A stretch of 64,000 nucleotides of DNA from Chloroflexota bacterium. Lineage in GTDB: Bacteria > Chloroflexota > UBA11872. The notes beneath the pieces are model-generated. The model made no database searches, was not told the origin of the DNA, and saw only the letters and a program-made list of their open reading frames with translations. The DNA lies in contig JAPOWQ010000041.1 of assembly GCA_026707585.1 (NCBI GenBank), forward strand, positions 91,154 to 155,153, written 5' to 3'. Positions 1-64,000 of this stretch are shown here, in pieces (positions within the stretch are counted from its first letter, which is position 1; each line of letters begins with the position of its first letter). Made by a program: the position numbers and the translations under genes.

Positions 1-324
1 CATGTGCATGCGCACATCGACGCGCTGGGCGAGACGCTACGGCAGGGACTACAGGCCGTCTTCGACCGGCATGACGTCGGCGCGCTGGTCTACGGCGAAA
101 CCTCGTACTTCCACATCAGTCTGAGCGGCCAGCCGGCCAGGAGCGGCGTCGGCGGGGCCGCCGGCGACGCGCTGGGCCAGGCTCTGATCAACGAGGGCGT
201 GCACCTTATCTCCGGCGGCGGGTTTACCAGCGCGACGCACACTGAAGCCGACATCGAGCAGACGGTGGCGGCCTTCGACGCGGCCATCGGAGCCGTGGTC
301 GCCGAAGGCTTGTTCGGCGACTGA
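1..324 (+). CDS. Class III aminotransferase, C-terminal fragment (glutamate-1-semialdehyde aminomutase-like)
   Basis: Only the last 107 or so codons are in the window; the gene starts upstream of base 1 and the frame is open from the edge. The visible part matches the small C-terminal domain of PLP-dependent class III aminotransferases: a strand around YGETSYFHISL, then a GVHLISGGGFTSATHTEADIEQTV segment that resembles the end of glutamate-1-semialdehyde 2,1-aminomutase and its many catabolic relatives. The PLP lysine and the cofactor motifs lie outside the window, so substrate cannot be judged. A RidA-family gene follows 22 nt after the stop, a common pairing because RidA proteins clear reactive enamine/imine intermediates made by PLP enzymes. 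Confidence 0.75.
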   Translation, partial: HVHAHIDALGETLRQGLQAVFDRHDVGALVYGETSYFHISLSGQPARSGVGGAAGDALGQALINEGVHLISGGGFTSATHTEADIEQTVAAFDAAIGAVVAEGLFGD

Positions 325-346
325 GCCTGAAAGGGAACCCTGACGC

Positions 347-808
347 ATGAAGATCGAAGGCAAGCTGGCGGATCTGGGGATCGAGCTTCCGGCTCCGAGC
401 ATTCCGCCGACGGCGCCGCTGAAGCCGTGGAACATCAGCGGCAACCTTGTGTACCTGTCGGGGGCGGGGCCGGTGGACGCCTCGGGCGCGACGCCGATCG
501 GGAAAGTCGGGCGCGATTTCGACACCGCCCAGGCCGCCGAGTTCGCCCGCTCGATCGCGGTCGCCCATCTCGGCGCGCTCAAGGACGCGCTCGGCGACCT
601 GGACCGCGTGCTACAGGTCGTCAAGGTGCTCGGCATGGTGAACTGCACCGACGACTACACCGACCAGCCGGCCGTAATCAACGGCTATTCGGAGCTGTTC
701 GTGGAGCTCTGGGGCGAAAACGGTCGCCACGCCCGCTCGGCCGTTGGCATGGCGCAACTCCCCGGCGGCATGCCGGTCGAAATCGAGGCGATCCTCGAGT
801 TCATGTAG
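347..808 (+). CDS. RidA family protein (YjgF/YER057c/UK114)
   Basis: A 153-residue protein of the RidA superfamily, small trimeric cytosolic proteins, some of which hydrolyse enamine/imine intermediates released by PLP enzymes. The family pattern is clear: the early segment NLVYLSGAGPVD, a middle helix with LGDLDRVLQVVKVLGMVNCTDDY, and the C-terminal signature HARSAVGMAQLPGGMPVEIEA. The ARSAVG arginine and the late VEIEA glutamate sit where RidA proteins carry their substrate-binding pair, so it could be active. The layout resembles the longer (about 150 aa) RidA subfamilies rather than the 128-aa archetype, and imine deaminase activity is not proven for those. It probably forms a unit with the preceding aminotransferase. 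Confidence 0.85.
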   Translation: MKIEGKLADLGIELPAPSIPPTAPLKPWNISGNLVYLSGAGPVDASGATPIGKVGRDFDTAQAAEFARSIAVAHLGALKDALGDLDRVLQVVKVLGMVNCTDDYTDQPAVINGYSELFVELWGENGRHARSAVGMAQLPGGMPVEIEAILEFM

Positions 809-851
809 AGCCTGACGCCCGCGGCTCGAGGTTGAGAGGCTGGTCGGGCGG

Positions 852-1484
852 CTAGCGAGGGCCGCGCGTGAACGCGTCGTCACGGGCCCAGTCCACCGGC
901 ACTTCTGCTGGTAGTTGCGAGCGTCCGCGGCGCAAGTTCGGCACCGGCACCAGCACGTAACCGTTGTCGACGCCGAACTCCAGGATGCGCTTGGTCAGTT
1001 CCACGTCGCGCGCGCAGTAGTCGATAACCCGCCGGCGATCATCCGGCCGCCCGGTGCGCCACAGATGCACCGCCTCGGTCCCATCGCTCAACGACTTGGC
1101 CTCGCCGAACATCGCGCCGGCGATGTCCTGTAGCCGCATGCCCTTGCGACGGCCCGTCACCGACTGCAATTCCAGCAGCACGTCGAACGACCGCTCGCGC
1201 AGCACCGACACGTCGCCGTAGGCCGACAACACCGTGAGATCGAAGCGCCGCGAGTTAAACCCGACCACGCGGGGATGCGATGCCAGGTAGTCAATCAGGT
1301 CCTGCGCGTCCGGCTCCTGCCAGACGTGCTGCCGGCCGTGTTCGTCGATCGTGACCCCCACGGCCAGCCCAAAGTCCCTGATATTCCGCCAGCCGCCCCG
1401 CACCTCATGGCTCAGATACAGCGTCTCCAGGTCAAAGACCACATAGCGGCCGTCGGGCGAAGACTGATCGGGTCGGCTGGGCAT
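852..1484 (-). CDS. Predicted DEDD-family 3'-5' exonuclease (RNase H-like fold)
   Basis: A 210-residue protein with the three exonuclease motifs of the DEDD superfamily. The first is VVFDLET with Asp and Glu near residues 18-20; the second is VVGFNSRRFDLTVL with Asp near residue 83; the last is YCARDVELT with Tyr and Asp four apart near residue 160, the DEDDy arrangement. It resembles the stand-alone 'predicted PolB exonuclease-like' and YprB-type ribonuclease H-like proteins. No polymerase or other domain is attached. Its nucleic-acid substrate cannot be told from sequence. It is transcribed away from the T-box operon, with about 170 bases between its start and the T-box leader. Confidence 0.75.
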   Translation of the reverse strand: MPSRPDQSSPDGRYVVFDLETLYLSHEVRGGWRNIRDFGLAVGVTIDEHGRQHVWQEPDAQDLIDYLASHPRVVGFNSRRFDLTVLSAYGDVSVLRERSFDVLLELQSVTGRRKGMRLQDIAGAMFGEAKSLSDGTEAVHLWRTGRPDDRRRVIDYCARDVELTKRILEFGVDNGYVLVPVPNLRRGRSQLPAEVPVDWARDDAFTRGPR

Positions 1485-1566
1485 CGCGCATTATGCGCAG
1501 GCGGCCGCGGCTACGCGCCAATCGCCGTCGGCATACAGGAAAACCCGAACCTGGAATTCCCTTGCC

Positions 1567-1593
1567 GCAACCGTGGTCCGTTGTTACGGTTGC
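1567..1593. promoter_or_regulatory. 8-bp inverted repeat upstream of the T-box (possible operator)
   Basis: GCAACCGT at 1567-1574 is repeated as its exact reverse complement ACGGTTGC at 1586-1593, with an 11-nt spacer. It lies between the divergent exonuclease start (1484) and the T-box leader, where a promoter for the ilv operon is expected. It could be a regulator binding site or a hairpin; no factor is recognised. Confidence 0.3.
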
Positions 1594-1649
1594 CGTGTGC
1601 GCATTGCGCGCTCGGTCAGTCACGCCTGTCGCGACTCCGAGGCACAATG

Positions 1650-1900
1650 CTCTCGACGCAAAGGCGTTGACGGGGAGGAGTAGGCCTCCCGAGAACCCCG
1701 AGCGAGCCGGAAATGGTGTGAGCCGGCGGGTTCTCGCAGCCGAAGGTCGCCCCCGAGCCGACCGGTTGAAGGAAGTTTCTGGTAGGCCGGTCCGGTGCCG
1801 GCCGTAATCGGGTAACGAAGCGGTTCGGCCAACCGGCCGGGCAAGCGGGGTGGTACCGCGGGTTACAGCCCGTCCCTGTGAGGGACGGGTTTTTTGTTGC
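1650..1900 (+). ncRNA. T-box leader riboswitch of the ilv-leu operon
   Basis: The near-invariant T-box sequence GGGGTGGTACCGCGG lies at about 1847-1861, directly before a terminator hairpin. Upstream are features of Stem I: the GGGAGGAGTAGG bulge region near 1673-1684 and the distal GAGCCGGAAATGGTGTGAGC region near 1702-1724. T-boxes bind uncharged tRNA and switch from terminator to antiterminator. The usual position of the specifier codon suggests GTC (Val) at 1746-1748, just before GCCCCCGAGCC, but I cannot fold the RNA here and Ile or Leu are possible. It controls ilvB and the genes behind it, so charging of a branched-chain tRNA would set expression of the operon. Confidence 0.88.
1869..1895 (+). 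terminator. Intrinsic terminator of the T-box leader
   Basis: CCCGTCCC at 1869-1876 pairs with GGGACGGG at 1882-1889 around a 5-nt loop, followed by six T at 1890-1895. It is the terminator half of the T-box switch; the T-box sequence just upstream would pair with its 5' arm to form the antiterminator. Confidence 0.9.
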
Positions 1901-2084
1901 CGGAGAGCCGGCCGACGCGAAGGATACGGAGCGATGAGACGCAACACGCACAGGCGTGAGGTTGCGCGCGCTCAGGCTTACGCGGTCGCGGTACCCGACG
2001 GAGACGCCGCCTAGCCGCCGTCTCCGCGTTTCCACGGCAGATACGACGACACCTTCTTCCACGACTCTTCAGGAGACCCACGAC

Positions 2085-3815
2085 ATGTCCGCGACCAACG
2101 GCCAATCCACCAACGGTTCCACCGCCGCGCCCAAGACACCGCGTACCGGCGGCGAGGTGGTGTGCGACGCCATGCTCGCCGCGGGCGTGGACGTCATCTT
2201 CGGGATGCCCGGCGGGGCCTCGCTGCCGTTCTACGACTCCCTCTACCACTACCAGGACCGCATCCGCCACGTGCTGATCAGGCACGAGCAGGCCGCCGGC
2301 TTCGCCGCCAACGGCTACGCGCGGGCCACCGGGAAGGTCGGCGTGGCTACCAGCACCTCCGGGCCCGGCGCCACCAACATGGTCACCTGCATGGCCAACG
2401 ACATCATGGATTCGGTCGGTGTGGTCTACATCACCGGCCAGGTGGCCCGTCCGGCCATCGGCTCCGACGCCTTCCAGGAAGCCGACGTCACCGGCATTTC
2501 CATCCCTATCACCAAGCACAGCTACCTGGTGATGGACGTGGACGACTTGCCGCGCGTGATGTCGGAAGCCTTCCACCTGGCCTCCACCGGCCGCCCGGGT
2601 CCGGTCCACGTGGACATTCCCAAGGACGTATTCCTGGAAACTACCACCGAGACAGCGCCGGATCAGGTGAACCTGCGCGGCTACCGGCCGTCCAAGGTCG
2701 GCAACGCGCGCATGGTCCGCAAGGCGGCCGAGGTCATCAACGCGTCCGAGCGCCCAATCATCATGGCCGGCCACGGCATCGACATCTCCGGCGCCGCCGA
2801 GGAGCTGTTGCAGCTGGCCACGCGCGGCAGCATCCCCGTCGTCAGCACGCTGCACGGCGTGGGCACATTCCCCGAGACCCATCCGCTCTCCTTCGGAATG
2901 CTGGGCATGCACGGCCTGGCCTACGCGAACTTCTCGATGCGCCAGACCGACTGCATCATCGGCCTGGGCACCCGCTTCGACGACCGGGCCGTGGGCAAGG
3001 AGGACGAGTTCGGGCCGGGCGCCAAGGTCGTGCACATCGACATCGACCCGGCCGAGATCGGCAAGGTCCTGGAGACCGACGTGCCGATCGTCGGCGACCT
3101 GAAACTCACCCTGCAGAAACTGTTGCCCCTGATCGAATCGCGCGACCGTACGCCCTGGCTGGACCAGATGAACGGCTGGCGGCGCGACCACCCCTCCCTC
3201 AAGATTCCCGACAGCCCCGACTCCGTGCTGCCGCAGGAAGTCGTGCGGGCGATCTACGACATCTCGGGCGGCGAAGCGCGCGTCATCGCCGACGTGGGCC
3301 AGAACCAGATGTGGGCATCGCAGCACTTCTGGTACGAGCGCCCGCGCATGTTCTTCAGCGCCGGCGGACTGGGGCCGATGGGCTATGCCCTGCCGGCCGC
3401 CATGGGCGTCAAGCTGGCGGACGAGTCGCAAGACGTCTGGTGCGTCACCGGCGACGGCGGCTTGCTGATCAACATCCAGGAGTTCAACACGCTGGCGGCC
3501 GAGGGCATCAACGTAAAGGTCGCGGTGCTCAACAACGCGCACCTGGGCATGATCCGCCAGTGGCAGGAGTTCTTCTACGAAGGCCGCTACATGGGCGCGT
3601 TCCTGGACAACCCGGACTTCGCCAAGGTCGCCCAGGCGTTCGGACTGCACGGCGTGGGCACGAGTTCGCGTGACGAAATGAAGGACGCCATCGCCATGGC
3701 CCACGAGTACGACGGTCCGGTCGTGCTGGACCTGCACGTGGACCGGGTGGAGAACGTCTACCCGATGATCGTGCCGGGCACCGGCGTCAACAGCGTGATC
3801 GAGGACCCGCGATGA
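2085..3815 (+). CDS. ilvB: Acetolactate synthase, large (catalytic) subunit
   Basis: A 576-residue ThDP enzyme that condenses two pyruvates to acetolactate, or pyruvate with 2-oxobutyrate, in valine, leucine and isoleucine synthesis. The catalytic glutamate is in RHEQAAGFAANGYARA (Glu68). The ThDP/Mg motif begins GDGGLLIN at about residue 456 and runs to the paired Asn of VAVLNN. The start ATG at 2085 is chosen because AGGAG stands at 2071-2075; an earlier in-frame ATG at 1956 would add 43 residues unlike the family. It follows the T-box terminator by about 190 nt and overlaps ilvN by 4 nt (ATGA), so translation of the two subunits is coupled. Confidence 0.96.
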   Translation: MSATNGQSTNGSTAAPKTPRTGGEVVCDAMLAAGVDVIFGMPGGASLPFYDSLYHYQDRIRHVLIRHEQAAGFAANGYARATGKVGVATSTSGPGATNMVTCMANDIMDSVGVVYITGQVARPAIGSDAFQEADVTGISIPITKHSYLVMDVDDLPRVMSEAFHLASTGRPGPVHVDIPKDVFLETTTETAPDQVNLRGYRPSKVGNARMVRKAAEVINASERPIIMAGHGIDISGAAEELLQLATRGSIPVVSTLHGVGTFPETHPLSFGMLGMHGLAYANFSMRQTDCIIGLGTRFDDRAVGKEDEFGPGAKVVHIDIDPAEIGKVLETDVPIVGDLKLTLQKLLPLIESRDRTPWLDQMNGWRRDHPSLKIPDSPDSVLPQEVVRAIYDISGGEARVIADVGQNQMWASQHFWYERPRMFFSAGGLGPMGYALPAAMGVKLADESQDVWCVTGDGGLLINIQEFNTLAAEGINVKVAVLNNAHLGMIRQWQEFFYEGRYMGAFLDNPDFAKVAQAFGLHGVGTSSRDEMKDAIAMAHEYDGPVVLDLHVDRVENVYPMIVPGTGVNSVIEDPR

Positions 3816-4330
3816 ACGGGACCGAAACCCACACGCTGGTCGCCACCGTGGCCGACCATCCGGGTGTCCTGACCCGCGTGGCCAGCCTCTTTCGTCGGCG
3901 CGGCTTCAACATCGCCAGCCTGGCCGTTGGGCACTCCGAGGAGCCGGGTTACTCGCGCATGACGATCGCCGTCGAAGGCTCGGCGGAAGAAGTCAAGCAG
4001 TGCGAGAAGCAGCTCTATAAGCTGGTCGAGGTCGTCTCGGTCCGGAATCTGACCGGCGCTCCCGCCGTCAGTCGCGAACTCGCCATGATCAAGGTGCGCG
4101 TCAGGGCCACCGAGCGGCCGGGTCTGGCCGAGATCACCGATATCTTCCGCGGCGAGATCGTGGACGTGAGCAAGACCTCCATGATCGTGCAAATGACCGG
4201 CGCTCAGTCCAAGATCGACCGGTTTCTGGACGTGATTACCGAGTATCCGATCGAGGAAATCTCCCGAACCGGCGTGATCGCCATCGCGCGCGACGACGTC
4301 GGCCCCCGGAATGGACGTGCGCGTGGATAG
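3812..4330 (+). CDS. ilvN: Acetolactate synthase, small (regulatory) subunit
   Basis: A 172-residue protein with an N-terminal ACT domain: [20 protein letters not shown] followed by [12 protein letters not shown]. The C-terminal half is the usual ALS_ss domain, with [22 protein letters not shown] and a late [14 protein letters not shown]. Length and order match full-length IlvH/IlvN proteins, which activate the catalytic subunit and give feedback inhibition by valine. The start overlaps the ilvB stop (ATGA) and the 3' end overlaps the ilvC start by 20 nt, an unusually deep overlap that suggests tight coupling. Confidence 0.95.
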
Positions 4331-5327
4331 CAAGGTTCTCTACGAGGCCGACATCACGGCCGACGAGTTGCAGGGCAAGCGGGTCGCGGTCCTGGGCTAC
4401 GGCAGCCAGGGTCACGCGCACGCGCTGAACCTGCGCGACTCCGACGCCGACGTGGTCGTCGGCCTTCGCCCGGGCAGCCCCTCGCGCGCCCGCGCCGAGT
4501 CGGAGGACCTGCTGGTCCTCGACGTATCCGAAGCCGTGGACGCGTCCGAAGCCGTGATGCTGGCGCTGCCGGACCAGGATCAGCCGCAGGTCTACGAGGA
4601 GCAGATCGTGCCAGTCCTGCGCCCCGGTCACATGATTCTGTTTGCGCACGGATTCAACATCCACTACGGACAGATCAATCCGCCCGCCGAGGTGGACGTG
4701 GCCATGGTGGCGCCCAAGGGTCCGGGGCACGTCCTGCGCGACTTGTTCGTCGAGGGCGTAGGGGTTCCGGGCCTGGTGGCGATCCACCAGGACGCCACCG
4801 GCCGCGCGCGTGACGTGGCGCTGTCCTACGCCAAGAGCATCGGCTGCGCCAAGGCCGGCCTGATTGAAACCACCTTCAAGGACGAGACCGAAACCGACCT
4901 GTTCGGCGAACAGGCCGTGTTGTGCGGCGGCACCACCGCGCTCATCAAGACTGCCTTCGAGACCCTGGTGGACGCCGGGTACGACCCGCGCCTCGCCTAC
5001 TTCGAGTGCCTGCACGAGCTCAAGCTGATCGTCGACCTCATCTACCAGGGTGGGATCAGCTACATGCGCTACTCGATCAGCGACACGGCCGAGTTCGGCG
5101 ACCTGGTCTCGGGTCCGCGCGTGGTCGACGACAACTCGCGGAAAGCCATGCAGGGCATCCTGGAGGATGTCCAGAACGGCGAGTTCGCGCGCCGCTGGAT
5201 TCTCGAGAACCAGGCCGGGCGTCCCGCGTATAATGCGCTTCGGAACCGCGACCTCGAACACCCGGTTGAAGTGGTGGGCCGCGAGCTCCGCAGCATGATG
5301 GACTGGCTCCCCAAGACGCGCGAATGA
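4311..5327 (+). CDS. ilvC: Ketol-acid reductoisomerase (class I)
   Basis: A 338-residue class I enzyme that isomerises and reduces acetolactate or acetohydroxybutyrate with NAD(P)H and two Mg ions. Visible parts are the Rossmann motif [13 protein letters not shown], the catalytic lysine in VAPKGPGH, the metal ligands in [17 protein letters not shown] and ECLHELKLI, and the C-terminal knotted domain with ISDTAEFGD. Residues in the cofactor loop ([16 protein letters not shown]) contain Arg and Ser, as in NADPH-preferring enzymes. The start lies 20 nt inside ilvN; internal GTG codons at 4317 and 4323 are alternatives. A 147-nt gap with hairpins separates it from leuA. Confidence 0.96.
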
Positions 5328-5348
5328 ACGGCAGGTAACGCACGACCG

Positions 5349-5402
5349 ATGCGCATTTCCCTGGTGACATTCCGGCTCGCGCTTCCCGGCCCCTCCCACT
5401 AG
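5349..5402 (+). CDS. Possible 17-residue leader peptide upstream of leuA
   Basis: A short reading frame, MRISLVTFRLALPGPSH then stop, lies in the gap between ilvC and leuA. Five of its first twelve residues are Ile, Leu or Val, and its stop codon falls in the loop and descending arm of a hairpin (5390-5410). This is the geometry of an amino-acid attenuator, in which stalling at branched-chain codons changes RNA folding before leuA. I see no strong ribosome-binding site and the Leu codons are not consecutive, so it may be chance. Confidence 0.25.
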   Translation: MRISLVTFRLALPGPSH

Positions 5403-5446
5403 CGGAGGGGAATCCCGGGATATCCCGCGGCCGCATCCGCGGCCGC
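5390..5446 (+). promoter_or_regulatory. Two hairpins between ilvC and leuA
   Basis: The first hairpin pairs CCCCTCC at 5390-5396 with GGAGGGG at 5404-5410 (7-nt loop). The second is a perfect 8-bp stem, GCGGCCGC at 5427-5434 and again at 5439-5446, with an ATCC loop. Neither is followed by a T tract. They may be attenuation, pausing or RNA-processing sites between ilvC and leuA. Confidence 0.4.
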
Positions 5447-5474
5447 CCATGACCTAGCTGAGGAAGCTGTCACC

Positions 5475-7052
5475 ATGCGGAACGTCCGCATCTTCGACAC
5501 CACCCTGCGCGACGGCGAGCAAGCTGCCGGCGGCGCGCTGACCATCGACGAGAAGCTGGAAATCGGGCGTCAATTGGCCCGATTGAATGTTGACGTCATC
5601 GAGGCCGGGTTTCCGTTCACCTCGCCCGGCGACTTCAGGGCCGTCGACCTGCTGGCCCGCGAACTTCGCAACGTCGAAGTCGCCGGGCTGAGCGGTTTCA
5701 AGCGCGAGCAGATCGACACGACCTGGGACGCGCTGAAAGCCGCCGCGCGGCCCCTGCTGCACATCGTCATCTCCACCAGCGACATCCACCTGCAACATCA
5801 GCTGCATGAGCGTCGCGAGGTCGTGCTGGACCTGACGCGCGACTCCGTGGGCCACGCGCGCACCCTGACCGATCACATCGAATTTTCGGCCATGGACGCC
5901 ACCCGGTCCGACTTGGATTTCGTGAGCGAAGTCTTCAGTGCCGCCATCGAATCGGGTGCCACGGTCGTGAACTTCCCCGACACGGTCGGCTACGCCCAGC
6001 CCGCCGAGTTCGCGGAAATGGTCAGGTACGTCATGGACCAGACGCGCGGCATCGAGGATGTCGTGCTGTCCGTCCACTGCCACGACGACCTGGGCCAGGC
6101 CGTGGCCAACTCGCTGGCGGCCGTCAAGGAAGGCGCGGCACAGGTCGAATGCACGATCAACGGCGTGGGCGAGCGCGCCGGCAACGCCTCGCTGGAAGAA
6201 ATCGTAATGGCGCTGCGCACCCGCGGCGACTACTTCGAGGCCGACACGCGACTGGTCAGTACCGAACTGGCGCGCAGCAGCCGCCTGGTGTCCAACTACA
6301 TGGGGATGGTAGTACCGCCCAACAAGGCCGTCATCGGCGCCAACGCCTTTGCGCATGCGTCCGGCCTGCACCAGGACGGGATGCTGAAGGAACGCACCAC
6401 CTACGAAATCATGGATCCGTCCGACGTCGGCTTGGACGAGAGCAGCATCGTCCTGGGCAAGACCTCGGGCCGCCACGCGTTCCGCGACCGCTTGAAGCGG
6501 ATGGGATACCGGCTGGCCGACGACGAGTTCCAGGCCGCCTTCCAGGCGTTCAAGGAAATTGCCGACCGCAAGAAGACGATCACGGATCGAGATCTCGAAG
6601 CGATCGTGCAGAACGAACAGCGCCGCGCGTTCCACCAGACGTTCGAGCTGCTGCACGTGCAGGTCAGCACCGGCACGGGCGCCATGCCGACCGCGACGGT
6701 GCAGTTGCGGTCGGATGACGGGGAGGAGCACGTTGATGCCGGTATCGGCACCGGTCCCGTGGATGCGATCTATCAGGCGATCAACCGCCTGGTGAAGGTG
6801 CCGAACCAGCTCACCGAGTTTTCGATCAACTCCGTGACCGAAGGCATCGACGCCATCGGCGAGGTGACGATCCGCATCGAGAGCAACGGCAAGACCTTCA
6901 GCGGGCACGGCGCCGACACCGACATCCTGGTCGCCAGCGCCCAGGCCTACGTCAACGCGTTGAACCGCCTGATGGCCGGACTCGGCAAGGGCTGGTCGAC
7001 GACTCCCGAGGCCACCTTGCTGGCCGACGCTTCGGGCGTTCCCGGAATCTAG
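5475..7052 (+). CDS. leuA: 2-isopropylmalate synthase
   Basis: A 525-residue enzyme that condenses acetyl-CoA with 2-oxoisovalerate, the first committed step to leucine. The TIM-barrel signature [14 protein letters not shown] is at residues 6-19, the metal-binding [13 protein letters not shown] and [13 protein letters not shown] motifs follow, and the C-terminal third (from about residue 390, [18 protein letters not shown]) is the LeuA allosteric dimer domain that binds leucine. Length is typical of the bacterial short LeuA type. It is followed by leuC after 8 nt, with GGAGG just before the leuC start. Confidence 0.95.
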
Positions 7053-7060
7053 GAGGCGAC

Positions 7061-8485
7061 ATGGGCCAAACGCTGCTCGACAAGGTCTGGGGCGCCCACA
7101 CGGTGCGCGAGTTGCCGAATGGGCAGACCCAGCTGTTCATCGGTCTCCACCTGGTGCACGAGGTCACCAGTCCGCAGGCGTTCCAGATGCTCGCGGAGCG
7201 CGGCCTGTCCGTGCGTTACCCCGGCCTCACCTTCGCCACCGTCGACCACATCATCCCCACGGACGGGTCAACCCGGCCCTACGTGGACGGGATGGCCGAG
7301 CAGATGTTCGTGGCGATCGAACAGAACATTGAGCGGACCGGAATCCCGTTCTTCGACCGCTCCACCGGCCGCCAGGGCATCGTGCACGTCATTGGGCCGG
7401 AACTCGGGCTGACCCAGCCGGGCATGACGATTGCCTGCGGCGACAGCCACACCAGCACCCACGGCGCCTTTGGGGCCATTGCCTTCGGCATCGGCACGTC
7501 GCAGGTGCGCGACGTGCTGGCCACCCAGACCATTTCCGTGGCCAAGCCTCAGTGCCGGCGCATCACGGTTAACGGGAAACTCGCCGACGGCGTGTTCGCC
7601 AAGGACGTGATCCTGGCCATCATCGGCCGGCTGGGCGTACAGGGCGGGGTCGGCTATGCCTACGAATACGCCGGCGACGTCTTCGACGCCATGTCCATGG
7701 ATGAGCGCATGACCGTCTGCAATATGTCCATCGAGGGCGGCGCGCGCGTGGGCTACGTCAACCCCGACGAGACCGCCTACGCCTACCTGCAAGGCCGCGA
7801 ATACGCCCCGAAAGGCGACGACTTCGACAGCGCCCGCCAGTGGTGGAGCGGCGTGGCATCGGACGCGGACGCCGCCTTCGACGACAAGGTCGACATCGAA
7901 GGCGAGTCCATCGCACCGATGGTCACCTGGGGCGTGAACCCGGGCCAGGTCCTGGGCGTGGACGAATTGATCCCATCGCCCGAGGCGGTGGAGGGGCTGG
8001 AACGCCGTTCCATCGAGGACGCGCTTGACCACATGAAGCTCACGCCGGGCGCGCCGATTGCCGGCACGCCGATCGACGTGGCTTTCGTCGGCTCCTGCAC
8101 CAACAGCCGCATCTCCGACCTGCGCGAAGCCGCGCGGGTCGCCGAGGGTGGTCAGGTGCCCGCACACGTGAAGGCACTGGTGGTCCCGGGGTCGCAGCAG
8201 GTGAAGGTAGAGGCCGAGGCCGAGGGCCTGGACGACATCTTCCGCTCCGCCGGGTTCGAATGGCGCGACGCCGGCTGTTCCATGTGCCTGGCCATGAACC
8301 CGGACAAGCTGGTCAACGACCAGGTTTGCGCCTCGTCCAGCAACCGCAACTTCAAGGGTCGCCAGGGCAGCCCCCTGGGCCGGACCCTGCTGATGAGCCC
8401 GGCCATGGTGGCCGCCGCCGCGGTGGCCGGCGAGGTGACCGACGTGCGCGCGCTGGCCGCGGGCAAAGGGGCGACCAATGTCTGA
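7061..8485 (+). CDS. leuC: 3-isopropylmalate dehydratase, large subunit
   Basis: A 474-residue aconitase-family subunit that isomerises 2- to 3-isopropylmalate. The three [4Fe-4S] cluster cysteines are visible as Cys346 (FVGSCTNSR), Cys406 and Cys409 ([12 protein letters not shown]). [22 protein letters not shown] is the family substrate-loop signature. The cluster and full length indicate an active subunit. It overlaps leuD by 8 nt. Since cimA is in the same operon, LeuCD probably also dehydrates citramalate to citraconate and rehydrates it for isoleucine synthesis. Confidence 0.95.
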
Positions 8486-9086
8486 CGACGGACGCATCAC
8501 CCACGTCGCCGGAACCGGCGTTCCCGTGCGCGGCAACGACATCGACACCGACCGGATCATTCCCGCCCGCTACCTGCGCGAGATCACCTTCGAGACGCTC
8601 GGTCCCCACGCCTTCGAGGACGACCGCAAGCAACTCAACGGCAAGCACCCGTTCGACGACGCCCGCTTTACCGGCGCCAGCGTCCTGGTGGTCAACCGCA
8701 ACTTCGGTTCGGGCTCCAGCCGCGAGCACGCGCCGCAGGCGCTCATGCGTCGCGGCATCAAGGCCATCGTCGGCGAGAGCTTTGCCGAGATCTTCTTCGG
8801 CAACTGCACCACCATCGGCATTCCCTGCCTGACCCTGCCCGCCACCCAGATCGAGTCGCTCCAGAGCCTGATCGAGGAAGCGCCCGAGACGGCGCTTCAG
8901 ATCGACGTTGGCAGCGGAGCGATCACGGCCGGGCAGGCCACCTACCAGGCCGAGCTACCAGCCTCGGTCCGGGAGGCCTTTGTCAGCGGGGAGTGGGATG
9001 CGCTCTCGTCACTTCTCGAATCCGACGACGCAATCGCCGCCGTCCACGACCGCCTGCCCTACATCAGCGGCTGGCCCGCTCGGTGA
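8478..9086 (+). CDS. leuD: 3-isopropylmalate dehydratase, small subunit
   Basis: A 202-residue LeuD, the swivelling domain partner of LeuC. The family signatures are [17 protein letters not shown] near residue 15 and [19 protein letters not shown] near residue 70, the loop that binds the substrate carboxylates. It is of the longer LeuD type (about 200 aa) found in many bacteria rather than the 160-aa archaeal type. Its start overlaps leuC by 8 nt and its stop TGA overlaps the GTG start of leuB (GTGA). Confidence 0.95.
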
Positions 9087-10174
9087 AGAACTGGCGCATC
9101 GTCGTCACTCCCGGCGACGGTATTGGGCCGGAGGTGATGGCGGCCGGCGCCGAGGTGCTGGACCACACCGCCTCACGCTTCGGTGTTGGTGTCACGCAGT
9201 TGGAGCGCCCGCTCGGCGGCAACAGCATCGACCGCTTCGGCGAGCCCTGTACCGACGAGGTGTTTCAGGACGCCCTTGACGCGGACGCCGTGTTGCTCGC
9301 GGCGGTCGGAGGTCCGAAGTGGGAGGACCCGCACGCCGAGTTCACCCCGGAGGAAGGCGTGTTGCGGCTGCGCAAGGGTCTGGAACTCTACGCCAACGTT
9401 CGACCCATTCGGGTGTACGACGCGCTGGTCGACCAGTCGCCCCTTCGCCCCGAGGTGGTTCGCGGGACCGACATGGTCATCCTGCGCGAGCTCATCGGTG
9501 GGCTGTACTTCGGCCAGCCCAAGGAGATGCGCTTTATCGGCGGCGAGCGCGGCGCCGTGGACACCCTGGCCTATCGCGAGAGCGAAGTCCGCCGCATCGT
9601 CGAGCGCGCCTTCGAATGGGCGGCCGGCCGGCGACGCAAGGTGCTGTCGGTGGACAAGTTCAACGTACTGGTTACCGGACGCTTCTGGCGCGAGATTGCC
9701 AACGACGTGGCGGCTCAGCACCCGGACATCGAGTACGACACCATGCTGGCCGACGCCTTCGCCGCGGCCCTGGTGCGCCAGCCGACCGAATACGACGTCA
9801 TCGTGACCGAAAACACCTTCGGAGACCTGCTCAGCGATGAGGCCGGCGTCTTCACCGGCTCGCTCGGCATGCTGCCTTCGGCCAGCCTTGGCGACGAAGG
9901 TCGCGCGCTCTACGAACCGGTGCACGGCAGCGCGCCGGACATCGCGGGCCAGGGCATTGCCAACCCGTTGGGTACAATCCTCAGCGTGGCGATGCTGTTT
10001 CGCCACACGTTCGACCAGCCGCAGGCGGCCGCGGCAATCGAGTCGGCCGTCGAACACACGCTCAACGACGGGTTCCGAACGCCCGATATCGGCGAGGAGG
10101 GTGCGCGCCTCGTGGACACAACGTCCATGACCGCGGCGGTCATTGCCCGCATCGAGGGCCCCGCCGCCGGCTGA
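9083..10174 (+). CDS. leuB: 3-isopropylmalate dehydrogenase
   Basis: A 363-residue NAD-dependent beta-decarboxylating dehydrogenase. It shows the N-terminal TPGDGIGPEVM, the substrate arginine region KGLELYANVRP with RELIGGLYFG, the metal/substrate segment ENTFGDLLSDEAGVFTGSLGMLPSA, and the NAD-binding EPVHGSAPDIAGQGIANPLGT. The GTG at 9083 is chosen as the start because it overlaps the leuD stop and leaves the expected N-terminus; an in-frame ATG at 8993 would add 30 unrelated residues inside leuD. It makes 2-oxoisocaproate and probably also 2-oxobutyrate from 3-methylmalate in the citramalate route. Confidence 0.95.
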   Translation: MKNWRIVVTPGDGIGPEVMAAGAEVLDHTASRFGVGVTQLERPLGGNSIDRFGEPCTDEVFQDALDADAVLLAAVGGPKWEDPHAEFTPEEGVLRLRKGLELYANVRPIRVYDALVDQSPLRPEVVRGTDMVILRELIGGLYFGQPKEMRFIGGERGAVDTLAYRESEVRRIVERAFEWAAGRRRKVLSVDKFNVLVTGRFWREIANDVAAQHPDIEYDTMLADAFAAALVRQPTEYDVIVTENTFGDLLSDEAGVFTGSLGMLPSASLGDEGRALYEPVHGSAPDIAGQGIANPLGTILSVAMLFRHTFDQPQAAAAIESAVEHTLNDGFRTPDIGEEGARLVDTTSMTAAVIARIEGPAAG

Positions 10175-10259
10175 CAGCCATTTTCATCGTCTCGCGGGAG
10201 GCCGGCGAGCCGACCCGCGCGTAACCGAACCAGTTCCCGCAGACACCTGGCCGATTCCC

Positions 10260-11828
10260 ATGCAACTTTCGCTGTACGACACGACCCTGCGCGACGGCGC
10301 GCAGACCGAAGGCATCTCGTTCTCGACCGAGGACAAGCTGCGCATCGCCCAGCGGCTGGACGCCTATGGCGTCCACTACATCGAGGGTGGATTCCCGGGA
10401 TCCAACCCCAGGGACCGCGAGTTCTTCCGTCGCGCCGCCGAAATCCCCTGGCGCCAGGCCCGCATCACCGCCTTCGGCGCCACGCGCTACAAGGACCGCG
10501 ACGTGGCCGACGATCCCACCGTGGCTGCGCTCCTGGCCTGCGAGACCCCCGCCGTCACCATCGTGGCCAAGTTCTCGCGCTTCCAGGTTGAGACGGTGCT
10601 GGAAACCAGTACCGACGAGAACCTGGCCATGATCCGCGATACGGTCGCCCACCTGAAGGCTGCCGGGCGCGAGGTAATCGTCGACGCCGAGCACTTCTAC
10701 GACGGTTTCAAACAGGATCCGATCTACTCGCACGCCTGCGTGGAGGCCGCTGCCGGGGCGGGTGCCGACTGGATCATCTGCTGCGACACCAACGGCGGAG
10801 CCCTGCCGGCCGAGGTCAGTGAAGCGACGCGAGCGGCCCGCGCCTGGACGACCGTCCCCATCGGCGTCCACATGCACAACGACGCCGACCTGGCCGCCGC
10901 CAATACGCTCGCCGGCGTGGCGGCGGGCGCCCTTCAGATTCAGGGCACCGTCAACGGCTTCGGCGAGCGCTGCGGCAATGCCAACCTCACCACCCTCATT
11001 CCCACCCTGCAACTCAAGCTCGGCCACCAGTGCGTGACGGAAGAGCAACTCCGGCAAACCACCGAGCTTTCCCGCTACGTCGGCGAACTGGCCAACACCC
11101 CGCCCAGCGCCTTCATGCCCTATGTCGGCCTCAGCGCCTTCGCCCACAAGGCCGGCTACCACGGCAGCGGTATGCGCAAGCACGCCCAGGCCTACCAGCA
11201 CATCGACCCGGCCACCGTTGGCAACGAGCGCCGCATCCTCATTTCCGAACTGGCCGGCCGCAGCAACATCGCCGAACGGGCGCGCGGCCTGGGCTTGAGC
11301 ACCGACGACGCCGGCGTCAGCGAGGCGCTGGCCAAGGTCAAGGACCTCGAGGAGCGCGGCTACCAGTTCGAGGGCGCCGAGGCTTCCTTCGAGCTTCTCC
11401 TGCGCCGCCTGCGCGCCAATTACCGCTCGCCGTTCGAGTTCGTGGACTTCCTGGTGCTGGCCGAAACCCGCGGCGGCCGGGAGATGCTCTCCGAGGCCAT
11501 GGTCAAAATCCGCGTCGGCGAAGAGATGTTCCACACCGCCGCCGAAGGCAACGGCCCCGTCAGCGCACTGGACCACGCCGCCCGCAAGGCCCTGGAACGC
11601 TTCTTTCCGGCGCTGCAGGAAGTGCACCTGGTCGACTACAAGGTCCGCATCCTCGACTCCGCCTCGGCCACCGACGCCAGCGTGCGCGTGCTCATCCAGT
11701 CCACCGACGGCTCGCGCGAATGGGGCACCGTGGGCAGCTCCACCAACATCATCGAAGCCTCCTGGCTGGCCCTGAAGGACAGCTACGAGTACGCCCTGCT
11801 GGAGAACGGCACAGGCGATTCGGCCTAG
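10260..11828 (+). CDS. cimA: (R)-citramalate synthase
   Basis: A 522-residue LeuA homologue with YDTTLRDGAQTEGISFSTEDKL at residues 6-27, VHMHNDADLAAANT as the metal motif, GTVNGFGERCGNANL, and a C-terminal regulatory domain. The TEGISFS variant and the rest of the pattern match citramalate synthase (pyruvate plus acetyl-CoA) rather than a second isopropylmalate synthase, and a true leuA is in the same operon. It starts the threonine-independent pathway to isoleucine, which shares LeuCD and LeuB. The ATG at 10260 fits the family; the frame stays open 39 codons upstream without similarity. This is the last gene of the apparent operon. Confidence 0.9.
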   Translation: MQLSLYDTTLRDGAQTEGISFSTEDKLRIAQRLDAYGVHYIEGGFPGSNPRDREFFRRAAEIPWRQARITAFGATRYKDRDVADDPTVAALLACETPAVTIVAKFSRFQVETVLETSTDENLAMIRDTVAHLKAAGREVIVDAEHFYDGFKQDPIYSHACVEAAAGAGADWIICCDTNGGALPAEVSEATRAARAWTTVPIGVHMHNDADLAAANTLAGVAAGALQIQGTVNGFGERCGNANLTTLIPTLQLKLGHQCVTEEQLRQTTELSRYVGELANTPPSAFMPYVGLSAFAHKAGYHGSGMRKHAQAYQHIDPATVGNERRILISELAGRSNIAERARGLGLSTDDAGVSEALAKVKDLEERGYQFEGAEASFELLLRRLRANYRSPFEFVDFLVLAETRGGREMLSEAMVKIRVGEEMFHTAAEGNGPVSALDHAARKALERFFPALQEVHLVDYKVRILDSASATDASVRVLIQSTDGSREWGTVGSSTNIIEASWLALKDSYEYALLENGTGDSA

Positions 11829-11863
11829 CGCGCTTCCGCTTCTTTAGTCCGACCTGGCCGCCG

Positions 11864-12976
11864 TTAGGCCAGCCGGATCAACTCCGTTGTCACCTGCGTA
11901 ATCGCCCGCAGCTGATCATGCGGCATGTACTCGCGCACCGAGTGCACGTCGATGTACCCCATGCCCAGGCAGACCGAGGTGATGCCCTTCTCGTTGAACT
12001 CGTGCGCGTCGCTGCCGCCGCCCGTGCTCACGTGTTGCGGCTCGATTCCGGCGGCTGCAATCGCGGCGTCCGCCAGTTCCACCGCTGGAATTCCTTCGTC
12101 CAGCTGGTACGCCGTGTAAAACGTGTGCGTCTCGATATCCACCTCGCCGCCGAAGTCCGCCGCCGCCTGCTCCGCCGCGCCCACGATGTCCGCCACCTGC
12201 AGCTCCAGCCGTTCCTCGGAGAGGCTGCGCGTCTCCACCGTCACCTCGGCCTCCGGCGCCACGATGTTGTACGCCTCGCCGCCGGAGATGATTCCCACGT
12301 TGGCCGTGGTGATCTCATCCACCCGGCCCAGTGGCATCCGATCGATCGCCCGCGCCGCCATCCCGATCGCGCTCACGCCCAACTCCGGCTCCACCCCGGC
12401 GTGCGCCGCCTTGCCTCGAAACGTGAAGTTGAAGCGCCGCTGCCCCGGCGCCCGCATCACCACGTTGCCCACCGGCCCGCCCGCGTCCAGCACGTAACAG
12501 CGACGCCCAACCACGTCATTCGCGTCAAACGCCTTCGAACCGATGTGACCGACGTCTTCGCCCGTGGTGAACAGCAGTTCCACCGGCCCATGCGGCTCGC
12601 CCGACTCGTGGTAGGCCCGCACCGCTTCCATGATCGCGGCCACCCCCGCCTTGTCGTCCGCGCCCAGGACCGACGAGCCGTCCGAGTACACCCCGTCGTC
12701 CTTCACCACCGGCGTCATCTCCGGCGTCGGCCGCACCGTGTCCATGTGCGCGTTCAGGATGATCGGCTCGCCGTCCCTCCCCCGCGCCGGCCACTCGCCG
12801 ATCAGGTTCCCGTGCGGATCCGACCGCCACGCAATCCCCAGCCCCTCCATCCGCGGCTTGATAACCGCCACCACGCGCTCTTCGTCCCCGTAGTAGCTGT
12901 CGACGGAGAGGAGGGCGACGAAGGTGTCGAGGAGACGGTCAAAGTTGATTTTGATTGGCGGTGTGGCGGTGGTCAT
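11864..12976 (-). CDS. M20 family metallopeptidase (peptidase T-like)
   Basis: A 370-residue zinc peptidase or amidohydrolase of the M20 family. Metal ligands are visible in NAHMDTVRP, SSVLGADDKAG and TTGEDVGHIGS, and near the C-terminus in MGYIDVHSVREY. A lid/dimerisation domain runs from GQRRFNFTFRGKAAHAGVEP. The motif STGGGSDAHEFNEKGI resembles the tripeptidase T and PepT-like branch. There is no signal peptide, so it acts in the cytosol. Start ATG at 12976 is preferred: the open frame continues upstream 75 codons with low-complexity shadow sequence. It is convergent with cimA, 35 nt apart. Confidence 0.87.
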   Translation of the reverse strand: MTTATPPIKINFDRLLDTFVALLSVDSYYGDEERVVAVIKPRMEGLGIAWRSDPHGNLIGEWPARGRDGEPIILNAHMDTVRPTPEMTPVVKDDGVYSDGSSVLGADDKAGVAAIMEAVRAYHESGEPHGPVELLFTTGEDVGHIGSKAFDANDVVGRRCYVLDAGGPVGNVVMRAPGQRRFNFTFRGKAAHAGVEPELGVSAIGMAARAIDRMPLGRVDEITTANVGIISGGEAYNIVAPEAEVTVETRSLSEERLELQVADIVGAAEQAAADFGGEVDIETHTFYTAYQLDEGIPAVELADAAIAAAGIEPQHVSTGGGSDAHEFNEKGITSVCLGMGYIDVHSVREYMPHDQLRAITQVTTELIRLA

Positions 12977-13091
12977 CGTCGAGTTGGTCTCCGGGTACGC
13001 GAGTTGGGCGCATTGTGGCGCACTTGGGCCGAAGTTTGCGGAACAAGCGAAGCAATGATGCCGGCCCTTGCCGGTACGTCCGTGACGCCGT

Positions 13092-13877
13092 TCAAACTCG
13101 TGGCGCGACGTGCGCGCGGTGGGCGGCGTAGGTCCAGTCGGCATCGGCCTCAATCCAGCCGCTGACGTTGGGATGGCTGCTAAACGCATCGCGAAGAGCA
13201 TTGAGCTGTTCGGTCTCCGCCTTGTCAGTGGCGGTGAGTGCGGGCCAGAGGCAGGCGGTCGGAGGCGCGGATTTGCGGCCGGCGCGCGGGTCCAGGAGCA
13301 GGGTCAGCACGTGATCGATGGTCAGCGGGGTATCGAGAGCAGCGCCCAGGATCGCGGCGACGAGCTCTGACCGATGCACGTGCCGCTCGGCGAGGGGACG
13401 GCCGACGGCGGCAAGGCAGGCGACCGGGATGACCAGGGTTGCGCTGGGGGGCATGGCGGGTTCGTGACTGGCCGGCGCTTTGAGCAGGCGGCGGCGGGCG
13501 CCGTCGGCTTCCACCATCAGGACGTCGGCGCCTGACGATTCCAACAGTTCGGGCGCGAGATCAGGCGGGATGCCGTTGTAGCGCCGCGGCGTAGGCGCGG
13601 CGGTGACAACGGTAATGACGGGGTGCGCGTCCAGCGCTGGCGGCAGCTCGGCGCGCCAGCGGTCGGGCGGTGAGATCAGCAGCCGGGGCGCGCGGGCCAT
13701 CGAGGGCCGGTGGATGGTGGTGGACTTGGTTGTGACGACTCGCAGGCCGCGCTCCGCCAACGCGTTGGCCAGGGCGAACATGGTTGTGGTTTTGCCGCCA
13801 GCGCCCACGATGGCGACGATGTCGCCAGGCCCGGCGATTTCCGCCAGCGAGCAGTTGGAGGCGCCCTGCGAGGTCAC
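13092..13877 (-). CDS. yqeC: YqeC-like P-loop protein (selenium-dependent hydroxylase accessory family)
   Basis: A 261-residue protein with an N-terminal nucleotide-binding loop [13 protein letters not shown] (residues 25-37), then [12 protein letters not shown], and [21 protein letters not shown] near the middle. This combination is typical of the YqeC family, found next to genes for selenium-dependent molybdenum hydroxylases and thought to help maturation of their labile selenium cofactor; the biochemical role is not settled. No molybdenum hydroxylase or other sel gene is next to it here. Its presence is worth noting because a likely selenocysteine protein is encoded 15 kb away. Confidence 0.75.
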
Positions 13878-13945
13878 GAGCCCGATCTCATCAGTATGCT
13901 CCCGGCGTCACGCCGAGCACCGGGCGACTGTTGTACAAGCGCCGC

Positions 13946-13951
13946 GCGTAC
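13946..13951 (+). promoter_or_regulatory. Possible -10 element upstream of gmd
   Basis: A TACACT hexamer lies near 13946-13951, about 35 nt before the gmd start. Only the -10-like hexamer is recognisable; no good -35 is seen. Similar hexamers precede several other genes in the window. Confidence 0.25.
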
Positions 13952-13985
13952 ACTGCGGGCGGGTTTCCATGAACAGGGGTTGTGC

Positions 13986-14987
13986 ATGCCCTGCGCGTTG
14001 ATTACGGGCATTACCGGCCAGGATGGCTCATATCTAGCGGAGTTCCTGCTGGAGAAGGGATACAGAGTCGTCGGCGTCGTCCGTCGCACAAGTACCGAGA
14101 ACAACGGTCGAATCCAGCATCTGCAGGACGAACTGGTGCTCGAACCGGGCGATCTGCACGATCAGTACTCGCTGATCGAGATCATGCAACGGCACCGGCC
14201 GGACGAGGTGTACAACCTGGCGGCCCAGTCGTTCGTGGCCGCCTCGTGGCGGCAGCCCGTGCTCACCGGCGAGGTCTCGGCGCTGGGCGCGACCCGGGTG
14301 CTGGAAGCCATTCGTGCGGTGGATCCGACGATCAAGTTTTACCAGGCCTCAAGCAGCGAGATGTTCGGCCAGGTGCAGGAATGGCCGCAGAGCGAATCCA
14401 CGCCGTTCTACCCGCGCAGCCCCTATGGGGTGGCCAAGCTCTACGCTCACTGGATTACGGTCAACTATCGGGAAAGCTACGGGATGTTCGCCTGCTCGGG
14501 CATTTGCTTCAACCACGAGTCCCCGCGGCGCGGGCTTGAGTTCGTAACACGGAAACTCAGCTATTCGGCGGCGCGGGTGTATCACGAGGTGGTGCAGTCG
14601 GTGCCGTTTGGCGATTTGTCGACCCGCCGCGACTGGGGATACGCGCCGGACTTCGTGCGGGGCATGTGGTTGATGCTCCAGCAGGACGAGCCGCGCGACT
14701 ATGTGCTGGCCACAGGCGAGACCCACTCGGGCCACGAGTTTGCCGAGTTGGCGTTCGGTCACCTTGGATTGAACGCCCAGGACCACATCACCGTCAGCGA
14801 GGACCTGTTGCGGCCGGCGGAAGTGCATCGGCTGATCGGTGATCCCTCGGCGATCCGCCGGGACCTGGGCTGGCAACCGTCAGTCACGTTCGAGGAACTG
14901 GTCCGCATCATGGTGGACGCCGACATGGACCTCGTGGCCAACGAGATCGCGCATGCGGAAATAGCCGCCAGCCGCAGCGCGGGTTAG
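13986..14987 (+). CDS. gmd: GDP-mannose 4,6-dehydratase
   Basis: A 333-residue extended short-chain dehydrogenase that makes GDP-4-keto-6-deoxymannose. It has the NADP-binding motif [19 protein letters not shown] with RRTSTENN at the 2'-phosphate loop, catalytic SSSEMFG and [10 protein letters not shown] (YxxxK), and [20 protein letters not shown], diagnostic of Gmd. ATG 13986 is 6 nt after an AGGGG; the frame upstream is open but unlike the family. It begins a four-gene unit with an epimerase/reductase, a phosphohexomutase and a cupin, which together point to GDP-6-deoxyhexose synthesis for cell-surface glycans. Confidence 0.93.
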
Positions 14988-15001
14988 GTCCGGCGCGAAG
15001 G

Positions 15002-15940
15002 GTGACGGGTTTGGTCCTCGTTACCGGAGCGACCGGCTTCATAGGTTCGTACGCGGTGGCGGCATTTCAAGACGCCGGACGCGAAGTGGTAGGGACCTCG
15101 TTCTGCGGTGACGTCGAACGAGGCCTCGTGGCGCTCGATCTGCGAAATGCAGGGCAGGTTGAGAGCGCGGTGGCGCGCATTCGTCCGTCTGTTGTCGTGC
15201 ATCTGGCGGCCATGGCCAATCCGGGCGCAGCGCAGGCGGATCCGGCGCGGGCGTACGACGTGAACGTGCTTGGGCAGCTGCGACTGATCCAGGCGCTGCT
15301 GCGGCACGCGCCCGAGGCTCGCCTCGTGGCCATGAGCAGCGCCGAAATCTACGGCCGGATTGAGACTGGCGAGCTCGTCGACGAGGAAGCGCCGTTGCGG
15401 CCGGCCTCCGTGTATGCGGCCACCAAGGCGGCGGCGGATCTGCAGGCGCTGCAATACCATCTGTCCGATGGATTGGACGTGGTGAGGTTGCGCTTGTTCG
15501 GAAGTGTGGGGCCGGGACGTTCGGCCGACTATTTTCCGGGCCGCCAGGTGCATGCCGTGGCGGCCATTCTGGACGGACGGGCCGAGCCGGTTGTGCCGAC
15601 CTTCAGCCTGGCGGGGGCCCGCGACTACGTGGACGTGCGCGATGTCGCGCAAGCCATCGTGGCGGCGGCCGAGCGGGGACGAACCGGCGCCGTCTATAAC
15701 GTGGCGACGGGACGCGCCTGGCCGCTTCGACAGATCGTGGAGCGCTTGATTGCGATCGGCGGCATCCACGCCGAGATCCACGAAGAGCGCCAATTGCCGC
15801 CCGGACGCCAAGGCGCCGTTGTGGCCGGCGACGCCACCCGGCTGCGAACCGACATTGGCTGGCAACCGCGAATCACCATGGACCAATCTCTGCGCGACGC
15901 ATTGGCCCACGCTCGCCAAGCAGCGGCGGCGGAGGCCTAG
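15002..15940 (+). CDS. NAD-dependent epimerase/reductase, probable GDP-4-keto-6-deoxymannose reductase
   Basis: A 312-residue extended SDR with VTGATGFIGSYAV at the N-terminus, MSSAEIYGRIETGE and VYAATKAAADLQ (YxxxK) at the active site, and a late DYVDVRDVAQAI. It is encoded 14 nt after gmd, so the simplest role is reduction of the Gmd product to GDP-rhamnose (Rmd-like) or epimerisation/reduction towards GDP-fucose (Fcl-like). The length and single-substrate fold favour Rmd, but sequence alone does not decide this. The start is GTG at 15002. Confidence 0.8.
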   Translation: MTGLVLVTGATGFIGSYAVAAFQDAGREVVGTSFCGDVERGLVALDLRNAGQVESAVARIRPSVVVHLAAMANPGAAQADPARAYDVNVLGQLRLIQALLRHAPEARLVAMSSAEIYGRIETGELVDEEAPLRPASVYAATKAAADLQALQYHLSDGLDVVRLRLFGSVGPGRSADYFPGRQVHAVAAILDGRAEPVVPTFSLAGARDYVDVRDVAQAIVAAAERGRTGAVYNVATGRAWPLRQIVERLIAIGGIHAEIHEERQLPPGRQGAVVAGDATRLRTDIGWQPRITMDQSLRDALAHARQAAAAEA

Positions 15941-15941
15941 G

Positions 15942-17396
15942 ATGCCGGCTCCGACCGAAACACCCATCAAGTTCGGTACTGACGGCTGGCGCGCTGTGAT
16001 CGGCGGCGACTACACATTCCGCAACGTCGGCCGCGTAGCGCAGGGGTTTGCCACGTTCGTGCGCCGCAACTGGCGCTGGGAAAACGGGATCGTGGTCGGC
16101 TATGACCGCCGCTTCGGTTCCGAGCGCTTTGCTCCGCACGTGGCGTCCGTGCTGGCCGGGAACAGTATTCCCGTGCATCTTGTCGACGCACCATGCCCGA
16201 CGCCGGTGGCGGCGTTCAGTACCGCCGACCTGCGAGCGGCCGGTGCGGTGATGATTACCGCCAGCCACAATCCGCCGGCGGACAACGGGTTCAAGGTCCG
16301 CACGGCCACGGGGGCGGCCGTGGACCCGGATGCCCTGGCCCAGATCGAGGAAGCCGTGGCGGCCGTCGACGGCGATGCCGTCGGCTACCTGGACTCGGCC
16401 ACGGCCGAGCGGGCCGGCCTGCTGCGCGAGTTCAGTCCGGATTCCGCTTATCTCGACCACGTGGCCAACCTGGTGGACCTGCACGCCCTGCGCGCCCGCG
16501 ACATGCGTGTGGTGGTGGACGCCATGTACGGCTCGGCTGCCGGCTGGCTGCCTCGCATCCTGGCGGGCGGTCGCCTCGACGTCACCGAAATCCACAGCGA
16601 GTGGAATCCACGCTTCCCCGGTCTTGCTCGCCCCGAACCAATCCCCCCGCAGACGGACCAAGCCGCCTCCGCGGTTTGCGACACGTCGGCCGCGGTGGGC
16701 ATCGTGACCGACGGCGACGGCGACCGGCTGGGCGTCGTGGACGAACACGGCGAATTCGTTGATCAACTGCGCACGATCGGCCTGCTGGCCTACTACTTCC
16801 TGGAGCACACAGGATCGCGGCAGCCGCTGGTGAAGACGCTGACGACTTCGTCGATGCTGGAGCGCCTGGGCCAGCAATACGACGTACACGTCGAGGAAGT
16901 CGGCGTCGGCATGAAATTCGTTGCGCCGGCAATGCGCGAGTTCAACGCCGTGATGGGCGGCGAAGAGAGCGGCGGGTACGTGTTCCAGCCGCACATGCCG
17001 GAGCGGGACGGCGTCGTGGCCGGGCTCTATTTCCTGGACCTGATGGCGCGCGAAGGCAAGACACCGGCCGAATTGGTGGCGCTGCTATTTGAAAAGCTGG
17101 GACGCGAATATCACTACGCCCGGCACGACCTGGAGTTCCCCGCCGAGGCCCGAGCGGAAATCGAGGCCCGGGTGCAGGCGTGGCTGCCGGACGCCATTGA
17201 CGGATCGCGCGTCTTGCGGCGCAACGAGATGGACGGCTTCAAGTACTGCCTGGCGGATGAGAGCTGGCTACTGATTCGCTTCTCAGGCACCGAGCCATTG
17301 CTGCGGATCTACACGGAAACCACGTCGCCGGAGCGCGTGGCCACGCTGCTGGATATTGGCGCGCGCGCCGCCGGAGTCGAAGTCCCCGACGCATGA
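15942..17396 (+). CDS. Phosphoglucomutase/phosphomannomutase family protein
   Basis: A 484-residue alpha-D-phosphohexomutase. The four family loops are seen in order: the phosphoserine loop TASHNPPADNG near residue 107, the metal loop TDGDGDRLG near 257, the sugar loop GGEESGGY near 344, and the phosphate loop RFSGTEPLLRIY near 446. The N-terminus IKFGTDGWRAVIGGDYTF is standard for bacterial phosphoglucomutase/phosphomannomutase. In this operon it most likely makes mannose-1-phosphate for GDP-mannose. GDP-mannose pyrophosphorylase itself is not in the window. The ATG at 15942 follows the previous stop by one base and is preceded by a GGAGG. Confidence 0.9.
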   Translation: MPAPTETPIKFGTDGWRAVIGGDYTFRNVGRVAQGFATFVRRNWRWENGIVVGYDRRFGSERFAPHVASVLAGNSIPVHLVDAPCPTPVAAFSTADLRAAGAVMITASHNPPADNGFKVRTATGAAVDPDALAQIEEAVAAVDGDAVGYLDSATAERAGLLREFSPDSAYLDHVANLVDLHALRARDMRVVVDAMYGSAAGWLPRILAGGRLDVTEIHSEWNPRFPGLARPEPIPPQTDQAASAVCDTSAAVGIVTDGDGDRLGVVDEHGEFVDQLRTIGLLAYYFLEHTGSRQPLVKTLTTSSMLERLGQQYDVHVEEVGVGMKFVAPAMREFNAVMGGEESGGYVFQPHMPERDGVVAGLYFLDLMAREGKTPAELVALLFEKLGREYHYARHDLEFPAEARAEIEARVQAWLPDAIDGSRVLRRNEMDGFKYCLADESWLLIRFSGTEPLLRIYTETTSPERVATLLDIGARAAGVEVPDA

Positions 17397-17767
17397 CCGA
17401 TCAGGCCGTGACCATCGTGAAAAAGCCCTGGGGCCGCGAGGTCATCTACGCGTCCACCGAGCTGTACATCGGCAAGATCATCGAGATCAACGCCGGCGCG
17501 CGGTTGAGCCTGCAGTACCACGAAGCCAAGGACGAGACGATCTACGTGCTTGACGGGCAGCTGCGGCTAGTGATCGGCGACTCGGCCGATGCGCTGGAAA
17601 CGCGCGACCTGGACGAGGGCGCCAGCGTGCGCGTGCAAACGGGCAAGGTGCACCGATACGAGGCGCCGCACGGGGACGTGCGCGTGCTGGAAGTCTCCAC
17701 ACCCCACCCTGACGACGTGGTGCGGCTGGTCGACGACTACGGGCGCGAGGGTACGTCGGCGCCCTGA
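17393..17767 (+). CDS. Cupin protein, mannose-6-phosphate isomerase type II-like
   Basis: A 124-residue single cupin. The N-terminal KKPWGREVIYA and the metal motif LSLQYHEAKDETIYVLDGQLRL match the C-terminal isomerase domain of ManC-type bifunctional enzymes, and a later VQTGKVHRYEAPHGDVRVLEVSTP completes the barrel. It probably interconverts fructose-6-phosphate and mannose-6-phosphate to feed the GDP-mannose branch, although stand-alone cupins of this sort are not all tested. The start overlaps the mutase stop by 4 nt (ATGA). It is convergent with the flippase gene, with 31 nt of overlap. Confidence 0.8.
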   Translation: MTDQAVTIVKKPWGREVIYASTELYIGKIIEINAGARLSLQYHEAKDETIYVLDGQLRLVIGDSADALETRDLDEGASVRVQTGKVHRYEAPHGDVRVLEVSTPHPDDVVRLVDDYGREGTSAP

Positions 17768-18939
17768 CGTTCGGCGCGGGCTGCCGCCGCGCGCCTGTGA
17801 TGGGCTAGTGCGATCGCCTCCGCCACAAGGTAGACGGCGGCAACGGCCGTGCCGACCAGCAGTACGGTGAGGACGGAGCGCGGCGAGTCGTGCGCGAAGG
17901 CGTAGCCGGCGACCGTTGCGACCAAGATGACGGCCAGACCGATCCAGACGCGCAGGTGTCCAGCGCCAATGTGCAGGCTGGCGGTTACCGCGGCGATGGC
18001 CAGAAGCGCGGCGGCCGCAACGTAGCGGGGAAGCAATTCGACGTAAGGCGGATAGCGGTCGCCGAAGATCAGGCCGTATACGCCTTCCGGCCAGACGAGG
18101 ATGATGAGCGCGCACGCGCCGGAAACCGTGGCCATCAGCAGGAGGCTCGCCAGGTAGGCGCGGATGACGCCCGCGCCGGCGGCAGCTCGCCAGACGACGA
18201 ACGGCAAGAGCACGATCCCAACCATCATGCCGCTCCAGAAGACGATGCGTCCGATTAGCGCGAGGGCCGCATAGGCGGCGGCTTCAGCCGGGCTGAAGTA
18301 GGCCTTCACGGCCAGCACATCCACATGCAGCAGGCCAGCCAGGGCAAAGAGGATCAGTGCGACACGAACATGATCCGAGATTCGCAGCGGCGACGATTCC
18401 TTCTCGGCGGGAACGTCAGGCTGATTCAAGACCCGTCGGGCACTCAGCCAGCCAAAGACGATGCCACCGAACGCGGACGCCGGGCTCGCCAGCAGGGCGC
18501 CGGTGGCCCCTCCGCCGGTCAGCACGGTGACGGCGCCAACGACCAGCCGCCCCAGCCCGTGCGCGGCCAGGGCGAAGCCGAGACCGACGAATTCACGCGC
18601 GCCCTGGGTTATGCCGCGCGCCACCGGCTCGAACGTCAGGGCGCCCGCGGCGACTCCGGCCACCACCACCGGCCATGGCGATGTCAGTTGCAGCGCGGAC
18701 TGAATGAGCGGCGACAGCGCCCCGATACCGAGCATCAGGATGAGGGAAACGAGGCCGGTGCGGCGGACGATCGTTCGCGTGTCGGCACGCAATTCGTTCA
18801 GGCGGCCCAGCGCGACAAGTTCGGCAGCGCGGCGCGCCACCAGCGTCTGCACGACCTGGGCCGGGGTTACCAGCAGGGACAGCGCGCCGAGCACCGCAAA
18901 GGCCTCAGCGTAGGCGCGCGGCTCAAGTCCGCGGGCCAT
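17737..18939 (-). CDS. Polysaccharide flippase-like membrane protein (start uncertain)
   Basis: A 400-residue polytopic membrane protein with about 11 hydrophobic segments, resembling Wzx/MurJ-type lipid-linked oligosaccharide exporters. Opposite the GDP-deoxyhexose genes, a role in moving surface glycan precursors is plausible. The first ATG (18939) cuts through the first membrane segment: the same frame runs upstream to 19080 and adds a polar N-terminus and the hydrophobic stretch LAPFLLLGSAATSAF. No ATG, GTG or TTG exists in that stretch. A CTG at 19080-19078, overlapping the upstream cupin stop as CTGA and right after AAGGA, is the best candidate start. The 3' end overlaps the convergent cupin gene. 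Confidence 0.7.
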   Translation of the reverse strand: MARGLEPRAYAEAFAVLGALSLLVTPAQVVQTLVARRAAELVALGRLNELRADTRTIVRRTGLVSLILMLGIGALSPLIQSALQLTSPWPVVVAGVAAGALTFEPVARGITQGAREFVGLGFALAAHGLGRLVVGAVTVLTGGGATGALLASPASAFGGIVFGWLSARRVLNQPDVPAEKESSPLRISDHVRVALILFALAGLLHVDVLAVKAYFSPAEAAAYAALALIGRIVFWSGMMVGIVLLPFVVWRAAAGAGVIRAYLASLLLMATVSGACALIILVWPEGVYGLIFGDRYPPYVELLPRYVAAAALLAIAAVTASLHIGAGHLRVWIGLAVILVATVAGYAFAHDSPRSVLTVLLVGTAVAAVYLVAEAIALAHHRRAAAARAERQGADVPSRP

Positions 18940-19076
18940 GATGAGTTGAAACGCAGAGGTTGCGGCGCTCCCGAGCAGGAGAAACGGCGCCAGTTGGCCG
19001 TTGTCGCGCAGGATCGTCCGAACGATGCGCGGGGCCGACGCCGAAGCGTCAACCCGAGAGGTGTCGAAGCTGGTGT

Positions 19077-19403
19077 TCAGTCCTTGTAGTCGTCCCGGGC
19101 CGGGCTCCAGGCCTCAATCAGAAAGCATCGGCTGGTGGCGGTTGCCTCGTGGGGTACGCCGGACGGAATACACCAGCAATCGCCGGGTTTGATGGAATGC
19201 ACGCCCTCGCCAATTGTGAGGTCGAATGTGCCCTCGATGCAGTAGCCGACCTGTTCGTACACGTGGTCGTGCAAGGGCACCACGCCGCCTTCCTCGAGGA
19301 GAATCTCAGCCACCAGCATCGTCTCGCCCCAAAGCAGCGTGCGCCGGCGCACGCCCGGCATCATGTCGGCAAAGGGTCGGTCGGCATTCGAGACTATTGG
19401 CAT
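19077..19403 (-). CDS. Cupin domain protein
   Basis: A 108-residue single-domain cupin with the metal motif VVPLHDHVYEQVGYCIEGTFDL and second motif PGDCWCIPSGVPHEA: two His, one Glu and a late His as metal ligands. Such small cupins bind a divalent metal and act as dioxygenases, isomerases or sensors; no specific function can be read. AGGGAGA lies before the ATG. It is followed by the flippase frame, whose possible CTG start overlaps this stop codon, and is preceded by a threonine-synthase-like gene in the opposite order on the same strand. Confidence 0.8.
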   Translation of the reverse strand: MPIVSNADRPFADMMPGVRRRTLLWGETMLVAEILLEEGGVVPLHDHVYEQVGYCIEGTFDLTIGEGVHSIKPGDCWCIPSGVPHEATATSRCFLIEAWSPARDDYKD

Positions 19404-19463
19404 GATCAGTCTCCCTGTCAGTCACAGCTGGCGCATTGTCGCAAGCCGCGCGGTTCCGGTGCG

Positions 19464-20687
19464 TCAATTGATTGGCGGGCGGCCGACGGCCTGACGAATC
19501 AACGCCAAGCTGGGTTCCTCGCCCCGCACCTGGAGTGGGGGCCAGTCACCCTTGAGGCCGGTTTCGGACGAGATGCAGACGATTTCGGCGTCAGGGTCGA
19601 TCAGACCCTCCTGCGCCAATCGAGCCGTGACGGCCAGGGGAACGGCGCCGGTCGGACCAACCCAGAGGCCCTCGACCTGCGCCAGCCGGCGCTGCATGTC
19701 AAGGGTCTCCTCGTCAGAGACGTCCCCGGCGAGCCCGTCCTGTTCGCGGATGCGGCGCAGGGTGAGCCGGCCCTTGGCGCCCATGTCGCCCACGGCGGTG
19801 CCTTCGGCCACGGTGTAGCCAATCGTTTTCGCCCGTAGCTCATCGTCGGTCCGCCAGGCTTCGGCGATGGTGTTGGCCTCGCTGGACTGCGCGGAGACCG
19901 GCCGCGGCGGCTTCTCGATGCGGCCCGTGGCGGCCAGCGCCGCCCACGCGCGTTGCCCGGCCAGCAACGTTTCGCCCATCCCAACCGGATACACCATCAG
20001 GTCGGGCGCGCGCCCAAGCTGCTCATACGTCTCCAAGGCTATGGACTTCTTGCCCTCCTGCTTGAACGGGTTGCGGGTGGCGCCGCCGTCGAAGAACCAG
20101 CGACGATCCACGGCGGTGTCAAAGTGCCGGATCATGTCATCGTAGACGCCCTCGTACCAGATCACGTCGCTGGCGACCCCCGCGATGTGGGCCATTTTGG
20201 CGGCGGTGCTCTGCGTGTAACAGCAGACCAGGCCGCGCAGGCCGGCCCGGGCGGCGTACGTGGCAATGGACGACGCGGCATTGCCCGTCGACACCACGCC
20301 AATGGTGTTGAATCCGTATTGGCGAGCGCAGGACACGGCCGTCTGGCTGGAGCGGTCCTTGACGGTTCCGGTGGGGTTGGAACCGTCGAACTTGATCCAG
20401 AGACGGTGAAGGCCGAGTTCGGCGCCCAGGCGTGGAATCGGGAACAGCGGCGACGGCTGTTCGCCCAGGGTTACGAAGTCTGCGGCGTCCTGCACGGGCA
20501 TCCAGGCCGCGTAGCGCCAGACGCCGGTTCGCCGGGGCTGAACCAGCGGCTCCTCGGTCAGCCGCTGCAGGTCGTATTGGATCTCCAGCAGACCGCCGCA
20601 GGCCGCACAGCCCAGGCGGTATTCCAGCGCGTGGGACTGCCCACAGTCGACGCAGCGCAGGCTGGTTGCGGCGGATTCGGAGCGCAC
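19464..20687 (-). CDS. Threonine synthase-like PLP enzyme
   Basis: A 407-residue fold-type II PLP enzyme. It opens with a zinc-ribbon-like CVDCGQSHALEYRLGCAACGG, as in many threonine synthases. The PLP lysine is in FDGSNPTGTVKDRS, and the phosphate-binding loop is STGNAASS. A C-terminal SSETGLKGDWP closes the cofactor site. Threonine synthase (O-phosphohomoserine to threonine) is the most likely call, but this group also includes cysteate and diaminopropionate-type enzymes. The start is GTG at 20687. A strong hairpin lies just upstream (20738-20773). Confidence 0.8.
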   Translation of the reverse strand: MRSESAATSLRCVDCGQSHALEYRLGCAACGGLLEIQYDLQRLTEEPLVQPRRTGVWRYAAWMPVQDAADFVTLGEQPSPLFPIPRLGAELGLHRLWIKFDGSNPTGTVKDRSSQTAVSCARQYGFNTIGVVSTGNAASSIATYAARAGLRGLVCCYTQSTAAKMAHIAGVASDVIWYEGVYDDMIRHFDTAVDRRWFFDGGATRNPFKQEGKKSIALETYEQLGRAPDLMVYPVGMGETLLAGQRAWAALAATGRIEKPPRPVSAQSSEANTIAEAWRTDDELRAKTIGYTVAEGTAVGDMGAKGRLTLRRIREQDGLAGDVSDEETLDMQRRLAQVEGLWVGPTGAVPLAVTARLAQEGLIDPDAEIVCISSETGLKGDWPPLQVRGEEPSLALIRQAVGRPPIN

Positions 20688-20737
20688 GGGTCCGGTCGAT
20701 GAAGTGCAAGAAGCGTCAGGGTACCGCCCCGGATATG

Positions 20738-20773
20738 TCCAACGCCTCGCCAGGGGACCGGCGAGGCGTTGGA
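20738..20773. terminator. Strong 14-bp hairpin between dksA-like and thrC-like genes
   Basis: TCCAACGCCTCGCC at 20738-20751 is matched exactly by its reverse complement at 20760-20773, with an 8-nt loop. It sits downstream of the DksA-type gene in the minus direction. There is no T tract on either side, so it may be a factor-dependent or U-less terminator, or a processing signal. Confidence 0.5.
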
Positions 20774-20793
20774 ACCCGTGGGAGCGCCCCGGG

Positions 20794-21036
20794 TTAGTTC
20801 AGGCTGGGCGTCACAATCCCTGCACGCCGGCGGGCGCACGCGGCGCATTGGCTGGTACCCGGCAAGAGATCGAGGCGCAGCGGCTCAATCTGGCCGCCGC
20901 AGTCCTGGCACTGGCCTGGGCTCGCGCCGCTTGGCAACGCTCCCAGCACGTCCTGGATGGCCATGTGCAGGTCGCGAGCGGATGCCTCGTGCGCGCTATC
21001 GGCTAATCCGTCGATTTGTGTTTCGCTCATGGACAC
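20794..21036 (-). CDS. TraR/DksA-type zinc-finger protein (small)
   Basis: An 80-residue protein ending in a four-cysteine zinc finger, CQDCGGQIEPLRLDLLPG then CAAC, the arrangement of DksA/TraR C-terminal domains. The N-terminal half is a short helix (DGLADSAHEASARDLHMAIQDVL), much shorter than the DksA coiled coil, so it is TraR-like in size. Such proteins bind the RNA polymerase secondary channel; here this is inferred only from the finger. Two starts are possible, ATG at 21036 or 21030. It is downstream of hsp20 with a GC-rich hairpin between, so it may be partly co-expressed in stress. Confidence 0.65.
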   Translation of the reverse strand: MSMSETQIDGLADSAHEASARDLHMAIQDVLGALPSGASPGQCQDCGGQIEPLRLDLLPGTSQCAACARRRAGIVTPSLN

Positions 21037-21052
21037 ACCTGTGTGGCCGAGG

Positions 21053-21082
21053 GCGGGCGGGCCGATCGCGCGGCCCGCCCGC
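21053..21082. terminator. GC-rich 11-bp hairpin after hsp20
   Basis: GCGGGCGGGCC at 21053-21063 pairs perfectly with GGCCCGCCCGC at 21072-21082, with an 8-nt loop, between the hsp20 stop and the DksA-type start. No T run follows. It has the same design as the hairpin at 20738-20773 and is probably a terminator or attenuator. Confidence 0.45.
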
Positions 21083-21096
21083 TCGGTCGCCGAGTC

Positions 21097-21552
21097 CTAG
21101 GCGGACTCGATGGCAATCGTGGCGGCCCGGGCCTCCTCGGCCTTCGGGATGCGCACCGTCAGAACGCCTTGCTCGTAACGAGCGTCCGCGCCGGCCGCCG
21201 TGGTGCGCACCGGCAGGGGGACGCGGCGGTAGAAGCGGCCCGCGCGCCGCTCACGCACGTGATACCGGCTGCCCTCGCTCGTGCTCGGCTGCGAACCGTC
21301 GTCCTGCGCGCCCTGGATGATCAGGTCGCCGTCGGCGGTCATCACCTCAATCTCGTCGGGCTGGAACCCCGGCACCGACGCCCGCACCACAACCGCCACG
21401 TCCGTCTCCTCAATGTCCACCGGCGGCAGCCAGCCGGGGCTGTCCTGGAAAGCCAGCCGGAACGGCCGGGCAAACCACTCGTCATCAAAGAAGCGGGGCG
21501 CGAACGCCTGGCGGCGAGCCTGCGGCCGCCAACTTCGAATGGCAAAGGTCAT
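21097..21552 (-). CDS. Hsp20/alpha-crystallin family small heat shock protein
   Basis: A 151-residue holdase chaperone that forms oligomers and binds unfolding proteins in the cytosol. The alpha-crystallin domain runs from about residue 43 (LPPVDIEETDVAVVVRASVPGFQPDEIEV) to YEQGVLTVRIPKAEEA; the GVLTVRIPK strand is the family hallmark. There is a short N-terminal arm and a short C-terminal tail with IAI, a variant of the I-x-I oligomerisation motif. GGAGG stands upstream of the ATG. A near-consensus promoter overlapped by a HAIR-like repeat precedes it, so control by an HspR-type repressor is likely. Confidence 0.92.
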   Translation of the reverse strand: MTFAIRSWRPQARRQAFAPRFFDDEWFARPFRLAFQDSPGWLPPVDIEETDVAVVVRASVPGFQPDEIEVMTADGDLIIQGAQDDGSQPSTSEGSRYHVRERRAGRFYRRVPLPVRTTAAGADARYEQGVLTVRIPKAEEARAATIAIESA

Positions 21553-21593
21553 CTGTGAGCCTCCATAATGCTCAGTCCATTGCTGACGCTTGA

Positions 21594-21622
21594 ATCATAA
21601 GACTTGAGTCTATTCATGTCAA
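21594..21622 (-). promoter_or_regulatory. Sigma-70-type promoter of hsp20
   Basis: On the minus strand, TTGACA (21622-21617) is followed after exactly 17 nt by TATGAT (21599-21594). The -35 is a perfect consensus hexamer and the -10 has five of six consensus bases. It points to hsp20, whose ATG is at 21552, about 35 nt downstream of the expected start of transcription. Confidence 0.85.
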
Positions 21623-21623
21623 G
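21603..21623 (-). promoter_or_regulatory. HAIR-like operator overlapping the hsp20 promoter
   Basis: The minus strand reads CTTGACA, 7 nt, ACTCAAG. The HspR-binding HAIR consensus is CTTGAGT, 7 nt, ACTCAAG, so 12 of 14 bases match with the exact spacer. A further ATTCAAG half-site lies 7 nt downstream (21595-21589), over the -10. The operator covers the -35 and spacer, as expected for repression by HspR. HspR itself is not in the window. Confidence 0.7.
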
Positions 21624-21738
21624 TTCTAAGTGCAGAATATCTGCGTGTCGTTCGCGCAAGTCTGGCGGGCGGCGCGCGCAAGGCACTCGACGATCCGGGT
21701 AGCATCGCGACTGCGTCAGGCGGGAAGCGGAGCTTCGG

Positions 21739-22809
21739 TCAGAAGCCGGCGGGCGCGTCCAATCCCAGCCGATCCGCCATTCCGGCCAGCGGCTCGATCA
21801 CGCTGGCCGGGTAGGCGATGCCGTTGGCGACCCGATCATCGAACAGCTCCCACTCGGGCTGCCCGGGCATCTGCACCATGTCGAAGCCGGCCGCGGGCGG
21901 AAGCGCGTTCACGGCCCGGCTCTGCGCGTCCATGGCCGTACGGAAGTCGTCCGGAGGCAGGAACGCACCGACGTCAATGGTCAGGAAGAACAGGCTCCCC
22001 CGCGGCACCCGACTCTCAGGATCGAGCGCGCCCTTTATCAGGGTGGCCCCGTCGCCGGAGAGCACGCCGGCCATCAGGTCATGAACCAGCCCGATGCCGT
22101 AGCCCTTCGGGCCGCCGGCAGGCAGCACGTAGGCAAGCTTGGAGGCGTCGGTGGTTGGATTGCCTTCGCTATCGGTCGCGACGCCCTCGGGCAGGGCGCC
22201 GGTGGTCGCTCCCACCATGTGCAGCTTGTTGAGGGCGTACGCGCCCGACGCCATGTCGAGCACGACGGGATGCTCCCCGTGGGTGGGGAAAGCCCAGGCC
22301 AGGGGCGTGTTGCCGGTGGCGGGCTGCCGGCTGCCCGTAGCGAGCATGCAGGGACCGGCCATGTTGCTGGCCGCATGTCCAATCAGACCGGCGGCCGCCG
22401 CCAGCAGCGCCCAGTAGGCGGCGGCTCCAAAGTGGCCGGTATTCGACGCGACGGCCACGCCCACGCCGCGGTCATGCGCGATCTCAATGGCAGCCTGCAT
22501 GCCAGCCCGGGCGCCCAGCTGTCCCAGGGAGCGGTCGCCGGTCACACGGGCGGCGCCGTACGAGTGGTCGACGCGAATGTTGGGTTTCGGGTTGATCGCC
22601 CCGGCTTGCAGGCCCTCCGTGTAGGCGGCGAGCAATCGCGTCCCGTGGGAAAACACCCCACGCAGGTCGCAGTGAACCAGCGTCTCCACCACAAATGCCG
22701 CGTCGTCGCGTGGCACACCAGTTGCCGCGAGCGCGTTCGTTCCGAAGGCGCGCATCGTGCCAGCGGGCACCCGCACGTCACCGATGTCGTAGCGCAGCCG
22801 GTCGCTCAT
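21739..22809 (-). CDS. Ldh family oxidoreductase (type 2 malate/L-lactate dehydrogenase), copy A
   Basis: A 356-residue NAD(P)-dependent dehydrogenase of the type 2 malate/lactate/ureidoglycolate family, with a fold unlike the Rossmann LDHs. Family landmarks are DLRGVFSHGTRLLAAY (catalytic His), GVGVAVASNTGHFGAAAYWA, and GGPKGYGIGLVHDLMAGVLSG. Substrate is a 2-hydroxy or 2-oxo acid that cannot be named. ATG 22809 overlaps the stop of the upstream paralogue (ATGA); a TTG/ATG a few codons earlier is less likely. It is the last gene of a three-gene unit: aminotransferase, Ldh copy B, Ldh copy A. Confidence 0.88.
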   Translation of the reverse strand: MSDRLRYDIGDVRVPAGTMRAFGTNALAATGVPRDDAAFVVETLVHCDLRGVFSHGTRLLAAYTEGLQAGAINPKPNIRVDHSYGAARVTGDRSLGQLGARAGMQAAIEIAHDRGVGVAVASNTGHFGAAAYWALLAAAAGLIGHAASNMAGPCMLATGSRQPATGNTPLAWAFPTHGEHPVVLDMASGAYALNKLHMVGATTGALPEGVATDSEGNPTTDASKLAYVLPAGGPKGYGIGLVHDLMAGVLSGDGATLIKGALDPESRVPRGSLFFLTIDVGAFLPPDDFRTAMDAQSRAVNALPPAAGFDMVQMPGQPEWELFDDRVANGIAYPASVIEPLAGMADRLGLDAPAGF

Positions 22810-23870
22810 GCGTCCCACTCCGGCTCGACGTCGTAGGCGCGACCGGTCTCGGCCACGGCGTCAAGCAGTCCGCTGGGATAGCCGATGCCGTGGTCATAGG
22901 CGTCGGCGCGCTTGAGCCACTCGGGTTCGCCGGGGACCAGCACCCGGTCGAATCCCTCCGCCGGGCGCAGCGCGTGAATCGCGTCAATCGTCTCATCCAT
23001 GTCCGCCACGAATTCGGCCAGGGGACGAAAGGCCTCGACGCGAATGGCCACGAAGACCTGGCCAACCGTCCCCATGTGGTCGGGGGTCCGATTCACCGCG
23101 GCCGTGGCCCCGCCCAGGATGCCCGAGAGTGTCTCCATAACGATGCCGAGGCCGAAGCCCTTGGGTCCTGCAAAGGGGTTGAGCCAGACGAGCTGGTTTG
23201 GGTCGGTGGTGGGGTTGCCGTCGGCGTCCACGCCAACATCCGACGGAATGGACTGGCCGGTGGCGGCCGCGACACGAACTTTGCCCAGGGCCGAAAACCC
23301 CACCGCCATATCGGCCACGACCGGGTAGTTCCTGCCGGCCGGGAGCGCCCAGGCGATGGGCCCGTTGGTCAGCGCCGGGGTGCGGCTCCCAAACGCCAGG
23401 ACGCCGGAGGCGCCGCCGCCGCTGCTCGTGACGAAGGCAACGCAGCCGGCCGCCACGGCCTGCAACGCCCAATGCGCCGCCGGCCCGAAGTGACGACCGT
23501 TGTGAACGCAGACCATGCCGGCCGCGCCATCGTCTGCCAGGTCAATGGCTCGCTGCATCCCGGCCTGCGCCGACACGGCGCCGGGCGCGCCGCCGGCATC
23601 GAGTGCGGCTGTTGCCGGCCGCTCGTGAAGCGTCTTGATTTCCGCGTCAGGCAACACAAGTCCTGAGCGGATTTCAGCCGTGTAGGGCGTGACCCTGGTG
23701 ACGCCGTGGGAAAACACGCCGCGGGCGTCGGCTTCCACCAGCACCTCGGCAATCAGGGTGGCCCGGTCCATCGGCACCCCGGCCGCATGCAACACGCTCG
23801 TCGTGAACGCGCGCATGCGGTCCACCGCAATCCGCTGACCAACGGCGGCCTGCGCGAAATCAGCGCTCAT
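22806..23870 (-). CDS. Ldh family oxidoreductase, copy B
   Basis: A 354-residue paralogue of the next gene, in the same family: DARGVFSHGVTRVTPY with the catalytic His, AAGMVCVHNGRHFGPAAHW, and GPKGFGLGIVMETLSGILGG. The two copies are clearly homologous along their whole length but far from identical, so the duplication is old and the two may differ in substrate. It overlaps both neighbours by 4 nt (ATGA), which indicates a tightly coupled operon with the aminotransferase; together they could interconvert an amino acid, its 2-oxo acid and its 2-hydroxy acid. Confidence 0.88.
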   Translation of the reverse strand: MSADFAQAAVGQRIAVDRMRAFTTSVLHAAGVPMDRATLIAEVLVEADARGVFSHGVTRVTPYTAEIRSGLVLPDAEIKTLHERPATAALDAGGAPGAVSAQAGMQRAIDLADDGAAGMVCVHNGRHFGPAAHWALQAVAAGCVAFVTSSGGGASGVLAFGSRTPALTNGPIAWALPAGRNYPVVADMAVGFSALGKVRVAAATGQSIPSDVGVDADGNPTTDPNQLVWLNPFAGPKGFGLGIVMETLSGILGGATAAVNRTPDHMGTVGQVFVAIRVEAFRPLAEFVADMDETIDAIHALRPAEGFDRVLVPGEPEWLKRADAYDHGIGYPSGLLDAVAETGRAYDVEPEWDA

Positions 23871-25063
23871 GGGTTGGCCGCGATGGACGCCCTGATCGAT
23901 TCGCCCAGCACTCTCACGCCGGTGCGAATCTCGTCGTGCGGGGCATGGCTGAAGGCCAGTCGAATCGCGCCGAGGCCGTCGCCATCGACCCGGAATACCG
24001 ACCCGCTGCGGACGAGCACGCGTGACTGCTCGCAGCGCTGCATCACGTCGTTCAGCAACTCGGGTCGTCGCAACGTGAGCCAGACGAAGAAGCCGCCGTT
24101 CGGCCGCTTCCAGGTCGCCAGGTCGCCCACCTGCGCATCCAGCGCCGCGAGCATGATGTCGCGCCGTTCGCGATAGATGTCCTGCAGGCGCGCAATCTGC
24201 TCTTCCATGTGCTCGCGCATGAACTCCGATGCCAGGGCGGACGCAAACGGACTGGTGCCGCCGTCGGTCTTGAGCGGGAGGATTCGGTCCGTCAGCGGGG
24301 CTGCGGTGAGGATCCAGCCCAGCCGGATCCCCGCCCCGAGAATCTTGGAGAACGTGCCGGCGCGGGTGACCAGGCCGCTGCCGCCGTCCAGTTCGTACAT
24401 GGACGCTGGCCGGTCGCCGTCGTAATGCAGTTCGTAGTAGGCGTCGTCTTCAAAGACCGGTACCCCGTGCCGGTGACAGATTTCCAGCACTTCCAGGCGC
24501 CGCTCGCGGGTGATGGTGTTGCCCATTGGGTTCTGGAAGGTGGGAATCGTGTAGAAGATGGCCGGTTGCTGCGTCGCGAAGAGTTCGTCCAGCGCCTCCG
24601 GCTTCGGGCCCTGGGCGTCCCAGGCCACGTGCGCGCCGTGGTCGCTGACGCGCCGCACGAACAGCGCCCCGAACGAGGCATGGTCCAGGGCAATGAGCTG
24701 ATCGCGGTTGACGAACGTGCGCAGCACCATGTCGATGGCCTGGCCGGACCCGTTGGTAATCACGATTTGGTCGCGGTCGACCTCAAGTCCCTCGAAGACC
24801 CGCAGCTTTTCGCGAACGACGTCAATCAGTTCCAGGCTGCCCTTCCGCCGGCCATAAAGGAGGGCCGGATAGTTCTCGGGCAGGGCGTTGCGGGCGGCCT
24901 CAACCATGTAGTCGAGCGGGAGGGCCTCGTTGGCGGGCTGGCCGACCAGCAGATCCGCCACGATGTCGTCAGGTGCGCCGGAAGCCGAGACCATCGTGCC
25001 CGGGGCGGCGCGCCGACGAGCCTCGTCACTCAGGCAGCATTCGAAGTCGAAAATGTCAGCCAC
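23867..25063 (-). CDS. PLP-dependent aminotransferase, MocR/LysN-like
   Basis: A 398-residue fold-type I aminotransferase. The residues expected at the PLP site are visible: TNGSGQAIDM, TFQNPMGNT with the substrate Asn, DDAYYELHYDG, and the Schiff-base lysine in TRAGTFSKILGAGIRLGWI. It lacks the wHTH of MocR regulators and resembles 2-aminoadipate aminotransferase (LysN) and relatives with broad substrate range. The start is GTG at 25063. It overlaps the downstream Ldh gene by 4 nt and follows the groEL-like gene by 25 nt on the same strand. Confidence 0.85.
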   Translation of the reverse strand: MADIFDFECCLSDEARRRAAPGTMVSASGAPDDIVADLLVGQPANEALPLDYMVEAARNALPENYPALLYGRRKGSLELIDVVREKLRVFEGLEVDRDQIVITNGSGQAIDMVLRTFVNRDQLIALDHASFGALFVRRVSDHGAHVAWDAQGPKPEALDELFATQQPAIFYTIPTFQNPMGNTITRERRLEVLEICHRHGVPVFEDDAYYELHYDGDRPASMYELDGGSGLVTRAGTFSKILGAGIRLGWILTAAPLTDRILPLKTDGGTSPFASALASEFMREHMEEQIARLQDIYRERRDIMLAALDAQVGDLATWKRPNGGFFVWLTLRRPELLNDVMQRCEQSRVLVRSGSVFRVDGDGLGAIRLAFSHAPHDEIRTGVRVLGESIRASIAANP

Positions 25064-25088
25064 GGCGCCGTCGCAGTGCGAGGGGCGG

Positions 25089-26774
<1,686 letters not shown>

Positions 26775-26783
26775 GGCGGCTCG

Positions 26784-27086
26784 CTAGCTGATGATGGCGA
26801 GGACGTCGCGCTCGCTGACGATCAGGTAGTCCTCGTCGTCCAAGCGCAACTCGGTTCCGGCGTACTTGGCGTAGAGAACCTTGTCGCCTTCCTTGATTTC
26901 CAGCGGAATCGTCGTGCCCTCGTCGTTCACTCGACCGGACCCAACAGCCAGCACGGTGCCTTCCTGCGGCTTTTCCTTCGCCGTGTCGGGCAACACCAAT
27001 CCGCTCGCGGTGGTGGTTTCTCGGTCTTCCGGCTGAATCAGCACGCGGTCGCCCAGCGGCTTGACCTTGGTCGCAACCGTGGCCAT
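26784..27086 (-). CDS. groES: Co-chaperonin GroES
   Basis: A 100-residue co-chaperonin that caps GroEL. The family pattern is complete: [39 protein letters not shown] with the mobile loop at residues 20-33, then [19 protein letters not shown] and [18 protein letters not shown] precedes the ATG at 27086. No CIRCE inverted repeat or HAIR element is seen upstream, unlike hsp20. A possible promoter on the minus strand reads CTGACG, 17 nt, TATCCT near 27128-27156, which is weak. Confidence 0.93.
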
Positions 27087-27184
27087 GCAATCTCCTCCGT
27101 GGCAGTCCGACGCGAGACTGAACGTCTGCGTCGAGGATAGGTGGTAGCTGCCGAGTCGTCAGGGGCAGCAACAAGACATGATAG

Positions 27185-27211
27185 CCGATGCCGTCGCTAG
27201 CGCCGCATCGG
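27185..27211. promoter_or_regulatory. Inverted repeat between groES and the amidohydrolase
   Basis: CCGATGC at 27185-27191 and GCATCGG at 27205-27211 form a perfect 7-bp inverted repeat with 13-nt spacer, the centre of which holds a further palindrome CGCTAGCG. It lies in the divergent promoter region of groES and the amidohydrolase gene. It may be an operator; no known factor is recognised. Confidence 0.3.
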
Positions 27212-27316
27212 ACGCGCACGCTCGGCTGGCCGATAGTACCCTACCGCCGCTCCTGCCGCAGCGGGTTCGCGTAGCATGCGGCGTACCTTCCAGCCACGCG
27301 TGCCCGGGGAGTTGGT

Positions 27317-28552
27317 GTGATCGCTACGCATGACTCGACCACCCCGCCCACCCCCTTCCACCTGCTCATTCGCGGCGGCACCGTCATCGATCCGCAAGCG
27401 GGGCCTCCGCATACGGCCGACGTTGGCGTCAAGGACGGCCGCATCGCGGCCGTTGGCCCGGACTTGCGCGGGGACGCCGACGAAATTGTCGACGCCCGTG
27501 GCGCTTACGTCGTGCCCGGCCTCGTCGACTTTCACGTTCACGTGTACTGGGGCGCGACGATCTGGGGCCTGGAGGCTGACAAGATCGGCGCCGCCGGCGG
27601 AACCACCGCGTTCCTCGACACCGGTAGCGCCGGCGCCACCACCCTGGCGGGACTGCGCCGCTATGTGATCGAGCCCTCACAAACCCGCATCCGCGCGCTT
27701 GTGCACATCTGTACCGCCGGACTCGTGACAACTCTGGGCGAACTGCGCGACCCGCGCTACCTGGACGTTGATGGCACCGTCCGTGCAATTGATCAGAATC
27801 GGGACATCGCGCCGGGCGTCAAGATTCGGTACTCCGACACGATCGTCGGCCAGGGCGACCAGGCCAGGGCCGCGCTCGACGCGGCCATCGAGGCCGCGGC
27901 ACAGGCCGGCGTCTGGCTGATGGTGCATATCGGCTTCACGCCGGAACCCATCCCGGACATCCTGGGTCGCCTTCGGCCCGGCGATGTCATCACCCACAGC
28001 TACACCCCCTTGGCCGGCGGGCTGGTGGACCTGAGCGCCCGACAAATGCTGCCGGCCGTGATCGCGGCACGGGACGCCGGCATCGAGTTCGACATCGGCC
28101 ACGGCAAGAGCAGTTTTGGCTGGCACACGGCCCAGGCCGCCCTGGACTCGGGCTTCCCCCCGGACTACATCAGTTCGGACCTGCACCGCGGCTGCGTGCA
28201 CGGCCCCGCCTTCAGCCTCCCCAATGTGATGACCAAGTTCTGGCTGCTGGGGATGCCCCTGGAAGAGATCGTCGCGCGCTGCACCATCGCGCCGGCCAGC
28301 AAGCTCGGCCTCGACGCCGGCACCCTGCGCGTCGGCGCTGAGGCTGACATCGCGGTACTGGCGGTTGACGAAGGTCCGGTCACGCTGGTTGATTGCACGG
28401 GCGAGAAACGAACCTGGGACCGCCAGTTGCGGGCCGCCCACACCTTCCGCGCTGGGGTTCGCTTGGATCCCAAGGTGCTTGGACCCTCGGAGGAGTTGCC
28501 GGTCGAACTCTCGTCGCGCCCGATGACAAGCAGTTCCGGCAATTCAACCTAG
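27317..28552 (+). CDS. Amidohydrolase/deacetylase family metalloenzyme
   Basis: A 411-residue enzyme of the amidohydrolase superfamily, close in style to dihydroorotase-like and EF_0837-type deacetylases. It shows LLIRGGTVIDPQ, the metal motif GLVDFHVHVYWG, the likely carboxylated lysine in APGVKIRYSDT, metal His residues in LMVHIG and VITHSY, and the catalytic Asp in ISSDLHRG. A composite beta-sandwich is formed by both ends, with GTLRVGAEADIAVLAV near the C-terminus. It is cytosolic; the substrate is unknown. The start is GTG at 27317 with GGGGA upstream. Confidence 0.82.
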   Translation: MIATHDSTTPPTPFHLLIRGGTVIDPQAGPPHTADVGVKDGRIAAVGPDLRGDADEIVDARGAYVVPGLVDFHVHVYWGATIWGLEADKIGAAGGTTAFLDTGSAGATTLAGLRRYVIEPSQTRIRALVHICTAGLVTTLGELRDPRYLDVDGTVRAIDQNRDIAPGVKIRYSDTIVGQGDQARAALDAAIEAAAQAGVWLMVHIGFTPEPIPDILGRLRPGDVITHSYTPLAGGLVDLSARQMLPAVIAARDAGIEFDIGHGKSSFGWHTAQAALDSGFPPDYISSDLHRGCVHGPAFSLPNVMTKFWLLGMPLEEIVARCTIAPASKLGLDAGTLRVGAEADIAVLAVDEGPVTLVDCTGEKRTWDRQLRAAHTFRAGVRLDPKVLGPSEELPVELSSRPMTSSSGNST

Positions 28553-28608
28553 ATCCTGCTCACACCGGCGCGCCGTGCCAGACTGGCCAAACCGCGATTG
28601 GAGCGCAC

Positions 28609-30081
28609 ATGTCAACGCAGCCACCGATCCCCGCGCCGGAGTTTCCCGCAGGACTGGAATGGGCCAATACGCGGCGGCCGGTTCGCATGGCGGACCTGCA
28701 GGGCCGGCTGGTGATCCTGGACTTCTGGACGTTCTGCTGAATTAACTGCCTGCAGCTATTTCCGCAGTTGCGGAAACTCGAGGAAAAGCACGGTCCGGCG
28801 CTGGCGGTGGTGGGAGTGCACACGCCGAAGTTCCCGGCGGAGCGCGAGACGTTCAACGTGCGCTACGCGGCGCGGCGGCACCGCCTGGAGCACCCGGTCG
28901 TGAACGACCGGGATTTCCAGATCTGGCAGACGTACGGGGTGCGGGCGTGGCCGACGATGGTGTTTGTGGATCCGCTGGGGCACGTGATCGGGTTTCATTC
29001 GGGCGAGGCGCCATTCGAGGCGCTGGACCGGGCCGTGACGCGCATCCTGAACGAGCATCGGCCGAACGGCGTGGTGACGGACGCGCCGCTGGACGTGATG
29101 GAACAGGCGCCGGACTCGGACACGGGGCTGGCGTTTCCAGGGAAGGTGCTGGCGACCGCGGACCGCCTGTTCATTGCGGATTCGGGGCATCACCGGGTTA
29201 TCGAAACGGACCACGACGGCGCGGTGCGGCGGGTGTTTGGGTCGTCGGAGGAGGGGCATCGAGACGGAGCGGCCTCCGATGCGCGGTTTACGTATCCGCA
29301 GGGGGTGGCGGTGGTTGGCGACGACTTATATGTGGCCGATACGGAGAACCATCGGATTCGGCGGATAGACCTTGGGTCGGGCGGGGTGTCGACGGTGGCG
29401 GGAACGGGGGCGCGCGGGTATCCGGCGCCGGGGTCGCATCCGGCGCTGGCGGCGGAGCTGGCCTCGCCGTGGGACCTGGCGTGGCACGAGGGGCGGCTGT
29501 TCATTGCGATGGCGGGGATGCACCAGGTGTGGGTGATGGATCCGCCGGACGGGGTGGTTGGGCCGTATGCGGGGTCGGGGATCGAGAACCTGCAGGACGG
29601 GCCGCTGGACACGGCGCAGCTGGCGCAACCGAGCGGGCTGGCGGTGCACGGCGACCGGCTGCTGGTGGCGGATAGCGAAACGAGCGCGATTCGAACGCTG
29701 CCGCTGGACGGGCGCGGAGACGCGCGGACGATTGCGGGGGTTGGATTGTTCGACTTCGGGGATGAGGACGGGCAGGGGACATCGATTCGACTTCAGCACC
29801 CGTTGGGGGTGGCGGCGGGGACCGAGGGCGTGTTTATCGCGGATACGTACAACAACAAGATCAAGGTGGTGGATCCGGTCCAGCGGCTGATCACGTCGTT
29901 TGCCGGGGATACGGAGCACGGGGATGCGGACGGCGGGCTGGCAGAGGCGCGGTTTCATGAGCCGGGCGGGGTGTCGCTGGCGGACGGGGTGTTGTTTGTG
30001 GCGGATACGAACAATCACGTGGTGCGGCGGGTGGAGTTGGCTGCCCAGACCGTCAGCACGGTGGAGTTGAGCGGCCTCTAG
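28609..30081 (+). CDS. Thioredoxin-like plus NHL-repeat protein with in-frame UGA, probable selenoprotein (Sec44)
   Basis: The reading frame runs from ATG 28609 (GGAG at 28600-28603) to 30081, 490 codons, with one TGA at 28738-28740. Residues before it read LVILDFWTFC and after it INCLQLFPQLRKLEEKHG, so the UGA is at the first position of the redox C-x-x-C of a thioredoxin fold (C-U-I-N-C). The fold continues with GVHTPKF and the cis-proline RAWPTMVF. From about residue 165 come NHL repeats of a beta-propeller (FIADSGHHRVIE, YVADTENHRIRR, FIADTYNNKIKV, FVADTNNHVVRR). This architecture is that of NHLRC2-like proteins, which normally have WTYCCINC. A SECIS-like hairpin follows the UGA. If UGA were a stop, a 43-aa peptide and an orphan propeller frame lacking a start would result. 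It carries no signal peptide. A mutated or misread Cys codon is the alternative. Confidence 0.85.
28741..28776 (+). promoter_or_regulatory. Bacterial SECIS-like element after the UGA
   Basis: TTTCCGC at 28759-28765 pairs perfectly with GCGGAAA at 28770-28776 around an AGTT loop (28766-28769). The stem begins 18 nt and the loop 25 nt after the UGA. Bacterial SECIS elements have an apical loop about 16-37 nt after the UGA with a G among its first two bases, and both conditions are met. It would recruit SelB with Sec-tRNA. Only the upper stem is clear; pairing below it is interrupted. Confidence 0.7.
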
Positions 30082-30141
30082 ACAGATCAACCTGGGGCTC
30101 GCCAGCGGCCAAGAAGCTATCGCGTGTCGCCCCTGCTGCGT

Positions 30142-30147
30142 CTATTC
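30142..30147 (+). promoter_or_regulatory. Possible -10 element upstream of the DUF6159-like gene
   Basis: TATTCT near 30142-30147 lies about 40 nt before the start at 30186. It is in the gap after the thioredoxin-NHL gene. No clear -35 is present, so this is a weak call. Confidence 0.2.
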
Positions 30148-30185
30148 TTGAGCGGTCGATGCCGACACCCTGAGGACTACTACGA

Positions 30186-31040
30186 ATGTTCGCGACGTTT
30201 GGACGGACGTGGCAGCTCACGAAGATGAGCTGGGGCGTGTTGCAGAGCGATCGGAAGCTGATCGCGTTTCCGATCATGTCGGGCGTGGCGCTGGTGATCC
30301 TGGCGGCGCTGTTGACGGGCGTGGGGGCCGGATTCGGCACGTTCGAGCGGCTGGGCGCGGCGGAGACAGCCGGTCTGGCCGAGGCCGACATCGTGCTGCT
30401 GGGGATTACGTACTTCCTGCTGGCCTTCGTGATCATCTACTTCAACGCGGCGCTGATTGGGGCCGCGATGGTACGGCTGGCCGGCGGGACGCCGACGCTG
30501 GGCGACGGATTCCGGCTGGCGAATTCGCGACTGCCGCAGATCGCCGGCTGGGCGCTGATTTCGGCGACCGTGGGCTTGATCCTGCAGATCCTGCGCAATC
30601 AGTCGCGCGATAACTTCCTGGGGCAGATCGCGCTGTCCATCGTCGGCGGCGTGTGGGCCTATTTGACGTTCTTCGTGGTGCCGGTGCTGGTGGCCGAAGA
30701 GACGGGGCCGATCACGGCGATCAAGCGCTCGAGCTCCTTGTTCAAGCGGACCTGGGGCGAGCAGGTGGTGGCCAACTTCGGTTTCGGCATCGTTGGATTC
30801 CTGGCCGCACTGGTCGGGCTGGTACCCGCAATCCTGATCGCCTCGCTGTCGCCCATGGCAGGCCTGGTGGTTGGTGTGGTGACGGTGGGACTGGCGATTG
30901 CCACGGTTTCGACGCTGGAGGCGATCTTCAAGGCTGCCCTGTACGGCTACGTGGCCGACGGACGCGTGGGCGAGGGCTTCGAGCGCTCCACGCTGGAGGG
31001 CGCGTACGGACCAGGTCACGGCATGCAGCGCGGCTTCTGA
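30186..31040 (+). CDS. DUF6159-like polytopic membrane protein
   Basis: A 284-residue protein with about six hydrophobic membrane segments, for example IMSGVALVILAALLTGVGAG, ITYFLLAFVIIYFNAALIGA, LISATVGLILQIL and GFLAALVGLVPAILIASL. The N-terminal TFGRTWQLTKMSWGVLQSDRKLIAFPI and the central SSSLFKRTWGEQVVANFGFG are typical of the DUF6159 family, widespread in bacteria and archaea with no known activity. It stands alone on the plus strand between the selenoprotein candidate and an SDR. Confidence 0.75.
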   Translation: MFATFGRTWQLTKMSWGVLQSDRKLIAFPIMSGVALVILAALLTGVGAGFGTFERLGAAETAGLAEADIVLLGITYFLLAFVIIYFNAALIGAAMVRLAGGTPTLGDGFRLANSRLPQIAGWALISATVGLILQILRNQSRDNFLGQIALSIVGGVWAYLTFFVVPVLVAEETGPITAIKRSSSLFKRTWGEQVVANFGFGIVGFLAALVGLVPAILIASLSPMAGLVVGVVTVGLAIATVSTLEAIFKAALYGYVADGRVGEGFERSTLEGAYGPGHGMQRGF

Positions 31041-31090
31041 GGGCCGACGAGAGACGTTTGCATAACCCCAGCATGGGTGCCCGGAAGACC

Positions 31091-31150
31091 CCTCACCGGT
31101 TTCGGCCGGGGACGGCCGAACCTGCCTCTCCCCTAGGAGAGGGTGAAGAG
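31091..31150. repeat. REP-like pair of palindromes
   Basis: Two stem-loops lie close together: TTCGGCC (31101-31107) with GGCCGAA (31114-31120), and CCTCTCC (31125-31131) with GGAGAGG (31136-31142), followed by GTGAAGAG. Such CTCTCC/GGAGAG extragenic palindromes recur in many GC-rich bacterial genomes. Only one copy of this exact unit is in the window. Confidence 0.4.
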
Positions 31151-31194
31151 CCGCCACGCCTTCGAGCACGAGGGGCGTTGTTCAGAGGTCGCCG

Positions 31195-31929
31195 ATGAGC
31201 GGGAGTCACGCCGGAAAGCGTGCGGCGGTGTACGGCGCCAGCAGCGGCATGGGCCGGGCTACGGCCCTGGCGCTGGCGCGGGCCGGGGCGGACGTGGCGG
31301 TGCTGGCGCGGACCGAGGATGCGCTGGACGAGGTCGCGAGCGAGATTCGGGGTATCGGGCAAAAGGGTGTGGCGATTCCCGTCGATATCCAGGACGCGGC
31401 GGCGGCGCGGGCGTCCGTCGATGGCGTCGTGGAGGCGCTGGGCGGAATTGACATCCTGGTGTACGCCACGGGCTGGAATATCCCGGGGCGGGCGCTGGAG
31501 TTGCTGAGTTCATCGGACTGGGAACTGATGCAGCGGACCAACCTGTGGGGGCTGTATGACGTGACGCAGGCGGCCCTGCCGGCGCTGCGGGAATCCCGGG
31601 CGCGGGTGGTGGTGATTTCCTCGGCGGCGGTGCAGATGCCCGACATGTCCGGGGTGGCGTACCAGAGCACGAAGCACGGGGAAGCCGGGTTCGTGTACGG
31701 GATGATGCACGAGGAAGCCGGGAACGGGATCCGGGCGACGATGATCTTCCCGGGGCTGACCGAGACGCCCATGATCGACCGGCGGCCGGCCCCGACGCCG
31801 CCGGAGATGATCGCGAACGCGCTGCAACCGGAAGACGTGGCGGAGGCGGTGCTGTTTGTGACGTCGCTGCCCTCGCGGGCCTACGTGCCTGAGCTGGTCT
31901 TGCTGCCGGCGGCGATCCAGCAGCGCTAG
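31195..31929 (+). CDS. Short-chain dehydrogenase/reductase
   Basis: A 244-residue classical SDR. It has the cofactor loop YGASSGMGRATALAL, then DILVYATGWN, catalytic Ser in VVVISSAAVQMP and Tyr/Lys in AYQSTKHGEAGF (YxxxK). ARTEDALDE at the end of the second strand suggests NADP(H). PGLTETPMID is the usual loop after the active site. The substrate is unknown. Its last codons, with the sequence CAGCGCTAG, were copied in the tandem duplication of the next gene and appear again at 33419-33427. Confidence 0.87.
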   Translation: MSGSHAGKRAAVYGASSGMGRATALALARAGADVAVLARTEDALDEVASEIRGIGQKGVAIPVDIQDAAAARASVDGVVEALGGIDILVYATGWNIPGRALELLSSSDWELMQRTNLWGLYDVTQAALPALRESRARVVVISSAAVQMPDMSGVAYQSTKHGEAGFVYGMMHEEAGNGIRATMIFPGLTETPMIDRRPAPTPPEMIANALQPEDVAEAVLFVTSLPSRAYVPELVLLPAAIQQR

Positions 31930-33418
31930 TCCGTGAGCGGCCGCCGAGCGGGGCTGCGTATGCTGGCCGGGCGGTCCGAGGTCGAGAGGTTCAGCCATGC
32001 CGTACGACCCTTCGCTACACCTGTTTTGTCACCCCTGGGAACTGCAGACGGTGGTGCATATGCGCCGGACCTGGAACCGGCCGGCGCGGGCGCAGATGGA
32101 TCCGGTGCTGGCGCCGACCGAGCCGTGGGAGGGTACGTCGGTGGCCTGGAGTACGGCGTTCTACGACCAGGAGACGGGGGTCTTCAAGCTCTGGTATGAG
32201 GCGTGGAATCCGGATCGCCCGGAGCCGCTGGATACGCCGGTCTGCTATGCCACGTCGACCGATGTCCTCACGTGGGACAAGCCGGAGCTAGGGGAGTTTG
32301 AGTGGGACGGGAGCCGGGCGAACAACATCTGCTGGATGATGCGGCGTGAGAGCGCGCCGTGGGACTACCTGGATAGTCCAAGGGTGTTCGTCGATCCGGA
32401 CGCGCCGGAGGCGGAGCGTTACCGGATGGTCATTTACGCGCGGGTTCAGGCCATTCGGCGGCACGCATTCTTCACGCTTACCAGTGCGGACGGGATGCAT
32501 TGGACGTGGCGTGACGAGCCGTTCCTGACCGAGAGCGGGGACCGATTTCACTGCATCTACGATGACCGGCGGGGCGAGTATTGGGTCACGTCAAGGCGCG
32601 CGCACATCGAACGGGACATCCGTTGGGACCCGCCCGTCCCGCGAATTCGCAGCGTGGAGCGCTGGCGCAGCCCGGACCTGCGTGAGTGGATCGGGCCGGA
32701 GATGCTGATGCGGCCGGACGACGCCGATCTGCCGGACACCGAGTTCTACAGCATGTATCCGATGACGGCCGGGAACGGGTACCTAGGCTACCTGGAGTTC
32801 TATGACCGGTTCGTGGAGCGCCTGCATACGGAGTTGGTGGTTAGCCGCGACGGGGACCACTGGCAGCGGCTGGAGCGGACGCCGTGGCTGGACCGCGGGA
32901 CCGAGGGCGCCTGGGATGACATGTGGATATTTCCGGCCAGCAACGACCCGCTGGTGGTGGGGGACCGGATGCTGGTGCCGTTTTGCGGCCGTGGCACGGC
33001 GCACGGCGGCCGGCGATACCGGATGCAGCCGGCGCGGTGCCGGATTGGGCTGTTGGAGTTCCAGCGCGATCGCTGGGCGGCGCTGACGGCCGGGCAGGAC
33101 GGTGGCGAGTTCGTGACCGAGCCGGCGGAAGTAACAGGCGACAGCCTGTGCCTGAACGTGGACGCGGAGTTCGGTGACGTGCGGGTGGCGGTGCTGGACG
33201 AGTATGGCGGGGTGCTGGAGGGGTTCGGCCACGCCGAGGCCGTGCCCATTGAACGCGACGCGATCGAGGCATGGGTTTCGTGGGACACGGGCGACTCCCT
33301 GGCGGCGTTGCGTGGCCGTCGCGTGCGGCTCCATGTCACGGCGGCGCGGGCCAGTGTGTACGGGTACAGATTCGGCTGAGGGCCTATTGACCAGCCGCCC
33401 ACTTGCAAACGCCTGAGA
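31921..33418 (+). repeat. Tandem duplication unit 1 (about 1.5 kb)
   Basis: The stretch begins CAGCGCTAGTCCG in the SDR stop region and holds a leader plus the first beta-propeller gene. The same start sequence recurs at 33419-33431, an offset of 1498 nt, followed by a similar leader, TATGCT hexamer and start context (GAGGTTCAGCCATGCC). The copies have since diverged. Confidence 0.75.
31997..33379 (+). CDS. Beta-propeller protein of the glycoside hydrolase family 43/32-like type, copy 1
   Basis: A 460-residue protein, without a signal peptide, resembling five-bladed beta-propeller glycosidases and related 'glycosyl hydrolase' proteins. Blade-like repeats are visible: FKLWYEAWN, VCYATSTDVLTWDKPELGEFEWDGS, FTLTSADGMHWTW, FHCIYDDRRGEYWVTSRR, and VVSRDGDHWQRLERTPWLD. 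Several conserved acids occur but the catalytic triad cannot be assigned. It could hydrolyse or bind a sugar polymer. A paralogue of equal length and high similarity follows; the leader sequences of the two copies are also alike. Confidence 0.7.
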   Translation: MPYDPSLHLFCHPWELQTVVHMRRTWNRPARAQMDPVLAPTEPWEGTSVAWSTAFYDQETGVFKLWYEAWNPDRPEPLDTPVCYATSTDVLTWDKPELGEFEWDGSRANNICWMMRRESAPWDYLDSPRVFVDPDAPEAERYRMVIYARVQAIRRHAFFTLTSADGMHWTWRDEPFLTESGDRFHCIYDDRRGEYWVTSRRAHIERDIRWDPPVPRIRSVERWRSPDLREWIGPEMLMRPDDADLPDTEFYSMYPMTAGNGYLGYLEFYDRFVERLHTELVVSRDGDHWQRLERTPWLDRGTEGAWDDMWIFPASNDPLVVGDRMLVPFCGRGTAHGGRRYRMQPARCRIGLLEFQRDRWAALTAGQDGGEFVTEPAEVTGDSLCLNVDAEFGDVRVAVLDEYGGVLEGFGHAEAVPIERDAIEAWVSWDTGDSLAALRGRRVRLHVTAARASVYGYRFG

Positions 33419-34874
33419 CAGCGCTAGTCCGCGGACGGCCGAGCGCGGCTGCGTATGCTGGCGGGGCGGTTCGCGGTCGCGAGGTTCAGCCATGCCGTAC
33501 GACCCTTCGCTGCATCTGTTCTGTCACCCGTGGGAACTGCAAACGGTGGTGCACATGCGCCGGACCTGGAACCGTCCGGCGCGGGTGCAAATGGCGCCGG
33601 TGCTGGCGCCGACCGAGCCCTGGGAAGGCACGTCGATCGTGACCTGGGGCACAGCCCACCGCGACCCGGAAACGGGGCTTTTCAAGCTCTGGTACGAGGC
33701 CTGGAATGCCGAGCGTCCGCATCCGCTGGTCTCGCTGGTCTGCTACGCGACGTCAACCGACGGCGTGACCTGGGACAAGCCGGACCTGGGGCTCTTCGAG
33801 TGGGAGGGCAGCCGCGCGAACAACATCTGTTGGATGATGCGAGAAAGCGCGCCCTGGGACTACCTGGACAGTCCGCAGGTGCTCGTCGATCCGCAGGCTC
33901 CGGAGTCGGAGCGCTATCGGATGGTGATTTATGCGCGGGTGGCGGCCATTCGGCGGCACGCGTTCTTCGTATTGACGAGTTCCGACGGGATCCATTGGAC
34001 GTGGCATGACGAGCCGTTTCTGACCGAGACGGGGGACCGGTTTCACTGCATCTATGACGACCGGCGCGGCGAGTACTGGTTGACCTCGCGACGCGCGGAC
34101 CTGGACAAGGACTTTGCGGCGGACCCACCGATCCCTCGAATCCGCAGCGTGGAGCGCTGGCGCAGCCCGGACCTGCGCGACTGGTCGGGTCCCGAGATGC
34201 TCATGCGGCCGGACGACGCGGACCCGTTGGACACCGAGTTCTACAGCATGTACCAGATGACGGCCGGGAACGGCTACCTGGGGTACCTGGAGTTCTACGA
34301 CCGGTTCGTGGAGCGCCTGCACACGGAGCTGGTCGTGAGCCGCGACGGGGACCATTGGCAGCGGCTGGAACGGACGCCGTGGCTGGACCGGGGCACCGAG
34401 GGCGCCTGGGATGACATGTGGGTGTTCCCGTCCAGCAACGACCCGCTGGTGGTGGGGGACCGGATGCTGGTGCCGTTTGGCGGGCGCGGGACGGCGCACG
34501 CCGGACGGCGCTACCGGATGCGGCCGGCGCGCTGCAGCATTGGCCTGCTCGAGTTCGGGCGCGACCGCTGGGCGGCGCTGACGGCGGGGCAGGACGGCGG
34601 GGAGTTCGTCACCGAGCCGGCGGAGGTCACCGGCGACCACTTGTGCCTGAACGTGGACGCGGAGTTCGGCGACGTGCGGGTGGCCCTGCTGGGTGAGTAT
34701 CGCGGGGCGCTGGAGGGATTCGGCCACGACGACGCTGTCCCGATCGAATCCGATGCGATAGCGGCGCCGGTTCGGTGGACATCGGGCAACGCGCTGTCGT
34801 CTCTTCGTGGCCGTCGCGTGCGGCTGCACGTCACGGCGGCGCGGGCCAGCGTGTACGGCTACAGGTTCGACTAG
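33419..34874 (+). repeat. Tandem duplication unit 2
   Basis: Second copy of the unit at 31921-33418. It begins with a remnant of the SDR end (CAGCGCTAGTCCG), showing that the copied block started inside the SDR gene. It then carries the leader and the second beta-propeller gene. Sequence similarity to unit 1 ends close to the stop codon at 34874. Confidence 0.75.
33492..34874 (+). CDS. Beta-propeller protein of the glycoside hydrolase family 43/32-like type, copy 2
   Basis: A 460-residue paralogue of the preceding gene, beginning with the same MPYDPSLHLFCHPWELQTVV and collinear to the end (ARASVYGYRF). Most differences are conservative and scattered, for instance RRADLDKDFAADPPIP against RRAHIERDIRWDPPVP; the most variable part is near residue 435, where charged residues differ. 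Both copies keep a full reading frame, so both are probably expressed. The leader before the ATG is duplicated too, including TATGCT near 33454-33459, a possible -10. The substrate is unknown. Confidence 0.7.
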   Translation: MPYDPSLHLFCHPWELQTVVHMRRTWNRPARVQMAPVLAPTEPWEGTSIVTWGTAHRDPETGLFKLWYEAWNAERPHPLVSLVCYATSTDGVTWDKPDLGLFEWEGSRANNICWMMRESAPWDYLDSPQVLVDPQAPESERYRMVIYARVAAIRRHAFFVLTSSDGIHWTWHDEPFLTETGDRFHCIYDDRRGEYWLTSRRADLDKDFAADPPIPRIRSVERWRSPDLRDWSGPEMLMRPDDADPLDTEFYSMYQMTAGNGYLGYLEFYDRFVERLHTELVVSRDGDHWQRLERTPWLDRGTEGAWDDMWVFPSSNDPLVVGDRMLVPFGGRGTAHAGRRYRMRPARCSIGLLEFGRDRWAALTAGQDGGEFVTEPAEVTGDHLCLNVDAEFGDVRVALLGEYRGALEGFGHDDAVPIESDAIAAPVRWTSGNALSSLRGRRVRLHVTAARASVYGYRFD

Positions 34875-34903
34875 CCGGGGATTGCCGAACGGCGTCGATG
34901 CCC

Positions 34904-34909
34904 TAGAAT
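34904..34909 (+). promoter_or_regulatory. Possible -10 element upstream of the L,D-transpeptidase
   Basis: TAGAAT near 34904-34909 could be the -10 of the transpeptidase gene. If so, transcripts would begin near 34916 and include the upstream in-frame Tat-like codons discussed for that gene. Confidence 0.25.
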
Positions 34910-35047
34910 TGGGACGAGTGGCGTTGCGACCTCGCCGGGTAGGCCGGTGGGCGAGGTTCGGCCGCCGGGGAGCGTGCAGCCATATCACGCCGAGCGCTTA
35001 ACGCCAACAACCGTAGTTCACGACGGGCCTTTCTTGGTCGCCTCTCG

Positions 35048-36049
35048 GTGGCCATTGGCGCGGCGGTGGGCGCCGGGGCCGGCGTGGTGCGAGCCGATCC
35101 GGCGACTCCCGACGTTCCGGTTCCCGCAATCTACCTGCGCGAGACCGGCCATCACCTGGGCGGGCCATTCCTGGCCTGGTGGCTGCAGTACGGTCGTGAC
35201 GAGGGACTTGGCTGGCCAATAACCGAACAGCTGACGGTCGGTAACCGCCTCATCCAATACTTCGAGCGCGGCGCGCTGGCACTGGCGCCGACCTCGCGCG
35301 ATCCGCTGGGGGTCGTGCCAGTAAACCTGGGGCGCCCCTACGTAAGTCGTTCGTCCGCGCCACAGCCCGAGGCGGCGTTCGCCCACTTCTTTCCACAGAC
35401 TGGTCATGGCGTGCACCCCGCGGTGTGGCCGTTTCACCGCGAGAACGGCGGGGTCTACCGATTCGGATATCCCCTGGGACCGGCGGTGGTCGGCGACGGC
35501 GGGCTCTGGCAGGTGTTCGAACGAGCGGTGCTGTCCGAGAGCGGCGGCCGCGTGACCGACCTGCGGTTGGGCCTGATGGAAGCAGAGCGACTGCGGCTCC
35601 CGACCGGTGCGGTGGATCGGGCACGGCATGCGCCGATCGTGGACCTGGCCGCGCTGGACCCGGTATTCGGACCGCTGGCCGACCGTCACGCCACGGTAGA
35701 CCTGATGCGGCAGGTCGTGACGTTCTTCGACGGGGACCAGCCGGTACGGATGGCGGCCACGTCAACCGGCATCTATCCAGACTTCACTCCGGCCGGACGC
35801 TATCGGGTTTTCGTCCGCGTGCCACGGGCGCGCATGATCTCCAACGGTAGTACCAGCGCCGTCTACGACCTGGACGACGTGCTGCACATCCAGTACTTCA
35901 CGGAGAACTGGATCGGGTTTCATTACGCCTACTGGCACGGCGAGTTCGGCACGGCGCGGAGCGCGGGCTGCGTGAATCTGCGACTGCACGACTCGCAGTG
36001 GGCGTGGGACTTCTGCGACCACGGGACGCGGGTAGTCGTTCACTACTAG
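35048..36049 (+). CDS. L,D-transpeptidase (YkuD domain), start uncertain
   Basis: A 333-residue secreted or surface protein with a C-terminal YkuD catalytic domain: FTENWIGFHYAYWHGEFG, then SAGCVNLRLHDSQWAWDF with the catalytic Cys-motif and the preceding His. These enzymes cross-link peptidoglycan 3-3. The middle part (WWLQYGRDEGLGWPITEQL to FGYPLGPAVV) has repeats of a type found in other Chloroflexota wall proteins. The earliest standard start is GTG 35048. Upstream in frame, SRRAFLGRL precedes the hydrophobic AIGAAVGAGAGVVRA, a Tat-like signal, but no ATG, GTG or TTG exists between the stop at 34940 and 35048. The true start may be rare or shifted. Confidence 0.8.
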   Translation: MAIGAAVGAGAGVVRADPATPDVPVPAIYLRETGHHLGGPFLAWWLQYGRDEGLGWPITEQLTVGNRLIQYFERGALALAPTSRDPLGVVPVNLGRPYVSRSSAPQPEAAFAHFFPQTGHGVHPAVWPFHRENGGVYRFGYPLGPAVVGDGGLWQVFERAVLSESGGRVTDLRLGLMEAERLRLPTGAVDRARHAPIVDLAALDPVFGPLADRHATVDLMRQVVTFFDGDQPVRMAATSTGIYPDFTPAGRYRVFVRVPRARMISNGSTSAVYDLDDVLHIQYFTENWIGFHYAYWHGEFGTARSAGCVNLRLHDSQWAWDFCDHGTRVVVHY

Positions 36050-36146
36050 GTACGGGCGATCACGCTGGAGGTCGACGTCCGGGATCAGTGGTGTCGCGAC
36101 CCGCCTATGATGGCGGAACCAGGAAGTCCGACCCATCGGTGAATCC

Positions 36147-36581
36147 GTGACCGCATCCCGCCAGGGCAACCCACCCACGTCATCCGTGATATTCGTCTGC
36201 GTGCACAACGCCGGGCGTAGCAAGATGGCCGCCGGCCTTCTGCGAGCGTCCGGCGGCGGCCGGATCGAGGTCAGCTCGGCTGGCACCGCCCCGGGCGAAC
36301 GCGTCAATCCCTTGGCGGTTCAGGCTATGCGCGAGATCGGCATTGACATCAGTGCCGCGTCCCCGTCGCGTTTGACGACCGACCACGTCGCCGCGGCCGA
36401 TGTCTGCATCACCATGGGTTGCGGCGATACCTGCCCGTTGGTGCCAGGGACGGAGTACCGGGACTGGCCGGTGGACGACCCGTCCGGTCAGCCGATCGAG
36501 ATGGTGCGGCGCGTTCGGGACGACCTTGCGGAACGCGTACAGGCGCTGGTCGCGGAGTTGGCGCCGGATACGGCGGGGTGA
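36147..36581 (+). CDS. Low-molecular-weight phosphatase/arsenate reductase-like protein
   Basis: A 144-residue protein of the LMW protein tyrosine phosphatase superfamily. The P-loop VCVHNAGRSKM holds the catalytic Cys and Arg in the arsenate reductase (thioredoxin-coupled ArsC) style, and the motif GCGDTCPLVPGTEYRDWPVDDPSG includes redox Cys residues and the general-acid Asp. It could reduce arsenate to arsenite. There is no ars operon nearby, so this is a family-based call. The start is GTG at 36147, about 40 nt after a TATGAT hexamer. The stop overlaps the next gene as GTGA. Confidence 0.8.
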   Translation: MTASRQGNPPTSSVIFVCVHNAGRSKMAAGLLRASGGGRIEVSSAGTAPGERVNPLAVQAMREIGIDISAASPSRLTTDHVAAADVCITMGCGDTCPLVPGTEYRDWPVDDPSGQPIEMVRRVRDDLAERVQALVAELAPDTAG

Positions 36582-37159
36582 GCCGAAACCAACTACTGCT
36601 GGGGCTTGCTTCGGCCCTGATCGCGGCGGCCATCGTGGTGCTTGCGATCGATGAGGACGATGCCGTGCTCGCGCCGACGCAGTCCGGGCCGACGCCTACG
36701 CCCGAAGAGAAGACGGCGCGCCTGATGCGGACCTTCGTCTCGCGGGTCATCGAGCAGGAATTGCGACCGCGCGTGGCCGAGGTGGAGGGCACGCGCGTCG
36801 TCGACGGCAGCCGGGGCACCGCCACCGTGCAGCGGGTGATTGAAGGAGAACACGTCGACCTGCGAATCACCTTCGATGGGTACGTGTTGCTGCTGGATCC
36901 CAACGCGACGGCTGAGAACGAGATTCAGGTAGACGGCGCCGTGACCTACACGCGCGGTGGCGGCGACGCTGGGCTGCGGGTGCGCGGAACCGACGTGCGT
37001 ATCGGAGTGTTCGACGCGCTGGCACGCGATCCCGGCAACGATGCGGCTGGACGCTTTACGTTTGACCTGAGCGGCGACGACATCGGCGGACTGGCCGGCG
37101 AAGCCGTGCGGAATGACGACGAGCGGCTGGAGATTCGGCCCGCGACGCCAGCCGCCTAG
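36578..37159 (+). CDS. Membrane-anchored hypothetical protein
   Basis: A 193-residue protein of unknown family. The GTG start overlaps the ArsC-like stop by 4 nt. A single hydrophobic segment, LLLGLASALIAAAIVVLAI at residues 6-24, should anchor it in the membrane with the rest outside. The outer part has a Thr/Pro linker (SGPTPTPEEK) and then beta-rich sequence with FTFDLSGDDIGGL near the end. No catalytic motif is seen. It overlaps the convergent HD-domain gene by 4 nt. Confidence 0.65.
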   Translation: MSRNQLLLGLASALIAAAIVVLAIDEDDAVLAPTQSGPTPTPEEKTARLMRTFVSRVIEQELRPRVAEVEGTRVVDGSRGTATVQRVIEGEHVDLRITFDGYVLLLDPNATAENEIQVDGAVTYTRGGGDAGLRVRGTDVRIGVFDALARDPGNDAAGRFTFDLSGDDIGGLAGEAVRNDDERLEIRPATPAA

Positions 37160-37740
37160 TCCTCCACCAGCTGTCCGCCGGCCTGCAACACGCGCCAGAA
37201 GGCATAGTCGGCCTGGTGGACGACCTGGTTGATCAGGCTGCGCTGGACCAGTTCGCCTTCGCCGGAATGGCCGCCGGCGACGTGGGCGACTTCCTCGGGC
37301 AGGCCAACGGTCAGGCAAATGTGCACGCCGTAGCCGGGATGACGGATGGAGGGCCAGCCCGTGCGGCCGCGCTCAGCCGCCCAGCGCGCCTGGTTTTCGG
37401 GATCGAACTCCCAGGGCTTGCCGACGTCGTGGCAGAGAGCGGCGGCGATCAGCAGATCGCGGTCGTATTCCAGACCTGGGAAGAGACTTCCTAGCTCGTC
37501 GGCAATGGACACCGCGAGCCGGGTGACGCCTCGGATGTGGTCGGTCTGGGTGCCGTCCTCGAGCGGCGGGGTGTCGGGGTTGCCGGAGCCGCGGATGTCA
37601 GCGATCGCCGAGAAGGAACTCTGGGAAAGGGCCAGGGCCCAGGCCTCGACGACTTTGCCGGCCAGGTCCGCGTCTTCGATCCACTCGATTTCGGGCAACT
37701 CGGCCCGCACTCGCGCGCGTTGCGTGTCGTCAACGGTCAC
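37156..37740 (-). CDS. HD domain phosphohydrolase-like protein
   Basis: A 194-residue protein with an HD domain. The ligands are visible as THIRG-type His (TDHIRGVTRLAVSIA), the HD pair in AALCHDVGKPWEFDPENQARW, a later His region IRHPGYGVHICLTVGLP, and VVHQADYAF with Asp near the C-terminus. These form the metal site of the HD superfamily of nucleotide or phosphoester hydrolases. Activity and substrate are not known. It is followed by an NTF2-like gene on the same strand after 74 nt upstream. Confidence 0.75.
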   Translation of the reverse strand: MTVDDTQRARVRAELPEIEWIEDADLAGKVVEAWALALSQSSFSAIADIRGSGNPDTPPLEDGTQTDHIRGVTRLAVSIADELGSLFPGLEYDRDLLIAAALCHDVGKPWEFDPENQARWAAERGRTGWPSIRHPGYGVHICLTVGLPEEVAHVAGGHSGEGELVQRSLINQVVHQADYAFWRVLQAGGQLVED

Positions 37741-37814
37741 GATTCACTTCTCCAGGTACGGGTGGGCAGGGTTTGAGTGTATTCCTGCCGTTCGGCCCGG
37801 CAGCGTGGCCGTGC

Positions 37815-38150
37815 CTAGCTGATCTGGTAGACGAGCGTCTGCACGTGGATCAGATCGTCGCTGATGACGAAGGTGTCCACGCCCTGCGCGGTTCGCCCGT
37901 CCTCGTCGGTACCGGACCAGGTGAGCAGAACGACGTCGCCCTCCACGGTGACGGATTCCTGCCGTGCCGCGAACCCGGCAAGGTCGGCGAAGAGCGCCTC
38001 GAAGAAGGCGCGGCAGCCCTCGTGACCGATGTGTACCTGGTTGGGTTGCATGAGCAGCGCATCGGCTGCGTAGTCGGCGGCGATGGCATCGATGTCGCCG
38101 GACTGGACCGCGTCCCAATGTCGTTGGAATACCGCTTCGGGGTTCGCCAT
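37815..38150 (-). CDS. NTF2-like/SnoaL-like domain protein
   Basis: A 111-residue single-domain protein with the cone-like alpha+beta fold of the NTF2/SnoaL superfamily: FQRHWDAVQSGDIDAIAADYAADALLMQPNQVHIGHEGCRAFF, then strands VEGDVVLLTWSGTDEDGR. Members are ketosteroid isomerase-like enzymes, cyclases or binding proteins, and the role here is unknown. ATG 38150 is preferred over a TTG at 38174 because GGAG lies upstream of the former. Confidence 0.7.
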   Translation of the reverse strand: MANPEAVFQRHWDAVQSGDIDAIAADYAADALLMQPNQVHIGHEGCRAFFEALFADLAGFAARQESVTVEGDVVLLTWSGTDEDGRTAQGVDTFVISDDLIHVQTLVYQIS

Positions 38151-38310
38151 GAGTTCACGCTCCGGGTGAGCCAAGTCGTGCTTACCCTACGGCATCCCGG
38201 CCACGGAAAACGCCGCGGCCCGCGGTGCCCGGCACGGCGGGCCGCCGCTACCAACGACGCCGCCGGCCTGCGTTGCTACGACCAGGCCGGCGGCGAGATG
38301 AAGCGGTTCA

Positions 38311-39336
38311 CTAAATCCCTTCATACCAGCCGACGCCGAAGATCAGATCGCCGACTCGAACCGTCCAGGAGTGTTTGCGAGCGTCCTGGCGCGTTTGCGG
38401 GTGCGTGAACAGATAGCTGACCCACGCGCCGCCACTCTCCTCGGTTACGGCGGCGAAGGCCTCGCCGTAGTTGAAGCCTTCCGCGTCAATGCGTTCGCGG
38501 GTCTTGCCGACGATGTCCGGGCGGTTGGCGTTGGCAATCGAGTAGAGCACGCCGGCGCGGTCTTCGAGGACGAACACGTACCAGGGGCCGTCCGCGCTTG
38601 CCGGCGTGTTGTAGAAGGCCAGGGTCTCCTCGGTGCCCAGCGAGGCGTGCAGGTTGACAGCCCGCTGCACGAGGGCCTGGGCGTAGCCGGCCGGGTCGGC
38701 CTTTGACGGACCGGGTTCGTACCAGCCGGAGCCGAAAATCAGACCGTCGTGCCGCACGACCCAGGAGTGCTTGGTCTGGGATTTGCCGGTCGCGGTGTTC
38801 ACCCACGTATAGGACGTCCAGGCGCCCATGGGCGTGGCGTCGGCCACCACCTGCAGGCCGGTGGGGTAACCGTCCGGTCCCAGGACATCGCGCGCATGGA
38901 GATCCACGATCGAAGGCGTCGGCGCGTGACCGACGAGCACGTCGTTCTCGTCGAAGATGAACACATACCACGGCCCGTCGACGCTCTCCGCGGAGTTGTA
39001 GTAATCGACGGTGGCCAGGAGGCCCTGCGTGTGGTAGCGGTCGATGGCGCGCTCGACGAAGGCCTGCGTGTAGGCGGCGGGATCGGACTTGGACGGAAGC
39101 TGGAAGGGACGCGCGCCAAACCGGAAGCCGGAGTCCCGATGGTCGCTCCGGCAGGCGGCCTCGGCCCCGTCGCCGTGGACGCGCTGGTAGATGCCGACGT
39201 TGTGGTCGTTACCCAGGCCGGCCTCGATGAGGTCGTTGAGTTCCACACAGGTGGTCGGCCATTCGGCCAGCGCCGCCGCAGTGGTCATTGCGAGGAGCCA
39301 GACGACGCCAACGATTCCTAATGCCAGACGCCTCAT
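38311..39336 (-). CDS. Secreted protein with two Cache-type sensor domains
   Basis: A 341-residue protein with an N-terminal signal peptide (MRRLALGIVGVVWLLAMTTAAALA). After a short Cys-containing stretch, two homologous repeats of about 125 residues follow, each with AYxQAxVxRAxxxx, YYNS or FYNT, DGPWYVFxxDE, GAWxSY and KHSWxVRxxxLIFGxGWYE. These match the single Cache (PAS-like) ligand-binding domain. No transmembrane helix, kinase or methyl-accepting region follows, so it is a free periplasmic or extracellular ligand binder. The ligand is unknown. Confidence 0.78.
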   Translation of the reverse strand: MRRLALGIVGVVWLLAMTTAAALAEWPTTCVELNDLIEAGLGNDHNVGIYQRVHGDGAEAACRSDHRDSGFRFGARPFQLPSKSDPAAYTQAFVERAIDRYHTQGLLATVDYYNSAESVDGPWYVFIFDENDVLVGHAPTPSIVDLHARDVLGPDGYPTGLQVVADATPMGAWTSYTWVNTATGKSQTKHSWVVRHDGLIFGSGWYEPGPSKADPAGYAQALVQRAVNLHASLGTEETLAFYNTPASADGPWYVFVLEDRAGVLYSIANANRPDIVGKTRERIDAEGFNYGEAFAAVTEESGGAWVSYLFTHPQTRQDARKHSWTVRVGDLIFGVGWYEGI

Positions 39337-39441
39337 GTCTCACTCCTCGCCACGAAACCTCAACGAGTCTAGGCCACCAGACCCGGAAGCGAGCGGCCGG
39401 CGCCGTTGCCGCAGGTCCGCCTGGCTCGGCGACTCCGGAAC

Positions 39442-41637
39442 TTAGCCGCCGTCCCTGGTGCCGAAGTCGCGCCAGCCCCAGTCCAGGCGCAGACGCGGCA
39501 TGGGGAAATCGACGTACCAGCGGATGGTGATGGGTTCGCGGTCCTGGCCCAGGAAGGCGCGGAAGAGGGCGGCGCGTCCGGGAACCTCGTGGACGAGGCG
39601 GATTGGGGTGAGGTCGTGGAATCGGCCCGGGTCTTCGTTGGCCGCCAGGTAGTCGAGAATTTGCTGCTCGAAGGCTTCGGCGTCGTTGGGCCGGACAGCG
39701 GCCAGGTCCAGGGACTCGTGTTGGTTCCAGGCTGGGAGACCACGGTCGGCGTCAGCGCTGCCGGCGCGGCAGGCGATCCAGAGGGGGGTACTCCAGGCGT
39801 ACTCGCCGTCGGTCTGCCGCAGGCGCACGTAGTAGGCGGCCGACGTGAGCGGCGAGGCATCCTCGAATTCGAGCGTCGCGTCCAGGGTGTTGGGGCGCCA
39901 CGCGGCCAGGGCGCGGTCGTTGCGGATCAGATCGATGCGCTCGATCGGAGCGCAGGCGTGGGCGCTGATAACCAGGCGTGGATTGTCGTCGATATCAATC
40001 TCGATACCCGACTCGTGGCCGTTGGCCTGCACGTCCAGGATGATGCGGGCGCCGGTGGTCGCGTACGTCCGCCGCTTCAGCACCGCGTCCCAAATGGCAC
40101 GGCGCTCGCAGCGGGTGGCGCGCACGGCGGCCACGGGGCCGCAGCCGATGGCGCAGTCGCGGATGTTCAGGTAATTGCCGAAGCGTCCGCGGTAGTGGTG
40201 CGCGGCCATGGGCGCGGCCAGCAGCGGCAGGTGGGTGTCGCCGGAGGCGATCACGGCGGGGCGGTGGCCGTGGCGCAACGCGCGTTGCAGCAGCCACTCG
40301 GCGCAACAGTGCCCACTGGCGACTTCGACGACCGGCTCACTGGCCGTCGGATAGGCGTCCCAGTCGGCGGGGCCGCCGCCGACGTGCGCCTCCAGCAGCA
40401 CGTCGTCGCGGTCCCCATAGGTCTCCACCAGGTAGTCCATGTCCGACCAGGTGGGCGCGTGGCGCTCCGCCCAGTCTCGAAAGACCACGTTGCGGTCGCC
40501 GCCGACGTTGGGGTGGGCCTCCGCGGCCAGGAAGGGGACGTAGGTACCCGGTTCGTCGTTGGCGCGGTAGGCGGCCTGGTGGGCTTCCCATACCGCCGGC
40601 CGCTGCGCCTGGTCGGGGGGCGCCATGGGGCCGGGCGCCGCGAAGTCCAGCCGGGCCTGGCCGCGCGCCTGGGCGTGGCGCCCCGCGGGGTGCAGGACCG
40701 GCGTGGGGTCGTCCATGAGGCTCATGCTGATGTCGCCCCAGCTATGGGAGTGCAGGTCGCCCCAGAGGAGCAACGACTCGGGGTTGGACTGGACGAGCAG
40801 CGGGTTGCCAAGGGTGGACAGCCCGTGTTGGCGGTCGTGCGCCTCGATCCGGATCAGGCCTGGCTGCGGGGCCGTAACGCCCTCGATGATGGCGAGGCCC
40901 TGGTTGTCGGATCCGAGCGTGACCTCAGGCGGCAGGCCGTCCAGTGGCCAAGCGTCGGAGTGAAACTCCACCGTCCCCTTGTATTGCGTGCAGACGTTGT
41001 GGTTGCGGTCGTAGACGGCCAGGTGCAGGGCGAAGGGCTCGCCGGGTCTGGCGATGGATGGTCCCAGCAGGCGCAGCAGCGCTGGTTCGGGGTCCGACGT
41101 CACGTGGACGCGAACCTCGCCCGCGGCAAGTTGCCGGTAGGCCAGACCGCCGCTGCGGTCCGCCGATACGACGATGCGGCCCTGGCAGACCACGTCATAG
41201 GCCTCGCTGCCGGGGCCGCCCTGCCTGGTGTCGCCGATCAGGAGGCACAACTCGTCGCCTGGGGCCAGGGTTCCGCGATCGACGACGATGCGGGCAAACG
41301 AAGGCCAATGTGCCTGGTTGAGCTCGTTGAGTTCCAGGCTCACACCGGCCGCGGTAGTGGCGTGCAGCGCGACGTAGTCGCGGCCGCGCGGGCGGGTGTT
41401 TTGCACGCTGTGGGAGAGCAGGAATCCGTGGCGCTCGAAAAGGAAACCGCCGCCGGCCGCCACGGGGGCCTCGACGATGATCCGGAACTCCCAGGTCCCC
41501 ACGGCGCCCGCGGTGAGACCCAGGTCGCGGCCACGTACGGTCGGGCCGCTCGCCGGCTGAAACCTGGCGTCAACGCGACCCGGATCGTTCCCGCCGCGCG
41601 ACCGAAACGGCAGTGTCCGGGGAGCCGCGGTCGTCAA
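39442..41637 (-). CDS. DUF3604-like protein with PHP/metal-dependent hydrolase-like motif
   Basis: A 731-residue protein. The first 300 residues form beta-sandwich modules (TWEFRIIVEAPVAAGGGFLF and later HVTSDPEPALLRLLGPSIARPGEPFALHL). The central part contains LLWGDLHSHSWGD, a PHP-like metal motif, with ETYGDRDDVLLEAHVGG, SGHCCAEWLLQRALRHGH and IASGDTHLP downstream, as in DUF3604 proteins. A Trp-rich C-terminus (RWYVDFPMPRLRLDWGWRDFG) ends it. No signal peptide is evident. Substrate is unknown. It begins at TTG 41637, overlapping the DegT stop (TTGA). Confidence 0.72.
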   Translation of the reverse strand: MTTAAPRTLPFRSRGGNDPGRVDARFQPASGPTVRGRDLGLTAGAVGTWEFRIIVEAPVAAGGGFLFERHGFLLSHSVQNTRPRGRDYVALHATTAAGVSLELNELNQAHWPSFARIVVDRGTLAPGDELCLLIGDTRQGGPGSEAYDVVCQGRIVVSADRSGGLAYRQLAAGEVRVHVTSDPEPALLRLLGPSIARPGEPFALHLAVYDRNHNVCTQYKGTVEFHSDAWPLDGLPPEVTLGSDNQGLAIIEGVTAPQPGLIRIEAHDRQHGLSTLGNPLLVQSNPESLLLWGDLHSHSWGDISMSLMDDPTPVLHPAGRHAQARGQARLDFAAPGPMAPPDQAQRPAVWEAHQAAYRANDEPGTYVPFLAAEAHPNVGGDRNVVFRDWAERHAPTWSDMDYLVETYGDRDDVLLEAHVGGGPADWDAYPTASEPVVEVASGHCCAEWLLQRALRHGHRPAVIASGDTHLPLLAAPMAAHHYRGRFGNYLNIRDCAIGCGPVAAVRATRCERRAIWDAVLKRRTYATTGARIILDVQANGHESGIEIDIDDNPRLVISAHACAPIERIDLIRNDRALAAWRPNTLDATLEFEDASPLTSAAYYVRLRQTDGEYAWSTPLWIACRAGSADADRGLPAWNQHESLDLAAVRPNDAEAFEQQILDYLAANEDPGRFHDLTPIRLVHEVPGRAALFRAFLGQDREPITIRWYVDFPMPRLRLDWGWRDFGTRDGG

Positions 41638-42914
41638 GAGTCTTTTCGCGCCTGCTTCTTGAGGCGCTCGCCGCTGGCGGCCACTTTCTCGAAGGCTGCG
41701 GCCACCTGCTCCACCCAGGCATCGGAGGGATCGACCGGGGTTGGCAGCCAGACGCAGGTGGTATTGAGGCGTTCGCTGACCGACAGGGATCCCGGGCCGA
41801 AGGGCGGCCGAACGTCGGCCGGCAGGTCGCCCCAGGGACCGCCAAGGCCTTCGAACGGAAAGTCGCCGAACAGTGGCTGCAGGTGCATGGCCCCGTATAG
41901 CGCCGAGGGCTGGTCGGGGTTGATCCCCACGCCCTCGGCGGCCAGCGCGTCCAGGATGGCCCGGATCGGCGCGCCGATTTCGTCGGCATCGATGCGCGCG
42001 GCGTAGAGCAGCAAGCCGCCGCGCTCGGCCTGGGAATAGGGGCGCTGCGGGTACACGCCGGGGACGTCGTCCAGCAGAGCGTCGAGGCGGGCGAACCAGC
42101 GTGCCCGACGCGCATTGAGGTCCGGCAGCCGTTCCAAACCGGCGCGGGCCAGCGCCATGCCCAGCGGGTTGGCACGGTACTTGACGCCCAGGCCGATGCG
42201 ACCGAGGTCGCGCAGGGCGTCGGTCTGCAGCAGCTGGTTCACGCGGCCGTAGTGGCCCAGCGCCGCCATGCGGTCGTACAGGTTTGGATCGTTCGTCGTC
42301 GCAACCCCGGCTTCCACGCCGCTGATCGGTTTGCTGGCCTGCATGCTGAAGCAGCCAATGTGGCCGACGGACCCGACCTGCCGGCCGCGCCAGGTGGCGC
42401 CGTGGGCGTGCGAGGCGTCCTCGATCAGGGTGATGTCGGTGCCGTCCACGATGTCGAGCAACTCGTCCAGATCGGCGGGGTTGCCGTAGACGTGGGTGGC
42501 GACGATGGCGCAGGTGCGGTCGGTCAGCTTGCGGCGGACGTCGGCCGGATCGATGCAGAAGGTCTCGGGATCCGCGTCGGCGAATACCGGCGAGGCGCCG
42601 CAGTGCAGGGCCGGCGAAATGGAGGCATGCCAGGTAACCGACGGCACGATGACCTCGCGCCCGAGCGAAGCGCCGGCCGCGAACATGGCCGAATGCAGGG
42701 CGGCGGTGCCGTTGCAGACGGCCAGGGCGAAACGGGTGCCGACGAACTCGCGAAACTCGGCCTCGAACTTCTCGATCTCGTCGTAGACGGCCGAGCCGGC
42801 TTCCAGCGCGCCGTTGACCAGGGTGCGCTCGCGCTCGGTGACCGGCTCCCAGCGGTCGTCGATGGGCGCCGTTACGGCGGGCTGGCCGCCTTCGATGGCG
42901 AGAGGCCGGTCCAT
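41634..42914 (-). CDS. DegT/DnrJ/EryC1/StrS family aminotransferase
   Basis: A 426-residue fold-type I PLP enzyme. It has FALAVCNGTAALHSAMFAAG at the PLP phosphate site, VYGNPADLDEL and LIEDASHAHGA with the PLP-stacking residues, and the Schiff-base lysine in GCFSMQASKPISGVEAG. The family makes amino sugars for glycans and antibiotics; here it follows a DUF3604-like gene, and no sugar cassette surrounds it, so the substrate is unknown. ATG 42914 is chosen by family length; an open frame upstream reaches 43337 only as a shadow of purE. Confidence 0.87.
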   Translation of the reverse strand: MDRPLAIEGGQPAVTAPIDDRWEPVTERERTLVNGALEAGSAVYDEIEKFEAEFREFVGTRFALAVCNGTAALHSAMFAAGASLGREVIVPSVTWHASISPALHCGASPVFADADPETFCIDPADVRRKLTDRTCAIVATHVYGNPADLDELLDIVDGTDITLIEDASHAHGATWRGRQVGSVGHIGCFSMQASKPISGVEAGVATTNDPNLYDRMAALGHYGRVNQLLQTDALRDLGRIGLGVKYRANPLGMALARAGLERLPDLNARRARWFARLDALLDDVPGVYPQRPYSQAERGGLLLYAARIDADEIGAPIRAILDALAAEGVGINPDQPSALYGAMHLQPLFGDFPFEGLGGPWGDLPADVRPPFGPGSLSVSERLNTTCVWLPTPVDPSDAWVEQVAAAFEKVAASGERLKKQARKDS

Positions 42915-42997
42915 TCTGAACTCCCGAGGGCGGCCGGGCGCTTGAGTATGTTCAGCGGCTGACCCGGTGTCGAATTGGCGCCTCGTGTCGGCGTTGC

Positions 42998-43495
<498 letters not shown>

Positions 43496-43510
43496 GGCTG
43501 CCTCACTCTT

Positions 43511-44953
43511 TCAGGCTTGCGAGTACGCCGGCCGGCCGTCGAACGTGCAGAGGTTTTCGGTCTTGATGAAGTCGAGGCCGGCGCCGCCGATGCGACCAAG
43601 CAGGTCGACGATCTCACCGTGGTCGACGGCCGCGCCGTTGGCGCCCATGAAGCGGGCGCGCCAGTGGTCCACCAGCAAACCTCCCGCCATGGCCTGCGGC
43701 CAGACGATTGCGCCACGGTTGCTGATCATCTTCAGTGCGAGTCCGTTGCCGGCAATCGCCTGCAGGCGCTGCGCCAGGTCTGCCGCCGTGCCGTCATTCC
43801 AGTCCAGGAACACATCCACGCCCACGGTCTGCTTGACGGGTTGCGTCTCGCGTGCGCTGGCCTCGATGACGGGCATCGGGCCGCCGACGCCAAAAGCCGC
43901 GGGGCGCAGGGTTCCGGGCATTTCGCCCAGGCGGTCGGCCACGGCCTGGCCGAACTCGCGCGTACCGACCTTGGCCGTGCTGTGGGCTTCGCTGTGGATG
44001 TCGTAGGTGTGGACGCCGTCTTCCAGCGTTCGCAGCCAGGCGTTGTACACGCGAGCGGCCACGTCGGGCTGGCCGATGTGATCCAGCATGAGAACGGCGG
44101 CGGTCAGCACCCCGGACGGGTTGGCCAGGTTCTGGCCGGCGCGGCGCGGGGCCGAGCCGTGCACGGCCTCGAACATGGCGGCGCTGTCGCCGATGTTGGC
44201 CGCCCCGCCCAGGCCCACCGACCCGGCAATCTGGGCGGCCACATCCGACAGGATGTCGCCGTAGAGATTGGGCAGCACCACCACGTCGAACATCTCGGGC
44301 GTGTCGGCAAGCTTGGCCGCGCCGATGTCCACGATCCAGTACTCGTTCTCCAGGTCCGGGTAGTCGGCCGCCACCTCGTCGAACACCTCGTGAAAGAGGC
44401 CGTCCGACAGCTTCATGATGTTGTCCTTGGCGAAGGCGGTGACCTTGGACCGGCCGTGCGTGCGCGCGTATTCGAAGGCGAACCGGATGACGCGCTCGCT
44501 TCCCGGACGGGTGATCAGCTTGAGCGACTGCATGACGTCGGCCGTCTGCCGGTGCTCGATGCCGGCGTAGAGGTCTTCTTCGTTCTCCCGGACCAGCACC
44601 ACGTCCATGTCGGGATGGTGCTTGGTCTCCACGTAGGGGTGGAACGTTGAGGCCGGCCGGACGTTGGCGTAGAGGCCAAGAGCAATGCGGGTGGCGACGT
44701 TCAGGCTCTGGTAGCCACGGCCCTGCGGCGTGGTGATGGGGGCCTTCAGGAAGACGCGCGTGCGATAGATGGACTCCCAGGCCGCGTCGTCGATGCCGGC
44801 CGGATTGCCGCGCAGGTAGACCTGCTCGCCGATGTCGATGGTCTCGATATCAAGCTGCGCGCCCGCCTTGTCCAGGATCTCCAGGACGATGGGCATGATC
44901 TCGGGGCCGATCCCGTCGCCGTGGGCGACGGTGATGGGGGTGGCTTGATTCAT
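43511..44953 (-). CDS. icd: Isocitrate dehydrogenase, NADP-dependent (icd-like)
   Basis: A 480-residue beta-decarboxylating dehydrogenase of the TCA cycle. It shows HGDGIGPEIMPIVL, the substrate region YQSLNVATRIALGLYANVRP with VRENEEDLYAGIEH, the metal segment LPNLYGDILSDVAAQIAGSVGLG and the nucleotide motif AVHGSAPRRAGQNLANPSG. The added C-terminal domain of about 140 residues (PVKQTVGVDVFLDWNDG on) is as in the Thermus-type enzyme, longer than E. coli Icd. Cofactor preference is inferred from the family only. A 7-bp inverted repeat lies 20 nt upstream of the ATG. Confidence 0.9.
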   Translation of the reverse strand: MNQATPITVAHGDGIGPEIMPIVLEILDKAGAQLDIETIDIGEQVYLRGNPAGIDDAAWESIYRTRVFLKAPITTPQGRGYQSLNVATRIALGLYANVRPASTFHPYVETKHHPDMDVVLVRENEEDLYAGIEHRQTADVMQSLKLITRPGSERVIRFAFEYARTHGRSKVTAFAKDNIMKLSDGLFHEVFDEVAADYPDLENEYWIVDIGAAKLADTPEMFDVVVLPNLYGDILSDVAAQIAGSVGLGGAANIGDSAAMFEAVHGSAPRRAGQNLANPSGVLTAAVLMLDHIGQPDVAARVYNAWLRTLEDGVHTYDIHSEAHSTAKVGTREFGQAVADRLGEMPGTLRPAAFGVGGPMPVIEASARETQPVKQTVGVDVFLDWNDGTAADLAQRLQAIAGNGLALKMISNRGAIVWPQAMAGGLLVDHWRARFMGANGAAVDHGEIVDLLGRIGGAGLDFIKTENLCTFDGRPAYSQA

Positions 44954-45266
44954 CCAGGAACTCCAGGCTGAGCGCTGACAGAGCGCGTCAGCGTTGAATC
45001 GAACGAGGCGGCGAACATGTCAGCGGCTACGAGGGCGTCCGTTGCGAATGGTCAACGAAAGCTGCCAGGAACGCAGGTCGTGGACCGACGCGGTGGGACG
45101 GCGAGCGGCGCTCCAGCCCGGACCCTCGAAGCGTATGGGTTAGTGGGTCGGTGGGCAGGATGCGCAGAAACTCCGGAACGATTTCCGTCGGCAAGGATAC
45201 GCAACTCGGCTGGTGCGTGAGCGCCGCTCGCGGGGCCACGGGGGGCACGCCGACTCCGGAATGGCG
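44954..45266. other. Intergenic gap before icd with inverted repeat
   Basis: A 313-nt stretch with no convincing gene between icd and the VapC-like gene. It contains CGCTGAC at 44973-44979 and GTCAGCG at 44987-44993, a perfect 7-bp inverted repeat with 7-nt spacer, 20 nt upstream of the icd start. This has operator geometry. The remainder shows no features I can recognise. Confidence 0.5.
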
Positions 45267-45710
45267 CTAGATCCCGTCCAGGCCTAAGGGATGCTGCCAG
45301 CGGAGGCCCGGAAAGCGGCTGAAGTCGGAGTCGGTGGTGACCATTGTGCAGCCATGTTCCAGGGCGACCGCCGCGTGCTGGGCATCAGCGACCAGCTTCC
45401 CGCGGGCGCCGGAGGCTCGGCACAGTCGTTCGAAGATGTCCAGGTGATCGGGGCCGGGGCCGACGATTCGCGCCGTCGGACGTTCTACGAGCGCCGAGAC
45501 GAATGAGAGCGACTGCTCGAGCGTGGACGGCGGCTTGAAGATCCTGGGATTGGTCACAACTCGGATGAATCCCGAAAGAACGAGCACGGAAAGCGCGAAT
45601 GGTTCAGGTCCTGTCGCCAGGCGGGTGATCCAGTCGGCGTATTGGGGGTGATCCGGCGTCGAGTCCTCGACGTGCGCGTATACGAGGACATTGACATCGG
45701 GAAGCAGCAC
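45267..45710 (-). CDS. PIN domain ribonuclease toxin, VapC-like
   Basis: A 147-residue PIN-domain protein. The N-terminal PDVNVLVYAHVED gives the first acidic residue, and KLVADAQHAAVALEHGCTMVTTDSDFSRFPGLRW carries the later conserved Asp residues. The motif LSGFIRVVTNPRIF is typical of one VapC subgroup that cleaves RNA when not held by its antitoxin. The antitoxin gene lies upstream with a 6-nt gap, forming a complete type II module. It is a plausible stabilising element or stress regulator; I see no flanking mobile element. Confidence 0.82.
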   Translation of the reverse strand: MLLPDVNVLVYAHVEDSTPDHPQYADWITRLATGPEPFALSVLVLSGFIRVVTNPRIFKPPSTLEQSLSFVSALVERPTARIVGPGPDHLDIFERLCRASGARGKLVADAQHAAVALEHGCTMVTTDSDFSRFPGLRWQHPLGLDGI

Positions 45711-45716
45711 CTTGAA

Positions 45717-45974
45717 TCAGCGGCGCCCGCGGCTGAATTGCGCCTCGTCGTCCTGGATTTCGAGCGCCCGCGGCCTATCGAGATCGACGCCGGGACGCGG
45801 TCGAACGCCGCGTACAGTCACCAACCGGAATGGCGGCGTCTCGGATGGTTCTTGGCGCTTCAGCGCGTCATCCAGCGTTCTGGAAATGAATGCGCTCACG
45901 CTCAGTCCGCGCGCGGCGGCGGCCCGACGCACCTGCCTGGCCAGCTGGTCATCCAGCGAAATCGTAGTCCGCAT
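45717..45974 (-). CDS. Ribbon-helix-helix antitoxin, VapB-like
   Basis: An 85-residue protein beginning MRTTISLDDQLARQVRRAAAARGLSVSAFISRTLDDAL, a typical ribbon-helix-helix DNA-binding domain. The C-terminal 40 residues are charged and disordered-looking, as expected for the toxin-binding tail. It should bind the VapC-like protein encoded next and repress its own promoter. A second antitoxin of the same style is at 52759. Confidence 0.8.
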   Translation of the reverse strand: MRTTISLDDQLARQVRRAAAARGLSVSAFISRTLDDALKRQEPSETPPFRLVTVRGVRPRPGVDLDRPRALEIQDDEAQFSRGRR

Positions 45975-46089
45975 GATGCATAAGCATAACGTACCTTCAT
46001 CACTGCATAACCGCTGTTCGATGTTCGGTTGAGGGTCGCGCTGCGATCAGATTCGATCGCTGAAGACGTACCGTCCGCGGTGCGGACGC

Positions 46090-46662
46090 TCAGGCGAAGC
46101 GCAGCGTGGGGTCGGTGCGGCAGTGGCGGATCCACTCGTCAAAGGCCGCCATGAACACGCGCAAGCGTTCTAGTAGGTCATCGTCCGTCACGTTGCCGTC
46201 GGGATCCTGGCGCCGGCGCGAGCGGACCAGTTGCAACTCGGGGTCGATCATCACCCGCATGCTGTTGTGCAAGGCGATCTGGCGCATGTGCATCTGGGCG
46301 CGCACCGTCCCCTGGCGCCCGCCGACGCCCATGATGGCGGCCGGCTTGCCGTCCAGCGGCGACGGACCGCGCGAGGCCCAGTCGAAGGCGTTCTTCAGCA
46401 CGCCTGTAATCGAGTAGTTGTACTCGGGCGTCGCGAACAGCAGCCCGTCGGCTTTTTCGATGGCGCTGCGCAGCGCTATGACCGGCTCGGGGGTCCCCAT
46501 CTCCTCGACGTCCGCGTTGAACAGCGGGAGGTCGTGTAGAGGGAAGGTCTTCATCTCCATGCCCGGCGGCAGCACCGTGGCGGCGGCGCGCAGCAGCCCG
46601 GTATTGAATGAGGCGCGTCGCAGGCTGCCTGAGATGCCCAGAACTTTGATCACGTCGGCCAC
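46090..46662 (-). CDS. NADPH-dependent FMN reductase
   Basis: A 190-residue flavodoxin-like reductase of the SsuE/ArsH/azoreductase group. The FMN-binding GISGSLRRASFNTGLLRAA and the middle TPEYNYSITGVLKNAFDWASR are diagnostic, followed by PAAIMGVGGRQGTVRAQMHMR. It probably reduces quinones, metals or azo compounds using NADPH; the exact substrate is unclear. The start is GTG at 46662. It is followed by a beta-hydroxyacid dehydrogenase on the same strand upstream. Confidence 0.88.
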   Translation of the reverse strand: MADVIKVLGISGSLRRASFNTGLLRAAATVLPPGMEMKTFPLHDLPLFNADVEEMGTPEPVIALRSAIEKADGLLFATPEYNYSITGVLKNAFDWASRGPSPLDGKPAAIMGVGGRQGTVRAQMHMRQIALHNSMRVMIDPELQLVRSRRRQDPDGNVTDDDLLERLRVFMAAFDEWIRHCRTDPTLRFA

Positions 46663-46740
46663 CGGGGGCTCCTTACTGGCTGAAGCGAGGGCGCACCGAG
46701 GCTCCCGGCCTCGGTCGCGATGTCGGACAAGGCGGGTTCG

Positions 46741-47634
46741 CTACGACGCCGGCTCCACCGTGACGCCGTGCAGGTCTTCCAGCGGGCGGATGATGGCGGA
46801 GGTGTTCTGGCCGCCGTAGCCGCGCGCCTGGGCTTCCTTGTAGAGCTCGTTGACGGTGCTGGTGACCGCCAGGCGCACCCCCGTCAGCTTGCCCAGGTCG
46901 GCCGCCAGCTGCTGGTCCTTGGCGTGCAGGTCCAGCGCAAACATGGCATCGAAGTTCCGCGCCAGCACGCTGTCTTTGACCATGCGCTCGTGGCCGGGAC
47001 TGGCGGCGGTGGCGCTCTGTAGGGTTTCGTACATGGCGGCCGGGTCGATGCCGTATTTGACCGCGGCCACGTAGGCCTCGGAGATCACGGCATTCGTGGC
47101 GGCGCCGATCAGGTTGTTGCAGAGCTTGACCACGCTGCCGCTGCCGGACGCGCCAAAGTGGCGAATGTTGGCGCCGACGGCGTCAAAGACGGGTCCGCCG
47201 CGCTCGAAGTCGCTGGCCTCGCCGCCCACCATGATGGCCAGCGTGCCGGCCTCCGCGCCCCAGACGCCGCCGCTGATCGGCGCGTCCAGGTAGCCGCAGC
47301 CCTTGCCCGCCGCCGCGTCGCTGATGCGCTGCGAGGTGTCGGGGCCGTTGGTGCTGAAGTCGATCCAGAGCTGGCCGTCCGTTGCGCCCTCGATGACGCC
47401 GTCGGCTCCGAGAAAGACGTCCTCGCAGACCGGCGGGATCGGCAGGCAGGCGCAAACGACGTCCACGCTCGCTGCCATCTCGGCCGGGCTGCTGGCGGCT
47501 TCGCCGCCGGCGGCCACGAAGTCATCGACCTTGCCGCGGCTGCGGTTATGCACGACGACGTCAAATCCGGCCGATCGCAGGTTGCGGGCCATCGGCAGGC
47601 CCATGGCGCCCAGGCCAATGAATCCGACTCTCAT
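46741..47634 (-). CDS. NAD(P)-dependent beta-hydroxyacid dehydrogenase (HIBADH family)
   Basis: A 297-residue member of the 3-hydroxyisobutyrate dehydrogenase/tartronate semialdehyde reductase family. GFIGLGAMGLPMARNL is the Rossmann start; DAPISGGVWGAEAGTLAIMVGG is the substrate loop, and the catalytic lysine is in VVKLCNNLIGAATNAV. ATG 47634 begins the Rossmann fold; an in-frame ATG 10 codons upstream is weaker. Substrate is a small beta-hydroxy acid. The gene order places it near HpcH-like aldolase, suggesting catabolism of 2-oxo or hydroxy acids. Confidence 0.87.
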   Translation of the reverse strand: MRVGFIGLGAMGLPMARNLRSAGFDVVVHNRSRGKVDDFVAAGGEAASSPAEMAASVDVVCACLPIPPVCEDVFLGADGVIEGATDGQLWIDFSTNGPDTSQRISDAAAGKGCGYLDAPISGGVWGAEAGTLAIMVGGEASDFERGGPVFDAVGANIRHFGASGSGSVVKLCNNLIGAATNAVISEAYVAAVKYGIDPAAMYETLQSATAASPGHERMVKDSVLARNFDAMFALDLHAKDQQLAADLGKLTGVRLAVTSTVNELYKEAQARGYGGQNTSAIIRPLEDLHGVTVEPAS

Positions 47635-47701
47635 AGCGTGTGCCTCGTTGTGGTGGTCAGGCATTCAGCTTGCCACTATCGTCCGGAAGCCGCGCGGCTG
47701 G

Positions 47702-48601
47702 TCAGGGTGTCGGGCGGCCGGTGATCTGGCGGCCGATGCGCGCCATCTCCTCGCCGCCGCTGACGATGTGCGCGCCGACGTTGTGCAGCAGGTGGCGGAT
47801 GCGGCCTTCGTCGTCCAGGTTCGGGTCGGCCCAGCTACACAAGAAGGCCAGGCCCTCGGCTTCGCAGGCCGCCTGGATGGTGTTGCGGGCGTGGTCCATC
47901 TCCGGGCCGTAAGGCGGGTCGTGCCAGTCGGGGTTGCCGTGGGAAACGCCCATGTCGCCGGGACCCCATTCGCTGAAGAAGAGGCCGGGAACGGCGGCGA
48001 TCTCGAAGGCTCGCTCCATACCGTGGCGGTCCTCGATCTTGAGGCCCAGGATTAGCTCGCCCTCCGGGTTCAGTGGCCAGGGGTCGGCCTTGCGGATGTA
48101 GTCCATCGGATCCAGGCCCCAGATGTCAGCCGCGACGCCCTGGCCGCCCATGCCGCGGGTGCCCTCGCCCAGGCCCTCGCCGACGCCTACCCGGGCATGC
48201 GGATACCGGACCGCTTCCACGAAGGCGCGGACCGCCTCCGGAGTTCGCGCGTGGCAGAGCACGAGCCCGTGGACGCCCGCCGCCAGGATGTGCCGGATCT
48301 GCCAGTCGTTGGCCTGCACGACGTCTTCGGAAAGGCCGTTAACCGGCAGCGTGCAAAGGACGGTCGGCGTGCGGTGCCCGCTGGGGGTAGGCCCCGCGTC
48401 GCGCAGCCCCTGCATGAAGTCGACCAGCCCACGAGTATCCAACCCGTGGTGCTCGAACTCCACCAGGATGAAGTCGGCAAAGGTGTCGACCATGTCGCGG
48501 CCGCGCTCGTAGGTCAGGCGCTCGGACATGCCGGTGTAGTACAGCGGCTCGCCGGCTTCGCGGAGCTCGATACAGCGATTGATGCGGGGCGCGTCAGCCA
48601 T
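47702..48601 (-). CDS. HpcH/HpaI family aldolase-like protein
   Basis: A 299-residue TIM-barrel enzyme of the HpcH/HpaI (2-keto-3-deoxy sugar/hydroxy acid aldolase) family. It shows FILVEFEHHGLDTRGLVDFM, LAAGVHGLVLCHARTPEAVRAFVEAVRYP, GLKIEDRHGMER with a conserved Glu, and GLFFSEWGPGDMGVSHG with a conserved acidic site. Metal binding is inferred from the family. ATG 48601 overlaps the upstream phosphorylase stop by 8 nt. It may cleave or form 2-oxo acids; the specific substrate is unknown. Confidence 0.8.
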   Translation of the reverse strand: MADAPRINRCIELREAGEPLYYTGMSERLTYERGRDMVDTFADFILVEFEHHGLDTRGLVDFMQGLRDAGPTPSGHRTPTVLCTLPVNGLSEDVVQANDWQIRHILAAGVHGLVLCHARTPEAVRAFVEAVRYPHARVGVGEGLGEGTRGMGGQGVAADIWGLDPMDYIRKADPWPLNPEGELILGLKIEDRHGMERAFEIAAVPGLFFSEWGPGDMGVSHGNPDWHDPPYGPEMDHARNTIQAACEAEGLAFLCSWADPNLDDEGRIRHLLHNVGAHIVSGGEEMARIGRQITGRPTP

Positions 48602-49403
48602 CGGTCGTGTCCTTCCCGGCAAGCAGCGCGCGGGCGGCGCGTACGACGATGCTCGCCATGTCGGCACAGTTTGCCCGGTATTCGTCCGTGCCGAAGATGT
48701 TGGGCCAGTCGCGGCGGTACACGAGGTCGCTGACGGTGAGGATCAGGCCCAGGTCTGCGCCGCGGAATTCGGACACGATCATCAGGGCCGAGGCCTCCAT
48801 GTCCACGCTCAGGACGCCGTCGCGGGCGTAGCGGCGGACCTTGCCGGTGGACTCGCGGTACGGGGCATCGGTGGTCCAGACTCGGCCGGGGTGGGCGGGG
48901 CGCTCGCTGGATTGCGCGGCCTCGATCAGGGCGTGGGTGGCCGGACCGTCGGCGCGGGCCGGATGGTCGGGCGGCCGGTAGTGGTACGAGGTGCCTTCTT
49001 CGCGGAGCGCGTTGGTGGCGATGACGTAGTCGCCGACGTCGATTCCCGGCCGCAGGGCGCCGGCGGCGCCGGCAATCAGGAACGTCCGCGCGCCCAGGCC
49101 GATCAGTTCTTCCAGCAATGTTGTGGCGTGGGACGCGCCGACGGGGACATTCGCCACGCCCACTCGGTGACCATCCAACTGGCCGATACGCAGGTTCGGT
49201 TTCAGGTTGGAATCGACGGCCCCCGTGGCCTCCGCGATCGGGGCGACCATCGGATCGATGAACCCGCCCATCACCAGCGCCGGGCAGAGCGCCCCGGCAT
49301 CGCCGCCCCCGCGGCCGGCCAGCTCGCGCATGTGCGATTCCGGATCGATGACCGGCGTCGCGTCGCCGTAGTGGTTGAGCCAGTCGGATAGCGACCCGGC
49401 CAT
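48594..49403 (-). CDS. Nucleoside phosphorylase/nucleosidase-like protein, copy A
   Basis: A 269-residue protein of the purine/uridine phosphorylase superfamily. FLIAGAAGALRPGIDVGDYVIATNAL is the phosphate-site region, and LSVDMEASALMIVSEFRG is the sugar/base motif (VDMEAS). By eye, the phosphate-binding Arg that normally precedes the GT-GG motif is replaced by Ile, so it may act as a nucleosidase or on another substrate. A paralogue lies 13 nt upstream on the same strand. Its start overlaps no gene and it is followed by the HpcH-like aldolase. Confidence 0.75.
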   Translation of the reverse strand: MAGSLSDWLNHYGDATPVIDPESHMRELAGRGGGDAGALCPALVMGGFIDPMVAPIAEATGAVDSNLKPNLRIGQLDGHRVGVANVPVGASHATTLLEELIGLGARTFLIAGAAGALRPGIDVGDYVIATNALREEGTSYHYRPPDHPARADGPATHALIEAAQSSERPAHPGRVWTTDAPYRESTGKVRRYARDGVLSVDMEASALMIVSEFRGADLGLILTVSDLVYRRDWPNIFGTDEYRANCADMASIVVRAARALLAGKDTTDG

Positions 49404-49416
49404 CAGGCGATCCGGG

Positions 49417-50283
49417 TTAGCCCGTCCCGGCTAGCAGGTCGCGGGCGGCCCGGATGATGACGTCGGCCATATCCATGCAGTTCGCCCGGTACTCGTCGGT
49501 ACCGAAGATGTTCGGCCAGTCGCGGCGGTAAACGAGGTCGCTGACCGTCAGGATCATGCCCAGATCGGCGCCGCGGAACTCGGTGACGATCATGAGGGCG
49601 GAGGCCTCCATGTCGACGCTCAGCACGCCGTCCTGACCGTAGCGCTGGACCTTGCCGGTGAACTCGCGGTAGGGGGCGTCGGTGCTCCAGACGCAGCCGG
49701 CGTGGCATTCGTGCTCGCTGGTCTGGGCGGCCTCAATCAGCGCGCGGGAAGCCGGTCCGTCGGCGCGGGCCGGGTGCTCCGGCGGCCGGTAGTGGTAGGA
49801 GGCGCCTTCTTCGCGGAGACCGCTGGTGGCGATCACGTAGTCGCCGACCTGGATGCCGGGCTTAAGGGCGCCGGTGGCGCCGGCGATGAGGAAGGTGCGC
49901 GCGCCCAGCGCCATCAGTTCTTCCAGGGTCATCACGGAGCGCGCGGCGCCGACTGGTATGCGCGCCACGCCGATGGGGTGGCCGTCCAGTTCGCCGATGC
50001 GCAGGCCGGGGCGCAGGGAATCGGCTTCCTCGGGGGCGCCTTTCGAGCGGTCGATGGTCTTCGGACCTTGCAGCCCGAGACGAACGTCGGACTCCGCCGC
50101 GCCCACGGCCTCGGCCAGGGGCTCGACCATCAGGTTGATGAACCCGCCGATGACCAGCGGCGGGCAGTCTTCGTTGGGATCGCGGCCGCGGCGCTCGGCG
50201 TACTCGCGGACGTGCGACTCAGCGTCGATGACCGGCGTGGCGTCGCCGTGCGCGTTGAGCCAGTCGGGTGGTGACGTTGACAT
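49417..50283 (-). CDS. Nucleoside phosphorylase/nucleosidase-like protein, copy B
   Basis: A 288-residue paralogue of the previous gene. The shared segments include GDATPVIDAESHVREYA, FLIAGATGALKPGIQVGDYVIATSGL, YHYRPPEHPARADGPASRAL, and LSVDMEASALMIVTEFRG. Copy B has an insertion (LQGPKTIDRSKGAPEEADSLRP) absent in copy A, so the duplication is not recent. As in copy A, Ile is where the phosphate Arg is expected. The ATG at 50283 is chosen by alignment with copy A; an earlier in-frame start (50328) adds 15 residues. Nucleoside salvage is the broad role. Confidence 0.75.
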   Translation of the reverse strand: MSTSPPDWLNAHGDATPVIDAESHVREYAERRGRDPNEDCPPLVIGGFINLMVEPLAEAVGAAESDVRLGLQGPKTIDRSKGAPEEADSLRPGLRIGELDGHPIGVARIPVGAARSVMTLEELMALGARTFLIAGATGALKPGIQVGDYVIATSGLREEGASYHYRPPEHPARADGPASRALIEAAQTSEHECHAGCVWSTDAPYREFTGKVQRYGQDGVLSVDMEASALMIVTEFRGADLGMILTVSDLVYRRDWPNIFGTDEYRANCMDMADVIIRAARDLLAGTG

Positions 50284-50342
50284 GGGAGCGGCGCGCCAGG
50301 GGTCCGGCTTAGGCCAGACCCCTGGCAACGCCTACCTGGCGA

Positions 50343-52511
<2,169 letters not shown>

Positions 52512-52565
52512 TCAAGCTATTTCGTCAGCATTCTAATCGCGGCGAGGCTATGTGGACCGGGCTGC

Positions 52566-52664
52566 CATGTGGCCCAGGCTGCGTGCAGCCTGGGATCCTC
52601 GGAGCAACCACGCTGGGCAGCCCCATACGCCTGTAGCAAGAATATGCATTGAGCGCCGAACCTC
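52566..52664. repeat. Dispersed repeat, copy A, with perfect 10-bp hairpin
   Basis: CCCAGGCTGC at 52573-52582 pairs with GCAGCCTGGG at 52585-52594 around a 2-nt loop. The 92 nt from 52573 to 52664 match 53983-54074 without gaps, at about 78 of 92 positions by eye. In copy B this block ends in the first codons of a PhyH gene; here the aligned start is TTG instead of ATG. Confidence 0.75.
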
Positions 52665-52780
52665 TGGCCGGTCAGCGCATCCGCGGCCTGGAGGCTGAGG
52701 GGTACGCCCCTGCCGCCGGCGACCCTGCCGCTGGAATCTTTGATGCGATGATGCCGATATGCGAACGACCGTGACCATTG
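52649..52780 (+). pseudogene. Decayed 5' fragment of a phytanoyl-CoA dioxygenase gene
   Basis: The frame from TTG 52649 reads SAEPLAGQRIRGLEAEGYAP, which aligns with the N-terminus of the PhyH protein at 54059 (NAEPP, then NRIRSLEVEGYVAL) after loss of about 11 codons. After about 20 residues the similarity ends and the frame stops at 52778-52780. Its upstream region is the 92-nt repeat. This is a relic of a duplicated gene, cut off near the vapB-like gene. Confidence 0.6.
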
Positions 52781-52980
52781 ACGACGATGTCCTGGCCGTG
52801 ACGCGGGCGCTGGCTGCGCGCAAGCGAATCAGTCTCGGCAGCGCCCTATCGGAGTTGGCACGTCGCGGCTTCAGCAACGAGCCAGCCGGCATGGACGCCC
52901 GAGACGGCAGCCTGTTCGCCGTGCCCCCCGACGCCAAACCCATCACCACCGAGGACGTGTACCGGGCGCTACGGGACTGA
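52759..52980 (+). CDS. Ribbon-helix-helix antitoxin, VapB-like (partner truncated)
   Basis: A 73-residue protein: MRTTVTIDDDVLAVTRALAARKRISLGSALSELARRGF is a ribbon-helix-helix domain, followed by a short tail ending ITTEDVYRALRD. It resembles VapB-type antitoxins. The following toxin frame is truncated, so this may be an orphan antitoxin. The ATG overlaps the end of the PhyH relic, consistent with insertion or rearrangement here. Confidence 0.72.
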   Translation: MRTTVTIDDDVLAVTRALAARKRISLGSALSELARRGFSNEPAGMDARDGSLFAVPPDAKPITTEDVYRALRD

Positions 52981-52982
52981 CC

Positions 52983-53210
52983 GTGAGCGCGTTGCTCGAT
53001 GTCAACGTCCTGCTAGCCCTGGCGTGGCCGAATCACGTGCATCACGAGGCTGCCAGGGCTTGTTCGCCCAACCCGGCCAGTACGGCCGGGCAACGCGCTC
53101 CTCTACCGAGTCAAGGATCTAGGAGCCGCAGCACCTTCGGGCACCAGAGGCGACTTGCAAGGGTCTCCGTCCAGAGAGAGGGAAGCCGGGCCGCCCCCGG
53201 GACGCCGTAG
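52983..53210 (+). pseudogene. Truncated VapC-like PIN toxin
   Basis: The frame begins 2 nt after the vapB-like stop (GTG) with MSALLDVNVLLALAWPNHVHHEAAR, the N-terminal strand and first acid of a PIN domain. From about residue 26 the sequence (ACSPNPASTAGQRAPLPSQ) no longer resembles the family, and no downstream frame restores the conserved Asp residues. A frameshift or deletion has destroyed the toxin. Confidence 0.65.
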
Positions 53211-53452
53211 TGACGAACGGGGCAGGCACGATGAACGGCGACACAGAGGTCGTCTCATACAGACGCTGCGGATTCACCTGCTGAACGGGTCAGCCAACCG
53301 ATGTGCGGCCCGCATGGTGCTCGTCGTGTCGACCGCTGGCGAGTGTTGGCCCTTTAGGATGGGCGTCTCCGCGCGGACCGGCGCACGTGCGCAAGCCGGC
53401 CACACGGGCCGCATCGGACCGGACCGTGAGCTCGCGGAATAGGAGCATGCAG
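53211..53452. other. Intergenic stretch after truncated vapC
   Basis: Together with the truncated toxin this gives about 470 nt without an intact gene. It holds no complete PIN-domain remainder on either strand, and only a weak TTTAGGAT near 53351-53358 that could be a -10 for the VOC gene. I see no transposase or other feature. Confidence 0.4.
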
Positions 53453-53818
53453 ATGGCGAATAGCGTGGTGCATTGGGAAATCAACGCCAAGGACGGGCCG
53501 GCGATGCAGAAGTTCTACGGCGATCTTTTCGATTGGGAGATCAGCGTCGCCAACCCCATGGGCTACGGGGTGGTCAGCGCGCCCAGCGAAGGACCGGGCA
53601 TTGGCGGCGGCATCATGGGCATGGGGGATGTCGAGCCGCCGACCAGGGTCACGTTCTACGTGGGCGTGGACGACGTGACCGAGTACCTGGATAAAGCCGC
53701 GAGCATGGGCGGCAGTGTGATCATGCCGGAGATGGAGGTAATGGAAGACGTAGTCATCGGGATCTTCGCCGACCCCGAGGGCCAGGTGATTGGCTTGGTG
53801 AAGAACGTCCCGATGTAG
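53453..53818 (+). CDS. VOC (glyoxalase/bleomycin resistance/dioxygenase) family protein
   Basis: A 121-residue protein with the paired beta-alpha-beta-beta-beta modules of the vicinal oxygen chelate superfamily: VVHWEINAKDGPAMQKFYGDLFDWEI, then RVTFYVGVDDVTEYLDKAASMGGSVIMPEMEV, and FADPEGQVIGLV. His, Glu and other potential ligands are present, but metal binding and activity cannot be told. AGGAG at 53441-53445 is 7 nt before ATG 53453, so that ATG is chosen over 53447. Confidence 0.82.
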   Translation: MANSVVHWEINAKDGPAMQKFYGDLFDWEISVANPMGYGVVSAPSEGPGIGGGIMGMGDVEPPTRVTFYVGVDDVTEYLDKAASMGGSVIMPEMEVMEDVVIGIFADPEGQVIGLVKNVPM

Positions 53819-53982
53819 GACACCGCGACTTGTCACCCTTGCATGAAGAGTAGGGGCGGTTCGCTGACTACCCCACGCGGAAGCAATGGTGTCGGAGACG
53901 CTGGCCAACACCCACGGCGGGAGCGGATTGACGACGCGGTGAATTGAGAGCGGCTCCGCATGTGGCCCAGGCTGCCTTGTGA

Positions 53983-54074
53983 CCCAGGCTGCGCGCAGCC
54001 TGGGATCCTCGGAGCACCTACGCTGGGCAGCCCCGCCCGCCTGTAGCGCAGAAGTGCAATGAACGCCGAACCTC
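53983..54074. repeat. Dispersed repeat, copy B, with perfect 10-bp hairpin
   Basis: Same 92-nt block as 52573-52664. CCCAGGCTGC at 53983-53992 pairs with GCAGCCTGGG at 53995-54004. A partial extra copy of the left arm, CATGTGGCCCAGGCTGC, lies at 53959-53975. The block ends in the first codons of the PhyH gene (ATG 54059), so the hairpin is in that gene's leader. Confidence 0.75.
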
Positions 54075-54904
54075 CAACCAGCAAGCCCGACTGGGCCGCG
54101 CTGAGTACCGGAAATCGAATCCGCAGCCTTGAGGTCGAGGGCTACGTCGCGCTGCCGGCGACGCTGGACACAGAGACCGTCGCGCGGCTCAAGGCGCAGG
54201 CGGCGGCGTGGGACCCCACACCGGTGCATTACAGCCCACACCAGCGCACCCAATCCGACGTGCAGTTCGCGGGCGGGGCGGTGACGGAGCTGATCGCCCA
54301 TCCGCCGGTGATCGAGTTCCTGCGGGCCGCCCTGGGTCCGGACCTCGTGTTCATGCACGCCCACTACGCAACCTCGGCGCCCGGCCACCCCGGCATGAAC
54401 CTGCACACCGACTCGCATCCCTATGGCACCAGCGACTGGGGCTACGCCTTCAGCGCGCCGCGGCAGGTGCGGGTGCTGTATTACCTGGACGACCTGACGC
54501 CGGACGTTGCGCCGCTGCGGGTAATCCCGCGGTCGCACCTGTCCATGCACCCGGACGCCAACCCGTACAAGCGCTACCCCTCGCATCCGGACGAGTTGGT
54601 GATAACGGCGCCTGCCGGTACGGCGGTCGTCATCAACCTGGCGCTCTTCCACGCCAACGGCCCCAACACCGGCACGCGGGCCCGCGAAATGATTGCGCTT
54701 TCCTACCGTCCAGCCTGGTGCGGCCCGACCGTCCAGGATCTCGAACCCTGGCCGGACGAAGTACTCGCGAGCCTGCCGCCACAGGTCCGCGAGCTCTGCG
54801 GCAACCGCAACCAGCGCGCCACCCACGACCAGCCCGGCATGCCCCCCATCGATCCCCGAACCAACGCCCCCGGCATCAGCCCCCGCCGCTGGAACAGCGC
54901 CTAA
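54059..54904 (+). CDS. Phytanoyl-CoA dioxygenase (PhyH) family protein, 1
   Basis: A 281-residue Fe(II)/2-oxoglutarate-dependent oxygenase-like protein. The facial triad HxD is in GMNLHTDSHPYG, and the distal His is likely in LALFHANGPNTGTRAREM, with the 2-oxoglutarate Arg in that segment. VRVLYYLDDLTPDVAPLRVIPRSHLS is typical of the family. Substrate is unknown; PhyH proteins hydroxylate fatty acyl-CoAs, ectoine and many small molecules. The leader contains the 92-nt repeat. It overlaps the convergent Gfo/Idh/MocA gene by 4 nt. Confidence 0.85.
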   Translation: MNAEPPTSKPDWAALSTGNRIRSLEVEGYVALPATLDTETVARLKAQAAAWDPTPVHYSPHQRTQSDVQFAGGAVTELIAHPPVIEFLRAALGPDLVFMHAHYATSAPGHPGMNLHTDSHPYGTSDWGYAFSAPRQVRVLYYLDDLTPDVAPLRVIPRSHLSMHPDANPYKRYPSHPDELVITAPAGTAVVINLALFHANGPNTGTRAREMIALSYRPAWCGPTVQDLEPWPDEVLASLPPQVRELCGNRNQRATHDQPGMPPIDPRTNAPGISPRRWNSA

Positions 54905-55929
54905 AGGCTTACGGTCCGCCCGCTTTCAGCCGACTCGTATGCCGCATGCACCACCCGCAGCGCCGCCAGGGCTTCGCTGCCGGCGATGGGGGCTGGCTCG
55001 CCCAGGCAGGCCCGCAGGGTGCGATCGATCCACGGGGTGTAGTTCCGGAAGGATGGGCCGCTGTAGGTGATCTGGCGATCAGCCACGCCGGCTGGGTCCG
55101 GCAAGTTCGTATGCCACTTCAGCAGATGTCGGCGCGCCGACCCGAAACGCAGCCAGCCCTCGGACCCCCACAGGCTCAGGTCCATCTGGTACGGCTTGTC
55201 CAGCAGGTAACCGGAAACCAGCGAGCCGTAGGCGCCGTTGGCGAAACGCAGGTTCACCAGCGCCAGGTCTTCGACGTCGATGGGCGCGCCGCCCACGACG
55301 CCGGTCATGGCCTGGACTCCCACCACCGGCGACTCGGTAATGTAGGTCATCATGTCGAGCCAGTGGATGCCCAGCCAGACCAGGTGCCCGCCGCCGGCCA
55401 GCGAGCGCTTGAAGGTCCAGTCGCGTTGGCCGTGCGCGGGCCAGATGCGCGTCTGATCGGCGATCACGGCCCCGCGCAGCGCATAGGCCCGGCCCAGCGC
55501 GCCGCTGGCGAAGATGCGGCGGGCGTCCTGCACCCAGGGACTGAGGCGGCGAGCCAGCGGGACGATCAGGTGCCGGTCGTTCGCCTCGGCAAGGTCGACC
55601 AGTTCCGCGAACTGATCCGGATGCGTGCAGGCGGGCTTCTCCACCATCACGTGGCAGCCCGCGTCGAGACAGCGATGCACCGCCGTCGGCGCGTTGGCCG
55701 CGATCAGCGAAACGATGGCCAGGTCCGGCGCGGCCTCGGCCAGCCCTTCCGACAGCTCATGATGGGTACCCAGCAACTTCGGGCCGAGCGTCTCGCGCCC
55801 TTCCGCGAACGTGCCCCCGGATTCGTCCACGACCGTGACCGAGGCCACCAGGTCCAGATCACGCAGGGCCTGCAGAAAAAACGCCCGGTGGCCTTGCTCG
55901 TCAGCTTCCATGACCAGTAGGACGTGCAT
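54901..55929 (-). CDS. Gfo/Idh/MocA family oxidoreductase
   Basis: A 342-residue NAD(P)-dependent sugar or inositol-type dehydrogenase. The N-terminal half has a Rossmann fold (MHVLLVMEADEQGHRAFFLQAL is slightly atypical for the first glycine loop). The CHVMVEKPACTHPDQFAEL motif holds the catalytic Lys in the EKP sequence. GGGHLVWLGIHWLDMMTYI is the substrate/His region. A C-terminal alpha/beta domain follows. Substrate is unknown. ATG 55929 is preferred to the upstream in-frame start (55962) because it begins the Rossmann strand. Confidence 0.83.
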   Translation of the reverse strand: MHVLLVMEADEQGHRAFFLQALRDLDLVASVTVVDESGGTFAEGRETLGPKLLGTHHELSEGLAEAAPDLAIVSLIAANAPTAVHRCLDAGCHVMVEKPACTHPDQFAELVDLAEANDRHLIVPLARRLSPWVQDARRIFASGALGRAYALRGAVIADQTRIWPAHGQRDWTFKRSLAGGGHLVWLGIHWLDMMTYITESPVVGVQAMTGVVGGAPIDVEDLALVNLRFANGAYGSLVSGYLLDKPYQMDLSLWGSEGWLRFGSARRHLLKWHTNLPDPAGVADRQITYSGPSFRNYTPWIDRTLRACLGEPAPIAGSEALAALRVVHAAYESAESGRTVSL

Positions 55930-56002
55930 GCGACCTCCGAGCCCGGCCGGGTGTGAAACCATCCAGTCTATGCAGCGGCCGTCACGACGGATTGGAAGGG
56001 GC

Positions 56003-56016
56003 CGTTGCTAGACTGA
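56003..56016 (+). promoter_or_regulatory. Promoter-like 14-mer upstream of rfbB
   Basis: CGTTGCTAGACTGA at 56003-56016 occurs again, identical, at 57761-57774 before tRNA-Arg. It contains an extended -10 (TG, one base, TAGACT). The rfbB-like ATG is at 56040, giving a short leader. No clear -35 is seen. Confidence 0.5.
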
Positions 56017-56039
56017 AATCTCGCCCCCCGAGGTACCGC

Positions 56040-57065
56040 ATGTCCGCGCGTCCCACCCTGTTGGTTACCGGCGGCGCCGGGTTTATTGGCGCCAATTTCG
56101 TACACCACGTGCGGGCCGTGCGTCCCGACTGGGACGTGCGGGTGCTGGATGCGCTGACCTACGCCGGCGACCGCCGGCGGCTCGAGGACACCGGCTGTGA
56201 CCTGATCGTGGGCGACATCGCCGAGACGGAGACCGCGCAGTCTGCGCTGGACGGTGCGACCTGGCTGGTCAACTTCGCCGCCGAGACTCACGTGGACCGC
56301 TCGCTGCTCGACGCCGAGCCGTTCCTGCGCACCAACGTCACCGGCACCTACCGGCTGTTCGAGGCGGCGCGGCAGGCCGGCGTGGCCAAGGCCGTGCACG
56401 TGAGCACCGACGAGGTCTACGGCGAAACACGCGGCGCGGCCTTTCTCGAAACCGACCCGCCAGCCCCGCGCAATCCCTACTCGGCCACCAAGGCCGCCGG
56501 CGACCTGATGGTGCTGGCCACCTGGCAGACCCACCGGTTCCCCGTTTGCATAACCCGCGGCGTCAACACCATCGGCCCCTGGCAGCACCCGGAGAAGGCC
56601 GTGCCGCTGTTCACCATCAACGCCATGCGCGGTCAGCCCCTGCCCCTCTACGGACGCGGCGAACAGCAACGGGACCGGCTGTACGTGGAGGACCACGCCA
56701 GCGCGATCCTGGCGGTGCTGGAGCGAGGCGAGCCCGGCGAGATCTACAACGTGGCGGCCGGCAACAACCGCGACAACCTGTCCGTGGCGCGGCGCATCTG
56801 CGAACGGGTCGGGGCGCCGCGGGACCTGATCCACTTCGTGGAGGACCGGACCGGGCACGACTGGAACTATGCGCTGGACAGCAGCAAGCTCCAGGCCCTG
56901 GGCTGGTCGCGCCGCTACGACTTCGAGGCGGCCATGGACGCGACGGTTGACTGGTATCTCGAGGCGCAGGACTGGTGGGCGCCGATCCTGGACGGTGAAT
57001 TCCAGGCTTACTACGAGCGCCAATACGGCGAACGGCTGGCCGGTGCGGAGGCCTTCCGCGGCTAG
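56040..57065 (+). CDS. rfbB: dTDP-glucose 4,6-dehydratase-like NAD-dependent epimerase
   Basis: A 341-residue extended SDR. It has VTGGAGFIGANFVHHV, then VNFAAETHVDRSLLDAEPFLRTNV and STDEVYGE, and the catalytic YSATKAAGDLM. NTIGPWQHPEKAVPLF and YNVAAGNNRDN are typical of RmlB/RfbB. The enzyme would make dTDP-4-keto-6-deoxyglucose, first in dTDP-rhamnose and related sugars. The other rml genes are not adjacent, so a UDP- or other nucleotide sugar cannot be excluded. ATG 56040 is chosen by family alignment. Confidence 0.85.
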   Translation: MSARPTLLVTGGAGFIGANFVHHVRAVRPDWDVRVLDALTYAGDRRRLEDTGCDLIVGDIAETETAQSALDGATWLVNFAAETHVDRSLLDAEPFLRTNVTGTYRLFEAARQAGVAKAVHVSTDEVYGETRGAAFLETDPPAPRNPYSATKAAGDLMVLATWQTHRFPVCITRGVNTIGPWQHPEKAVPLFTINAMRGQPLPLYGRGEQQRDRLYVEDHASAILAVLERGEPGEIYNVAAGNNRDNLSVARRICERVGAPRDLIHFVEDRTGHDWNYALDSSKLQALGWSRRYDFEAAMDATVDWYLEAQDWWAPILDGEFQAYYERQYGERLAGAEAFRG

Positions 57066-57093
57066 CGGTATTCACCCGGCTCACCCCGATCGG

Positions 57094-57744
57094 GTGCGGC
57101 TCCCGCGCTACACCTGGCGCGAGGCCTGGCGCTGGATGCGCTGGGACGTACCGACCCGGGTCGCGTTCCTGATCGGCGCCCCACTGATCTGGATCGCGAT
57201 TGCCGGCATCGACCCGTCGGCCATCGGACTCCAACTGGGCCTGGGGTTGTTGGACTGGGTGCTGATCGGCCTGTGGTCGATCGGCGTGATGCTGGTCACG
57301 CTGACCTATCGCCGCTGGCTCTGGCCGGTGCGGGTCGCGGGGGACCGCTCGGCGCTGCTGCTGAACCTGCCGTTCTTCCTGGTCCTGAATCCGGTCGCTG
57401 AAGAACTGTTCTTCCGCGGCGCGGCGCTGTTCGGCCTGGGCAACCTGGTCGGCATGCCCTGGTCGATCGTGGTGACGTCGCTGGTGTTCGGCCTACACCA
57501 CGGGCTGGACCGGCAGTTTCCGCGCTCGTTCCTGGTGCTGGGCACGCTGGGCGGCCTGCTGTTCGGGATCGCGGCGGCGCACTTCGAATCCGTGGCCCCG
57601 GCCATCGTCCTCCACATCGCGGCCGACGCCGTGATCTTCGTGGCCGCCGCACCCATCCTGGAAGGCCTGGGCGTGGGTCTGCGGCTTCCGCAGCCGCCGT
57701 CGCCGACCCCTGCTGCGCCAGCACCGGCAGATCAGGCGTCGTAG
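57094..57744 (+). CDS. CPBP family intramembrane glutamic endopeptidase (CAAX-like)
   Basis: A 216-residue membrane protease-like protein with about six hydrophobic segments. The hallmark motifs are AEELFFRGAALFG (EExxxR), FGLHHG (FxxxH), and VLHIAADAVIF with the third His region. Members process prenylated proteins or act in bacteriocin immunity; substrate here is unknown. The start is likely GTG 57094, since in-frame sequence upstream is a shadow of rfbB; ATG 57133 is an alternative. It follows rfbB after 28 nt. Confidence 0.8.
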   Translation: MRLPRYTWREAWRWMRWDVPTRVAFLIGAPLIWIAIAGIDPSAIGLQLGLGLLDWVLIGLWSIGVMLVTLTYRRWLWPVRVAGDRSALLLNLPFFLVLNPVAEELFFRGAALFGLGNLVGMPWSIVVTSLVFGLHHGLDRQFPRSFLVLGTLGGLLFGIAAAHFESVAPAIVLHIAADAVIFVAAAPILEGLGVGLRLPQPPSPTPAAPAPADQAS

Positions 57745-57760
57745 TCCCGCCGCGCGGGCC

Positions 57761-57774
57761 CGTTGCTAGACTGA
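57761..57774 (+). promoter_or_regulatory. Promoter-like 14-mer upstream of tRNA-Arg
   Basis: The same CGTTGCTAGACTGA as at 56003-56016. TAGACT at 57767-57772 with TG one base upstream forms an extended -10, 10 nt before the mature tRNA 5' end. It is likely the tRNA promoter. Confidence 0.55.
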
Positions 57775-57781
57775 TTTCCCT

Positions 57782-57858
57782 GACCCCGTAGCTCAGTTGG
57801 ACAGAGCGTGTGGTTGCGGACCACAAGGCCGGAGGTTCGAGTCCTCTCGGGGTCGCCA
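57782..57858 (+). tRNA. tRNA-Arg (anticodon GCG)
   Basis: A 77-nt cloverleaf with encoded CCA. The acceptor stem is GACCCCG with CGGGGTC, the D arm GCTC/GAGC, the anticodon stem TGTGG/CCACA with loop TTGCGGA, and the T arm GGAGG/CCTCT with TTCGAGT. Loop positions 34-36 read GCG, which pairs with CGC and by wobble with CGT. Most bacteria read these codons with tRNA-Arg ACG (inosine), so a GCG anticodon is unusual. It precedes an aldo/keto reductase gene by 35 nt. Confidence 0.93.
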
Positions 57859-57893
57859 AACAACCGGAAGCCTGAAGGCACTGCGGAACCCGC

Positions 57894-58880
57894 ATGACTG
57901 ACGACCGAATCCCGCGTCGTCGCATAGGAGCTTCAGACCTGGAAGCAGGCGCGGTCGGCGTCGGCACCTGGCAGTGGGGCGACCGGCGCTACTGGGACGA
58001 TCACGACGGCCAGGAACCGACCGACATCGACGCCACATACCACGCGACGCTGGATCGAGGCGCCGACTTCCTGGACACCGCGGAGCTTTACGGTTTCGGT
58101 AAGTCCGAGCGGGTAATCGGCAGGCTTCGAGCGGATGACTCGCGGCCGGCTGTGGTCGCAACCAAGTACATGCCCTCGCCCACGCGCTGGCGCGTGCGCT
58201 CGGTGGACCACGCCATCAACGGCAGCCTCAAGCGTCTGGGCGTCGACCGGATCGACCACTACCAGGTGCATTGGCCGTACAGTTTCATTCCGCACCGCCG
58301 CCTGCTGAGCCAGCTGGCTCGAGCCGTGCATGACGGCCGGCTAGCCTACGTCGGCGTCAGCAACTTCACCGAACCGCAGATGCGGCGCGCGCACGGCGTG
58401 CTGGCCGACGCGGGCGTGCCACTGGTCTCGAACCAGGTGTCGTACAGCCTCCTGCGCCGGGCGCCCGAGGTGAACGGCGTGCTGGACGCCTGTCACGAAC
58501 TGGATGTCACGCTGATCGCCTACAGCCCCCTGGCCCAGGGCTTGCTCAGCGGCAAGTACGGGCCCGGTGGCCGCCAGCCGCGCCAGCGGCCGATGCGTCG
58601 CCTGCTGCGGGCCAAGACGCCGGAAACGGTGATGCCACTCCTGGAGAGCCTGCGACGGATCGGCGATTCCGTCGGGGCTACGGCCGGCCAGGTCGCCGTG
58701 GCCTGGACGCTGCGGGACACGGCCGTGCTACCCATCGTGGGCGCGCGCACGGCCGGGCAGGCGGAATCAAATGCCGACGCCGCACTGATCGAACTCGACG
58801 ACGAGGCCCTGCGCGAATTGGACGCGGCATCACGCGCGTACCGCACGGCCGGGCCGTTGGCGCGCCGACTTCGAGGCTGA
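57894..58880 (+). CDS. Aldo/keto reductase
   Basis: A 328-residue TIM-barrel NADPH-dependent oxidoreductase. The active-site Asp and Tyr are in GADFLDTAELYGFGKSE, the Lys in VVATKYMP, and the His in DHYQVHWPY, completing the catalytic tetrad. The C-terminal WTLRDTAVLPIVGARTAGQAESN contains NADP-binding residues. It reduces an aldehyde or ketone of unknown identity. AGGCAC and nearby bases give a weak RBS. It lies downstream of tRNA-Arg. Confidence 0.9.
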   Translation: MTDDRIPRRRIGASDLEAGAVGVGTWQWGDRRYWDDHDGQEPTDIDATYHATLDRGADFLDTAELYGFGKSERVIGRLRADDSRPAVVATKYMPSPTRWRVRSVDHAINGSLKRLGVDRIDHYQVHWPYSFIPHRRLLSQLARAVHDGRLAYVGVSNFTEPQMRRAHGVLADAGVPLVSNQVSYSLLRRAPEVNGVLDACHELDVTLIAYSPLAQGLLSGKYGPGGRQPRQRPMRRLLRAKTPETVMPLLESLRRIGDSVGATAGQVAVAWTLRDTAVLPIVGARTAGQAESNADAALIELDDEALRELDAASRAYRTAGPLARRLRG

Positions 58881-58965
58881 GGACCTCTCAACGCAGGAAA
58901 ACCCACTAACTCGCCGGGTGCGGGGCGCGTATCCTGAGTGTGAGGGCTCAAGGGGGAACGCAAGC

Positions 58966-60540
58966 ATGTACGACGCTCGTAAGGGTTTAGGCTCCGTGTT
59001 GAAGCGCGAGGCGCGACCGGCGCTGGCCGGCCTGATTGCCGCCGGCGTGTCGTTTGGAATCACCGAGATCTTCGCCGCGCTGATTTCCGGCGGTCCATCG
59101 CTCATCATCGCGGTGGGCTCGGGGGTCATCGACCTCTCGCCGAAGTTCGCCAAGGACTTCGCGATTGCCGTATTCGGCACCAACGACAAGCTGGCGCTGC
59201 TCATCTCCATCGTTGTCATCGGACTGGGCCTGGGCGCGGTGGTCGGCGTGGCCGGGATGCGGAAGTTCTGGATCCCGCAACTTGGCTTTGCGGTGTTCGG
59301 GATCGTGGCCGCCGTGGCCGGGATCGCCGAACCGCAGCTCTCGCCCGTGCTGGCCCTGATCGGGGCTCTCCTGGCGACCTCGGCCGGCATGTGGACGCTG
59401 GCGATGCTGCTGAAGCTCGTGCAAGCGCAGGAAATGCCGCAGCCCGTGCGCGACCCGCGGCTGATGGGGCTCGGCCGCCGCTCCTTCATGCGGATGGCCG
59501 GGGCATTTGCGGTCCTGGCGGTCGGAACCGCGGCCGGCGGGCGCGTGCTCCTGGAGCGGGCGCACACTATCGCGTCCAGCCGTCTGGACGTGATTCTGCC
59601 CAAGCCGCGCGACGCCGCGCGGCCGGTACCCGCAGGCGCCATGGTCGATGCCGCGGGCATCGGCCCGATCGTGACGCCCAACGAGGACTTCTATCGGATC
59701 GACACGGCCCTCAGCATTCCGCAGGTCGATCTGTCCACCTGGACGCTCAAGATCGAGGGCCTCGTGGACCGGCCCTACCAACTGACCTACGACGAATTGC
59801 TGGACCTCTCGCGGGTCGAGCGCCACGTCACCCTCTGCTGCGTCTCCAACGAGGTCGGCGGCGACCTGGTGGATAACGCCAAGTGGCTGGGTGTGCCGCT
59901 GACGGAGTTGCTGGACCGAGCTGGCTTGCAGGCCGAGGCCAGCCAGATTGTCGGTATGTCCGTGGATGGCTTCACCGCAGGGTTCCCGGTGGACACCGTC
60001 TACGACGGACGCCAGGCGCTGGTGGCCGTGGGGATGAATGACGAGCCGCTGCCGCCGAAGCACGGCTTCCCGGCCCGGCTGGTCGTGGCGGGCCTCTATG
60101 GCTACGTCTCGGCCACGAAATGGCTGGACGCGATCGTGGTGAACCGGTGGGAGGACTTTGACGGCTACTGGATTCCGCGCGGCTGGTCCAAGGAAGGACC
60201 GATCAAGACCCAGTCGCGGATCGACGTGCCGCGACATGGCCAGACGGTGCAACCGGGCATGCAGCCAATTGCCGGCGTGGCCTGGGCGCAGAACCGAGGT
60301 ATCACCAAGGTCGAGGTTAACGTGAACGACTCCGGTTGGCAGGAAGCTCAACTGGGCGAAGCGATTTCAAAGGACACCTGGCGGCAGTGGGTCCTGCCCT
60401 GGGACGCCACGCCGGGCAGGCACACCATCGCCGTCCGCGCCACCGACACGTCGGGCGAGCCGCAGACGGCCTTTGTCCAGCGCTCAGACCCCGACGGTGC
60501 GACGGGTCGCCACACGATCTTCGTGAACGTCAGCGGCTAG
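58966..60540 (+). CDS. Membrane-anchored molybdopterin-dependent oxidoreductase (sulfite oxidase/YedY-like)
   Basis: A 524-residue protein. The N-terminal 160 residues hold about four hydrophobic segments (PALAGLIAAGVSFG, LALLISIVVIGLGLGAVVGV, GFAVFGIVAAVAGI, LIGALLATSAGM), then GRRSFMRMAGAFAVLAVGTAAGG, a Tat-like RR motif before a fifth hydrophobic stretch. The catalytic domain follows: YRIDTALSIPQVDLSTWTLKI, HVTLCCVSNEVGGD with the molybdenum-ligand Cys, and GFPARLVVAGLYGYVSATKWL. A C-terminal Ig-like dimer domain completes it. It probably reduces or oxidises a small sulfur or N-oxide substrate outside the membrane. ATG 58966 has AGGGGG upstream. Confidence 0.85.
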   Translation: MYDARKGLGSVLKREARPALAGLIAAGVSFGITEIFAALISGGPSLIIAVGSGVIDLSPKFAKDFAIAVFGTNDKLALLISIVVIGLGLGAVVGVAGMRKFWIPQLGFAVFGIVAAVAGIAEPQLSPVLALIGALLATSAGMWTLAMLLKLVQAQEMPQPVRDPRLMGLGRRSFMRMAGAFAVLAVGTAAGGRVLLERAHTIASSRLDVILPKPRDAARPVPAGAMVDAAGIGPIVTPNEDFYRIDTALSIPQVDLSTWTLKIEGLVDRPYQLTYDELLDLSRVERHVTLCCVSNEVGGDLVDNAKWLGVPLTELLDRAGLQAEASQIVGMSVDGFTAGFPVDTVYDGRQALVAVGMNDEPLPPKHGFPARLVVAGLYGYVSATKWLDAIVVNRWEDFDGYWIPRGWSKEGPIKTQSRIDVPRHGQTVQPGMQPIAGVAWAQNRGITKVEVNVNDSGWQEAQLGEAISKDTWRQWVLPWDATPGRHTIAVRATDTSGEPQTAFVQRSDPDGATGRHTIFVNVSG

Positions 60541-60552
60541 GGAGATTCCAGC

Positions 60553-61422
60553 TTAGGCGTAATCCCCGTGGGCCCCTGTTCCGCTGGGATCGGCGAGTTC
60601 GTCGGCGCCGCAGAGGTAGCGCCACCAGTCGGCGCGTTCCTGGGCCACGGCCGAGGATTCGCCGGTCAGGTTGTGGGCGTTCTTGTTCATGCGGAAGAAG
60701 CGCCGGATTTCCTCGCTGTCCCAGCCTTCGGTGTTGAAGATGCCGCGCTGCGGGACCCGCGGGTTGTAGCGAATCTTGAACATGAAACGCCACTGATCGA
60801 TCTCGTTGGTCTGGGCGCAGTGCCAGAGGGCCTCGTGCATGAACACGATACGCCCGGCCTTGCCTGACAGGCGCTTCTGACCCGCGATGTTCTTGTAGCG
60901 GGCCACGTCCGGTCCGAGCACCGAGCGCATGTGCGAGCCGGGCAACACCAGCGTGGGCCCCATCTCGTGCGGGGTGTCGTGGGCGAAGTAGGCCGTGAGG
61001 ATGTCGAACGACCAGGGATGCACGCCCGGCAGCCGCACCTGGCGCCGTCCGCCGGCGTCCACGTGCCACTGCTGGGCCGTCTCCTGCAAAGGTCCGGTGC
61101 AGTGCAGGGCGGAGTGGCTAGCCACGTGCCCAGGGCCCAGCAGGCTCTGCAGCACCGCCTTCACGCGCGGCAGGTTGTGCACGGCACGCACGGCGGCGGA
61201 TCGTTCGTAGAAGCCGTGTGGGTTGTCGGTGATGTGCCAGCGGACCTCGGGAATCGGGCCGTCCTCGTTGACCGATGCCAGTTCATCGGCATAGACGGCT
61301 TCGCTCAATTCGTCCGGCACGAGGTCGTCGAACTCGATGAAGCCATCGATGACGAAGCGCGCCATCTGGTGCACGTCCAGGAGTTCGGTCTGCGGTACGA
61401 CTTCGGTCTCTGCGATCGCCAT
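60553..61422 (-). CDS. Phytanoyl-CoA dioxygenase (PhyH) family protein, 2
   Basis: A 289-residue oxygenase of the PhyH family. It has HSALHCTGPLQETAQQWHVDAGGRRQVRLPGVHPWSF with the HxD motif, YFAHDTPHEMGPTLVLPGSHM, and the distal His with Arg in FMHEALWHCAQTNEIDQWRFMF. Overall it matches PhyH-type dioxygenases that hydroxylate small substrates with Fe(II) and 2-oxoglutarate. It shares little sequence with PhyH proteins 1 and 3. A 94-aa unknown protein gene is 45 nt upstream on the same strand, so the two may form an operon. Confidence 0.83.
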   Translation of the reverse strand: MAIAETEVVPQTELLDVHQMARFVIDGFIEFDDLVPDELSEAVYADELASVNEDGPIPEVRWHITDNPHGFYERSAAVRAVHNLPRVKAVLQSLLGPGHVASHSALHCTGPLQETAQQWHVDAGGRRQVRLPGVHPWSFDILTAYFAHDTPHEMGPTLVLPGSHMRSVLGPDVARYKNIAGQKRLSGKAGRIVFMHEALWHCAQTNEIDQWRFMFKIRYNPRVPQRGIFNTEGWDSEEIRRFFRMNKNAHNLTGESSAVAQERADWWRYLCGADELADPSGTGAHGDYA

Positions 61423-61467
61423 CCCTCGGCCCCTTCCGTTCCGGCGCGCGGGCGGCGCCGGCTACGA

Positions 61468-61752
61468 CTACCCCTCGACTTCGACGTTGCGTTCCAGCCA
61501 GAATTCGTTCGCCAGTTGTCCCGTTCCGGTACCCGCGCTGCGCTCGGGTTGGGGGCTGGCCTGGAATACGCGCCAGCCGTGGCGCATGGCGTCCAGGACG
61601 GATTCGTATGGAACCTCGTACTCGCTGCCCGTCTGCATCTGCACGGCGTTCGCCGGCAGCGCCCCGTCATAGAGCGCCCAGGCGACGGTGGGCGACCCCA
61701 GGTCGCCCGACTGGAGATGCAGGATCAGAATCTGCTGCCGAACTGGCGACAT
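61468..61752 (-). CDS. Unknown small protein upstream of PhyH 2
   Basis: A 94-residue protein that I do not recognise. It begins SPVRQQILILHLQSGDLGSPTVAWALYDG and ends in VEVEG, with mixed alpha/beta composition, no signal peptide or membrane helix, and no cysteine. It precedes PhyH 2 on the minus strand and diverges from PhyH 3, whose promoter region begins about 65 nt away. It may be a companion of the dioxygenase, but nothing in the sequence says how. Confidence 0.55.
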   Translation of the reverse strand: MSPVRQQILILHLQSGDLGSPTVAWALYDGALPANAVQMQTGSEYEVPYESVLDAMRHGWRVFQASPQPERSAGTGTGQLANEFWLERNVEVEG

Positions 61753-61815
61753 TCCGTCCCCTTGCGGCGAAGCGCGCGGCTCATGGTACCGAGACCGCCC
61801 GAAACCCCGCCTCGA

Positions 61816-61821
61816 TATAAT
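61816..61821 (+). promoter_or_regulatory. Consensus -10 (TATAAT) upstream of PhyH 3
   Basis: A perfect TATAAT at 61816-61821, 30 nt before the ATG at 61851. The -35 region is weak. It gives a short leader for PhyH 3. Confidence 0.55.
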
Positions 61822-61850
61822 TGGATGGCAGGCCGAATGGGGTGGGGCGC

Positions 61851-62621
61851 ATGGCCTTGCACACGCTAACGGAGGACCAGGTCGCGTTCTACAACGAGCG
61901 CGGGTACCTGCGGCTTCAAGACGTTTTCTCTCCCGACGAGGTCGAATTCCAGTCAGTTGAACTCGAGCGCCTGATGCTGGAGTGGGCCCAGCAGACGCCG
62001 GGCTGGCGCGGGCCCTGGCGCAAGGCCTATATGACCGCTGAAGAGGACGAACGCGCGCGGCTGACGGCCATGCACGAGCTCCAGAACTACTCCGAAGCTT
62101 TCGCTCGCGCGGTGGTAAACGACCGGCTCACCGGCGCCGTGGCCGACCTGATCGGACCCCATGTGGAACTGCATCACACCACCTTGCACGCCAAGGCCCC
62201 GGACATGGGAACCCCGTTTCCCATGCACCAGGACCACCCGTTCTACGAGCACGAAGGCCCCGCCTACGTGGACGCAATTGTGCATATCGATACGGCAAGC
62301 GAGCAGAACGGCTGCCTACAATTTCTTGAGGGGAGCCACAAGCTGGGACCGCTCCAGCACATTCGAGGCCCCGAATCGAGCCCACACTTGCCCACGGACC
62401 AGTACCGACTCGAAGACGCCGTGTCAGTTCCGGCCGGCGCCGGCGACGTGGTGTTCTTCAGCTACTACACCATCCACGGCTCCGCGCCCAATCGGACGGA
62501 TCAGTGGCGCCGTCTCGTGCGCTTCGGCTACCGCGACCCGGACAACGTCCAAACTTCCGGCCAGGGTCTGGGGCGTGACGGACTGATGGTGCGCGGTCAG
62601 AAGAGAAATCGGAAGGCCTGA
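61851..62621 (+). CDS. Phytanoyl-CoA dioxygenase (PhyH) family protein, 3
   Basis: A 256-residue Fe(II)/2-oxoglutarate oxygenase-like protein with a clear N-terminal EDQVAFYNERGYLRLQDVFSPDEVE, the HxD motif in FPMHQDHPFYEHEG, the core VDAIVHIDTASEQNGCLQFLEGSHKLG, and the distal His-Arg region YTIHGSAPNRTDQWRRLVRFGYR. All three metal ligands and the 2-oxoglutarate Arg appear to be present. Substrate is unknown. ATG 61851 is preferred over 61821 because it follows the -10 with normal spacing and begins the family fold. Confidence 0.87.
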   Translation: MALHTLTEDQVAFYNERGYLRLQDVFSPDEVEFQSVELERLMLEWAQQTPGWRGPWRKAYMTAEEDERARLTAMHELQNYSEAFARAVVNDRLTGAVADLIGPHVELHHTTLHAKAPDMGTPFPMHQDHPFYEHEGPAYVDAIVHIDTASEQNGCLQFLEGSHKLGPLQHIRGPESSPHLPTDQYRLEDAVSVPAGAGDVVFFSYYTIHGSAPNRTDQWRRLVRFGYRDPDNVQTSGQGLGRDGLMVRGQKRNRKA

Positions 62622-62686
62622 CGCATGCGTTGCCTTGGGTACGTTCGCGGCTCGCAGCGACCCGTTGCCCTTGCTGAGCCAGCGCG

Positions 62687-64000
62687 ATGACCGGCCGGCA
62701 GCGATTTGCGGTGCTGGCCCTTGTAGTTGGGGCCGTGATCGGCGCCATCGCGCTGATTGAGATCATCGTATCGCCGCCCGACCCCACGGTTGGCGTCGGC
62801 CTGCCCGGCGCAAACGACACCCAAACGGCCGCTCCTGCTCGCGAGACTCCCGCTTCTACCCGGGCCGTAGTAGCGGCGACCGTCGCGACCACGCCTCCCG
62901 TGGCGGCTACTGCCGCCGCGGCTGCGGCCGGTGGAGCCGCCGGCCAGCCAACGGCCGCGCCCGCGCCGGCCACGAGCGCGCCAACAGTGGCGACCAGCGG
63001 TCCTGCTCCTGTCACCAGCGCACCCACGCCGGTCCCAACCACACCAGCCGCGGTCGTCGTAGACCTCCCCGAGCTGCCGGTCATTGGCTTCGCGCCGGAA
63101 TTCGCGGGCATCACCGCCTGGCTCAACAGCGAAGTGCTAACGATGGACGACCTGCGAGGTCGTCCGGTCTTGATCGACTTCTGGACGTTCGGCTGCATCA
63201 ACTGCATCCGCACCCTGCCCCACGTCCGCGCCTGGCACGACGCCTACGGCCCGCACGGACTGGTTGTCGTCGGCGTGCATACCCCGGAGTTCCGGCACGA
63301 GTACGAGGAAGAAAACGTGCGCGAGTCGCTGCCCTCCCGCGGCGTCATTTGGCCGGTGGCCATGGACAACGACTACAAGACCTGGCGCGCCTACAACAAC
63401 CGCTTCTGGCCCCATAAATTTCTGATCGACCAGCAAGGGCGCATCCGCTATCACCACATCGGCGAAGGCGCCTATCAAGAAACCGAAAAGGCAATTCGCG
63501 CGCTGCTGGCCGAAGGCGGAACGGATCTCTCGCACATCCCGCTTTCCAGCGCGTCAATCCCTCGCAAGACGACCCCTTCGCCGTCCACCGGTCCTCGGTC
63601 ACTCTTTGCGGGAAGCGGATTTGCTTTCGGCTCCTACCTCGGCAATCCCACCGAGGCGCCTGGGGACGGTGTCCGACTTTTTACCGATAACGTCGACCAC
63701 AACAAGGAGGGCATCTATCTGGACGGGCGCTGGGCCTGGTCACCTAACGCCGCGCTGGCGCAGCCCGATTCCAGCGAGTCCTCGCGTCTGACCATTGTCT
63801 TTCAGGCGACGGAGGTCTCCGCCTCCTTTGGTGCAAGTAGTGAGGCGCCGATACGCGTGCCGGTCACCGTCGATGGGTCGCCAATCCCGGCCGACCGGCG
63901 CGGCGGGGACATCGTGGCCGCTGCCGACGGCCGGACGTACGTGGAGATCGGCCAGTTTCGGCTCTACGACATTCTTCGGAACGGCGCGGAACGCGGCGGC
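62687..64000 (+). CDS. TlpA/DipZ-type redoxin with Cys-Ile-Asn-Cys site (3' end beyond window)
   Basis: The frame is open for 438 codons to the window edge, so the gene is incomplete. A signal anchor (FAVLALVVGAVIGAIALIEIIV) is followed by about 100 residues of Ala/Thr/Pro-rich linker, then a thioredoxin-like domain with VLIDFWTFGCINCIRTLPHVRAW and GVHTPEFRHEYEEENV. A C-terminal domain (from about GFAFGSYLGNPTEAPGDGV) resembles the carbohydrate-binding-like tail of DipZ/redoxin proteins. It should be an extracytoplasmic thiol oxidoreductase. The Cys of FGCINC aligns with the UGA at 28738 in the thioredoxin-NHL gene, which supports the selenocysteine reading there. Confidence 0.87.
   Translation, partial: MTGRQRFAVLALVVGAVIGAIALIEIIVSPPDPTVGVGLPGANDTQTAAPARETPASTRAVVAATVATTPPVAATAAAAAAGGAAGQPTAAPAPATSAPTVATSGPAPVTSAPTPVPTTPAAVVVDLPELPVIGFAPEFAGITAWLNSEVLTMDDLRGRPVLIDFWTFGCINCIRTLPHVRAWHDAYGPHGLVVVGVHTPEFRHEYEEENVRESLPSRGVIWPVAMDNDYKTWRAYNNRFWPHKFLIDQQGRIRYHHIGEGAYQETEKAIRALLAEGGTDLSHIPLSSASIPRKTTPSPSTGPRSLFAGSGFAFGSYLGNPTEAPGDGVRLFTDNVDHNKEGIYLDGRWAWSPNAALAQPDSSESSRLTIVFQATEVSASFGASSEAPIRVPVTVDGSPIPADRRGGDIVAAADGRTYVEIGQFRLYDILRNGAERGG

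What the first reader, a model, noticed from the sequence alone, without database searches (positions are those of the whole stretch)
28609..30081. Probable selenocysteine in a thioredoxin-NHL (NHLRC2-like) protein
One in-frame UGA (28738-28740) interrupts a 490-codon frame exactly at the first redox position of the thioredoxin CxxC site: WTFC-UGA-INC. Protein similarity, NHL repeats and frame continue directly after it. NHLRC2-type proteins normally read C-C-I-N-C here. I do not recall this family being described as a selenoprotein in this architecture, so it may be a new selenoprotein family member.
Basis: partly seen in the sequence, partly recalled or inferred. Interest (0 to 1): 0.95.

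Follow-up and report, generated by a model that had tools for sequence, protein, structure and literature searches.

The report
Selenocysteine thioredoxin–NHL redox protein
A bacterial relative of the human disease protein NHLRC2 and the plant protein SOQ1 has a UGA codon exactly at its redox-active cysteine, followed by a conserved RNA hairpin and in a genome that carries the selenocysteine genes, so the UGA is likely read as selenocysteine; this would be a widespread selenoprotein family that the inventories I read do not name, and it points to which cysteine in the human and plant proteins is likely to do the chemistry.

Summary
Confirmed. One in-frame UGA (28738-28740) sits at the first redox position (U-I-N-C) of a 490-codon thioredoxin-NHL frame. 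The genome has SelA, SelB, tRNA-Sec (anticodon UCA) and a SelD that itself contains a UGA. In a 400-genome sample of the phylum, 57 of the 77 genes covering the thioredoxin domain have exactly one stop, always UGA, at this column; 20 have none, and the 19 of these that I could read have Cys. A capped scan of named genomes gave 117 such frames (partly the same genomes) with titles from several phyla. All 7 pairs form in 107 of 140 distinct regions (3.7 expected from synonymous recoding), with compensatory changes, and in 0 of 19 Cys genes. Sec and Cys forms alternate on the tree; an NC10 clade has its own hairpin. The predicted fold is that of human NHLRC2 and plant SOQ1; NHLRC2's chemistry is unsettled. 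The 119-entry selenoprotein table I read names no thioredoxin-NHL family, but generic 'redoxin' and 'Trx-like' entries could hide members. Sec incorporation is not shown by experiment.

The parts
28609..30081 (+). Trx-NHL gene, 490 codons read through UGA, ATG start, TAG stop
   Evidence: homology to SOQ1/NHLRC2; 12 of 13 genus genomes carry it
28600..28603 (+). GGAG, likely ribosome-binding site 5 nt before the ATG (by eye)
   Evidence: sequence
28738..28740 (+). UGA codon 44, predicted selenocysteine, N-terminal redox position of U-I-N-C
28759..28776 (+). SECIS-type hairpin: 7 bp stem (28759-28765 with 28770-28776), AGUU loop 28766-28769, 25 nt between UGA and loop
   Evidence: covariation; synonymous-recoding control; counts
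28735..28737 (+). Cys43, first Cys of the CCINC-type motif; Ala or Gly in some Sec and Cys relatives
28747..28749 (+). Cys47, predicted resolving residue of UxxC
   Evidence: sequence; nearly invariant in A3
28951..28953 (+). Pro115 of AWPT, likely the cis-Pro facing the active site (equivalent of NHLRC2 Pro163, inferred)
   Evidence: invariant in A3; PMC6107167 passages
28633..28986 (+). Thioredoxin-like domain (PF00578 residues 9-126; PF13905 residues 32-125)
   Evidence: model pLDDT
29116..30078 (+). NHL beta-propeller (residues 170-490)
   Evidence: PF01436; fold matches

Best explanation
The UGA at 28738-28740 is likely decoded as selenocysteine by SelB and tRNA-Sec at the conserved hairpin just downstream, giving a full-length thioredoxin-NHL protein whose predicted catalytic pair is Sec44 and Cys47. 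Shown here: the UGA at the redox column, its conservation, the covarying hairpin, the Sec machinery genes, Cys in the other relatives that were read, and a predicted fold that matches NHLRC2 and SOQ1. Inferred: that Sec is inserted, and that the selenolate of Sec44 attacks a disulfide or other oxidised group of a partner held in the cleft between the thioredoxin and propeller domains, with Cys47 resolving the mixed selenide-sulfide. Cys43 would be accessory, because relatives with Ala or Gly there keep U/C44 and C47. The substrate and the reductant are unknown.
Against: No protein-level proof. A fold of 63 nt from the UGA in the window alone is no better than shuffles and does not choose the conserved hairpin (z 0.15). 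No Rfam family matches. 21 of 141 distinct regions form fewer than 6 of the 7 pairs in this register; of the 12 outliers I folded, several have shifted or different hairpins. 4 of 19 Cys genes form 6 pairs. SelB does not separate Sec from Cys genomes: 54 of 57 Sec genomes and 18 of 20 Cys genomes have it (read by eye from the tables). Human NHLRC2 showed no activity in an insulin reduction assay, and its authors took this as a hint against thiol-disulfide exchange (PMC6107167 passages). Neighbouring genes give no functional hint: the commonest neighbour family occurs in 15 of 104 loci.
Confidence: 0.92

Rival explanations
1. The UGA is a real stop: the gene is broken, or it is two genes, and the 437-residue part is made from a TTG start after the UGA.
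For: Public protein predictions of the closest relatives are short (P0002-P0008, 424-441 aa), and the six of them that I aligned start at residue 54, after the UGA. A TTG-started ORF 28768-30081 exists.
Against: A start after the UGA would lack the first strands and the active-site residue of the thioredoxin fold. Matches in the phylum begin at residues 1-8, before the UGA, in 57 of 57 UGA genes, the 12-20 residues before the UGA look alike across titles from several phyla, third-position changes dominate on both sides of the UGA in 10 of 10 orthologues compared, and 57 of 57 phylum TGAs are at the same column.
Confidence: 0.03
2. The UGA is decoded as cysteine or tryptophan through a changed code or a variant tRNA, not as selenocysteine.
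For: Cys is the residue in homologues; variant UGA-reading tRNAs are known in some bacteria (recalled, from no call).
Against: 14 of 35 long open frames picked in the window end in TGA, a tRNA-Sec with SelA, SelB and SelD is present, and the downstream hairpin would be left unexplained. I did not search the whole genome for a tRNA-Cys or tRNA-Trp with anticodon UCA.
Confidence: 0.03
3. The gene is a selenoprotein, but one already counted under a generic name such as 'Redoxin family protein' (UxxC) or GOS 'Trx-like 1' (COG0526, UxxC), so only the domain architecture is unreported.
For: Those entries share the UxxC motif and broad domain IDs. Several carriers have SAR202 titles, a marine group, and short reads would not show the NHL part (recalled).
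Against: The word NHL does not occur in the main text of seven selenoprotein surveys. The one Prx-like 3 fusion described in the GOS passages that I saw has a partner with a conserved CxxC, unlike this propeller. I could not retrieve the representative sequences HEU0032618.1 and MBA3499694.1.
Confidence: 0.3

Closest known systems
Human NHLRC2 (PDB 6gc1) and plant SOQ1 (7djj; 7djk is a mutated form)
   Different: Those have Cys where this has UGA; both have extra domains (PMC6107167 passages), this protein ends after the propeller
UxxC thioredoxin-fold selenoproteins of bacteria (Trx, thiol-disulfide isomerase-like, Prx-like, redoxin family; PMC13188914 Table 1)
   Same: UxxC motif, bacterial Sec insertion
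   Different: None is listed with an NHL propeller; this protein scores far below the NCBIfam cut-offs of thioredoxin, ResA and TlpA
DipZ C-terminal thioredoxin (2hyx) and the DipZ-like paralogue in this window (62687-64000)
   Same: Related thioredoxin domain, (S/G)CINC motif
   Different: The paralogue keeps Cys (WTFGCINC) and has a Thioredoxin_10 match instead of NHL in the part inside the window

Membership tests
Bacterial selenoprotein gene | In-frame UGA aligned with Cys of homologues | tested here: met
Bacterial selenoprotein gene | UGA conserved in independent genomes | tested here: met
   57 of 77 phylum genes covering the Trx domain; 117 of 119 contig stretches, partly the same genomes
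Bacterial selenoprotein gene | SECIS-type hairpin shortly after the UGA, with a G in the first positions of a small apical loop (criterion recalled) | tested here: met
   AGUU loop 25 nt after the UGA, covariation; bSECISearch not available; single-sequence fold not supportive
Bacterial selenoprotein gene | SelA, SelB, SelD and tRNA-Sec in the same genome | tested here: met
Bacterial selenoprotein gene | Sec present in the protein | not testable with these tools
   needs mass spectrometry or 75Se labelling
NHLRC2/SOQ1 thioredoxin-NHL family | Thioredoxin-like domain with CC(I/V)NC motif | tested here: met
   Met with U for the second Cys: C-U-I-N-C
NHLRC2/SOQ1 thioredoxin-NHL family | NHL propeller next to the thioredoxin domain | tested here: met
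   PF01436; match to 6gc1 and 7djk over both domains
NHLRC2/SOQ1 thioredoxin-NHL family | Shared biochemical function | not testable with these tools
   function of NHLRC2 itself unsettled (PMC6107167 passages)
Single-domain thioredoxin / ResA / TlpA | Score over the NCBIfam cut-off | tested here: not met
   ResA 48.9 against 170, TlpA 26 against 230, thioredoxin 22.8 against 96.8
Reported 'Redoxin family protein' selenoprotein | Same family as HEU0032618.1 / MBA3499694.1 | not tested
   no tool here fetches those records

The most novel reading that the evidence does not exclude
A large selenoenzyme family that no list I read names: most thioredoxin-NHL genes found in the phylum sample are the Sec form, Sec was gained separately at least once more (NC10, with its own hairpin) and exchanged with Cys many times. 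It marks the second and third cysteines of CCINC as the redox pair, so human NHLRC2 and plant SOQ1 are true thiol oxidoreductases with a partner held in the Trx-propeller cleft.
Probability: 0.5. Interest if true: 0.8.

Novelty: new member of a known kind. Interest (0 to 1): 0.66.

Why it matters
NHLRC2 is an essential protein, mutated in the fatal FINCA disease (abstract), and did not reduce insulin in the classical assay, so whether it is a redox enzyme is open (PMC6107167 passages). Sec is costly and is placed mostly at catalytic redox positions (established knowledge). Finding it repeatedly at exactly one cysteine of this family says that the position is likely catalytic and names the pair to mutate and trap. 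It also means that current predictions cut these proteins short: the closest entries start after the UGA.

Tried and rejected
One search used an accession recalled wrongly (PF01904 is DUF72) and tells nothing here. The 63-nt fold of the window alone and the Rfam scan of 28000-30500 gave no support for a SECIS; the comparative tests did. SelB presence as a discriminator failed, since most genomes of the phylum sample have it (306 of 400 over the cut-off). Gene neighbourhood gave nothing (103 contig loci of 4 kb or more plus the window: best family in 15 of 104; a DUF255/YyaL-like thioredoxin protein, named from recall, in 14 of 104). The downstream codon comparison with L033 was dropped because of a one-codon length difference. 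From the pattern hits, L097 and L109 were dropped as non-coding. L199, a gene without internal stop, was not read by my motif search. My motif search required the last Cys of UxxC, so its constancy is built in; A3 shows it as nearly invariant without that condition. The 34 regions of A2 were chosen by me from the 174 Sec loci, plus-strand ones and nearly all in this register; searches use all distinct regions. The tree used every second usable Cys protein and left out short or duplicate rows; several long branches meet there. The smaller tree (59 rows chosen by me) rejects one clade of all Sec rows (p-AU 3.3e-37), which also follows from Cys reversions and does not by itself prove separate gains. 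The VIA-align list barely tests the thioredoxin part beyond 6gc1 and 7djk.

Papers: PMC13188914 passages and section 7 parts 1-2 of 3; passages only of PMC12013277, PMC9312934, PMC2398784, PMC1088965, PMC1794560, PMC5029168, PMC6107167. Haft and Tolstoy 2025 (PMC12013261) was not held; I saw only its entries in PMC13188914 Table 1. That the architecture is not in print rests on the search listings and on these tables and passages; the library lacks most subscription journals.

Full report
Observation. Window 28609-30081 (+) is one frame of 490 codons with a single internal stop, TGA at 28738-28740, at codon 44. The motif reads WTFC-U-INC. By sequence residues 7-488 match plant SOQ1 (E 7e-110) and human NHLRC2 (E 2.4e-102), which have CCINC there (PMC6107167 passages). 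Pfam finds a thioredoxin-like domain and NHL repeats. The start has GGAG five bases upstream (by eye).

Machinery. The genome that holds the window (G000, 3.92 Mb, 95.6% complete) has SelA at 435 bits, SelB at 332 bits, over the family cut-off, SelD at 370 bits with one TGA of its own, in the context GAGUACK, and a tRNA-Sec with anticodon tca.

Conservation of the UGA. In the same genus 12 of 13 genomes have the orthologue with exactly one TGA; G007 (76% complete) lacks it, and the 6 genomes of the sister genus have only distant thioredoxin-domain or propeller matches. In a sample of 400 genomes of the phylum, 80 match at E 1e-60: 57 with one TGA, 20 without a stop, 3 without the thioredoxin part; no listed match has TAA or TAG. 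All 57 TGAs lie at the redox column. Of the 20 stop-free genes 19 could be read by the motif and have Cys there. The phylum is taken to be Chloroflexota because genus member G018 has a chromosome of 3,002,743 bases, the length of OY282448.1, 'uncultured Chloroflexota bacterium'. By record title they are 84 Chloroflexota, 10 Thermomicrobiota, 6 Rokuibacteriota, 4 Methylomirabilota, 2 each Acidobacteriota, Actinomycetota, Armatimonadota and Planctomycetota, 1 Nitrospirota, 1 Bacillota, 3 unassigned. Some titles of assembled genomes may be wrong or contaminated, and the scan sees only the motif WT(F/Y)C-U-INC.

Coding constraint. Between the window gene and 10 genus orthologues (L023-L032) the differences lie mostly at third codon positions, before and after the UGA. 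Public predictions of the nearest proteins are 424-441 aa (P0002-P0008), and the six of them that I aligned start at residue 54, after the UGA, so they are annotated short.

Hairpin. Starting 21 nt after the first base of the UGA there is a stem of 7 base pairs with an AGUU loop, 28759-28776. On 34 aligned regions (33 distinct; chosen by me) 97.0% of cells pair, 21 cells have changes on both sides, and the covariation score is 0.359 against 0.175 in shuffles (0 of 500 as high); sliding the partner by 1-3 columns drops pairing to 72.3% or less. Over all 141 distinct Sec regions 120 form at least 6 pairs and 108 all 7, while of the 19 Cys genes none forms 7 and 4 form 6. For the 140 regions without an ambiguous base, random synonymous recoding with each gene's own codon use would give 3.7 with all 7 pairs (107 seen) and 11.8 with the AGUU loop (126 seen). 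The Leu codon in it is TTG in 135 of 141, against 540 of 5418 other Leu codons of the genes and 7 of 19 in the Cys genes. These rows are related, so the counts are not independent, but the gap is large. The motif used to find the loci ends before the stem, so it did not select for it. The exceptions are informative: Thermomicrobium-type genes shift the stem by one base with a GUU loop, and an NC10 clade has a different hairpin. Against this, a single-sequence fold of the window and Rfam show nothing.

Evolution. On a tree of 202 rows Sec and Cys need 11 changes, of which strongly supported branches force 6; on 59 rows with a better model 8, of which 5 are forced, and one clade of all Sec rows is rejected. 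The NC10 Sec rows (L071, L112, L166) sit among Cys rows. With their different hairpin this suggests a separate gain of Sec (inference). SelB does not explain which genomes use Sec: 54 of 57 Sec genomes have a match at E 1.9e-78 or better (the 3 misses are 77-83% complete), and so do 18 of 20 Cys genomes (read by eye).

Novelty. The 2026 inventory of 119 prokaryotic selenoprotein families and subfamilies (PMC13188914, Table 1 read) names no thioredoxin-NHL family, and the word 'NHL' does not occur in its main text or in that of six other selenoprotein surveys. Generic entries with UxxC ('Redoxin family protein', 'Trx-like 1') may include members; I could not fetch their sequences. So this is a new member of a known kind, selenoproteins with UxxC, with wide spread and a direct bearing on an unsolved disease protein.

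Noticed in passing
31997-33379 and 33492-34874 (+): Two adjacent open frames of 460 aa that start alike and cluster in one family, with no Pfam match: likely a tandem duplication of an unknown protein.
   Followed up: partly
62687-64000 (+): DipZ-like redoxin with a Thioredoxin_10 match and WTFGCINC; it keeps Cys at the position where the Trx-NHL gene has UGA.
   Followed up: partly
L019 (G000:C49:11963-12889): SelD of the same genome is itself a predicted selenoprotein (GAGUACK).
   Followed up: partly
L071, L112, L161, L145, L166: NC10/Methylomirabilota-type genes have the same UGA but a different downstream hairpin, e.g. CCAGAG/CTCTGG stem in L071; L171 (Planctomycetota title) may be another separate case. 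L161 bears a Nitrospirae title.
   Followed up: partly
L077, L118, L143, L148, L167, L168, L177: Genes with U-INC-HHNV (HQNV in L177), under Acidobacteria, Planctomycetota, Chloroflexota and unassigned titles; the three that I folded (L077, L118, L143) have a longer-looped or bulged hairpin.
   Followed up: partly
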